Assembly (NCBI RefSeq): GCF_024639605.1
Contig: NZ_JAHEHZ010000010.1
Span: forward strand, 1 to 42,496
From: Roseobacter sp.
GTDB taxonomy: Bacteria > Pseudomonadota > Alphaproteobacteria > Rhodobacterales > Rhodobacteraceae
Length of the DNA: 42,496 nt
Direction of reading: 5' to 3'
The notes under the pieces were generated by a model that saw only the letters and a list, made by a program, of their open reading frames with translations, made no database searches and was not told the origin of the DNA. Made by a program: the position numbers and the translations under genes. Shown in pieces: positions 1 to 42,496 of this stretch (its first letter is position 1; each line of letters starts with the position of its first letter).

Positions 1-2
1 TG

Positions 3-56
3 GCTGACGCTTATGCGCGGATTGCTGAAGGGCTGATCCGCGGGGGGATGGCCTGA
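3..56 (+). CDS. C-terminal end of an unidentified protein (partial)
   Basis: One frame is open from the window edge and ends with TGA at 54-56, giving a 17-residue tail ending IRGGMA. The piece is too short to identify. A second frame is also open but stops earlier, so even the reading frame is uncertain. It would be the gene upstream of the dcw leader. No terminator is obvious directly after it. Confidence 0.3.
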   Translation, partial: ADAYARIAEGLIRGGMA

Positions 57-189
57 GCAGAACGGGCCTGATCTTTCTCGGAACGCTGCAAACAGCGACA
101 TAGTATATAGTGAAACTGCTCCTTTTCGCGCGGGGTATCGCGCCTTGCGGCCTGTTCGGACGAGGTCAGTGCGATTTCCTGTGGCCTGA

Positions 190-204
190 TGGGAAATCAT
201 GGTC
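190..204 (+). promoter_or_regulatory. MraZ box array A
   Basis: TGGGA, five bases, then TGGTC matches the 10-nt-spaced TGGGN repeats bound by MraZ. The 12-mer GGGAAATCATGG differs by one base from the core shared by arrays B and C. It lies about 600 nt upstream of mraZ, so it may serve a distal promoter or assist the proximal array. Confidence 0.5.
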
Positions 205-333
205 CGGCATCTATTTCAGCCATTGATTCGAATCAAAACCTGCAAGAACGCCTTATTCTTCGTTGATTTCGAGGCTGCGTGGCGGGAACAATATGAGAAC
301 ATTCTGCCAGATTTGTTGAAGGGCCAAAAATTT

Positions 334-348
334 CGGGAAATCGTGGGA
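334..348 (+). promoter_or_regulatory. MraZ box array B
   Basis: CGGGA, five bases, then TGGGA, with the 12-mer core GGGAAATCGTGG. The same 12-mer occurs on the opposite strand in array C. An AT-rich stretch with TATATAAG follows, but I could not assign a well-spaced promoter to it. Confidence 0.55.
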
Positions 349-492
349 AATTTTTGCCCTGACCGATGATATCTATATCTGGTATATAAGTGTGAGATTT
401 CATCAATTTGTAGAAAAAATTCGTGGATTGAGCCTCTATATCTTGATTTAACTAACACTGAAGCCTGGATTTAGGGATTTGTTAGCTAAAAA

Positions 493-517
493 TCCCTTGC
501 TGTACCACGATTTCCCA
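493..517 (-). promoter_or_regulatory. MraZ box array C overlapping the dcw promoter
   Basis: Read on the minus strand this is TGGGA, five bases, TGGTA, five bases, AGGGA: three repeats at exact 10-nt spacing. It covers the end of the proposed -35 element and nearly all of the -35/-10 spacer of the mraZ promoter. That is where a repressor would sit. MraZ is known in E. coli to repress its own operon through such repeats; autoregulation here is inferred. Confidence 0.65.
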
Positions 518-526
518 CGCTATACC
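497..526 (+). promoter_or_regulatory. Probable sigma-70-type promoter of the dcw cluster
   Basis: TTGCTG (497-502) and TATACC (521-526) are separated by 18 nt. Transcription would start near 533. The start is about 270 nt upstream of mraZ, leaving a long 5' leader. MraZ box array C overlaps the element. Confidence 0.5.
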
Positions 527-532
527 TTTTAC

Positions 533-749
533 ATCAGATGAGAGCGGGACCGGGGCACCAAACGACCCCATGCAATAAAAACTCTAGCAGGTTTCATACA
601 GGCACCTCGATTTCATCAGACCAAGAGATCCGGCGCGCGAGCGAGCAGACATCCCCCCAGGTGGCGCGCGCAGTCGGACTTCCCCGCAGACGCGGGACGA
701 GGGCGGCGGGTTGATCAGTGGCAGCAGATCAACCCGCCGTTTCCATTTT
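533..749 (+). ncRNA. upsM: UpsM-like leader sRNA of the dcw cluster (predicted)
   Basis: The interval runs from the predicted start downstream of TATACC to the U-rich end after a perfect 13-bp hairpin, about 215 nt. In Rhodobacter sphaeroides the sRNA UpsM, of similar size, comes from the 5' leader of mraZ by partial termination. Position, length and terminator match here. I did not compare the sequences, so homology is inferred from synteny. A second hairpin with five paired bases (CCCGC/GCGGG) lies at 683-696. No RNase P RNA signature was found. Confidence 0.5.
704..749 (+). terminator. Hairpin terminator or attenuator before mraZ
   Basis: Arms CGGCGGGTTGATC (704-716) and GATCAACCCGCCG (727-739) are perfectly complementary around a 10-nt loop. 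An imperfect T-rich tract (TTTCCATTTT) follows. The weak tract suggests partial read-through into mraZ, so it may act as an attenuator. Confidence 0.65.
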
Positions 750-804
750 AAATCAGGGGGAAGCGCGCGAAACTTGAGGCAGCGCATGAAGTTGGGATAA
801 GGCA

Positions 805-1308
805 GTGAGCCGCAGGTTCAGAGGCGAAAGCCGGCATAAGGTCGATGCAAAGGGGCGGGTCTCGATACCGGCCTCTTTCCGCCGTGTGATCGAAGCTGCT
901 GATCCGGCTTGGACGTCGGGCGATGCCCCCGAACTGGTCATTGTCTATGGCGACCACCGCCGCAACTACCTTGAGTGTTACACGATCGAAGCCATCAACG
1001 AGGTGGATGACAAGATTGATGCGCTGCCGCGCGGGTCGATGGAGCGGCGCATGCTGCAGCGGCTCTTTCATGGTCAGTCTTTCCCTACGTCCGTCGATGA
1101 AACCGGCCGCCTCGTGCTGCCGGCAAAGCTGCGCCAGAAAATCGGTCTCGACAAGGAGGCCTTCTTTATCGCCGCAGGTGACACCTTCCAGATCTGGGAG
1201 CCCGGCACCTATGAGGCCGAAGAGGCCGCCAAAACCGAAGCATGGCTTGATGAGTTGCCGCCGGATTTTGATCCGCTGGTCTTCCTGGATGCAAAGCAGG
1301 GGGAGTAG
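805..1308 (+). CDS. mraZ: Transcriptional regulator MraZ
   Basis: MraZ is a ring-forming DNA-binding protein of the AbrB-like fold that represses the dcw operon promoter through TGGGN repeats. At 167 residues it is a little longer than E. coli MraZ. The two internal repeats carry the family DxxxR motifs, DAKGRVSIP near residues 14-22 and DETGRLVLP near 98-106. The GTG start at 805 is supported by GGGATAAGG just upstream. It is the first gene of the cluster and abuts rsmH directly. Matching boxes lie in the leader. Confidence 0.95.
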   Translation: MSRRFRGESRHKVDAKGRVSIPASFRRVIEAADPAWTSGDAPELVIVYGDHRRNYLECYTIEAINEVDDKIDALPRGSMERRMLQRLFHGQSFPTSVDETGRLVLPAKLRQKIGLDKEAFFIAAGDTFQIWEPGTYEAEEAAKTEAWLDELPPDFDPLVFLDAKQGE

Positions 1309-1311
1309 GTG

Positions 1312-2304
1312 ATGGCTGCTGCGGCCACTTCTGATCAGTCTGCGCCTCATGTCCCCGTTCTGCTGCCTGCTATACTGAACGCTGTTGCTCCGGTGCAGGG
1401 GCGCTGGCTTGATGGCACATTCGGTGCCGGCGGTTACACGCGTGGTTTGCTGGAGGCCGGGGCCGCTCAGGTCATTGCGGTTGATCGCGATCCTCTGGCG
1501 TTCGAACTGGCGGAAAGCTGGGCCGGAGATTATGGCGACCGGCTGATCCTCCGGCAGGGTGTGTTCTCGAAAATGGACAGCTTTGCGTCAGATCTCGACG
1601 GCGTGGTGCTCGATCTGGGCGTCTCATCGATGCAGATCGACACACCCGAGCGCGGCTTTTCATTCATGCGCGACGGGCCGCTCGATATGCGCATGAGTCA
1701 GGACGGACTTTCTGCTGCTGATATCGTCAACGAGGCCTCCGAAGAGACGATTGCCAATGTCCTCTTTCAGTACGGGGAAGAGCGGGCGAGCCGGAGAATT
1801 GCAAAAGCCATTCTGCGCGAGCGAACGCTCGAACCCATCACCACCACTTTACGTCTGGCGGGCATTATCGAAAGCTGTCTGCCGCGGGCAAAGCCCGGCC
1901 AGTCACACCCTGCAACGCGCAGTTTTCAGGCTTTGCGAATTGCAGTGAATGATGAGTACGGGGAGTTGTTTCAGGGGCTTATGGCCGCTGAGCGGGCGCT
2001 TGGGCCGGGCGGGTGGCTTGCTGTCGTCACCTTTCACTCCGTCGAGGACCGTATGGTAAAACGCTTTCTGACAGCCCGTGCGGGTGCCGGCGGCAACGCC
2101 AACAGATTTGCGCCTGAAACTGAAAAAGAGCCGCCGCAGTTTACCCTGCCACAGCGCAAAGCAGTGTCGGCGGATGAGGCTGAGGTCGAGGCCAATCCGC
2201 GCGCCCGGTCCGCCCGGTTGCGTGTGGCGCGGCGCACGGACGCGCCGGCAGGGGACATAGATGCAAAATCCATCGGCATGCCGGTGGTCAGAGAGGTTAA
2301 GTGA
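1312..2304 (+). CDS. rsmH: 16S rRNA (cytosine1402-N4)-methyltransferase RsmH
   Basis: RsmH (MraW) transfers a methyl group from S-adenosylmethionine to N4 of C1402 in 16S rRNA. About 330 residues, the usual length. HVPVLL near the N-terminus, the SAM-binding [12 protein letters not shown] and a later [15 protein letters not shown] are family signatures. GTG at 1309 also opens this frame, but ATG at 1312 is better spaced from GGGGGAG. The stop shares one base with the ftsL ATG. Confidence 0.95.
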
Positions 2305-2669
2305 TGCGGACGGTGTTTTATATCCTCACCACGCTCAGTGTGATCGGCCTTGCGTTCTGGGCCTATCGTGAGAATTACGCGACACAGGGGGCGCTCGCAG
2401 AGACGCGAGCGCTGCGCCAGGAAATCCGCGAGGCGCATGAGCGCCTGACCGTTCTGCGCGCCGAATGGGCCTATCTCAACCGACCCGACAGGCTGCGCGA
2501 TCTTGCGGATATCAATTTCGACCGGCTGGGGCTGCTGCCTCTGCGGCCCGACCAGTTCGGGCATATCGATCAGGTTGCCTATCCGCCTGCGCCGGAACTG
2601 GAATTCACCGACGGCGTAGATGTATCGAACCTTGTGGATGGTGCCGCGCCGTCAGGGGTGACGCAATGA
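2304..2669 (+). CDS. ftsL: Cell division protein FtsL
   Basis: This is a small bitopic divisome protein of 121 residues. A single N-terminal membrane segment lies near residues 3-20, followed by a heptad-rich region at about 28-60 likely to form a coiled coil with an FtsB-type partner. FtsL joins the FtsQ-B-L complex that activates FtsW and FtsI. The sequence is poorly conserved, so the call rests on topology, size and position between rsmH and ftsI. ATG at 2304 overlaps the rsmH stop (TGATG) and follows GAGAGG. The 3' end overlaps ftsI as ATGA. Confidence 0.88.
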   Translation: MRTVFYILTTLSVIGLAFWAYRENYATQGALAETRALRQEIREAHERLTVLRAEWAYLNRPDRLRDLADINFDRLGLLPLRPDQFGHIDQVAYPPAPELEFTDGVDVSNLVDGAAPSGVTQ

Positions 2670-4441
2670 TCCGCACCCCCCTTCGTCCGCTCGCACGGAT
2701 CCTTGACGCGCGCCAGAAGGGCGAAAGTCCCGAAGCTATTGAACGTGAAAACATACGTATCCGTCACGAACAGATGCGCGACCAGGCACGGCAGCGCGCT
2801 GAGGGCCGGTTGCTCGTGCTGGGGGTGTTTTTCCTCATGGCCTTTATGGTGGTGGGCGCTCGTATGGGCATGATGGCCACCTCTGAGCCGCGCGAGCCCA
2901 GAGCGGAGGCGCCCGGCTCGGTGATTCATGCCGCGCGTGCAGATATCGTGGACCGCAACGGCGCGTTGCTGGCGACGAATTTTGAAACGCATGCACTGTA
3001 TGCGCAGCCACCCCAGATGGTTGACCCGGCCCATGCAGCCCGCGAGCTTGCTAAGGTCTTCCCGGATCTGAAAGAACAGGATTTGCTGGAGGATTTTACA
3101 GGCAAGCGTAAGTTCCTGTGGATCAAAAAGAAAATCAGCCCTGAGCAGATGCAGGCGGTACATGAGATCGGCGATCCCGGTCTGATGTTCGGCGTGCGGG
3201 ACATGCGGCTTTACCCCAACGGACAGCTGGCAGCGCATGTACTGGGCGGGGCGGGGTTTGGCAAAGAGGGCGTCTCGGCGGCTGAAGTGATCGGTGTTGC
3301 AGGGGTCGAGAAATACTTCGATGATTATCTGCGGGACCCGGCCAATTCGCAGTTGCAGCTGTCGCTTGATCTGACCGTTCAGGCGGCGGCGGAGCGGGTA
3401 CTTTACGGCGGCATGAAGCTGATGAATGCCAAAGGCGCCACGTCGATCCTGATGGATGTGCACACCGGAGAGGTGATCAGCGTCGTGTCTCTGCCAACGT
3501 TCGACCCCAATGCGCGTCCACGCCCGCTGGCCTCCGGCGATGCCTCAGACACGCCGCTTTTTAACCGGTCGGTGCAGGGGGTTTACGAGCTTGGATCGAC
3601 CTTCAAAATTTTCACCGTGGCCCAGGCCATGGATCTCGGTCTGGTGAATCCCGATACTCTCATCGACACCAAAGGGCCATTGCGCTGGGGCAAATTCCGT
3701 ATCCGCGATTTCCGCAACTACGGCGACGAGATGTCGGTCACCAAAATTATTGTAAAAAGTTCCAACATCGGTACCGCGCGGCTTGCCATGGAAATCGGCG
3801 CGACGCGACAGCGTTCTTTTCTGCAAAGGCTTGGCATGCTGGACGCCACCGGCTTTGAGATCGTCGAGGCGGCTACGGGAAAACCATTGTTTCCTAAAAA
3901 CTGGTCTGAAATCAGTGCGATGACGATTTCTTATGGTCACGGGCTCTCAACCTCGCCCATGCATCTCGCGGCGGGCTATGCGGCGATTGCAAACGGCGGG
4001 CTCAAAGTGCAGCCGACGATCCTGAAACAGGACGGGCCACGCAAAGGCGAGCGGGTTTTCTCGGAACACTCGTCGGCAGCCGCACGTAAGATGCTGCGCA
4101 AAGTGGTGACCGAGGGCACGGCAAGTTTTGGCGAGGTTGCGGGCTATGCGGTGGGCGGCAAGACGGGTACAGCCGACAAACCAAGACCGCAGGGCGGATA
4201 TTACGATGATAAAGTCATTGCGACATTTGCCTCGATCTTTCCGGCCCATGACCCCAGATATGTACTGATCGTCACGCTCGATGAGCCGGTCGATACCACC
4301 TCGGACGAGCCGCGACGCACAGCGGGCTGGACAGCGGTGCCGGTTGCAGCCGAGATGATCCGGCGGATCGCCCCGCTGCTGGGGCTCAGACCAACCGTTG
4401 AACCTGCTGAACTGATGGATATAACGCTTACTCAGAACTAA
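2666..4441 (+). CDS. ftsI: Peptidoglycan D,D-transpeptidase FtsI (PBP3)
   Basis: FtsI is the septal class B penicillin-binding protein; it crosslinks peptidoglycan made by FtsW. 591 residues. One membrane anchor lies near 48-66, then the pedestal domain and the transpeptidase domain. Catalytic motifs are STFK at 311-314, SSN at 365-367 and KTG at 499-501. The ORF track extends further upstream to 2465, but that part overlaps ftsL. ATG at 2666 overlaps the ftsL stop by four bases and matches family length. Confidence 0.96.
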   Translation: MIRTPLRPLARILDARQKGESPEAIERENIRIRHEQMRDQARQRAEGRLLVLGVFFLMAFMVVGARMGMMATSEPREPRAEAPGSVIHAARADIVDRNGALLATNFETHALYAQPPQMVDPAHAARELAKVFPDLKEQDLLEDFTGKRKFLWIKKKISPEQMQAVHEIGDPGLMFGVRDMRLYPNGQLAAHVLGGAGFGKEGVSAAEVIGVAGVEKYFDDYLRDPANSQLQLSLDLTVQAAAERVLYGGMKLMNAKGATSILMDVHTGEVISVVSLPTFDPNARPRPLASGDASDTPLFNRSVQGVYELGSTFKIFTVAQAMDLGLVNPDTLIDTKGPLRWGKFRIRDFRNYGDEMSVTKIIVKSSNIGTARLAMEIGATRQRSFLQRLGMLDATGFEIVEAATGKPLFPKNWSEISAMTISYGHGLSTSPMHLAAGYAAIANGGLKVQPTILKQDGPRKGERVFSEHSSAAARKMLRKVVTEGTASFGEVAGYAVGGKTGTADKPRPQGGYYDDKVIATFASIFPAHDPRYVLIVTLDEPVDTTSDEPRRTAGWTAVPVAAEMIRRIAPLLGLRPTVEPAELMDITLTQN

Positions 4442-4457
4442 CGCCGGGGCGGGGGCC

Positions 4458-5939
4458 ATGCGCGAGACCTCAAAAAAGCTTTCATCACTCGGTCTGACCG
4501 CCAGAAGCGGCCGGAACCCTGACATAACCGGCCTTGCTGTGGACAGCCGCGATGTGCGCGACGGCTGTCTTTTCGCAGCGATGCCCGGGGTGACTACCCA
4601 TGGCGCGCGTTTCATCGAAGCTGCCCTCAATCAGGGGGCCGTCGCGGTGCTGACCGATTCTGAGGGAGCACATCTCGCTGCCGATGTGCTGGCATCAGGC
4701 GAGTGCGCCGTCGTGGTCAGTCAGGCCCCGCGTGAGGCTTTGGCCCGTACGGCGTCGCTGTGGTTCGGTGCCCAGCCCGCGACCATGGTGGCTGTGACCG
4801 GCACCAACGGGAAAACCTCTGTTGCAAGTTTCGTGCGCCAGATGTGGACGCTGCTCGGCCATCAGGCGATCAATCTTGGCACCACCGGCGTCGAAGGGGC
4901 CTGGACCGCGCCACTTGCACATACCACGCCCGAGCCGATCACGCTGCACCGCGCGCTCGCGGAGGCGGCGGCCCACGGCGTGACCCATGCGGCGATGGAG
5001 GCCTCATCGCATGGTCTTGATCAGCGCCGGCTGGACGGTGTCACACTGAAGGCCGCAGGGTTCACAAATTTCACTCAGGATCATCTCGACTATCACGCCA
5101 GCTTTGAGGATTACTTCGACGCCAAGGCCGGGCTTTTCGCCCGTGTATTGCCTGAAGATGCCCACGCGGTCATCCATATCGAAGAAGAGCGCGGCACGGA
5201 TATGGCTGCGATCGCCACGGCGCGTCACTGCCCGGTGATCAGCGTCGGTCGCCAGATCGGCGATCTGCATATGGGTCAGGTCCAGGCAGATCCGACCGGC
5301 CAGACTGTGGCCTTCCGGTATCTGGGCGAGACCTTTGTGCGCCGGTTGCCGCTCATCGGGGATTTTCAGGCCGAAAATGTCATGGTTGCCGCTGGCCTCG
5401 CGATTGCCTGTGGCGACGCGCCGGCGGCTGTTTTCGATACCTTTGAGAGCCTCACCACCGTGCGCGGGCGGATGCAGCTTGCAGCGACGCGCGAAAACGG
5501 CGCTGCGGTTTTTGTCGATTACGCCCATACGCCTGATGCGGTCGCGACTGCGCTCCAGGCGTTGCGCCCCCATGTGCTGGGGCGTCTGATAGCGATCATC
5601 GGTGCCGGCGGCGACCGGGATGCAACCAAACGTCCGCTGATGGGGCAGGCCGCGACCGATCACGCAGATCTGGTGATCGTCACCGACGACAACCCCCGCT
5701 CAGAAGACCCCGCGACGATCCGTGCGGCGGTTCTTCTGGGGGCGCCCGATGCGCTGGAAGTGGGCGACCGTGCCGAGGCAATCCTGCGCGGTGTAGATGC
5801 GCTCGGGCCCGGGGATGCGCTGCTCATCGCGGGCAAGGGGCATGAAACCGGGCAGATAGTCGGTGATGATATTCTCCCCTTTGATGATGCCGAACAGGCC
5901 AGTGTCGCTGTCTCCGCCCTGGACGGGCGGTTCGCGTGA
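4458..5939 (+). CDS. murE: UDP-MurNAc-tripeptide synthetase MurE (meso-DAP-adding)
   Basis: MurE adds the third amino acid to UDP-MurNAc-L-Ala-D-Glu in the cytoplasm, using ATP. 493 residues. The ATP-binding GTNGKTS is at 115-121. DNPR at 411-414 is the motif associated with meso-diaminopimelate rather than lysine, as expected for a Gram-negative. The start follows ftsI by 16 nt with GGGGCGGGGG upstream. The 3' end overlaps murF by four bases (GTGA). Confidence 0.96.
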   Translation: MRETSKKLSSLGLTARSGRNPDITGLAVDSRDVRDGCLFAAMPGVTTHGARFIEAALNQGAVAVLTDSEGAHLAADVLASGECAVVVSQAPREALARTASLWFGAQPATMVAVTGTNGKTSVASFVRQMWTLLGHQAINLGTTGVEGAWTAPLAHTTPEPITLHRALAEAAAHGVTHAAMEASSHGLDQRRLDGVTLKAAGFTNFTQDHLDYHASFEDYFDAKAGLFARVLPEDAHAVIHIEEERGTDMAAIATARHCPVISVGRQIGDLHMGQVQADPTGQTVAFRYLGETFVRRLPLIGDFQAENVMVAAGLAIACGDAPAAVFDTFESLTTVRGRMQLAATRENGAAVFVDYAHTPDAVATALQALRPHVLGRLIAIIGAGGDRDATKRPLMGQAATDHADLVIVTDDNPRSEDPATIRAAVLLGAPDALEVGDRAEAILRGVDALGPGDALLIAGKGHETGQIVGDDILPFDDAEQASVAVSALDGRFA

Positions 5940-7366
5940 CGCTCTGGACCTCTGCTGAGGCGGCGGCGGTCACCGGCGGGCGTGCCACCAGGGCCTGGTC
6001 TGCCAGCGGCGTATCGATCGATACACGGACACTGAACCCGGGTGATCTGTTCGTGGCGCTCACAGATGTGCGCGACGGCCATGACTTTGTGGCGCAGGCG
6101 CTCGAAAATGGTGCGGCCGCGGCGCTGGTATCGCATGTGCCCGAAGGGGTGCAGGAAGACGCGCCGCTTCTGGTGGTGAGTGACGTGCTTGCCGGGCTGC
6201 AGGCGCTCGGGCAGGCCGGGCGCGCGCGGATGCAGGGCCGGGTGGTCGGTGTGACCGGCAGCGTCGGCAAGACCTCGACGAAAGAGATGCTGCTCGCCAT
6301 GTGTTCCGATCAGGGTCTGACCCATGCGTCGGTTGCAAGCTACAACAATCACTGGGGCGTGCCACTGACGCTGGCGCGGATGCCGGCAGACACCGAATTC
6401 GCAATTGTCGAGATCGGCATGAACCACCCCGGCGAAATCGCACCGCTGGCGAAAATGGCGCAGCCACATGTAGCACTGATCACCACGGTGGCCGCCGCAC
6501 ATCTGGAGGCCTTTAACGATATCACCGGTATCGCGGTCGAAAAGGCGTCGATCTTCGAGGGCGTCGTCCCGAACGGAATTGCGGTACTGAACGCCGATGT
6601 CGAGACCTCTGCCATTCTGATGGCCAAGGCACAGGACTGCAAACTGCGAGACATCAGCTTTGGCGAGCACGGTTATGATTTTCAACTGAAAAAAGCGGTT
6701 GTGCAGGGTGAAACAACTGTCGTTCAGGCACAGATGGGTAACGACCCGCTGCTTTTTAAACTCTCCACCCCGGGGCGGCATTTTGCGGTGAACGCACTTG
6801 GCGCGCTGGCGGTTATGGCGGCCTTGCGCGCTGATATGGCGCTTGCGGTGGCCTCGATCGGGCGCTGGCGGCCTTACAAAGGCCGGGGGCAACGCGAACG
6901 CATCTGCCTTGATGCGGTCGACACCCGTCTGACGCTTGATCTGATCGACGACAGCTACAATGCCAACCCGACCTCTATGGCCGCCGCCCTTGAGGTGCTG
7001 GGCACCGCGGAGGTGCAGAACGATATCGGGCGTGTCTCAAAGGGACGGCGCATCGCCTATCTGGGCGATATGAAAGAGCTTGGTGCGGATGAGATCGCGC
7101 TGCATGCCGGGCTTGCACATCTGGACGCGGTGCAGGAGATCGACGTAATCCACTGCATCGGGCCGCTGATGCGGTCGCTTTATGACCTTCTGCCCGAAGC
7201 CCGGCGCGGCCAGTGGTTTGAAACATCATCCGACGCGCTGCCGCGGCTGAAGCGGCATCTCGACAGCGGCGATGTGGTGCTGGCCAAAGGATCTCTGAGT
7301 ATGAAACTGGGCCTCATCGTTGACGCCATCCGCAAAATGGGACATGCCCCGCTGGACATGGAATAG
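5936..7366 (+). CDS. murF: UDP-MurNAc-tripeptide-D-Ala-D-Ala ligase MurF
   Basis: MurF adds the D-Ala-D-Ala made by Ddl to the tripeptide, giving UDP-MurNAc-pentapeptide. 476 residues. The Mur-ligase P-loop GVTGSVGKTS is at 105-114, and DDSYNANPTSM lies in the central-to-C-terminal part. The GTG start is fixed by its overlap with the murE stop. mraY follows 9 nt after the stop. Confidence 0.96.
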   Translation: MTLWTSAEAAAVTGGRATRAWSASGVSIDTRTLNPGDLFVALTDVRDGHDFVAQALENGAAAALVSHVPEGVQEDAPLLVVSDVLAGLQALGQAGRARMQGRVVGVTGSVGKTSTKEMLLAMCSDQGLTHASVASYNNHWGVPLTLARMPADTEFAIVEIGMNHPGEIAPLAKMAQPHVALITTVAAAHLEAFNDITGIAVEKASIFEGVVPNGIAVLNADVETSAILMAKAQDCKLRDISFGEHGYDFQLKKAVVQGETTVVQAQMGNDPLLFKLSTPGRHFAVNALGALAVMAALRADMALAVASIGRWRPYKGRGQRERICLDAVDTRLTLDLIDDSYNANPTSMAAALEVLGTAEVQNDIGRVSKGRRIAYLGDMKELGADEIALHAGLAHLDAVQEIDVIHCIGPLMRSLYDLLPEARRGQWFETSSDALPRLKRHLDSGDVVLAKGSLSMKLGLIVDAIRKMGHAPLDME

Positions 7367-7375
7367 GAAATCGCC

Positions 7376-8458
7376 GTGCTTTACTGGTTAACGCTGCTGT
7401 CGGACGGAGGGGATTTTTTCAACCTCTTCCGGTATATCACATTCCGCGCGGGCGGGGCGTTCATGACGGCACTGGTCTTCGGTTTCCTGTTTGGCAAACC
7501 GCTGATCGGGGTGCTGCGCAAGCGGCAGGGCAAGGGTCAGCCCATTCGCGATGACGGCCCCGAGGGGCATTTCGCGAAGGCCGGCACACCCACCATGGGC
7601 GGTCTGCTGATCATCGGCGCGCTTCTGACTTCGACCCTGCTCTGGGCGCGACTGGACAACCCGTTCATCTGGATTGTGCTCTTTGTGACCGTGTCATTTG
7701 CGCTGATCGGGTTTCTCGACGATTACGCCAAAGTGTCTAAACAGACGACATCCGGCGTTTCAGGCAAAATGCGTCTGGCGATTGGTTTTGTGATCTCTGC
7801 CACTGCCGCCATTCTGGCCGCGCGCTATCATCCCGAGGCGTTGCAGAACCGTCTCGCGCTGCCGGTGTTCAAAGATACGCTGATCAATCTTGGCTATCTT
7901 TTTGTACCCTTCGCGATGATCGTGATCGTCGGATCTGCGAATGCAGTGAATCTCACTGACGGGCTCGACGGGCTTGCGATTATGCCGGTGATGATTGCCG
8001 CAGGTACGCTTGGCGTCATCGCCTATGCAGTGGGCCGGGTCGACTTCACCGAATATCTCGATGTGCATTATGTGGCGGGCACCGGTGAGATTCTGATCTT
8101 TACCGCCGGGATCTTCGGCGGGGGGCTGGGGTTTTTGTGGTATAATGCGCCACCGGCCGCTGTCTTTATGGGCGACACCGGCAGCCTTGCCCTCGGCGGC
8201 GCGCTGGGCGCCATCGCCGTCTCAACGAAGCACGAGATCGTTCTGGCCATCGTTGGCGGTCTTTTTGTGGTCGAAGCGCTGAGCGTGATCATTCAGGTGC
8301 TCTATTTCAAAAAGACCGGCAAGCGGGTCTTTCTGATGGCGCCCATTCATCACCATTATGAAAAGAAGGGCTGGGCGGAGAGTACCATTGTGATCCGCTT
8401 CTGGATCATTTCGCTCATTCTCGCGATGATCGGTCTGGCCACGCTCAAGGTGCGCTGA
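7376..8458 (+). CDS. mraY: Phospho-MurNAc-pentapeptide transferase MraY
   Basis: MraY is an integral membrane enzyme that moves phospho-MurNAc-pentapeptide onto undecaprenyl phosphate to form lipid I. 360 residues with about ten hydrophobic segments. Conserved acidic motifs are DDYAK at 115-119 and NLTDGLDGL at 192-200, and the histidine motif HHHYEKKGW starts near 325. It starts with GTG after AGGAAA. Its stop shares one base with the next ATG (TGATG). Confidence 0.97.
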
Positions 8459-8790
8459 TGCCCCATGCGGAGCTGAAATATTCTGACAGCCTGACGCTTG
8501 ATGCGCCGGCGGTTCTGGCTGAGATCGAACATATTATTCTGCAGCACGATGCGGGCTCCGGGGAGTGCAAGGGCCGCGCGTATCCCTGCGCGCAGACGCA
8601 CCACACCCACCTGCTGCTGAGCCTTACGATGCTGGAGAAACCGCATCGGGATGATGCTTTTACCCGGGCGCTGATGGCCGATATTGAAGCGGCGGTGAAG
8701 GCACGCATTCACACCAGCTGCTTTTTCTCTTTTGGCCTTGATTACAGCCGCGGTGCCTATATCACCAACACCCATCAGGTGCCCGGATGA
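8458..8790 (+). CDS. CHMI-like tautomerase-superfamily protein in the dcw cluster
   Basis: This 110-residue protein resembles 5-carboxymethyl-2-hydroxymuconate delta-isomerase (HpaF). It starts MPH with E.K/SD nearby, placing a proline at position 1 once Met is removed, the catalytic base of the tautomerase fold. The later region [17 protein letters not shown] also fits that family. It shares its first base with the mraY stop, and its stop overlaps the murD ATG as ATGA, so translation looks coupled on both sides. No aromatic degradation genes are nearby, so the substrate is unknown. Family assignment is by eye. Confidence 0.65.
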
Positions 8791-10181
8791 TCCCGGTCGC
8801 GGGCCTTGCAGGCGCGCAGGTTGCCGTTCTGGGGCTGGGGCGCTCGGGGCTGAGTGCCGCACGCGCTCTGGCTGCCGGCGGGGCGGAACCCCTGTGCTGG
8901 GACGATAACGCAGACGCGCGCACGCGCGCCGAAGCCGAAGGGTTCACCTGTCGCGCTTTCCACTCGGCACGGGATTTTGACGCCGTCGCCCGGCTCATCG
9001 TCAGCCCGGGCATCCCGCATCTTTACCCGGAACCGAACCCCGTGGTCGCCGCGGCGCTCGCAGCGGGGGTGCCGGTAGACAATGACATCGGGCTTTTCTT
9101 TCAGTCGTTTGCCACCAGCGACTGGCACCGGTTTGACGCCAGCCCGCGGGTGATCGCGGTGACCGGATCCAACGGCAAATCGACCACCTCCGCACTCATT
9201 CATCATATTCTTTCGGCCTCCGGGCGGACCTGCCAGCTTGCCGGGAACATCGGGCGAGGCGTTCTCGATATTGACCCGCCGCATGACGGTGAGGTCGTCG
9301 TGCTGGAGCTTTCCAGCTACCAGACAGAGCTTGCACGCAGTCTTACGCCGGATATCGCCGTCTTTACCAATCTCTCACCGGATCATCTGGACCGGCACGG
9401 TGGCATGGGCGGCTACTTCGCGGCCAAGCGGCGGCTTTTTGCGGAAGGCGGACCGGACAGGGCCGTGATTGGCGTCGATGAGGCCGAAGGCCGGTTTCTG
9501 GCCGGCCAGTTATCTGAGGGTCAGGGCGATGACCGTGTGATCCGGGTGTCGGTTGAACGCAAACTCACGGGTCCGGGCTGGCAGGTCTTTGCGCGCAAAG
9601 GGTTCCTGGCAGAGTATCGCAAGGAGCGGCAGGTGGCATCGGTTGACCTGCGCGGCATCGCGGGGCTGCCGGGGTCGCATAACCATCAGAATGCCTGTGC
9701 TGCATGGGCAGCGTGCCGGGCGCTGGGTCTGGCGCCCAAAGTCATTGAGGAAGGCTTTCACAGCTATCCCGGGTTGCCGCACCGCAGCCAGCTTGTGGGC
9801 GAGGTGCGCGGTGTGCGGTTCGTGAACGACAGCAAAGCGACCAACGTGGATGCTGCAGCGCATGCGCTCGCCGCCTTTGACAGTGTGCGCTGGATCTGTG
9901 GCGGGCTGGAGAAAGAGGGTGGCTTGTCCGGGCTGGCGGATGCCGCCGGATCGGTGCGCAAGGCTTACGTTATCGGACGGGAAGCTGCCGGATTTGCTCT
10001 GCAGTTGTCGGTGGAGGCTGAGGTCTGCACCACAATGGAGGAGGCCGTGCGCCGGGCTGCTGAAGATGCTGTGTCCGGCGATGTGGTTCTGCTGGCCCCT
10101 GCGGCCGCAAGCTTTGATCAGTACGATAATTTCGAGCAGCGCGGCGATGATTTTGTGGCCGAGGTGTCAAAGTATCTCTGA
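8787..10181 (+). CDS. murD: UDP-MurNAc-L-alanine:D-glutamate ligase MurD
   Basis: MurD adds D-glutamate to UDP-MurNAc-L-Ala. 464 residues. The N-terminal Rossmann-like part has VLGLGRSG near 14-21, the ATP loop GSNGKST is at 127-133, and the central part has [11 protein letters not shown]. The start overlaps the tautomerase gene by four bases. Downstream it converges on an antisense flavoprotein gene, so the first dcw transcript probably ends here. Confidence 0.96.
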
Positions 10182-10253
10182 GGTCCGGTTCAGCCAGGCC
10201 GGAGCCTTTCCGCGACGTGTGTAACGCGTCAGATCGAGACTTAGGATGCGATT
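10182..10253. other. Convergent gap with an imperfect hairpin after murD
   Basis: This 72-nt gap separates two converging genes. GGTCCGG and CCGGAGCC form an imperfect stem at about 10182-10207, followed by TTT. It may be a weak terminator for murD, but the stem is bulged and the T-run is short. Confidence 0.3.
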
Positions 10254-11423
10254 TTAAATCGCGCGGGCTGCGGCCATGGCCGATGCCCAGGCCCATTGGA
10301 AATTGTACCCGCCAAGCCAGCCTGTGACATCCACCGCCTCACCGATAAAGTACAGCCCGGGGATATCTTTGGCTGCCATGGTCTGTGAGGACAGGTCATC
10401 AGTGCTGACCCCGCCAAGGGTGACTTCGGCCTTGCGATAGCCTTCGGTGCCCGAGGGGAGCATTTCCCAGTTTCCAAGGCGGCCTGCAAGGTCCTGTAAC
10501 TGCGCGTCTGACTGGTCCGCAAGATTTCCTGTGAGCCCGAACTCACTGGCGATATGGTCTGCGAGACGTGCCGGATAATGTTGTGCGAGTTCTGTGACGA
10601 ATTTTCGTTTGCCCGCCTTCTGACGCTGCGCCCGCAGGGCCCCGGACAGGGTATTCTCCGGATCCAGACTGACCGTCACCGTGTCGCCTTCGCGCCAGTA
10701 GCTTGACGCCTGCAGAACGGCCGGCCCGGAAAGCCCCCGATGCGTAAAGAGCAAAGCCTCATCAAAGGCGGTTCCGCCCGCTGTGATCCGCGCGGGGGCC
10801 GCGACCCCTGCGAGATGCGCAAAGCGTCCTTCGGGAAACGTGAAGGGAACCAGCGCGGGCCGGGTATCGGTAACCCTCAGGCCGAACCGCCGGGCGATAT
10901 CATAGGCAAGACCGGTAGCGCCCATTTTCGGAATGGATTTGCCCCCGGTGGCTATGACGAGGTTTTTTGCTGTCACCTGCGTCGTCCTGCCCTCGCGGGT
11001 CATGGCAAAAGTGAACCCCTCCGGCCCCTTTGCAAAGTCGTGGGCTGTCGTTTGCAAATTCAGTGTCGCGCCGTTTTTCTGCATCAGATCGAGCAGCATG
11101 GCTATGATTTCTTTTGCAGAGCCGTCGCAGAAAAGCTGGCCCAGCGTCTTTTCGTGCCAGGCGATGCCGTACTGATCCACAAGACTGATGAAATCCCACT
11201 GGGTATAGCGCGCCAGTGCGGATTTGGCGAAATGCGGGTTCCCGGACAGAAATGACTGCGCATCGCAGTGCATATTCGTGAAATTGCACCGACCGCCGCC
11301 GGAGATCCGGATCTTTTCGCCCGGCGCCCGCGCGTGGTCAATCACCAGCACACGTCCCGGGGTGTGGGCCGCGCACATCATACCGGCCGCGCCGGCACCG
11401 ATGATAGCTGTATCTGTCTGCAT
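10254..11423 (-). CDS. HI0933/BaiN-family FAD-dependent oxidoreductase
   Basis: The 389-residue flavoprotein has the N-terminal dinucleotide fold GAGAAG at 9-14, the family signature SGGGRCNFTN at 41-50, and near the C-terminus the second FAD region GLYFIGEAVDVTGWLGGYN. These are typical of the HI0933/YhiN/BaiN group, whose substrates are mostly undefined. It lies antisense between murD and ftsW and so splits the dcw cluster. No metabolic partner is seen nearby. Confidence 0.85.
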   Translation of the reverse strand: MQTDTAIIGAGAAGMMCAAHTPGRVLVIDHARAPGEKIRISGGGRCNFTNMHCDAQSFLSGNPHFAKSALARYTQWDFISLVDQYGIAWHEKTLGQLFCDGSAKEIIAMLLDLMQKNGATLNLQTTAHDFAKGPEGFTFAMTREGRTTQVTAKNLVIATGGKSIPKMGATGLAYDIARRFGLRVTDTRPALVPFTFPEGRFAHLAGVAAPARITAGGTAFDEALLFTHRGLSGPAVLQASSYWREGDTVTVSLDPENTLSGALRAQRQKAGKRKFVTELAQHYPARLADHIASEFGLTGNLADQSDAQLQDLAGRLGNWEMLPSGTEGYRKAEVTLGGVSTDDLSSQTMAAKDIPGLYFIGEAVDVTGWLGGYNFQWAWASAMAAARAI

Positions 11424-11558
11424 CCCAGCCCATTGGCCCGAAAACCGCTCAAAGACAAGGGTTCAGGCTGGCGCGACGGGCGAATTCGCGTTATTGTCGC
11501 ACCAGCAGACCCCGGAAAGGGGCGCATCGAGGCAGTGTAAACTTCAAGGCAGGCCCCT

Positions 11559-12728
11559 ATGACGGAAATGGTCTATGGCGCAGTACCGGTTCGCGATGGC
11601 GAACCGATCCTCCCGAAATGGTGGCGGACCGTCGATAAATGGACGATGTCCTGCATCCTGATCCTGTTCGCGGTCGGGCTGTTACTCGGGCTTGCCGCAT
11701 CGCCCCCGCTGGCGGCGAAAAACGGGTTTGAACCCTTCCACTACGTACAGCGACAGGCGTTTTTCGGCACCGTCGCGCTGCTGGCGATGATGATTACCTC
11801 GATGATGTCGCCGCTTCTTGTACGCAGGCTCGCGGTTCTGGGGTTTCTGGTGGCCTTCGTGGCGATGGCAATGCTGCCGTTTTTCGGTACGGATTTCGGA
11901 AAGGGCGCTGTGCGCTGGTACGGGCTCGGCTTTGCTTCGCTGCAACCCTCGGAATTTCTCAAACCGGGCTTTGTGGTGGTTGCGGCCTGGCTGATGGCCG
12001 CTTCTGCTGATGTGAACGGACCACCGGGTAAAACGTGGTCTTTTGCGCTTTGTATCTCGATCGTCCTGATGCTGGCGATGCAGCCTGACTTCGGTCAGGC
12101 CTGTCTGGTGCTTTTTGCATGGGGGGTCATGTATTTCGTGGCCGGTGCGCCGATGGTTCTGCTTGTGGGAATGGCAATGCTGGCAATTGTCGGCGGCACG
12201 ATTGCCTATTCGAATTCTGAGCATTTCGCCCGCCGCATCGACGGGTTTCTGAGCGCAGATATCGACCCCACGACCCAGCTTGGATATGCTGCCAATGCTA
12301 TTCGCGAGGGCGGGCTTTTCGGTGTCGGTGTGGGCGAGGGGCAGGTGAAATGGTCGCTGCCCGATGCGCATACCGATTTTATAATTGCCGTGGCCGCTGA
12401 GGAATACGGGCTGATCATCGTGCTGGTTATTATCGCGCTTTATACAACTGTTGTGACGCGCTCTCTGATGCGGCTGGTGCGCGAACGTGATCCGTTTATT
12501 CGCCTGGCCGGCACCGGGCTGGCCTGTACGCTCGGTGTTCAGGCGATGATCAATATGGGGGTCGCGGTCCGGTTGCTGCCCGCCAAGGGCATGACGCTCC
12601 CTTTCGTAAGCTATGGCGGCTCCTCGGTGATCGCTTCAGGCATCGCGGTGGGCATGCTGCTGGCCTTTACCCGCACGCGACCGCAGGGCGGTATCAGCGA
12701 TCTGCTGACCCGCGGGCGTTCAGGATGA
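11559..12728 (+). CDS. ftsW: Septal peptidoglycan polymerase FtsW
   Basis: FtsW is a SEDS-family glycosyltransferase that polymerises lipid II at the septum with FtsI. 389 residues with about ten membrane segments. Conserved pieces include QPSEFLK at 129-135 and, in the large periplasmic loop, PDAHTDFI at 268-275. It is the first plus-strand gene after the antisense flavoprotein gene, so it needs its own promoter in the 135-nt divergent gap; I could not pin one down. The 3' end overlaps murG by four bases. Confidence 0.95.
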
Positions 12729-13828
12729 GTTCCGCGCCGCTTCTCGTGATTGCGGCCGGCGGAACCGGCGGGCATATGTTCCCCGCTCAGGCACTGGCCG
12801 AGGCGATGCTGGACCGTGGCTGGCGGGTAAAGCTCTCCACCGATGCCCGCGGCGCGCGCTATACCGGCGCCTTTCCGGACGGTGCCGAGATCGAAGAGAT
12901 CAGCAGTGCCACCTTTTCGCGCGGTGGACTTGCAGCTAAAGCTGCGGCGCCTTTCCGGATCGGTGCGGGTGTTCTGGGTGCGCTCATGGCCTTCAGCAGG
13001 GACCGGCCGGCAGTTGTGGTGGGCTTTGGCGGTTATCCCGCGATCCCGGCGATGGCTGCGGCCTTTGTGATGAAGCTGCCGCGCATGATCCACGAGCAGA
13101 ACGGTATTCTGGGGCGGGTCAACACGGTTTTTGCCACGCGGGTGAATGCGATTGCCTGCGGAACCTGGCCCACTGATCTGCCGGAAGGTGTGGTGGGCGA
13201 GCATACCGGCAACCCGGTGCGGCGCGCGGTGCTCGACCGGTCCGAGGCGGGTTATATCTCGCCCGGGGATTACCCGATGGAATTGCTGGTCATCGGCGGC
13301 AGCCAGGGCGCGCGCATTCTCAGCGATGTGGTGCCGCCTGCTGTGGCCGGGCTGCCGATGCGCATCCTCGACAACATCCGCGTGAGCCACCAGGCCCGCG
13401 AGGAAGACCAGGAGCGGGTGGCGAAATATTATGCTGACAACGGCATCAAAGCCGATGTTCAACCCTTTTTCAAAGATGTCCCGCGCCGGATGTCAGAAGC
13501 GCAACTGGTGATCAGTCGGGCGGGGGCGTCCTCTGTTGCCGATATCTCTGTCATCGGGCGGCCGTCGATCCTGATCCCGTTTGCCGCGGCGACCGGTGAC
13601 CACCAGACGGCAAATGCGCGCGGTCTCGTCGAGGCCGGCGCCGCGATCATGGTGCCGGAATCCAAGGCAGACGTGGCGGCACTTACGGAAATGATCGCCT
13701 CTGTGCTGGACAATCCAGAGGGGGCGATGCAAATGGCCCGCTCGGCGGCAAAATTCGGAAAACCCGAGGCGACCGAACTGCTGGCAGGGATGGTCGAGCG
13801 GCTTGCCGGAAAGGAACATGAGACATGA
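12725..13828 (+). CDS. murG: UDP-GlcNAc:lipid I GlcNAc transferase MurG
   Basis: MurG is a peripheral GT28 glycosyltransferase on the inner face of the membrane; it converts lipid I to lipid II. 367 residues. The glycine-rich loop GGTGGH is at 12-17. VVGFGGYP and the C-terminal-domain region [10 protein letters not shown], with [11 protein letters not shown], are family signatures. Overlaps of four bases link it to ftsW before and murC after. Confidence 0.96.
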
Positions 13829-15231
13829 GTGCTGCAACAAAACTGCCAGGGGACGTGGGTCCTATTCATTTCGTCGGCATCGGTGGGATCGGCATGTCGG
13901 GCATCGCAGAGGTTTTGCTGAACCATGGCTACCGGGTACAGGGATCGGATCTGAAATCCTCTCCGATTACCGAGCGGCTTGCGGGTCTCGGGGCGCATAT
14001 CTTTGAGAGCCAGAAGGCGGACAATGTCGAAAACGCCGGGGTCGTCGTGATCTCAAGCGCCATCAAAACGGGCAACCCGGAGCTGGATGCCGCCCGCGCG
14101 AAGGGCCTGCCGGTGGTGCGCCGCGCAGAGATGCTGGCCGAACTGATGCGGCTGAAATCCAATGTCGCTGTGGCGGGCACACACGGCAAAACGACGACCA
14201 CCACTATGGTTGCCACGCTGCTCGATGCCGGTGATTTCGACCCCACGGTGATCAACGGTGGGATCATTCACGCTTACGGCTCAAACGCGCGGGCCGGCGA
14301 GGGCGAGTGGATGGTTGTGGAGGCTGATGAAAGCGACGGCACGTTCAACCGTCTGCCTGCCACCATCGCGATCATCACCAATATCGATCCCGAGCACATG
14401 GAGCACTGGGGCACCGAAGCAGCCCTGCATCAGGGGTTCTACGATTTCGTCTCGAATATTCCGTTTTATGGCATCGCCGTCTGCTGCACCGATGACCCGG
14501 ATGTGCAGGCGCTGGTGGGGCGGATCACCGACCGTCGCGTTGTCACCTACGGGTTCAATGCGCAGGCGGATGTGCGGGCAATCAATCTTATCTACAAATC
14601 GGGGGTCGCGCATTTCGATGTGGCCCTGCAGGCCGAAGGCATCGTCATCGAAGGCTGCAGCCTGCCCATGCCCGGAGATCACAATGTCTCCAACGCGCTC
14701 TCTGCTATCGCTGTCGCCCGCCATCTTGGTATGAAGGCCGGGCAGATTAAGACCGCGTTAGCCGCGTTCGGCGGCGTTAACAGGCGCTTTACCCGGGTGG
14801 GCGAAATTGACGGCGTGACAATCATTGATGACTACGGACACCATCCCGTCGAGATTACGGCGGTGCTGAAAGCGGCCCGTCATGCGACGGAGGGCCGGGT
14901 GATAGCCGTGCACCAGCCGCACCGCTATTCGAGGCTCTCCAGTTTGTTTGATGACTTCTGCGCCTGTTTCAACGATGCGGATGTGGTGGGGATCGCCGAG
15001 GTTTTCGCCGCCGGCGAGGACCCGGTTGAAGGATACGGGCGCGACGATCTGGTGGCCGGGCTTATCCGTCACGGACACCGGCATGCGCGCGCCGTCGTTG
15101 ATGAAGATGATCTGGAGCGCCTTGTGCGTGAACAGGCGCGGCCCGGTGATATGGTCGTCTGTCTTGGTGCCGGTACGATCAGCGCCTGGGCCAACGCTCT
15201 GCCGGACCGGCTGAAGAAAAAGGTGGCATAG
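13825..15231 (+). CDS. murC: UDP-N-acetylmuramate:L-alanine ligase MurC
   Basis: MurC starts the peptide stem by adding L-alanine to UDP-MurNAc. 468 residues. The N-terminal [11 protein letters not shown] is near 16-26, the ATP loop GTHGKTT is at 118-124, and [11 protein letters not shown] follows. The start overlaps murG as ATGA. Three short membrane-protein genes follow before murB. Confidence 0.96.
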
Positions 15232-15238
15232 CGCGGGT

Positions 15239-15499
15239 ATGAAACTGATTGCCATTACGGCCGGGATATCTGTCGCCAGTGGGGTGAGGGGTCTGTTGAC
15301 GGAAAAGCGAATGCGTGGATACGCCCTGGCCGGAACGGCGTTCGCAGTGGCCGCGGCGAGCATCGGTGCCGCGATGTTTTTCGCGCGCGCGGGTGGGAAT
15401 GACAACATTGTCGGCGCCTTCGTCCTCTGCGGATACCTTGTGCCCGCAGTCGCGGGGTTTGCAATCGGTGGCGGCGTGTCAAAAATCAGATATTACTAG
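15239..15499 (+). CDS. Small membrane protein between murC and murB
   Basis: This 86-residue protein has two clear hydrophobic segments near residues 28-49 and 57-80 and a weaker one at the N-terminus. It is not recognised as a named family. It begins 7 nt after murC. The upstream ribosome site is weak, so it may depend on coupling to murC. The next gene has its own strong GGGGGAAGG directly after its stop. Confidence 0.6.
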   Translation: MKLIAITAGISVASGVRGLLTEKRMRGYALAGTAFAVAAASIGAAMFFARAGGNDNIVGAFVLCGYLVPAVAGFAIGGGVSKIRYY

Positions 15500-15509
15500 G
15501 GGGAAGGCT

Positions 15510-15758
15510 ATGTTGCTCTGGATCTGTATTGCATGGGTTCTCGCCTCGGCGGCGGTCGCGATGCTGCCGATGCGGCTGCAATATGTGCCTGGCATCGCCC
15601 TGCTCCTGATGGCGCCGGTGCTGATCGTGCTGGCCGGGCTTGCCTGGAACTGGTGGGTGGCGGGCTTTGCGCTCTTTGCCTTCGTGTCGATGTTCCGCAA
15701 TCCGCTGCGTTATTTTCTTGCCCGGGCACGGGGCGAACGACCGGAGATACCCCGATGA
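15510..15758 (+). CDS. DUF2484-family membrane protein (copy 1)
   Basis: 82 residues with two or three hydrophobic segments and a basic C-terminus. The pattern LPMR near 19-22 and FRNPLRY near the C-terminus resemble DUF2484, a family I recall from Rhodobacterales cell-wall clusters. ATG at 15510 follows GGGGGAAGG; the ORF track starts at 15315, which would overlap the previous gene. The stop overlaps the next ATG (ATGA). Function unknown. Confidence 0.7.
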   Translation: MLLWICIAWVLASAAVAMLPMRLQYVPGIALLLMAPVLIVLAGLAWNWWVAGFALFAFVSMFRNPLRYFLARARGERPEIPR

Positions 15759-16003
15759 GCACGCCCCTGATCCTCGCCGCCGTCTGGGCGCTTATTGCCA
15801 ATATCCTCGCTATGACGCCGAGCAGGGACCACCACTGGCGCAATGCTTATATTCTGATCGCCGTGGGCATCCCTATTGTCGGTCTGGTGACCTGGGCGCA
15901 TGGTCCCTGGATCGGAATGCTGGTAATGGTCGCCGGCATGTCGGTGCTGCGCTGGCCGGTGATTTATCTTGGCCGCTGGATCAGACGCATCACGCTGCGC
16001 TGA
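15755..16003 (+). CDS. DUF2484-family membrane protein (copy 2)
   Basis: 82 residues, the same length as its neighbour. It shares the layout: an N-terminal L...W.L segment, P.R near residue 22, a second hydrophobic segment and R.P..Y near the C-terminus. The two look like an old tandem duplication. ATG at 15755 overlaps the previous stop by four bases; the ORF-track start at 15533 is too early. Function unknown; the position between murC and murB suggests an envelope role. Confidence 0.7.
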
Positions 16004-16013
16004 GAGGGCCCTG

Positions 16014-16931
16014 ATGACGGACATGCCACAGGTGCGCGGGCGGCTGACGCCGGACCGGACGCTGAATGATCTGACATGGCTGCGTGTGGGCGGTCCTGCC
16101 GACTGGCTCTTCCAACCGGCGGACGAAGAAGATCTCTGTGCATTTCTCGCAGCCCTGCCGCCGGAGGTTCCGGTTTTCCCGATGGGTGTCGGCTCCAACC
16201 TGATCGTGCGCGATGGCGGTCTGCGTGCCGTGGTGATCCGCCTTGGCCGCGGGTTTAACGCAATTGACTGCACGGGAACGCAGGTGACGGCGGGGGCGGC
16301 AGCCCTTGATGCGCATGTCGCGCGCCGTGCGGCGGATGCCGGGCTCGATCTGACATTTCTGCGTACCATTCCCGGCAGTATCGGCGGGGCCGTGCGCATG
16401 AATGCCGGCTGTTACGGAAGCTATACGGCGGATGTCCTTTCGGAGGTACGGGCAGTCACGCGTTCCGGCGAAGTGATCACCATACCCGCATCAGATCTGC
16501 AGCTTGCCTACCGCCAGAGCGTGCTGCCGGACGGGGCTGTGCTCACGGCTGCGGTCTTTAACGCACCCCGGGAGGATCCCGCCAGGCTGCATGCACGCAT
16601 GGAAGATCAGCTGGCAAAGCGCAACGCGTCCCAGCCGGTGAAAGACCGCAGTGCAGGATCGACATTTCGCAATCCGGCAGGGTTTTCATCGACCGGGCAG
16701 TCGGATGACGTGCATGATCTCAAGGCCTGGAAGGTGATTGACGACGCCGGTATGCGCGGCGCACGGCGTGGCGGTGCGCAGATGAGCGAAAAGCATTCTA
16801 ATTTCCTGATCAATACCGGGGATGCCACTGCGGCGGATCTTGAGGGATTGGGCGAGGACGTGCGAAAAAAGGTTTACGCCCAAAGCGGTATCACGCTAGA
16901 ATGGGAAATCATGCGGGTCGGCGAGAATTAA
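16014..16931 (+). CDS. murB: UDP-N-acetylenolpyruvoylglucosamine reductase MurB
   Basis: MurB is a cytoplasmic flavoenzyme that reduces enolpyruvyl-UDP-GlcNAc to UDP-MurNAc with NADPH. 305 residues, as for type I/II short forms. FAD-binding motifs are [12 protein letters not shown] at 58-69 and [16 protein letters not shown] at 117-132; AGSTFRNP carries the likely catalytic serine. ATG at 16014 follows GAGAGG and fits better than the ORF-track start at 15969. The stop codon lies inside a CtrA box. Confidence 0.94.
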
Positions 16932-16946
16932 CGGCAATTTAACCAT
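16928..16946 (+). promoter_or_regulatory. Full CtrA box upstream of ddlB-ftsQA
   Basis: TTAA (16928-16931), seven bases, then TTAACCAT (16939-16946) is an exact match to the CtrA consensus TTAA-N7-TTAAC. It overlaps the murB stop codon and lies about 100 nt upstream of ddlB. CtrA controls ftsQA and ftsZ in Caulobacter. Binding here is inferred. Confidence 0.6.
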
Positions 16947-16984
16947 AAACCGCCACGCTCGGATGCACAGATAAAGACGGTGAA

Positions 16985-17031
16985 CCGGCGCAAAGCCGGA
17001 GCTTATAAAATAAAACGGACCGAAACGGTCC
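16985..17031 (+). other. Two hairpins in the ddlB leader
   Basis: CCGGC-GCAAA-GCCGG (16985-16999) and GGACCG-AAA-CGGTCC (17017-17031) are short inverted repeats separated by an AT-rich stretch. Neither has a T-run, so a terminator is unlikely. They could be an operator or shape the 5' end of the ddlB mRNA. Confidence 0.35.
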
Positions 17032-17046
17032 ACCAGAGGCACCAAG

Positions 17047-17967
17047 GTGGGTAAGTCGAGCAGGACACCCCCGAAAGTGGCAGTATTGATGGGCGGACCT
17101 TCGGCTGAGCGCGAAGTGTCTTTGTCCAGCGGGCAGGCCTGCGCTGACGCTTTGCGGGAAGAAGGATACGAAGTGGTCGCAGTCGATGCGGGCCGCGACC
17201 TGTGCTCCGTTCTGCAGGACATCTCTCCTGATGCGGTGCTGAACTGCCTGCATGGTCGCTGGGGCGAGGACGGCTGCGTTCAGGGCCTGCTGGAATGGTT
17301 GGGCATTCCCTATTCGCATTCCGGCGTGCTGGCCTCCGCCCTCGCTATGGATAAGCAGCGCAGCAAAGATGCTTTTGTCGCTGCCGGACTGCCAGTGGTA
17401 AAGAGCTTCATCACATCCCGCGACGCAGTGTGCGCAGGCCACGTGATGGACCCGCCCTATGTGGTCAAACCCAATAACGAAGGCTCATCCGTCGGCATCT
17501 ATCTGGTGCATGAGGCGAGCAACGGGCCGCCGGCTCTGGCCGCTGATATGCCTGATGAAGTCATGGTGGAAGCCTTCGCACCGGGACGCGAGCTGACCAC
17601 CACAGTAATTGGTGACCGGGCGCTGGTGGTCACGGATATTCTGACCGACGGCTGGTATGATTACGATGCAAAGTATAAACCCGGCGGCTCGCGGCATATC
17701 GTGCCGGCAGAGATCCCCGATGAGATCACCGCCCTCTGTCTCGACTATGCGCTGCGTGCTCACAAAGTGCTGGGCTGCCGCGGTGTCAGTCGCACGGATT
17801 TTCGCTGGGACGAAAGCCGTGGCGCGGACGGGCTGATCCTACTTGAGACCAATACGCAACCCGGCATGACCGCGACCTCGCTCTCGCCCGAACAGGCGCA
17901 GGCCTGCGGGATGAGTTTCGGTGCGCTCTGTGCCTGGATGGTGGAGGACGCTTCATGCGCGCGCTGA
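17047..17967 (+). CDS. ddlB: D-alanine:D-alanine ligase Ddl
   Basis: Ddl is an ATP-grasp enzyme that makes the D-Ala-D-Ala used by MurF. 306 residues. The N-terminal GGPSAEREVSLSSG is at 16-29, the ATP-grasp core has VVKPNNEGSSVGI, and the C-terminal LLETNTQPGMTATSL is the metal and substrate region. GTG at 17047 follows AGAGG. The 3' end overlaps ftsQ by 13 nt, more than the usual four. Confidence 0.95.
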   Translation: MGKSSRTPPKVAVLMGGPSAEREVSLSSGQACADALREEGYEVVAVDAGRDLCSVLQDISPDAVLNCLHGRWGEDGCVQGLLEWLGIPYSHSGVLASALAMDKQRSKDAFVAAGLPVVKSFITSRDAVCAGHVMDPPYVVKPNNEGSSVGIYLVHEASNGPPALAADMPDEVMVEAFAPGRELTTTVIGDRALVVTDILTDGWYDYDAKYKPGGSRHIVPAEIPDEITALCLDYALRAHKVLGCRGVSRTDFRWDESRGADGLILLETNTQPGMTATSLSPEQAQACGMSFGALCAWMVEDASCAR

Positions 17968-18836
17968 GGTTCCGGGGCAAAAACAACACGGCCTGTGACC
18001 CTGCGCCCTCACGCTGGTCCTGGCGGATGCAGCGTCTGATGCTGACGCCGGCCTTCCGGCTGATGCTGCGCGCGGGCCTGCCGATGGCGCTGACATTTAC
18101 GGCAGGCACTGTCTGGCTTTCGGATGAAACGCGCCGCGAGGCGATCCGCGAAACGGTTTCCGAGGCAAAAGCCGCCTTTGAGACCCGCCCGGAGTTCATG
18201 GTGCGCCTGATGGCGATTGACGGGGCCGGCGACGCGCTTGCGGCGGATATCCGCGAGGTGGTGCCGCTTGGCTTTCCGCTCAGCTCATTTGACCTCGACC
18301 TCAGCTCTATCCGCGCGACGATCTCTGATCTGCCCCCGGTAAAGAGCGCGACCGTGCGTATCCGGCCGGGCGGTATCCTGCAGGTGGACGTTGTGCCGCG
18401 CAGGCCTGTGGTGGTCTGGCGCCGTCCCGGGGGCCTGAACATGGTCGATGTGGACGGGGTTCTGGTTGATACGCTGGCCGCCCGCATGGACCGGCCGGAT
18501 CTGCCCCTGATTGCGGGAGCCGGGGCGCAGGAGCATGTCAAAGAAGCGCTGGAGATTTACCGGGCCGCGGCTCCCCTCGGAGGGCGTTTGCGCGGGATCG
18601 TGCGGATGGGCGAGCGGCGGTGGGACGTCGTGCTCGACCGGGGGCAGCGTATTCTGCTGCCCGAAACCGACGCCGTTGGTGCGCTTGACCGGGTGATTGC
18701 GATGGACGGCGTGCAGGACGTGCTGGCCCGCGATATCCGGCGGATCGATCTGCGGCTGGGACAGCGGCCGACAGTACAGATGAGCAAGGCAGCCACCGGG
18801 ACCTGGTGGGAGATGCGGGAAGTGTCAGGGCAGTAG
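17955..18836 (+). CDS. ftsQ: Cell division protein FtsQ
   Basis: FtsQ is a bitopic divisome scaffold that recruits FtsL and FtsB-type proteins. 293 residues. A basic cytoplasmic N-terminus of about 35 residues leads into one membrane segment near 37-55. A POTRA-like domain follows at about 82-152, then the beta domain. Low conservation means position between ddlB and ftsA carries much of the weight. The start is inside the ddlB 3' end; the ftsA start follows the stop by one base. Confidence 0.93.
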   Translation: MRALRFRGKNNTACDPAPSRWSWRMQRLMLTPAFRLMLRAGLPMALTFTAGTVWLSDETRREAIRETVSEAKAAFETRPEFMVRLMAIDGAGDALAADIREVVPLGFPLSSFDLDLSSIRATISDLPPVKSATVRIRPGGILQVDVVPRRPVVVWRRPGGLNMVDVDGVLVDTLAARMDRPDLPLIAGAGAQEHVKEALEIYRAAAPLGGRLRGIVRMGERRWDVVLDRGQRILLPETDAVGALDRVIAMDGVQDVLARDIRRIDLRLGQRPTVQMSKAATGTWWEMREVSGQ

Positions 18837-18837
18837 A

Positions 18838-20172
18838 ATGAGCGACTTATACGACAATCAGCGGCAGATGAGACAGATGCGCAAGGCCGCGATGCAGCGC
18901 GGTGTGGTGGCGATCCTGGATGTGGGCAGTTCAAAGATCTCCTGTCTGGTGCTGCGCTTTGACGGCACCGGCCCGCTGGGCGATGAGGGTGAGATCGGCT
19001 CGCTTGCCGGACAATCGGGGTTCCGGGTGATCGGTGCGGCCACAACCCGGTCACGCGGTGTGAAATTCGGTGAGGTCTGCGCAATGCAGGAGACCGAACG
19101 CGCGATCCGCACGGCGTTGCAGGGTGCCCAGAAGATGGCCGGGATCCGTGTCGATCATGTGATCGCCTGTTTCGCTGGTGCCGAGCCGCGCTCTTACGGG
19201 CTTGATGCCGCTCTGCCGCTCGAGGGCGAAGCCGTAGGAGAGCAGGACGTGGCACGCGTTCTGGCCGCCTGTGATGTACCGGATTACGGACCGGGCCGCG
19301 AGGTGCTGCATGCACAGCCGGTCAATTTTGCAATTGATCACCGCTCGGGTCTCGTCGACCCGCGCGGACAGCTTGGCACCATGCTGTCGGTGGATATGCA
19401 TATGCTCACCGTAGACGGACAGGCCGTGCAGCATCTGGCACATTGCATCAAGCGGTGTGATCTGGAACTCGCAGGGATCGCCTCGTCGGCCTATGTCAGC
19501 GGGTATTCCTCGCTGGTGGAGGATGAGCAGGAACTTGGCGCGGCCTGTATCGATCTGGGGGGCGGCACAACCGGTGTGTCGATTTTCATAAAGAAACACA
19601 TGATTTACGCCGACACCGTGCGGATGGGCGGCGATCACGTGACCTCTGATATCTCAATGGGTCTGCAGATCCCGATGGCCAATGCCGAAAGGATCAAGAC
19701 ATTTTACGGCGGCGTACATGCCACGGGTGTGGATGACCGCGAAATGATTGAAATCGGCGGTGACACGGGTGATTTTGAACACGATCGCAGGACCGTAAGC
19801 CGCGCTGAGGTGATCGGGATCATGCGTCCGCGGGTCGAGGAAATACTCGAAGAGGTGCGCGCACGGCTTGATGCAGCGGGCTTTGACCACCTTCCGAGCC
19901 AGCAAATTGTACTGACGGGCGGCGGCAGCCAGATCCCCGGGCTCGATGGTCTGGCGAGCCGGATTCTCGGACAGCAGGTGCGACTGGGCCGGCCGCTGCG
20001 TGTGCACGGGCTGCCGCAAGCTGCTACCGGTCCGGGATTTGCCTCGGTTGTCGGGCTGTCCCTTTTTGCGGCGCATCCGCAGGATGAATGGTGGGATTTT
20101 GATATTCCTGCCGAGGGCTATCCGAACAGGTCGCTGAAGCGTGCGGTGCGGTGGTTCCGGGACAACTGGTGA
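18838..20172 (+). CDS. ftsA: Cell division protein FtsA
   Basis: FtsA is an actin-like ATPase that tethers FtsZ filaments to the membrane. 444 residues. Phosphate-binding motifs are DVGSSKISCL at 28-37 and DLGGGTTG at 239-246. The last 15 residues (SLKRAVRWFRDNW) form an amphipathic basic-aromatic helix typical of the FtsA membrane-targeting sequence. It is followed by a 420-nt regulatory gap before ftsZ. Confidence 0.96.
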   Translation: MSDLYDNQRQMRQMRKAAMQRGVVAILDVGSSKISCLVLRFDGTGPLGDEGEIGSLAGQSGFRVIGAATTRSRGVKFGEVCAMQETERAIRTALQGAQKMAGIRVDHVIACFAGAEPRSYGLDAALPLEGEAVGEQDVARVLAACDVPDYGPGREVLHAQPVNFAIDHRSGLVDPRGQLGTMLSVDMHMLTVDGQAVQHLAHCIKRCDLELAGIASSAYVSGYSSLVEDEQELGAACIDLGGGTTGVSIFIKKHMIYADTVRMGGDHVTSDISMGLQIPMANAERIKTFYGGVHATGVDDREMIEIGGDTGDFEHDRRTVSRAEVIGIMRPRVEEILEEVRARLDAAGFDHLPSQQIVLTGGGSQIPGLDGLASRILGQQVRLGRPLRVHGLPQAATGPGFASVVGLSLFAAHPQDEWWDFDIPAEGYPNRSLKRAVRWFRDNW

Positions 20173-20275
20173 GGGAGGGTTGTTTCCACGCCGGCAACAG
20201 TTGTTTCCGATACGTGTCCGGTTGCGTCTGTTCCGCTGAAAGAATCGGGTGACGCTCAATGACTCGCATGATAAG

Positions 20276-20284
20276 TTATCCACA
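20276..20284 (+). promoter_or_regulatory. DnaA box upstream of ftsZ
   Basis: TTATCCACA is a perfect consensus DnaA box, about 310 nt before the ftsZ start. In Caulobacter DnaA stimulates ftsZ transcription. A single 9-mer can occur by chance, but the position is suggestive. Confidence 0.5.
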
Positions 20285-20396
20285 AGGCCCGACAGAGGTC
20301 TGAAGGCGATCGAGCAGGCGCCCCTAAGTAGTGAATCACCCCACCGTCCGGCACAGCTTCTGCGCCGTTCTCGTTAGGGTTGCATCATGTTCCAGG

Positions 20397-20421
20397 TGTT
20401 GCGCTTTGATTTTGCGCAACA
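20397..20421 (+). repeat. Inverted repeat in the ftsZ leader
   Basis: TGTTGCGC (20397-20404) and GCGCAACA (20414-20421) are perfectly complementary around a 9-nt loop. No T-run follows. It may be an operator or an RNA hairpin in a long ftsZ leader. Confidence 0.4.
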
Positions 20422-20586
20422 TCTTGCCGATAGCCCCGCTACCAGGCTCTCAACGCCTGATTGCACCCTACATTTTGTGGCAAATTTGCGTTTTTTGCGT
20501 GACCCTGGGGCCGGCAACGGATAAAGTCGTCAAGGAACAGGACCGGAAAAAATACCCGCGAATGCGGGTTTTCATCACAGGCGGAT

Positions 20587-20594
20587 TTAACCAT
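20587..20594 (+). promoter_or_regulatory. CtrA half-site on the ftsZ start codon
   Basis: TTAACCAT overlaps the first two bases of the ftsZ ATG. The upstream TTAA partner at 11-nt spacing is absent, so this is only a half-site. The same octamer forms the right half of the full box before ddlB. Confidence 0.35.
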
Positions 20595-22218
20595 GACACT
20601 TACTCTTTCGATGCCCGGACAGGCAGATCTTAAACCCCGTATCACCGTGTTTGGTGTGGGCGGTGCCGGCGGGAATGCCGTCAACAATATGATCGAGAAA
20701 GAGCTGGATGGTGTTGAATTCGTTGTCGCCAACACCGATGCCCAGGCGCTGCAGCAAGCACGCGCGGAAAACCGCGTGCAACTCGGCGTGAAAGTGACCG
20801 AAGGACTTGGCGCGGGGGCGCGCGCATCCGTCGGCGCCGCAGCCGCAGAGGAAAGCATCGAAGAGATCGTGGATCATCTGGCCGGCGCGCATATGTGCTT
20901 TATCACCGCCGGTATGGGGGGTGGCACCGGAACCGGCGCGGCGCCGATCATCGCTCAGGCCGCGCGTGAGCTGGGTGTTCTGACTGTCGGCGTCGTCACC
21001 AAGCCCTTCCAGTTTGAGGGCGCCAAGCGGATGCGCCAGGCCGAAGACGGTGTCGAGGCCCTGCAGAAGGTCGTCGATACGCTGATCATCATTCCCAACC
21101 AGAACCTGTTCCGTCTGGCCAATGAAAAAACCACCTTCACCGAAGCATTCTCGATGGCGGACGATGTGCTCTATCAGGGCGTCAAAGGTGTCACCGATCT
21201 GATGGTCCGGCCGGGCCTTATAAATCTCGATTTTGCCGATGTACGCGCCGTAATGGACGAAATGGGTAAGGCGATGATGGGCACCGGCGAAGCTGACGGC
21301 GAAGATCGTGCAGTTCAGGCGGCAGAAAAAGCCATCGCCAATCCGCTGCTGGATGAAATCAGCCTGCGCGGCGCCAAGGGCGTGCTTATCAATATCACGG
21401 GCGGGCATGACCTGACACTCTTCGAGCTCGATGAGGCGGCCAACCGGATCCGCGAAGAGGTGGACCCGGAAGCAAACATCATCGTCGGTTCCACACTCGA
21501 CACCGATATGGGCGGCCTGATGCGGGTCAGCGTTGTTGCCACCGGCATCGACGCCGCCGATGTGAATGCCGATATGCCGGTTCCGCGCCGGTCGCTTTCC
21601 GAACCGTTGCGCCAGCCTGCCGCGGTCGAAGAAGAAGTGGCGCCCGCCGCCGTGGCCGTCGAACCCGAACCGCAGCAGGAAGTCGCTCTGCGCGACACTG
21701 ACGAGCCGGGTCTCTTTGAAACCCTGGACGTTGAACAGGCCGCGGCCTCCGATATGGCCGAGGATATCTTTGCCGAGGACACGCAGCAGGCCGCTGACGA
21801 TCTGCCGCCGCCTGCGTATCAGCCCCAAGTCGCGGCGTTCGAGCCGCGCCGCGATGCGCCCGAAGCACAGGCCGAAGCATTTGTCGCACCGCGCGCTCCT
21901 GCCCCCGGCACGCCCTCACCGGAAGCTCTTGCCCGCCTGCGCGCGGCTGCCGAGAAGGCCGCACCGCAGACCGTTTCCGATCACCAGGCACGCGTTGCCC
22001 GCGAAGCTGCCCAACAGGGCGAACGCCCGCGCTTTGGGATAAACTCGCTGATCAACCGGATGACAGGTCACGGCGAAGGTGCCCCGCAGCCAGCGCCGCG
22101 CCAGCAACCAAAGGTTCAGCATCGCAGTGCCGCACCCGCTCCGATGCCTCAGGATCAGGTGGACCCCGATCAGGAACGCATCGAAATTCCGGCATTTCTG
22201 CGTCGCCAAGCGAACTGA
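20593..22218 (+). CDS. ftsZ: Cell division GTPase FtsZ
   Basis: FtsZ is a tubulin-like GTPase that forms the Z-ring. 541 residues, long because of its C-terminal linker. The GTPase signature GGGTGTG is at 109-115 and the core ends near 320. The linker of about 200 residues is rich in Ala, Pro, Glu and Gln and contains a more conserved island [12 protein letters not shown]. The C-terminal peptide [10 protein letters not shown] binds FtsA and other partners. Last gene of the cluster, followed by a strong terminator. Confidence 0.97.
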
Positions 22219-22241
22219 AACCATCACGAATAACGAGAAGG

Positions 22242-22268
22242 GGGCTGCGGAAACGCAGCCCTTTTTTT
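22242..22268 (+). terminator. Rho-independent terminator after ftsZ
   Basis: GGGCTGCG-GAAA-CGCAGCCC is a perfect 8-bp stem with a GAAA tetraloop, followed by seven T residues. It marks the end of the dcw transcript. Confidence 0.93.
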
Positions 22269-22351
22269 ATTGTTATCAAGGATTTGGCATCGTGCAGGCG
22301 TCTTTGCGCCGAAATGTAACAGGAGTGTTTCAGTCGGTTGCAAAGATTGAG

Positions 22352-22380
22352 TTGGCTCCAGGGGCGTCAGCACCTAACTA
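22352..22380 (+). promoter_or_regulatory. Possible lpxC promoter
   Basis: TTGGCT (22352-22357) and TAACTA (22375-22380) are 17 nt apart, in the gap between the ftsZ terminator and lpxC. Transcription would start near 22387. Confidence 0.35.
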
Positions 22381-22422
22381 GCTGTCAAGCGGGTGAAAAA
22401 CCTGTGGGATTGAGAGGTTACT

Positions 22423-23346
22423 GTGCAGACTACCATTAAATCGCCGGTCAGTTTTACGGGCCGCGGATTGCATTCCGGTCAAAAAGCCACGCTGACCATC
22501 CGGCCGGCAACTGCCGAGCACGGCATCTGGTTTGCACGGACCGACGTGGCCGTGGGTGACCGTATGGTGCCCGCGCGCTGGGACGCTGTTCTGCGATCAC
22601 CGCTTTGCACGCGCATCGAAAACAGTTCCGGTCTTCAGGTCTCTACTGTCGAGCATGTGATGGCGGCGCTTGCCGGCTGTGGCGTGCACAACGCGCTTGT
22701 CGAGATCGACGGTCCCGAAGTGCCGATCCTTGATGGCTCTGCCGCTCCCTTCGTACGCGGCATCATGCAGCGCGGTCTGCGTGACCTGCATGCGCCGGTA
22801 CGCGCTTTTGAAATCATGAAAGAAATTACCGTGACCGACGGCGAGGCCTCCGCAACGCTGGCCCCGGCGGAGACGTTGATTATCGATTTTGAGATCGACT
22901 TCGAAGACCGCGCCATCGGTCATCAGCGCAAATCGCTCGTGATGAACAACGGCAGCTTTGCCCGCGAGCTTTGCGACAGCCGCACCTTCTGCCGTCAGGC
23001 GGATGTGGATGCGATGCTCTCCAGTGGTCTGGCGCTTGGCGGCAACCCAGGCGAGAACGCGGTCGTCTTCGACGGCGACCAGGTGCTGAGCCCGGGCGGT
23101 CTGCGTCACAGTGACGAACCTGTACGCCACAAAATGCTGGACGCTCTGGGCGATCTGGCGATGGCGGGTGCGCCGCTGATCGGTCACTATACCGGTGTGC
23201 GTGCAGGCCATTCGCTGACCAACACGTTGTTGCGCAAGGTTTTTGCGACACCGGGTGCTGTACGCATGATCGTCTGTGATGAAGATACCGCAGCGCGTCT
23301 TCCGGGTTACGGACTGGTCTGGGATGAAATTCCCGCAGTTGCCTGA
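22423..23346 (+). CDS. lpxC: UDP-3-O-acyl-GlcNAc deacetylase LpxC
   Basis: LpxC is a zinc amidase catalysing the committed step of lipid A synthesis in the cytoplasm. 307 residues. Zinc ligands are His78 (TVEHVMAAL), His236 and Asp240 (HKMLD); the catalytic His263 is in AGHSLTN. GTG start at 22423 after GAGAGG. It lies between two terminators, so it is probably transcribed alone. Confidence 0.96.
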   Translation: MQTTIKSPVSFTGRGLHSGQKATLTIRPATAEHGIWFARTDVAVGDRMVPARWDAVLRSPLCTRIENSSGLQVSTVEHVMAALAGCGVHNALVEIDGPEVPILDGSAAPFVRGIMQRGLRDLHAPVRAFEIMKEITVTDGEASATLAPAETLIIDFEIDFEDRAIGHQRKSLVMNNGSFARELCDSRTFCRQADVDAMLSSGLALGGNPGENAVVFDGDQVLSPGGLRHSDEPVRHKMLDALGDLAMAGAPLIGHYTGVRAGHSLTNTLLRKVFATPGAVRMIVCDEDTAARLPGYGLVWDEIPAVA

Positions 23347-23388
23347 AGGGCAGGCTGCTTTTAACATCACAAACAATGTATTAGGTGC

Positions 23389-23413
23389 AAAGGGCGTTTT
23401 GCGCGCCTTTTTT
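23389..23413 (+). terminator. Terminator after lpxC
   Basis: AAAGG(G)CG pairs with CGCCTTT with one bulged G, and the 3' arm runs into six T residues. It lies about 40 nt after the lpxC stop and before bamD. Confidence 0.7.
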
Positions 23414-23466
23414 CTGTGCTACGACACACCTGAATGCGCATGGATACGGCGCCCCGGGGGAAACGG

Positions 23467-24348
23467 ATGAGGAAAGCCGGCATGGGAATGATCAGATCGC
23501 GTCACGGAGTGATCGGCGCGCTGCTCGTTGGTGTGGCACTTGGCGGCTGTGCCGAAGACAGTGGCCGGACCACCGGCAGCTTCTTCAACCCGCAGGAAAT
23601 TCCACTGGAAACCTATTCTGCTGAGCAGATTTTTGAACGCGGGGAGTTTGAGCTGAGCCGGTCGCAGCCGGATGAGGCCGCGTTTTACTTTTCCGAAATC
23701 GAGCGCCTTTACCCGTATTCGGACTGGGCCCGACGTGCGCTGATTATGCAGGCCTTTGCCTATCACTCTGGCGAAGACTATCCCAACAGCCGGTCCGCCG
23801 CGCAGCGTTTCATTGATTTTTACCCTGACGACGATGATGCGGCCTATGCGCAGTACCTCCTCGCGCTGAGCTATTACGATCAGATCGACGAAGTCGGTCG
23901 GGATCAGGGGCTGACCTTTCAGGCGCTGCAGTCCCTGCGCGAGGTGATCGAGCGCTATCCCGAGAGTGACTACTCACGCTCGGCCATCCTCAAATTTGAT
24001 CTCGCCTTTGACCATCTTGCGGCCAAGGAAATGGAGATCGGGCGCTATTACCTGCGTCGTGAGCATTACTCTGCTGCGATCAACCGGTTCCGCGTCGTGG
24101 TTGAGGATTTTCAGACCACCACACAGACACCTGAAGCCCTGCACCGCCTTGTCGAGGCCTATCTCTCGCTTGGCCTTACAGATCAGGCACGGACAGCAGG
24201 CGCCATTCTGGGGTACAACTATCGCTCGACCTCGTGGTACGAGGACAGCTATGCGCTGCTCACCGGGCAGGGGCTTACCCTGGAAGCGGCCGGTGACGGA
24301 TGGCTGCGGCAGGTCTATCGCCAGACCATCAAAGGGAACTGGCTCTGA
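23467..24348 (+). CDS. bamD: Outer-membrane assembly lipoprotein BamD
   Basis: BamD is the essential TPR lipoprotein of the BAM complex, inserting beta-barrel proteins into the outer membrane. About 293 residues. A basic start leads into a hydrophobic stretch and the lipobox LGGC with Cys28. The mature part has TPR-like helices, including an AFYFSEIERLYPYSDWARRA repeat. The ORF track starts at 23434; ATG at 23467 is preceded by GGGGG at good spacing and gives a normal signal peptide. Confidence 0.93.
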   Translation: MRKAGMGMIRSRHGVIGALLVGVALGGCAEDSGRTTGSFFNPQEIPLETYSAEQIFERGEFELSRSQPDEAAFYFSEIERLYPYSDWARRALIMQAFAYHSGEDYPNSRSAAQRFIDFYPDDDDAAYAQYLLALSYYDQIDEVGRDQGLTFQALQSLREVIERYPESDYSRSAILKFDLAFDHLAAKEMEIGRYYLRREHYSAAINRFRVVVEDFQTTTQTPEALHRLVEAYLSLGLTDQARTAGAILGYNYRSTSWYEDSYALLTGQGLTLEAAGDGWLRQVYRQTIKGNWL

Positions 24349-24379
24349 CCCGGCCACCGCCAGAGGACCGATAACGCCG

Positions 24380-26044
24380 ATGCTGCGCGGACTGGACATC
24401 GCCGACATGCTCATCATCGACCGGCTGGAACTGGCGTTTCAGCCCGGTCTGAATGTGCTCACCGGGGAGACCGGAGCAGGCAAATCCATCCTTCTGGATT
24501 CGCTGGGTTTTGTGCTGGGCTGGCGCGGCCGGGCGGATCTGGTGCGGCAGGGGGCGGAGCAGGGCGAGGTAACGGCCTGGTTCGATCTCACGCCCGGTCA
24601 TCCGGCCCGTACGGTGCTCCGTGACGCGGGCCTGCCGGACGGGGATGAGCTGATCCTGCGGCGCATAAACAGCCGCGACGGGCGTAAAACCGCATGGGTC
24701 AATGACCGCCGTTGTTCCGGTGAAGTGCTAAGGCAACTCTCGGACACACTCGTGGAACTGCATGGCCAGCATGATGACCGGGGGCTTCTGAACCCGCGTG
24801 GTCACCGGGTCATCCTGGACGAATTTGGCGGGCTGGAGGCGCAGCGCGCAGCGGTCCGGGCGGCATGGAACACGCGCGGACAGGCCACCAAAGCGCTGAA
24901 GTCGGCTGAGGCCGCGATGGCCGTCATTCGCGAAGAAGAGGATTATCTCCGGCACGCGGTGGCGGAGCTGGATGCACTGGCACCGGAGCCCGGTGAAGAG
25001 GCCAGCCTCGATGTAAAGCGGCGTCTGATGCAGGGCGCGGAAAAGATCCGCAACGATGTTGTGCGCGCGCATGAGCTTTTGGGGGCGCAGGGGGCTGAAG
25101 CAGCGCTTGGTGAGGCGATGCGCTGGCTTGATGGTGCGGCAACGCATGCTGAAGGGCGGCTGGAGGCGCCGATGGCGGCACTGTCCCGCGCGATGTCCGA
25201 ACTGGGTGAGGCGCTCGACGGCATCGGTGACGCCGTTCAGGACTTATCCTTTGACCCCAATGATCTGGAGAACACAGAAGAGCGCCTTTTTGCCATTCGC
25301 GGCCTCGCCCGGAAGCACGATATACTGGCGGATGATCTTGCTGTATTCGGCGATACCCTGCGTGAAAAGCTGAATGCCCTTGATGCCGGGGATGCTGATC
25401 TCTCAAAGCTCCGGCAGGCGCTCGACAAGGCCGAGGCGGAATACAGGGACACAGCGGCGCATCTGAGCGAGGCCCGCAAGTCAGCGGCAACGTCACTTGA
25501 TAAGGCCGTCAGTGCAGAGCTCGCACCGCTGAAGATGGAGCGCGCGGTTTTCACGACACAGATCACGCCTGATGCGCCCGGTCCCGAGGGCCATGATGCG
25601 GTGGCGTTCAGCGTCGCCACCAACCCCGGCGCGCCCTCAGGGCCGCTCAACCGGATCGCCTCGGGCGGTGAACTCAGCCGGTTTTTGCTGGCCCTCAAAG
25701 TGTGCCTGACGCGTGGACAGACCGGCCTGACCATGATTTTTGACGAGATCGATCGCGGTGTCGGCGGCGCAACTGCGGATGCGGTGGGGCGTCGCCTGTC
25801 AGCGCTGGCAGCGGACGGCCAGGTGCTGGTCGTGACCCACTCCCCTCAGGTGGCAGCCCTTGGCACGCATCACTGGCGCGTGGAAAAGCAGGTCTCGCGC
25901 GGCATGACCACCTCGACAGTTGTCCCGCTGCCCGGCGACGACCGCATAGACGAGATTGCCCGGATGCTGTCGGGTGACACCATTACCGATGAAGCCCGTG
26001 CGGCCGCGAGGTCATTGCTCGCTGTTCAGGGGTGCAGCGGATGA
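24380..26044 (+). CDS. recN: DNA repair protein RecN
   Basis: RecN is an SMC-like ATPase acting early in double-strand break repair. 554 residues, normal for the family. Walker A GETGAGKS is at 29-36, a long central coiled coil follows, then the signature SGGELSRF and Walker B IFDEIDRGVGG near the C-terminus. ATG at 24380 replaces the ORF-track start at 23966, which lies inside bamD. The bamD-recN pairing after lpxC is common in alphaproteobacteria. No LexA site was identified. Confidence 0.94.
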   Translation: MLRGLDIADMLIIDRLELAFQPGLNVLTGETGAGKSILLDSLGFVLGWRGRADLVRQGAEQGEVTAWFDLTPGHPARTVLRDAGLPDGDELILRRINSRDGRKTAWVNDRRCSGEVLRQLSDTLVELHGQHDDRGLLNPRGHRVILDEFGGLEAQRAAVRAAWNTRGQATKALKSAEAAMAVIREEEDYLRHAVAELDALAPEPGEEASLDVKRRLMQGAEKIRNDVVRAHELLGAQGAEAALGEAMRWLDGAATHAEGRLEAPMAALSRAMSELGEALDGIGDAVQDLSFDPNDLENTEERLFAIRGLARKHDILADDLAVFGDTLREKLNALDAGDADLSKLRQALDKAEAEYRDTAAHLSEARKSAATSLDKAVSAELAPLKMERAVFTTQITPDAPGPEGHDAVAFSVATNPGAPSGPLNRIASGGELSRFLLALKVCLTRGQTGLTMIFDEIDRGVGGATADAVGRRLSALAADGQVLVVTHSPQVAALGTHHWRVEKQVSRGMTTSTVVPLPGDDRIDEIARMLSGDTITDEARAAARSLLAVQGCSG

Positions 26045-26101
26045 TCAGGCACCGGTGTGCGCCTCTCGTTGAAAATCCGCAATCCCCCGGGCGGGCAACG
26101 G

Positions 26102-27787
26102 ATGCCTGACAACGACCGATCCTACATTTCACGACAACTGGACATGGCGGTCAGCTCCTGTCGCGACGGTCTCGTTCACATCCGCAAGCACGGGCCGGGT
26201 CAGGTTCAGTTCTGGTTTATCGCACTGGCGGTCGGTATCGTGGCCGGGTTCGCTGCGATCTTTTTCCGAAAGGGTGTCAACAGCTTACAAACCTTTCTTT
26301 ACGGAACCGAGGACGTGCGCCTGCTGCACAGTTTTGCGCAGTCTTTGCCGTGGTATATGATCCTGATCATCCCGATCTGCGGCGGGCTGGTGGTCGGTCT
26401 GATACTGCACAATTTTACCCGTGATGCACGCGCACGCTCAGTGGCGGATGTTATTCATGGCGCCGCGATGCACGACGGGCGGGTCGAGACGCGGGCCGGT
26501 CTGGCATCTGCCCTGGCCTCGATGATCACGCTGGGCACCGGCGGGTCGAGTGGCAGGGAAGGGCCGGTAGTGCACCTTGCGGCCGTGATCTCCACTTGGG
26601 TCAACCGCCGCATGCATGCAGACGGGATCACCGGGCGCGATCTGCTGGGCTGTGCCGTGGCGGCGGCGGTTTCTGCGAGTTTCAACGCGCCGATTGCCGG
26701 TGCGCTTTTTGCGCTTGAGGTGGTACTGCGCCACTTTGCCGTACATGCCTTTGCCCCGATTGTCATTGCGAGTGCAGCCGGCACGGTCATCAACCGCCTT
26801 GAGTTCGGCGGCGTGACCGAGTTCACGCTGACCACCGTGAACGAAGTGCAGTTTTACCAGGAGATGCCGGCCTATCTCCTGCTCGGACTGGTTTGCGGAC
26901 TGGTGGCTGTGGCTCTGATGAAAGCAATTTTCTGGGCGGATGATTTCGGTAATCACATTCAGGAACGCACCGGTCTGCCGCGCTGGCTGCGCCCGGCGGT
27001 TGCCGGTGCACTGCTCGGCGGCATCGCCATCTGGTATCCGCATATCATCGGCGTCGGGTATGAAACGACGTTCCTCGCTATGGACGGCCAGCTTTTCCTG
27101 CGGGATGCGATTGTCTTTGCGGTGATCAAAACCATTGCTGTGGCGGTGACCATGGCGGGGCGCATGGGCGGCGGGGTATTCTCGCCATCGCTGATGATCG
27201 GCGCGCTGACGGGCCTGAGCTTCGGGCTGATTGCCACCAGCGTTTTCCCCGAAGTTTCCGGATCTATTTCGCTCTATGCGCTCGCCGGGACGGGGGCTGT
27301 GGCGGCTGCCGTGCTGGGCGCGCCGATCTCAACAACGCTGATTGTATTTGAACTGACGGGCGACTGGCAGACCGGGCTGGCGGTCATGGTGGCGGTGTCG
27401 ATGTCGACCGCTCTGGCCTCAAAAATTGTGGACCGCAGTTTCTTTCTCAGCCAGCTTGAACGGCGGAATATCCACCTTGCCGCAGGGCCGCAGGCCTATC
27501 TGCTGGCCATGTTCCGGGTGAACGGAGTGATGCGCCCGCCCGACCATCCGCGTGCCGCCAGTGAAGAAGTCTGCTGGGACATGATCGGCGACGGGGTTTA
27601 TGTCGACGCGACGGCCACGCTCGAAGCTGCAATGCCGCTTTTTGAAGCCGGTGTGCAGTTTATTCCGGTGGTGTCCCTGAATAAAAACGCGGCACCGCCT
27701 GAGTTACTTGGCGCGCTCTTCCATGTGGATGCGCTCAAGGCTTACAACCGGGCTCTTGCGGCGACGGCGGCTGAAGAACACTCGTGA
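26102..27787 (+). CDS. CLC-family chloride channel or transporter
   Basis: CLC protein of about 561 residues with some ten or more membrane segments. GREGP at 151-155 carries the external gating glutamate (Glu153). GRMGGGVFSPS and AGTGAVAAAVLGAPIS are further family motifs. In FNAPIAGALFALEVV the position of the internal proton glutamate (Glu203 of E. coli ClcA) is Val207, as in animal CLC channels. The C-terminal tail may be a reduced CBS-like region. GTG at 26057 is a possible earlier start. It abuts the next gene tail to tail (TGATCA). Confidence 0.88.
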   Translation: MPDNDRSYISRQLDMAVSSCRDGLVHIRKHGPGQVQFWFIALAVGIVAGFAAIFFRKGVNSLQTFLYGTEDVRLLHSFAQSLPWYMILIIPICGGLVVGLILHNFTRDARARSVADVIHGAAMHDGRVETRAGLASALASMITLGTGGSSGREGPVVHLAAVISTWVNRRMHADGITGRDLLGCAVAAAVSASFNAPIAGALFALEVVLRHFAVHAFAPIVIASAAGTVINRLEFGGVTEFTLTTVNEVQFYQEMPAYLLLGLVCGLVAVALMKAIFWADDFGNHIQERTGLPRWLRPAVAGALLGGIAIWYPHIIGVGYETTFLAMDGQLFLRDAIVFAVIKTIAVAVTMAGRMGGGVFSPSLMIGALTGLSFGLIATSVFPEVSGSISLYALAGTGAVAAAVLGAPISTTLIVFELTGDWQTGLAVMVAVSMSTALASKIVDRSFFLSQLERRNIHLAAGPQAYLLAMFRVNGVMRPPDHPRAASEEVCWDMIGDGVYVDATATLEAAMPLFEAGVQFIPVVSLNKNAAPPELLGALFHVDALKAYNRALAATAAEEHS

Positions 27788-28132
27788 TCAGATCTCTTCG
27801 ACTGTCACATCGCCGGTAGTATAAAAGGCCAGGTGGTCTTTGATGCGCGCAACGCCCTCTTTGGGTGCTTCATAAGACCAGGCGACATCTTTCAGCGTGG
27901 TGCTTTTGGTTACAACCGAGAAATATGTGGCGTCGCCTTTGTGCGGGCAGTTGGTGGATTTGTCAGTCTGGTCAAGAAATGCCATAGCGATGTCGCCGCG
28001 CGGAAAATAGATCACCGGCGGGTAGTCGCCCTCTACCAGTTCGAGGGCATCGCTGCTCTCTCCCAGAACGGCGCCACCGGCCCTGACAGACCACGTGCCC
28101 GCAGATTTCCGTACGGTGATATGATCGGCCAT
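27788..28132 (-). CDS. DUF427-family protein
   Basis: A 114-residue small beta-rich protein. The block NCPHKGDATYFSV near 61-73 and the Tyr-Phe-Pro-Arg stretch are DUF427 hallmarks. The function of the family is not established. The ORF track extends to 28291, but ATG at 28132 follows a strong GGGAGGAGA. Its stop touches the clc stop. Confidence 0.85.
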   Translation of the reverse strand: MADHITVRKSAGTWSVRAGGAVLGESSDALELVEGDYPPVIYFPRGDIAMAFLDQTDKSTNCPHKGDATYFSVVTKSTTLKDVAWSYEAPKEGVARIKDHLAFYTTGDVTVEEI

Positions 28133-28208
28133 GTCAGGTCTCCTCCCCTTTGTATTGTAACGATATTCTGTCGTTGGTGCGCGGCAGAATGATTTGTGTG
28201 TCCGCAGT

Positions 28209-29999
28209 CTAGAGCGGCGCGGTGGCCGCATCCAACCATGTTTTTGCATCCGGGGATACCCGGGGGCCGATCTTTTCTGCCACTGCCGCATGGTAAGTGT
28301 TCAGCCAGTCGCGTTCTTCCGTACTCAGCATCTCCCGCACTACCAGGCGCCGGTCCACAGGCACCCATGTCAGTGTCCGCCAGTCCAGCATGTTGCGATG
28401 GTCGTCGCCGCCCGGCAGATCAGGCGCATCCCGGGCCACGATCAGGTTTTCGATACGGATACCGAATGCGCCTTCGCGGTAATATCCCGGCTCATTCGAC
28501 AGGATCATCCCGGCCTCAATCGGCACGTGATTGATCCGGCTGAGGCGCTGCGGGCCTTCGTGCACAGACAGATAGGCACCGACGCCGTGCCCGAGACCGT
28601 GGTCAAAATCCTGCCCCGCAAGCCATAGCGGCATGCGTCCGATGGCCTCGATATCACGGCCGGCAAGACCCTGCGGCCAGCGCAGGCGGCTCATGGCGAT
28701 CATGCCCTGCAGCACCCGTGTAAAGGCCTCGCGGGCCTCTTCGGGCACCTCACCGATTGCGATTGTGCGGGTGATATCGGTCGTGCCGTCGAGGTACTGC
28801 CCGCCGCTGTCGAGCACCAGCAGATGGCCGTCTTCAAGCGTGGCATCGGTCTCTTCGGTGACACGGTAATGCATGATCGCGCCATGCGGACCGGTGCCGG
28901 CAATGGTTTCAAAGCTGATGTCCTGCAGCGCGTTGTCATTGCGCCGAAGGGCCTCAAGGCGGCTGACCACCTGCGTTTCGCTGAGGCTGCCTGCGGGCTG
29001 CGCATCAAGCCAGGCCAGAAGTTCTACGACGGCCGCGCCATCGCGCAGGTGTGCGGCCGCCGCTCCGGCGATTTCAGCCTCGTTCTTACGGGCTTTGGGC
29101 AGGGCGCAGGGCTCATCGCCCCAGACCACTCTGTCGCCGAGAAGTTCAGAGACCGCCACGGGGACGGTGCTTTTGTCCAGCCTGACAAGTCCGTCCAGTC
29201 CGGCGACAAAGCTTTCGAAATCATCGGGATCCTGAACACTGACTTCCGGGCCGAAATGCTCCATCAGCCCGTCGAGTTTTTCCGCCGCCATGAACAGGGC
29301 CACATGTCCGTTGTCGTGCAGCACGGCAAACCCCTGGGCGATGGGATTGCGCGGAATGTCCGAGCCGCGAATGTTCAGCAACCAACACAGGGAATCGGGC
29401 AAGGTGATCACGGCAGAGCGGTGACCGGCATCGCGCAGGTCATCTGCAAGGCGCGCGCGTTTGTCAGCATGGCTTTCCCCGGCGAATTCCATCGGATGGA
29501 CACGGACCGGCGCGCGCGGCGGAGCCGGCTGATCGTCCCAGACACGATCCACCATGTTCTCGCAGGCCCGCGTGTCGATACCACTGCCTTTGAGAGCACG
29601 CTCAAGGGTTTCGATCTGCCCGGGGGTGTGCAGCCAGGGATCAAATCCGACCGTGCCACCATCGGGCAACTGCTCCGCAAGCCACGTTCCCAGAGTAACT
29701 TCGGGCCAGGGCACTGGCGTGAACTCAGCCGCGACCTGGGATTTCACCTGTGTCCGGTACCGGCCGTCGATAAACACGCCCGCACTTCCGGTCAGGACGG
29801 CACAAAAGCCCGCCGATCCGGTAAATCCGGTCAGCCAGGCAAGCCGCTCGTCATGCGCGGAGACGTACTCGCCCTGATGCGCGTCCGCGCGTGGCACAAG
29901 AAAGCCGTCCAGCCCTTCAGCTGCCAGAACCTCGCGCAAAGCGGCAAGGCGGGGCGGGCCCTGTTCGGGCCGTGCTGTGACTTTGAATGACTGAAACAT
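28209..29999 (-). CDS. pepP: Xaa-Pro aminopeptidase (M24B)
   Basis: This is a cytoplasmic metallopeptidase removing N-terminal residues before proline. 596 residues, the long three-domain form: two creatinase-like N-terminal domains then the pita-bread catalytic domain. Metal ligands visible are Asp397 (DSGG), Asp408 (TTDIT), His471 (GHGVG), Glu503 (NEPGYY) and Glu517 (RIENL). ATG at 29999 follows GGGGGA; the ORF-track start at 30050 is less likely. It follows cobT by 52 nt. The symbol is by family; the long form differs from E. coli PepP. Confidence 0.88.
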   Translation of the reverse strand: MFQSFKVTARPEQGPPRLAALREVLAAEGLDGFLVPRADAHQGEYVSAHDERLAWLTGFTGSAGFCAVLTGSAGVFIDGRYRTQVKSQVAAEFTPVPWPEVTLGTWLAEQLPDGGTVGFDPWLHTPGQIETLERALKGSGIDTRACENMVDRVWDDQPAPPRAPVRVHPMEFAGESHADKRARLADDLRDAGHRSAVITLPDSLCWLLNIRGSDIPRNPIAQGFAVLHDNGHVALFMAAEKLDGLMEHFGPEVSVQDPDDFESFVAGLDGLVRLDKSTVPVAVSELLGDRVVWGDEPCALPKARKNEAEIAGAAAAHLRDGAAVVELLAWLDAQPAGSLSETQVVSRLEALRRNDNALQDISFETIAGTGPHGAIMHYRVTEETDATLEDGHLLVLDSGGQYLDGTTDITRTIAIGEVPEEAREAFTRVLQGMIAMSRLRWPQGLAGRDIEAIGRMPLWLAGQDFDHGLGHGVGAYLSVHEGPQRLSRINHVPIEAGMILSNEPGYYREGAFGIRIENLIVARDAPDLPGGDDHRNMLDWRTLTWVPVDRRLVVREMLSTEERDWLNTYHAAVAEKIGPRVSPDAKTWLDAATAPL

Positions 30000-30051
30000 G
30001 GATCCCCCGGTTTCTTTGGCTGAACTACTCCCGCCGGAGGCAGGTATCACT

Positions 30052-31932
30052 TTATCCCGCGCGGCGGATGCCCATCATGCGCGCCCGGGCCCGCGGATTG
30101 CTGTCGAAGAGTGCGGCAAGCTGTTCGGTCATCGCTCCGGCGAGCTGATCCACATCCGTGATAGTTACCGCGCGGTCGTAGTAGCGTGTTACGTCATGCC
30201 CGATGCCAATGGCCAGCAGCTCGACGGCTTTGCGTTTTTCGACCATCGCAATCACGTCGCGCAGGTGTTTTTCCAGATAGTTCGCAGGATTCACAGACAG
30301 CGTGCTGTCATCGACCGGCGCACCGTCAGAGATCACCATCAGGATCTTGCGCGCCTCAGCGCGCATCAGCATCCGGCGGTGCGCCCATTCGAGCGCCTCT
30401 CCGTCAATATTTTCCTTCAGCAGGCCCTCTTTCATCATCAGACCCAGATTGGGTCGCGTCCGCCGCCAGGGCGCATCCGCGGATTTATAGATGATGTGGC
30501 GCAGGTCATTGAGCCGCCCGGGCTGCTGCGGCCGGCCGTCGTTGAGCCATGCCTCGCGCGCCTGGCCGCCCTTCCAGGCGCGGGTGGTAAATCCCAGAAT
30601 CTCGACTTTGACGTTGCAGCGCTCCAGCGTGCGGGCGAGGACATCCGCGCAGATCGCCGCGATGGAGATCGGACGCCCGCGCATCGAGCCGGAGTTGTCC
30701 AGCAGCAGCGTCACAACGGTATCGCGGAATTCGGTGTCTTTCTCGACCTTGAAGCTCAGCGGCGTCGTCGGGTTGGCGACCACACGTGCCAGACGGCCCG
30801 CGTCCAGTATGCCCTCTTCGAGATCGAATTCCCAGGACCGGTTCTGTTGCGCCTGCAGACGGCGCTGCAACTTGTTGGCCAGCCGGCTGACAGCGCCTTT
30901 CAGCGGTTCCAGCTGCTGATCAAGATAGGCGCGCAGGCGCTCCAGTTCTACCGGTTCGGCAAGCTCCTCTGCGCCGATTTCCTCATCATGATCAGAGAGA
31001 TAAACCAGATAATTGGGATCCGCGTCCGAGGCAGGCTGCGGGGCAGGCGGCTCCAGCGGGGCCTCTCCTTCCGGCATCTCGGCCTCTTCACCCATTTCCT
31101 GATCGGCCATGTCATCCATGGAGACCTGGGCCTGTGCTGCGTCCTGTTGTTCTTCCTGGGATTGTTCAGGGGAGGCATCGGCGTCCTCTTCATCCTGATC
31201 GTCCTGACCGGTGCTGTCGGGTTCGCTGTCGTCCTCTGAGCTGTCTTCTGCGTCTTCTTCCTGATCCTCGTCAATCTGATCGGGGTCATCGCCAAGCTGA
31301 TCGCCATACCCCAGATCCGAAATCATCTGGCGGGCAAACTTCGCAAAAGCAGACTGATCCGCCAGCGTCTCATCAAGGTTCTCAAGCGTGCCACCCGCCT
31401 GTTCCTCAATGAACCCGCGCCACAGCTCCATCACGTTCTGCGCACCTGAGGGCAGATCGCGCCCGGTGGCCAGATGGCGGATCAGATATCCGGCGGCCAC
31501 AGACAGCGGTACGTCCGCCGCCTGGGTGACCTGGTCATACCCTTTGCGCATAGCTTCGTGGCCGATCTTGGCATCAATGTTGCCGGCAGTGCCGGGCATA
31601 TCCCGGGCCCCCATCGCCTCGCAGCGGGCAGTTTCCATCGCCTCGTAAAGATCCCGCGCCATATCGCCCTGAGGCGCATATTTCGCATGGGTCTGGCCGT
31701 TGTGATAGCGCCGGTTCAGCGCCAGCGCATCTGCCGTTCCGCGTGCCAGCAAGACCTCTTCGCGCGTCATGCGGCGGCTGACCTGCGGCAGGCGCATCGC
31801 GTCCCCGGACATGCCGGCGGGATCGACGGAATACGAAACCGTCAGTTCGGGGTCATGCGCCATGACCTTCGTTGCTTCTCCCAACGCCTTTTTAAAAGCG
31901 TCGGCGGGGTTGTCAGATTGCTTTTTGCTCAT
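30052..31932 (-). CDS. cobT: Aerobic cobaltochelatase subunit CobT
   Basis: CobT is the chaperone-like subunit of the CobNST complex that inserts cobalt into hydrogenobyrinate diamide in the aerobic B12 pathway. 626 residues. An N-terminal helical domain is followed by a very acidic linker at about 213-300 and a C-terminal VWA domain with the MIDAS DNSGS at 412-416. cobS lies 93 nt upstream. cobN is not in this window. Confidence 0.94.
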
Positions 31933-32025
31933 GACGGCGCCCCCGTCCGGTTTTTGCCGCAGACGGATCCACCAGCACCCCGTCCCTCGCGCCTGGCGCG
32001 CGTTTTGATGGCGGCGAGCGTCACG

Positions 32026-33012
32026 TCAGCCGAGGCTCACGCTTGCAGCGCTTTCGGGCAGTTCTTCATTAAAGAGGCGCTGGTAGAACTCCGCCACGGT
32101 CTGGCGTTCAAGCTCATCGCATTTGTTAAGGAAGGAGAGCCGGAAAGCATAGCCGATATTGCGGAAAATCTCGGCATTCTGCGCCCAGGCGATCACTGTC
32201 CGCGGGCTCATCACTGTGGAAAGATCTCCGTTCATGAAGGCCGTACGCGTCAGGTCGGCCACCGTAACCATCTGTTTGACGGTCTTGCGGCCCTTCTCGG
32301 TATTGTAGTGCGGGTTTTTGGACAGAACGATCGCGGTTTCGGCGTCGATGCTGAGATAGTTCAGCGTCGCCACGAGGCTCCAGCGGTCCATCTGACCCTG
32401 GTTGATCTGCTGCGTGCCGTGATAAAGACCGGTCGTATCGCCCAGTCCAACAGTGTTGGCCGTCGCAAAAATGCGGAAATAGGGGTGCGGCTCAATCACC
32501 TGGTTCTGATCGAGAAGCGTGAGTTTGCCGTCCACTTCCAGCACACGCTGGATCACGAACATCACGTCCGCGCGGCCTGCATCGTATTCGTCAAACACGA
32601 TCGCGGTCGGATTGCGCAGCGCCCAGGGCAGGATGCCTTCCTGAAAATCGGTGACCTGTTTGCCGTCTTTCAACCTGATCGCGTCTTTACCGATAAGGTC
32701 AATCCGGCTGATGTGGCTGTCGAGGTTCACACGCACCGCAGGCCAGTTCAGACGTGCGGCGACCTGCTCAATGTGCGTCGATTTGCCCGTGCCGTGATAG
32801 CCCTGGATCATCACCCGGCGGTTATGGGAAAACCCTGCAAGGATCGCCAGCGTGGTGTCGGGGTCAAACTTGTATGTGGAATCCAGATCCGGCACCCGGT
32901 CGCTGGCATCGGAAAAGCCCTTAACAACCATATCGGTGTCGATGCCGAAGACCTCGCGCACGTGTATCTCTTCGGTGGGCTTGGTGTTGATGTCCAGTGC
33001 GCCGTCGGCCAT
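32026..33012 (-). CDS. cobS: Aerobic cobaltochelatase subunit CobS
   Basis: CobS is the AAA+ ATPase of cobaltochelatase, forming rings with CobT. 328 residues. Walker A GYHGTGKS is at 71-78 and Walker B VFDEYD at 139-144; the sensor region [12 protein letters not shown] follows. ATG at 33012 gives the typical MADGALDI start and family length; the ORF track begins at 33078. It is preceded by a J-domain gene on the same strand, possibly co-transcribed. Confidence 0.95.
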
Positions 33013-33134
33013 GGGTGTCGTCCTTTGAAAAAACAGGTCTGTCCGGGCACGCGTTGCCCGGGTCATCTGGTGCAACATATTGCGCCGGGGTGCAAGGGAA
33101 AGGGCCCGGGGCAGGACCGCGCTCTCACCCGGTC

Positions 33135-33761
33135 TCAGTCGCGGAAATTCCGGCTGCCTTTGATCTGGTCCCAGGCCCAGACGACTTCCTGCAGCTGTTC
33201 TTCCTGGCTGCGGTCGCCGCCGTTCATGTCAGGGTGCAGCACTTTGATCAGCGCTTTATAGGCTTTGCGGACCTCTGGTTTGGTCCAGGTGTCTTTGGCC
33301 TCGAGGATCTCAATGGCGCGCCGTTCAGTCGGGGGCAGGCGCCGCCCGGCCTGGGCACCGCGTCCGGGGTTCTGCGTTGCATTGGCGCCCAGCACCTGAT
33401 GCGGGTCTTCAATGCCAAGCCGGGCCCACGCCCTGGCTTCGGGGTCGCCCATCGGTTTTGTGTCGCGTTCCCAGACTTTGTCCTTAGACATCTGAGCGTT
33501 CAGCTCGGCCTCAGTGGTGCCATCAAAGAAATTCCACTTCAGATTGTACTCGCGCACATGAGCCTGACAAAACCAGTAATAGTCATCGAGAACATCAGGT
33601 GCCCTTGGCGCGCGGTATTTGCCCGCTTCACCACAGCCTTCTTTGTCGCAGATGCGGGTCGATGTTTCCGACGCACCGGACATGCCCCTCCGTCCGCGTG
33701 GGTTTTTCTTTTTGGAGGAGGACACGGACATGTCGAATCCAAAGGGGTCGGGTTTTGGCAT
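33135..33761 (-). CDS. J-domain protein with a Cys-rich N-terminal part
   Basis: 208 residues. The J domain is at the C-terminus, with HPD at 176-178, so it should stimulate an Hsp70. The N-terminal half has Cys38, Cys43, Cys65 and His68 in a CxxxxC...CxxH arrangement that could bind a metal. It has no GF-rich or classical DnaJ zinc-finger region, so it is not DnaJ itself. ATG at 33761 follows AGGTG. It lies upstream of cobS and divergent from bolA. Confidence 0.82.
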
Positions 33762-33838
33762 TTTATGGCACCTATACGAGTCGAGGCCGCTTAGTTTAGA
33801 CTGCACAGGAAAAGATTGAAGGGGGCGGAGGCAAAAAA

Positions 33839-34096
33839 ATGTCTAAACGACAAGAGATCGAAATAAGGTTACGTGAAGCTTTTCAGCCGACGCGGCTGGA
33901 AGTTGTGGATGACACAGAAAGCCATCGCGGGCACGCTGGTTTCACCGAAGGCGTCGAGAGCCATTTCAATGTGGCTATCCGGGCGCCGGCCTTTCAGGAC
34001 ATGAACCGGCTGGCACGGCACCGGGCTGTTCATACGGCACTCGGGCCTGAACTGATCGGACAAATTCACGCGCTCGCACTTGATGTGGATGTTTAA
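33839..34096 (+). CDS. bolA: BolA-family protein
   Basis: 85 residues, close to E. coli BolA. Conserved blocks are FQPTRLEVVDDTESH, ESHFNV and RHRAVHTALG...IHALAL. BolA proteins partner with monothiol glutaredoxins in iron-sulfur or iron handling and can affect cell shape. The HxGF loop lacks cysteine, so it is the His-loop type. It has its own 77-nt divergent upstream gap. Confidence 0.92.
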   Translation: MSKRQEIEIRLREAFQPTRLEVVDDTESHRGHAGFTEGVESHFNVAIRAPAFQDMNRLARHRAVHTALGPELIGQIHALALDVDV

Positions 34097-34105
34097 CGTC
34101 GTGTC

Positions 34106-34609
34106 TTAGTTTTTTGATTTAAAGTGATTTCTGCTGGCCGCAAGACGCATAAGCGCGTTTGAGATGCCGGAGACGTCGCTGTGTTCTTCGACACCGTTGT
34201 CGCGCAGCATCCGGGTGGCACCCTCGCTTTGAGAAGCATCATCATCCGGGCTTGCCGGTTGCGAATAGGGCATCGGGCGGGGCGATACCGCGCGCTTTTG
34301 CGCCGCATCCGCCACCGGTGCGGGCGGGTATGTCACATCAAGTCGTTCGGTAGCCTGCAGGATCAGCGGTGAGCGTTCGGGGATCTGCCGGCGAAAGACC
34401 AGCATATTGCGCCACTGTGTCCCGGCGGATTCCGGCTCGCCGTCTGTAACGGGCAGAGTTTCTGCCCGCTGGTACTCCCAGCCCCGCACGCCCATGTCAT
34501 TCATCAGGGTCTGCAGGGCATTTGCAAAGCGTGCATCCGCCGTGCTGAGACCCCTCGTTTTGAGACCGCGGTCCGGCGCGGGAATGACCCTGTATTCGTA
34601 TTGCGGCAT
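34106..34609 (-). CDS. DUF4177-like protein
   Basis: 167 residues. The N-terminal YEYRVIPAP...GWEYQRAETLP fits the small DUF4177 domain at about 1-75. The remainder is low complexity, rich in Ala, Pro, Ser and Asp, and looks disordered. ATG at 34609 is chosen over the ORF-track start at 34627 because it begins the domain. It converges on bolA with a 9-nt gap. Function unknown. Confidence 0.65.
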   Translation of the reverse strand: MPQYEYRVIPAPDRGLKTRGLSTADARFANALQTLMNDMGVRGWEYQRAETLPVTDGEPESAGTQWRNMLVFRRQIPERSPLILQATERLDVTYPPAPVADAAQKRAVSPRPMPYSQPASPDDDASQSEGATRMLRDNGVEEHSDVSGISNALMRLAASRNHFKSKN

Positions 34610-34701
34610 GCTCAGCCTCTCAGACACCTGCGTTAACTATATCAACCGGCTGACCTGTGGGAAAGACGCCTTGCCTCCGGTCCGGACCGACCTCCGTCAG
34701 G

Positions 34702-35202
34702 TTACTGCTTACGTTTAATTCCGATGCTGCGTCCGGCGCGTTCAGGCCAGGGCAAATTCTCATGTGCCTTGTGGAGCGCCCGCACGCGCGCGAGGATCTC
34801 GCCGGGCATCGGTGCGACGCGTGGCCCTGACTGATCAATATGCAGGCCCATGGATTCGCCGGTTGCTGCACACCAGCCGTCCGTGTGGTGAATTTCCTGA
34901 TAGATGTGAAAGCGTTTCTCGTCAAAATCCAGCAACTGCAGGGTTACTGTGACCGGATCTCCCTCGTGCAACTCGCGCAGATAGCAGATGTGAAATTCAG
35001 CAGTGTAGGTGGTGAACCCGGTCTTCTGATATTCCGGACCGAACCCGAGCACAGGGTAGATTTCATCCGCTGCCTCGTCAAAGAGCACGGCATAATAGGC
35101 CATATTCATATGACCGTTATAATCGAGCCACTCAGGGCGGACTGTCATGACAGAGGAGCGGAACGGGGCATCGTTCAGAGGATCGGAGATTTTCGGCTGC
35201 AT
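34702..35202 (-). CDS. Hot-dog-fold thioesterase
   Basis: 166 residues. The motif DYNGHMNMAYY at 27-37 is typical of 4HBT-type acyl-CoA thioesterases, with Asp27 as probable catalytic residue. It resembles the thioesterase domain found with carnitine dehydrogenases, but no carnitine genes are here, so the substrate is open. Confidence 0.8.
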   Translation of the reverse strand: MQPKISDPLNDAPFRSSVMTVRPEWLDYNGHMNMAYYAVLFDEAADEIYPVLGFGPEYQKTGFTTYTAEFHICYLRELHEGDPVTVTLQLLDFDEKRFHIYQEIHHTDGWCAATGESMGLHIDQSGPRVAPMPGEILARVRALHKAHENLPWPERAGRSIGIKRKQ

Positions 35203-35662
35203 TCCTGAGACTTAGGGCAGGAAACGGCGCATGGCAAAATGTTTTACCCCGGTGCGTCCCCGGACAGATGATGTTCTTACGGTCTCTTAAGGATGATCCG
35301 CCGTTATCCTGCCACATCCAGAGGCGATTATCCGGCCTGGTGATACGGGAAAATCTGATGAGACCAGCCGACGACATTGTCCTGTCACACGACATCTCCG
35401 CGACACTGCGGCTGACCCCGGTGTTCCGTGAGAGCGATCCGGAAGTCACCCGCGTCAGGTGCTTCCGGGCGTTATTGCGTACACTTGCATGCTAAGTGCG
35501 GTCACGGTGCTGTATTCGGTGCCCGATCTGCCGGGACCTGGGTTTTTATTGCAGCTGATCCTGTCGCTGTGCGACTGAACCGGCAACGTGCAGCGCTGAG
35601 CGCCCACCACAAGGATAAGTGCCGGCCGTAACGCGCGCGCATCCCGTGCGCCCGCACACCTT
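35203..35662. other. 460-nt stretch without a convincing gene
   Basis: A 75-residue plus ORF (35268-35495) and a shorter hydrophobic reading frame ending near 35578 (containing VPDLPGPGFLLQ) are present, but neither has a clear ribosome site or a family I recognise. No strong terminator, tRNA or promoter was seen. It may include the promoter of the thioesterase gene or a decayed small gene. Confidence 0.45.
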
Positions 35663-37174
35663 TCAGCCAGAGAGCTTTTGAGCCACCAGCTGGTTGACGA
35701 CTTTCGGGTTGGCTTTGCCGCCCGTGGCTTTCATCACCTGTCCCACGAACCAGCCTGAAAGCTTTGGGTTTTCGCGGGCTTTCGCCACCTGATCGGGGTT
35801 TGCGGCGATGATCTCATCGACTGCGGCCTCAATGGCGCCGGTGTCGGTGACCTGTTTCATGCCTTCGGTATTCACGATCTCGACCGGGTCGCGGCCGGTC
35901 GTGTAGCAGATTTCAAAGACATCCTTTGCAATCTTGCCTGAAATGGCATCCGAAGCGATCAGATCGACAATGCCGCCAAGCTGTCCGGGCGTGACCGGGC
36001 TGTCCGCTATGTCTTTGTCATCTTTTTTCAGGCGGCCGAACAGCTCGTTGATGACCCAGTTTGCGGCCATCTTGCCATCACGGCCCTGCGCCACGGCTTC
36101 AAAATACCCCGCACTGTCCAGATCCGCGGTCAGCACCGATGCGTCATAATCTGCAAGGCCGAAATCATTGATGAAGCGGGATTTCTTTGCGTCCGGCAAC
36201 TCGGGCAGGTCCGCGCTGATCTGATCGACCCAGGCCTGTTCGATCACCAGCGGCAGCAGGTCGGGGTCGGGGAAATAGCGGTAATCATGCGCCTCTTCCT
36301 TGGAGCGCATCGAGCGTGTCTCGTTTTTGTCCGGATCATAGAGACGGGTCTCCTGATTCACCGTGCCGCCCGCTTCGACGATGGCGATCTGACGACGGGC
36401 CTCGACCTCGATCGCGGCCTGAATAAAGCGCATCGAGTTCATGTTCTTGATCTCGCAGCGCGTGCCGAGATGGCTGAAATCCTGGCTGGCCTGATACTTC
36501 TCGTAATCGCCGGGCCGGCAGATGGAGACGTTCACATCCGCGCGCAGGTTGCCGTTCTGCATATTGCCGTCGCAGGTGCCCAGATACCGCAGGATCTGGC
36601 GCAGTTTCACCACATATGCCGCCGCTTCTTCCGGGCCGCGGATGTCGGGGCGCGAGACGATTTCCATCAGCGCCACACCGGTGCGGTTCAGGTCGACGAA
36701 AGACATGTTCGGATCCATGTCGTGGATCGACTTTCCCGCGTCCTGTTCGAGGTGAATGCGTTCGATCCGTACCAGCCGCGCAGTGCCGTCGCCCATCTCG
36801 ACCAGCACTTCGCCTTCGCCGACAATCGGATGGTAAAGCTGCGAGATCTGATATCCCTGCGGCAGGTCCGGATAAAAGTAATTCTTGCGGTCAAAGGCGC
36901 TTTCGAGATTGATTTCCGCCTTCAGGCCCAGCCCGGTGCGCACGGCCTGCTCAACACAGAATTTATTGATCACGGGCAACATGCCGGGCATTGCGGCATC
37001 CACAAATGCCACATTGCTGTTGGGCTCAGCCCCGAATTTTGTGGAAGCGCCGGAAAAGAGCTTGGCTTTCGAGGTGACCTGGGCGTGGACTTCCATGCCG
37101 ATCACCAGTTCCCAGTCATGCTTTGCACCAGCAATTACTTTGGGTTTTGGGGTCTCACTGGTCAGATCAAGCAT
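35663..37174 (-). CDS. gatB: Asp-tRNA(Asn)/Glu-tRNA(Gln) amidotransferase subunit GatB
   Basis: GatB activates misacylated Glu-tRNA(Gln) or Asp-tRNA(Asn) so that GatA-derived ammonia can amidate it. 503 residues, the usual length. [30 protein letters not shown] and the C-terminal YqeY-like tail ending near [17 protein letters not shown] are diagnostic. ATG at 37174 gives the typical [12 protein letters not shown] start; the ORF track adds four residues. gatA and gatC are elsewhere. Confidence 0.96.
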
Positions 37175-37278
37175 GCCGCGCCTCATGGAGAAAATGCACT
37201 GGCAGCGGGTTTAGATCACCCTGTGCAGGGTCGCAAGGGCAGGCGCGGATACGGCGGCTAAAATACCGGACCGGTTCG

Positions 37279-37758
37279 TCAGCGCGCTGCGGGCAGGGCA
37301 GCCCAGGAAAGCTTCAGCGTGCCTTCTTCGGCGCAGTTAAGCCGCGCGCGTGAGACCATCCGCGATTCTACCGTCCAGTTGTCGCGGATCCGTACCAGCA
37401 GAACGGCACTGAACGGTTGTCCAAGATCAACGTCAACCGTGTTACCGGGGCCGTGCGGCGGCAGCACGCAGATCCTTATCATGCGCTCAGGGTCGGGGTC
37501 CTCGCCCGAAACGGGCAGATCGTATTCAAGTGCTGCGTGTACTCTGGCGATCGCATCATAGACGAGCAGGTGCTCGCCTGTGGCCTCCCACCAGGCGCGG
37601 GCGCTGTTCAGCATATTCACGTTGAGGGCCGTCAGGGCGGCCATCGGATCAGAAGGTGTCGCAATGGAGGGCGCAGGGGATTTTCCGATTGCGGTACGGT
37701 GCCATTCTATCCAGTCACCGCTGTCCCAGTGGGTGGCATCTGCGGGGATCTGTCCCAT
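37279..37758 (-). CDS. Unrecognised 159-residue protein
   Basis: No family is recognised. It is soluble-looking, Trp-rich at the N-terminus (HWDSGDWIEWH), and ends LSWAALPAAR. It lies between gatB and a larger unrecognised gene on the same strand, 22 nt after the latter's stop, with GGAAAGGAA before its ATG, so a two-gene unit is likely. Confidence 0.65.
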   Translation of the reverse strand: MGQIPADATHWDSGDWIEWHRTAIGKSPAPSIATPSDPMAALTALNVNMLNSARAWWEATGEHLLVYDAIARVHAALEYDLPVSGEDPDPERMIRICVLPPHGPGNTVDVDLGQPFSAVLLVRIRDNWTVESRMVSRARLNCAEEGTLKLSWAALPAAR

Positions 37759-37780
37759 AAACTGTTCCTTTCCTGCGGTG

Positions 37781-39079
37781 TCAGACCGGTGCCGTTACCG
37801 GCCCGTCTGCGGTGAATGAAATGCGCTTTCCGGCGCTGATTTCTGTGTCGAAGACAGACCGGATGGTGCGCAGCGCCACGGTCTCTCCGGCACTGGCAAA
37901 CCGGCGGGGCGATCCGATGCTGATGTTGTTGTCAAACCCCTGTGCCGCATGGGCCCAGATCAGCGGGTGCATTTCGGTCATGAAGCCGCGCACGATCCAG
38001 TCACAACAGCCTGCGACGGCTTTGCGGGTGGTGTCGGCACGGGTATGCCCGCTCATCTGGCGGCCGAGGGACACTGCACACCATGCCGCCAGCAGATTGA
38101 CCGTGTGCTGATCGGGCCGGCGGTCGAGAATATCGTGCAGCCCTTCGATAAAGAATTCGAGGTCGAGTTGAGCGCAGGCGTTATTATCATCCGCCAGCGC
38201 ATCCATCATGACCCAGGTATAGCCACCTGCGCCCCAGTCGGGGGTAAGCCGCGCGGCTGTTTTGCGGGCCTCGAGTTCCAGCCTTTCGTGGCTGCCAAAC
38301 CAGCGCGGCGACAGATAGGCGCCAAGGCTGCGCATGGGCGCGGGGTTATCGGGGTGCAGATCAATAAGCGTTTCGTAGTCGCGCACGAGATCATCTGTTG
38401 TGCCTGTGCCCCGACCATGCAGCGCACAAAAGGCGGCTCTGATCAGCGGCGACCGTGAACTGTGCTGCCGGTACGATCTGAGGATCTCGGCGGCACGGTC
38501 GAAATGTGCCTCGAATGCCTCGCGGTTACCTTCCGGTACCTGCGCATCGGTCACAGTGCCGCGCCAGGTCCAGCCGATGTCCATATGCGCCTGTGCCACC
38601 GTTGCTGCGCGAAAGGCGCAGGCCGGATGATCGGCCAGCATATGCTCCAGCGCTTCGATGCCGGAAATAAGAGGGGTGGTCCCGGCGGCGTTCTCGTCGG
38701 ACAGCGCGTGTTCAACGGCCATCACCACATCCGCGCGCGCGCCAAAACACAAAAGTTCGGCCACTGGCATGCCGGCGGGTGTCGTATCACGCGCTGCATC
38801 GGCCCGTGCCATTTCAGCAACCAGATCGTCCCAGCGGTCCTGGCGTGCCAGAAACTGGCCATGCTGTCGGTGGATGTCACGCGCATCTTCTTCGCCGGAG
38901 ACGACCGGGCTGGGGATGTGCAGCACCTCCGCGCTCTGTCTTTGCGCCGGCGCGTCTGATGCTGCGTCCCCGGAACGGACGGCCCCGGGGGTGACCCTGG
39001 CCAGTGGCGGCACAGGATCAGGGGTCCCCCCCTTGCGGGAAGGCCGGCGGTTTCCGGTAAGAATTGACAACAGCGACAT
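37781..39079 (-). CDS. Unrecognised 432-residue helical protein
   Basis: No family is recognised. After a basic, Pro-rich N-terminus of about 50 residues, the protein is helix-rich and resembles TPR-like arrays (paired Ala/Leu helices, for example around LAAWCAVSLGR). No signal peptide or membrane segment is evident. A TTAACCAT octamer directly abuts its start codon. It heads a likely pair with the 159-residue gene. Confidence 0.65.
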   Translation of the reverse strand: MSLLSILTGNRRPSRKGGTPDPVPPLARVTPGAVRSGDAASDAPAQRQSAEVLHIPSPVVSGEEDARDIHRQHGQFLARQDRWDDLVAEMARADAARDTTPAGMPVAELLCFGARADVVMAVEHALSDENAAGTTPLISGIEALEHMLADHPACAFRAATVAQAHMDIGWTWRGTVTDAQVPEGNREAFEAHFDRAAEILRSYRQHSSRSPLIRAAFCALHGRGTGTTDDLVRDYETLIDLHPDNPAPMRSLGAYLSPRWFGSHERLELEARKTAARLTPDWGAGGYTWVMMDALADDNNACAQLDLEFFIEGLHDILDRRPDQHTVNLLAAWCAVSLGRQMSGHTRADTTRKAVAGCCDWIVRGFMTEMHPLIWAHAAQGFDNNISIGSPRRFASAGETVALRTIRSVFDTEISAGKRISFTADGPVTAPV

Positions 39080-39087
39080 TTAACCAT
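39080..39087 (-). promoter_or_regulatory. CtrA-like half-site before the 432-residue gene
   Basis: TTAACCAT (plus strand) lies immediately upstream of the minus-strand ATG. No 11-nt-spaced TTAA partner exists, so it is only a half-site. Confidence 0.25.
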
Positions 39088-39303
39088 TCCGGGAGTGACA
39101 GAGGCCTCCAGGATGCGCGGGCAATCGGGCAAAAAGGCGGCGCCGGAAGGGTGACATCGCGTTGATTTCCCGCCGGCAGCGGCCTTTCCGGTGCCTTTTC
39201 CGTGGCATTGTCCGGCCTGACGCAACGCACCGTTTCCTGCCGGTTCGCTGCTGCCTTTCTGCTGCGACTTGCGCAGGCCCCGCGCGCGGCGCAATATCGC
39301 GCG

Positions 39304-39972
39304 ATGATCCGACGTGCTTTTCTCCGATATTCTGCAGCGGCCATCCTGGCGCTAATGACGGCCGGCGCGGACCCGACCGGTGCCACAGGATCCGACGCCC
39401 GCGCACTGCCCCAGATGCGCTGGCATCACGCCGAAAACAGCGCGCTCTGGAATGCTGCTGCTTTGGATGCGCTGCGCACCCACGGGCGCGAACTTGTTGA
39501 GATGGTGCCTGCCGATATCGGGGAATGGTGTCCGCTTTATCCGATTGCGGGTATTGCAGTGCGCGAGGCATTCTGGGTCGGCTTCATGTCGGCACTGGCC
39601 AAGCATGAGAGCACCTGGCGGCCCCGTGCGGTCGGCGGAGAAGGTCGATGGTACGGGCTGCTGCAGATCTCGCCTGCGACAGCGCGCGGATACGGATGCC
39701 GGGCGGGCACCGGCGAAGCACTCAAACGGGGTGGCGAAAACCTGAGCTGTGCCGTGCGGATCATGGCGTCGACCGTGCCGCGTGACGGGGTCATTGACGA
39801 TCGCGATACGCGCTGGCGCGGGGTGGCCGCAGACTGGGGGCCGCTGCGGGTGCCGCGTAAACGTAATGAAATGGCTGCATGGACAAATGCGCAGCCTTTT
39901 TGCCTTGCACCGCTGGTCCCGGCGAAACGGCCTGAACGCACGCCGGTCATTCCTGAGCCTGTCAGCCGATAA
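39304..39972 (+). CDS. Secreted lytic transglycosylase (SLT domain)
   Basis: 222 residues. A signal peptide is likely (basic start, hydrophobic 10-20, small residues near 25-29). The SLT lysozyme-like domain has the catalytic Glu102 in KHES and GLLQIS at 118-123. It would cleave MurNAc-GlcNAc bonds in the periplasm. Cys76, Cys132 and Cys149 may allow a disulfide. ATG at 39304 gives a proper signal peptide; the ORF track begins at 39202. It overlaps the next minus gene by 11 nt at the 3' end. Confidence 0.82.
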   Translation: MIRRAFLRYSAAAILALMTAGADPTGATGSDARALPQMRWHHAENSALWNAAALDALRTHGRELVEMVPADIGEWCPLYPIAGIAVREAFWVGFMSALAKHESTWRPRAVGGEGRWYGLLQISPATARGYGCRAGTGEALKRGGENLSCAVRIMASTVPRDGVIDDRDTRWRGVAADWGPLRVPRKRNEMAAWTNAQPFCLAPLVPAKRPERTPVIPEPVSR

Positions 39973-40399
39973 GCGAAAAGTGGTGGCGCTCTGACGCAAT
40001 CCCGCGGTCAGCAAAGGCCCGTTCCAGCGCCTCATGCGGTGGTGTGCATTCATAGGGCAGGCGGATTTTGCGTCCCTCATACGGGACCAGTGTCGCCCGC
40101 ACCGAGAAATCCAGCCGCGTATCAAGGCGGAGTTTCGAGATCTCGCTCAGCGCCATCTGTGCCTCCCGGCGGCCTGAGAACCAGCGCACGGTACGGTCAT
40201 CCAGATCAAGCCCCGCTTCGGGGTTGCTTATCAGCTCCCAGATCGCGGGAAGGCTGAAAAATCCGATGATCGCCACCAGCCACCAGGCGGCATCCAGAAG
40301 TACAATTGCTGCAAGGAGGGCCAGCCACACAAGTCCGACTGTCAGCAGGGCCGCACGGCTGCGACCCCGCCGCCGGTACTGAAACGCCTCAGCGGCCAC
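39962..40399 (-). CDS. Small two-helix membrane protein
   Basis: 145 residues, no named family recognised. A basic N-terminus is followed by two adjacent membrane segments near 17-36 and 38-56, then a cytoplasmic, PH-like beta-rich part with DLDDRTVRWFSGRR. It starts with GTG inside the last codons of the SDR gene (11-nt overlap) and its tail overlaps the transglycosylase gene. Confidence 0.65.
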   Translation of the reverse strand: MAAEAFQYRRRGRSRAALLTVGLVWLALLAAIVLLDAAWWLVAIIGFFSLPAIWELISNPEAGLDLDDRTVRWFSGRREAQMALSEISKLRLDTRLDFSVRATLVPYEGRKIRLPYECTPPHEALERAFADRGIASERHHFSLIG

Positions 40400-41129
40400 C
40401 TGTCACATCCAGGGTTGACCCGGTCACATAGCTTGCCTCATCCGATACCAGCCACATGATCGCCTGAGCCACTTCGTCAGCCGAGCCCTTGCGTTTCATC
40501 GGCACCATATGCGCTAGTTTGTCGGCACGGCCGGGCTCGCCGCCTTTGGCATGCAGTTCGGTTTCAATCAGTCCTGGACGGATCGCCATGACGCGGATAT
40601 TATCTGCGGCAACTTCGTCCGATAAGCCTTTGGTAAAGCAATCAATTGCAGCTTTCGATGCGGCATAATCCACGTACTGGTTTCCAGATCCAAGACGCGC
40701 CGCAGCTGAAGAGATATTTACGATCACACCCCCTTTGCCCTGTGCCTGCATCCGTAAAACGGCCTCTTTGGCCACCAGCATCGCGCCAATTACATTGATG
40801 TCGAACATCCTTTTCAGGCGCGCATGATCCATTTCGGTGAGCCTGGCCGTCTGATCAACGACACCTGCATTATTAATCAGCGCATCAATCCGCCCGAAGT
40901 GGTCGTCAATCTGTGCATACATCGCCGTGATATCCGCGGGGTCGGCCACATCGCCCTGGCACAGGATGACATCGGCGCCCTGCGCTTTGCAGTCGTTGGC
41001 AACCTTCTCTGCCTCAGCTGCACTGGAGCGATAGCTGAGTGCGAGGTCATAGCCGCGCGCAGCGGCGATGCGGGCGCAGGACGCGCCAATGCCGCTGGAG
41101 CCGCCGGTGATCAGAAGGACTGGTTTCAT
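40389..41129 (-). CDS. SDR-family oxidoreductase
   Basis: 246 residues, a classical short-chain dehydrogenase. The cofactor loop TGGSSGIG is at 8-15, NNAG at 86-89, a catalytic Ser at about 140, and Tyr155/Lys159 in YAASK. It resembles FabG-like reductases or glucose dehydrogenase-type SDRs; the substrate is not evident. Its ATG overlaps the pepN stop by one base. Confidence 0.88.
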   Translation of the reverse strand: MKPVLLITGGSSGIGASCARIAAARGYDLALSYRSSAAEAEKVANDCKAQGADVILCQGDVADPADITAMYAQIDDHFGRIDALINNAGVVDQTARLTEMDHARLKRMFDINVIGAMLVAKEAVLRMQAQGKGGVIVNISSAAARLGSGNQYVDYAASKAAIDCFTKGLSDEVAADNIRVMAIRPGLIETELHAKGGEPGRADKLAHMVPMKRKGSADEVAQAIMWLVSDEASYVTGSTLDVTGGR

Positions 41130-42496
41130 CAGGAATTTCCTCGGATTCTGGTAAGCATTTCAGTTGTATCGCGCGACAGATCAGGTGTGGCGAGGATCCG
41201 GTCCAGTTCAGATGCGATCAGCGCCTGCCGTGCATCGTCATATCGCCGCCAGGTCTGGAACGCTGAACACATGCGCGCCGTGGTCTGCGGATTTACCGGA
41301 TCGAGGCGTATCAGCCAGTCCGCCAGCAAGCGGTACCCTGCGCCGTCTTTTGCGTGAAAACCGGGGTGATGGCCGGCGAGCGCTCCCATGACCGAGCGGA
41401 ACCTGTTGGGGTTTTTCCAATTGAAGTCCGGGTGCTTTGTCAGCCGGGTCGCGATTGTCGCGGTCTGGTCAGGTCCAGAGGCCACCACCTGCAGCGCAAA
41501 CCATTTGTCCATAACAAGGCGGTCGCTTTTCCACTCCGCTTCAAAGGCGGCAAGGGCATCATCGCCGGTGCCGGCCTCCAGCATCACGCTCAGTGCGGCG
41601 AGCTTCTGGGTCATATTGTCCGCGGCTGCGTATTGCCTCGCAGCCTGCGCGCCGCCATCAAGGCGGCCCAGCAGAGCCAGCATGGCGTTTGAGAGGGCGC
41701 GGTGTCCGGCCTGAACGGCATCGGGACGAAAGGGGTCACTGACCTGATGGACGGCGTAAACCGTCTGCGCCAGATCGCCCAGGTGCGCGGCCCGTGCATC
41801 GCGCATCGCCTCGGTAGCAGCATAAATCGCATCGGGATCCGGGGTTGTGCCTTCTTTGTGCAGAGCTGTCGCAAGGTCTGACTGGCCTGGAAGGCCCAGC
41901 ATCAGAGCGCGGTAGGCCGGATCAAGCGTTTCGTCCTGTAACACCAGGCGCATCCCGTCCATATATGCGTGATCCGGTGCGTCCCCGGTCCGGATCGAGT
42001 TCAGCAGACTGTCGCGCGCGATGCTGCGCCCTGCTTCCCATCGGTTGAACGGATCGGTGTCATGCGCCAGCAGAAAGGCACGCTGCTCCACCGGCAGATC
42101 ACTTTCCAGAACGACAGGCGCGGAAAATCCGCGCAGTACAGACGGCACCGGCCGTGCATCGAGGCCTTCAAAAGTGAAGCTTTGGGTTGCTTCGGTCATT
42201 TCAAGAACCTGCGTCGGCATGACCTCATGACCATCCGGTGCCAGCAGACCTGCGGCAATCGGGATCACCTGCGGCAGTGGATCGGGTGTCGCGTCTGATG
42301 GCTTAAGGCTTTGTGTAAAGGTCAGGGTATATGTTCCTGAATTCCATTCTTCTTCTACCTTCAGTGTGGGTGTTCCGGCCTGGCTGTACCAGCGCATGAA
42401 CTGTGTCAGATCGCGCCCGGTCTGATCCTCAAATACCCGCAGCCAGTCTTCGATGGTGCAGGCCTCGCCGTCATGGCGGTCAAAATACAGGTTAAC
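41129..42496 (-). CDS. pepN: Aminopeptidase N, C-terminal part (partial)
   Basis: The frame is open to the window edge, giving 455 residues. FDRHDGEACTIEDW, FMRWYSQAGTP and NPNRFRSVMGAL match the region after the catalytic domain of E. coli-type PepN, an M1 zinc aminopeptidase. The zinc site (HEXXH) lies beyond the window. The end overlaps the SDR gene. Confidence 0.93.
   Translation of the reverse strand, partial: VNLYFDRHDGEACTIEDWLRVFEDQTGRDLTQFMRWYSQAGTPTLKVEEEWNSGTYTLTFTQSLKPSDATPDPLPQVIPIAAGLLAPDGHEVMPTQVLEMTEATQSFTFEGLDARPVPSVLRGFSAPVVLESDLPVEQRAFLLAHDTDPFNRWEAGRSIARDSLLNSIRTGDAPDHAYMDGMRLVLQDETLDPAYRALMLGLPGQSDLATALHKEGTTPDPDAIYAATEAMRDARAAHLGDLAQTVYAVHQVSDPFRPDAVQAGHRALSNAMLALLGRLDGGAQAARQYAAADNMTQKLAALSVMLEAGTGDDALAAFEAEWKSDRLVMDKWFALQVVASGPDQTATIATRLTKHPDFNWKNPNRFRSVMGALAGHHPGFHAKDGAGYRLLADWLIRLDPVNPQTTARMCSAFQTWRRYDDARQALIASELDRILATPDLSRDTTEMLTRIRGNS

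Follow-up and report, generated by a model that had tools for sequence, protein, structure and literature searches.

DUF2484 paralogs and other small membrane-protein genes at the murC-murB junction of Rhodobacteraceae

The murC-murB interval of Roseobacter sp.

The window, by which we mean the whole stretch of 42,496 nucleotides analysed here, carries a dcw cluster of the ordinary alphaproteobacterial type, with ftsW, murG, murC, murB, ddl, ftsQ and ftsA, and also murD, ftsZ and lpxC. Three small genes fill the interval between murC (13825..15231, Pfam Mur_ligase domains) and murB (16014..16931, Pfam MurB_C and FAD_binding_4), with the positions and lengths that an earlier note on this DNA had given them. 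ORF A (15239..15499) encodes a small membrane protein of 86 aa, and ORF B (15510..15758) and ORF C (15755..16003) encode two DUF2484 paralogs of 82 aa each. All five genes lie on the forward strand, with successive gaps of 7, 10, -4 and 10 bp, the negative value being an ATGA at 15755-15758 in which the ORF B stop overlaps the ORF C start, as had been noticed before. Predicted internal promoter and terminator sites in the block are no more numerous than in shuffled sequences. The nearest relatives of ORF C come from Roseobacter species. Further upstream, an HI0933-like (BaiN-type) flavoprotein gene lies between murD and ftsW on the opposite strand (10254-11423, reverse) and breaks the otherwise co-directional cluster.

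ORF C is an unambiguous member of DUF2484 (PF10658), scoring 104.5 bits over profile positions 1-76 of 76 where the curated Pfam cut-off is 25 bits. ORF B narrowly misses this cut-off with 24 bits (E 4.6e-5, positions 8-76), while B copies from other genomes score 27-50 bits, and we count ORF B in the family because of its profile comparison with C-type proteins. The earlier note had proposed such a comparison of the two copies, and it reveals full-length paralogs: hhalign aligns the B clade with the C clade over 76 columns at a probability of 99.5%. Iterative profile HMMs seeded with B or C alone converge, recovering 286 and 285 locus sequences, respectively. A midpoint split of a tree of 259 sequences gives a B clade (n=113) and a C clade (n=146) with supports of 0.90 and 0.81, each holding the expected protein of the window, with an uncertain clade placement for a few divergent sequences, for example those of Jannaschia. 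The spacing of W, P.R and R.P..Y that had been described as common to both proteins is borne out by the residue positions, which are W9 / P20.R22 / R63.P65..Y68 in ORF B and W11 / P22.R24 / R66.P68..Y71 in ORF C. The motifs LPMRxQYxPG and SMFRNPLRY are found in ORF B, and PSxDxHW..AY and SxLRWPxxYLxRW in ORF C. Judged from profiles and tree, B and C are true paralogs, forming two clades that arose from one old duplication.

The AF2 models have helices at residues 2-17, 21-45, 48-61 and 63-73 in ORF B (pLDDT 92.8) and at 3-20, 26-49, 51-64 and 66-81 in ORF C (pLDDT 82.6). Averaged over the clades, the net charge is about +1.3 in loop 1 and about +3 to +4 in the tail, with values of about 0 for the N-terminus and loop 2, and this positive-inside bias predicts three membrane passes with the N-terminus outside and the C-terminus inside. 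The C-terminal helix is basic and probably interfacial. Near-invariant residues are P20, R22, Q24, S60, M61, R63 and P65 in ORF B and P22, W28, R66, W67 and P68 in ORF C, and many of them (P, R, W and S) lie in the tail or in loop 1, which the predicted topology places in the cytosol. A fold search with both models against the PDB gave no match better than E 3.7, and the sequence profile found no relative there.

Selection was measured as omega (NG86) against the closest relative, whose MurC is 97% identical. The values for B (0.088) and C (0.024) are similar to those for murC (0.046), murB (0.057) and ddl (0.034), and this purifying selection marks both as maintained proteins. ORF A, with an omega of 0.40-0.41 (codon bootstrap 0.22-0.81), is coding yet loosely constrained.

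Distribution, origin and loss of the DUF2484 pair

DUF2484 is found in 236 of 299 Rhodobacteraceae genomes, a sample with mostly one genome per genus, and in 271 of the 296 genomes of an order-level sample. In a class-wide sample, matches above the cut-off occur in five of 385 genomes and only in Rhodobacteraceae. Wherever the genomic context was inspected, the family sits at the murC-murB locus, and no spread of ORF C on plasmids was found. In the outgroups murC and murB are 5-95 bp apart in 27 of 28 genomes, which are all those where murB could be placed. This adjacency outside Rhodobacteraceae identifies the block as a lineage-specific insertion. On the murC tree the deepest Rhodobacteraceae branches lack DUF2484 and every carrier falls under one node, so the pair was apparently inserted between murC and murB once, in an ancestor of most Rhodobacteraceae. 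One deep lineage (L202, with an interval of 787 bp) holds a very divergent DUF2484-like pair of 84 and 103 aa, which suggests that the pair is older than much of the diversification of the family.

The pair has also been lost many times. If a single gain is assumed and weak nodes are collapsed, the murC tree requires about 17 independent losses, a count that comes from a single-gene tree and a sample with negative genomes over-represented by design, in which very divergent copies may be missed and seven carriers were scored by whole-genome search and not by interval. Six or more of the losses are physical: in L149, L150, L156, L158, L159 and L165 the remaining intervals of -7 to 143 bp leave no room for an 82-codon gene. 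This number of losses argues that B and C are accessory and not indispensable. B alone has been lost in many genomes: among the completely seen intervals, in which some genomes appear under two locus ids, C is present in 106, B in 83 and both in 78. In one genome (L280) B and C still follow murC with no murB within about 7 kb. Loss of DUF2484 shows no correlation with loss of MreC of the MreBCD elongation system, which is present in 48 of 48 genomes with or without DUF2484.

ORF A and the turnover of the interval

The earlier note had treated all three genes as a block tightly coupled to the mur genes. This holds for B and C, whose conservation across Rhodobacteraceae extends well beyond close relatives. 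It does not hold for ORF A, which is fast-evolving, optional, nearly confined to close relatives and a member of another family. Within the genus ORF A is found in two of 19 genomes, plus one weak match. It has no match in Pfam, NCBIfam or PHROG, and with no PHROG match a phage origin was rejected. ORF A is unrelated to DUF2484, as hhalign gives just 0.2-0.7% against the B and C clades.

ORF A does resemble an unnamed family of small membrane proteins defined here, which we call k0 and which was assembled from the gaps of other genomes with ORF A left out. Its consensus is GWDxxGY ... P..G...G...G, from a loose alignment with a mean identity of 27%. The hhalign probability of ORF A against k0 is 93.8%, for a match that is weak and partly composition-biased. 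Searched over the genome of the window, the k0 profile finds ORF A as its sole match (E 3.4e-5, 25.8 bits). Over 61 whole genomes it gives 15 matches, 14 of them, including ORF A, at the murC-murB gap, where several were placed by matching their coordinates to the positions of the DUF2484 search; the fifteenth lies inside an unrelated frame of 872 aa. Two of the 14 adjoin murC in genomes without DUF2484. These profile matches give moderate support to the view that ORF A is a divergent and optional k0 member, outside the conserved block.

A second unnamed family of small membrane proteins, k1, is found downstream of the DUF2484 C gene (L082-L085, L090, L092, L101, L102 and others), with the signature GYxxRFxLF...GLxLNxLWM...GWLxGR...ESRV. 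It is related to k0 by profile (95.5%), and over 150 genomes its own profile gives four matches, all four of them near a DUF2484 C gene according to coordinate comparison.

Apart from B and C the content of the interval is variable, and its size ranges from about 200 to more than 3600 bp. Further small three-helix proteins and various singletons are found in it. An APC-superfamily amino-acid permease (PF13520) lies between murC and DUF2484 at about 20 loci of different genera (L034, L043, L059, L062, L113, L121, L285 and others), a number that includes two deep lineages without DUF2484 (L170 and L171). A large protein of about 400-570 aa with no recognised family recurs in or beside the gap (L038 at 1-1476, reverse strand; L043 at 1825-3230, forward strand; L067, L078, L114 and L133; a fragment in L007). 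It has an N-terminal signature like xAWLxxRP...AxRAALRVLP and sometimes long Ala/Ser repeats, and it appears to be truncated in some genomes. Long open frames of 417-710 aa around some DUF2484 matches were checked for fusions to Mur enzymes; they extend across upstream genes or GC-rich stretches, and no such fusion was seen.

Possible roles of B and C

Few bacterial pathways are as well conserved as the synthesis of peptidoglycan precursors. To our knowledge, its cytosolic Mur enzymes lack well-established integral-membrane partners. B and C are new members of a known family that is itself uncharacterised. DUF2484 has no described function, in keeping with the suggestion of the earlier note that its role is undescribed: we found no structure, paper or annotation that gives one. 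A literature search for DUF2484 returned no paper, and in the passages found of a paper on the dcw cluster of R. sphaeroides the gap genes are not discussed. The literature searched describes neither the pairing of B and C nor their apparent single origin at the junction where they are locked, their repeated loss or the second gap family.

B and C are probably an accessory part of the cell wall machinery that has seemingly gone unstudied; their location, topology and constraint may point to an envelope or precursor role. Our preferred reading, which we put forward tentatively and at less than even confidence, is that they work as a pair in the membrane, docking Mur enzymes at the inner leaflet or tuning them there. 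The conserved cytosolic face, the constraint and the locking to one locus would suit an adaptor or modulator in the membrane that serves those steps, cytosolic or at the inner leaflet, which the surrounding genes encode. A B-C or C-C complex would assemble in the inner membrane, where its conserved basic cytosolic face would dock or tune the late cytoplasmic and lipid-linked enzymes MurC, MurB, MurG and MraY. The delivery of precursors would become more efficient, with B and C not being indispensable. ORF A would be a lineage-specific extra of the second gap family and would not be needed for this function. In Caulobacter, MurG shares its location with MurB, MurC, MurE, MurF and MraY (White et al., cited in PMC6420597), which makes a membrane-bound Mur assembly a plausible client of B and C. 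Against this reading, no fusion of DUF2484 with a Mur enzyme was seen among the long frames checked, the roughly 17 losses and the loss of B alone in many genomes imply that such clients work without B and C, and the position in the gene cluster may reflect co-regulation only.

The proposed role is similar to that of MurG, which has been suggested as a scaffold of the cytoplasmic Mur enzymes that brings these soluble proteins to the inner leaflet (PMC6420597). However, MurG is a peripheral glycosyltransferase, whereas the DUF2484 proteins are predicted integral three-helix proteins and are not enzyme-like. Fusions of MurB with MurC and of other Mur enzymes also exist (cited in PMC6420597), and likewise couple neighbouring Mur steps physically. 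At the loci examined here no fusion is found; murC and murB are separate genes with membrane-protein genes between them.

The main rival explanation is that the murC-murB junction is a permissive insertion site, where small membrane-protein genes profit from the expression of the operon, and that B and C do a job outside the cell wall, for example as a stress or transport accessory. The gap also gathers an APC-type permease, at least two small membrane families (k0 and k1) and singletons, its size varies from about 200 to 3600 bp and losses are repeated, as would be expected of such a site. But a freely moving passenger should turn up elsewhere, and DUF2484 is absent from other loci in the genomes examined; the pair of L280 stays with murC although murB is not adjacent, and k0 and k1 are locked to the locus as well. 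The locus lock without copies elsewhere and the L280 case speak for a connection with the mur genes without proving it. We consider the permissive-site explanation only slightly less likely than the docking reading. Rather less probable is an action on lipid, in which B and C would bind, recycle or orient undecaprenyl phosphate or lipid I-II, or shape the inner-leaflet surroundings of MraY and MurG. A small three-helix protein that is encoded among mur genes and whose basic interfacial segment right after TM3 is conserved would suit this task, but there is no kinship in fold or sequence to a known lipid carrier or transporter, nor a conserved pattern of acidic or catalytic residues suggestive of chemistry. 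It is also conceivable that the small ORFs mainly tune the translation of murB through coupled overlapping frames, to which the ATGA overlap and the gaps of 7-10 bp would lend themselves, and that the proteins matter little. We regard this as highly improbable, because the low omega and the conserved amino-acid motifs require a selected protein and because C is often separated from murB by other genes.

An extension of the docking reading would take in the rest of the interval. B and C might be a dedicated, duplicated Rhodobacteraceae module that tethers cytoplasmic Mur enzymes to the inner leaflet or regulates them there, at a junction that has then repeatedly gained and lost three-helix proteins (k0, k1 and ORF A) with related roles; as a whole we think this unlikely. 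B and C are a family-wide, constrained yet dispensable pair within the mur operon of an abundant lineage of marine bacteria, and as such a testable candidate. In the gap itself, beside essential genes, small membrane-protein genes come and go unusually fast, which bears on the origins of new small proteins.
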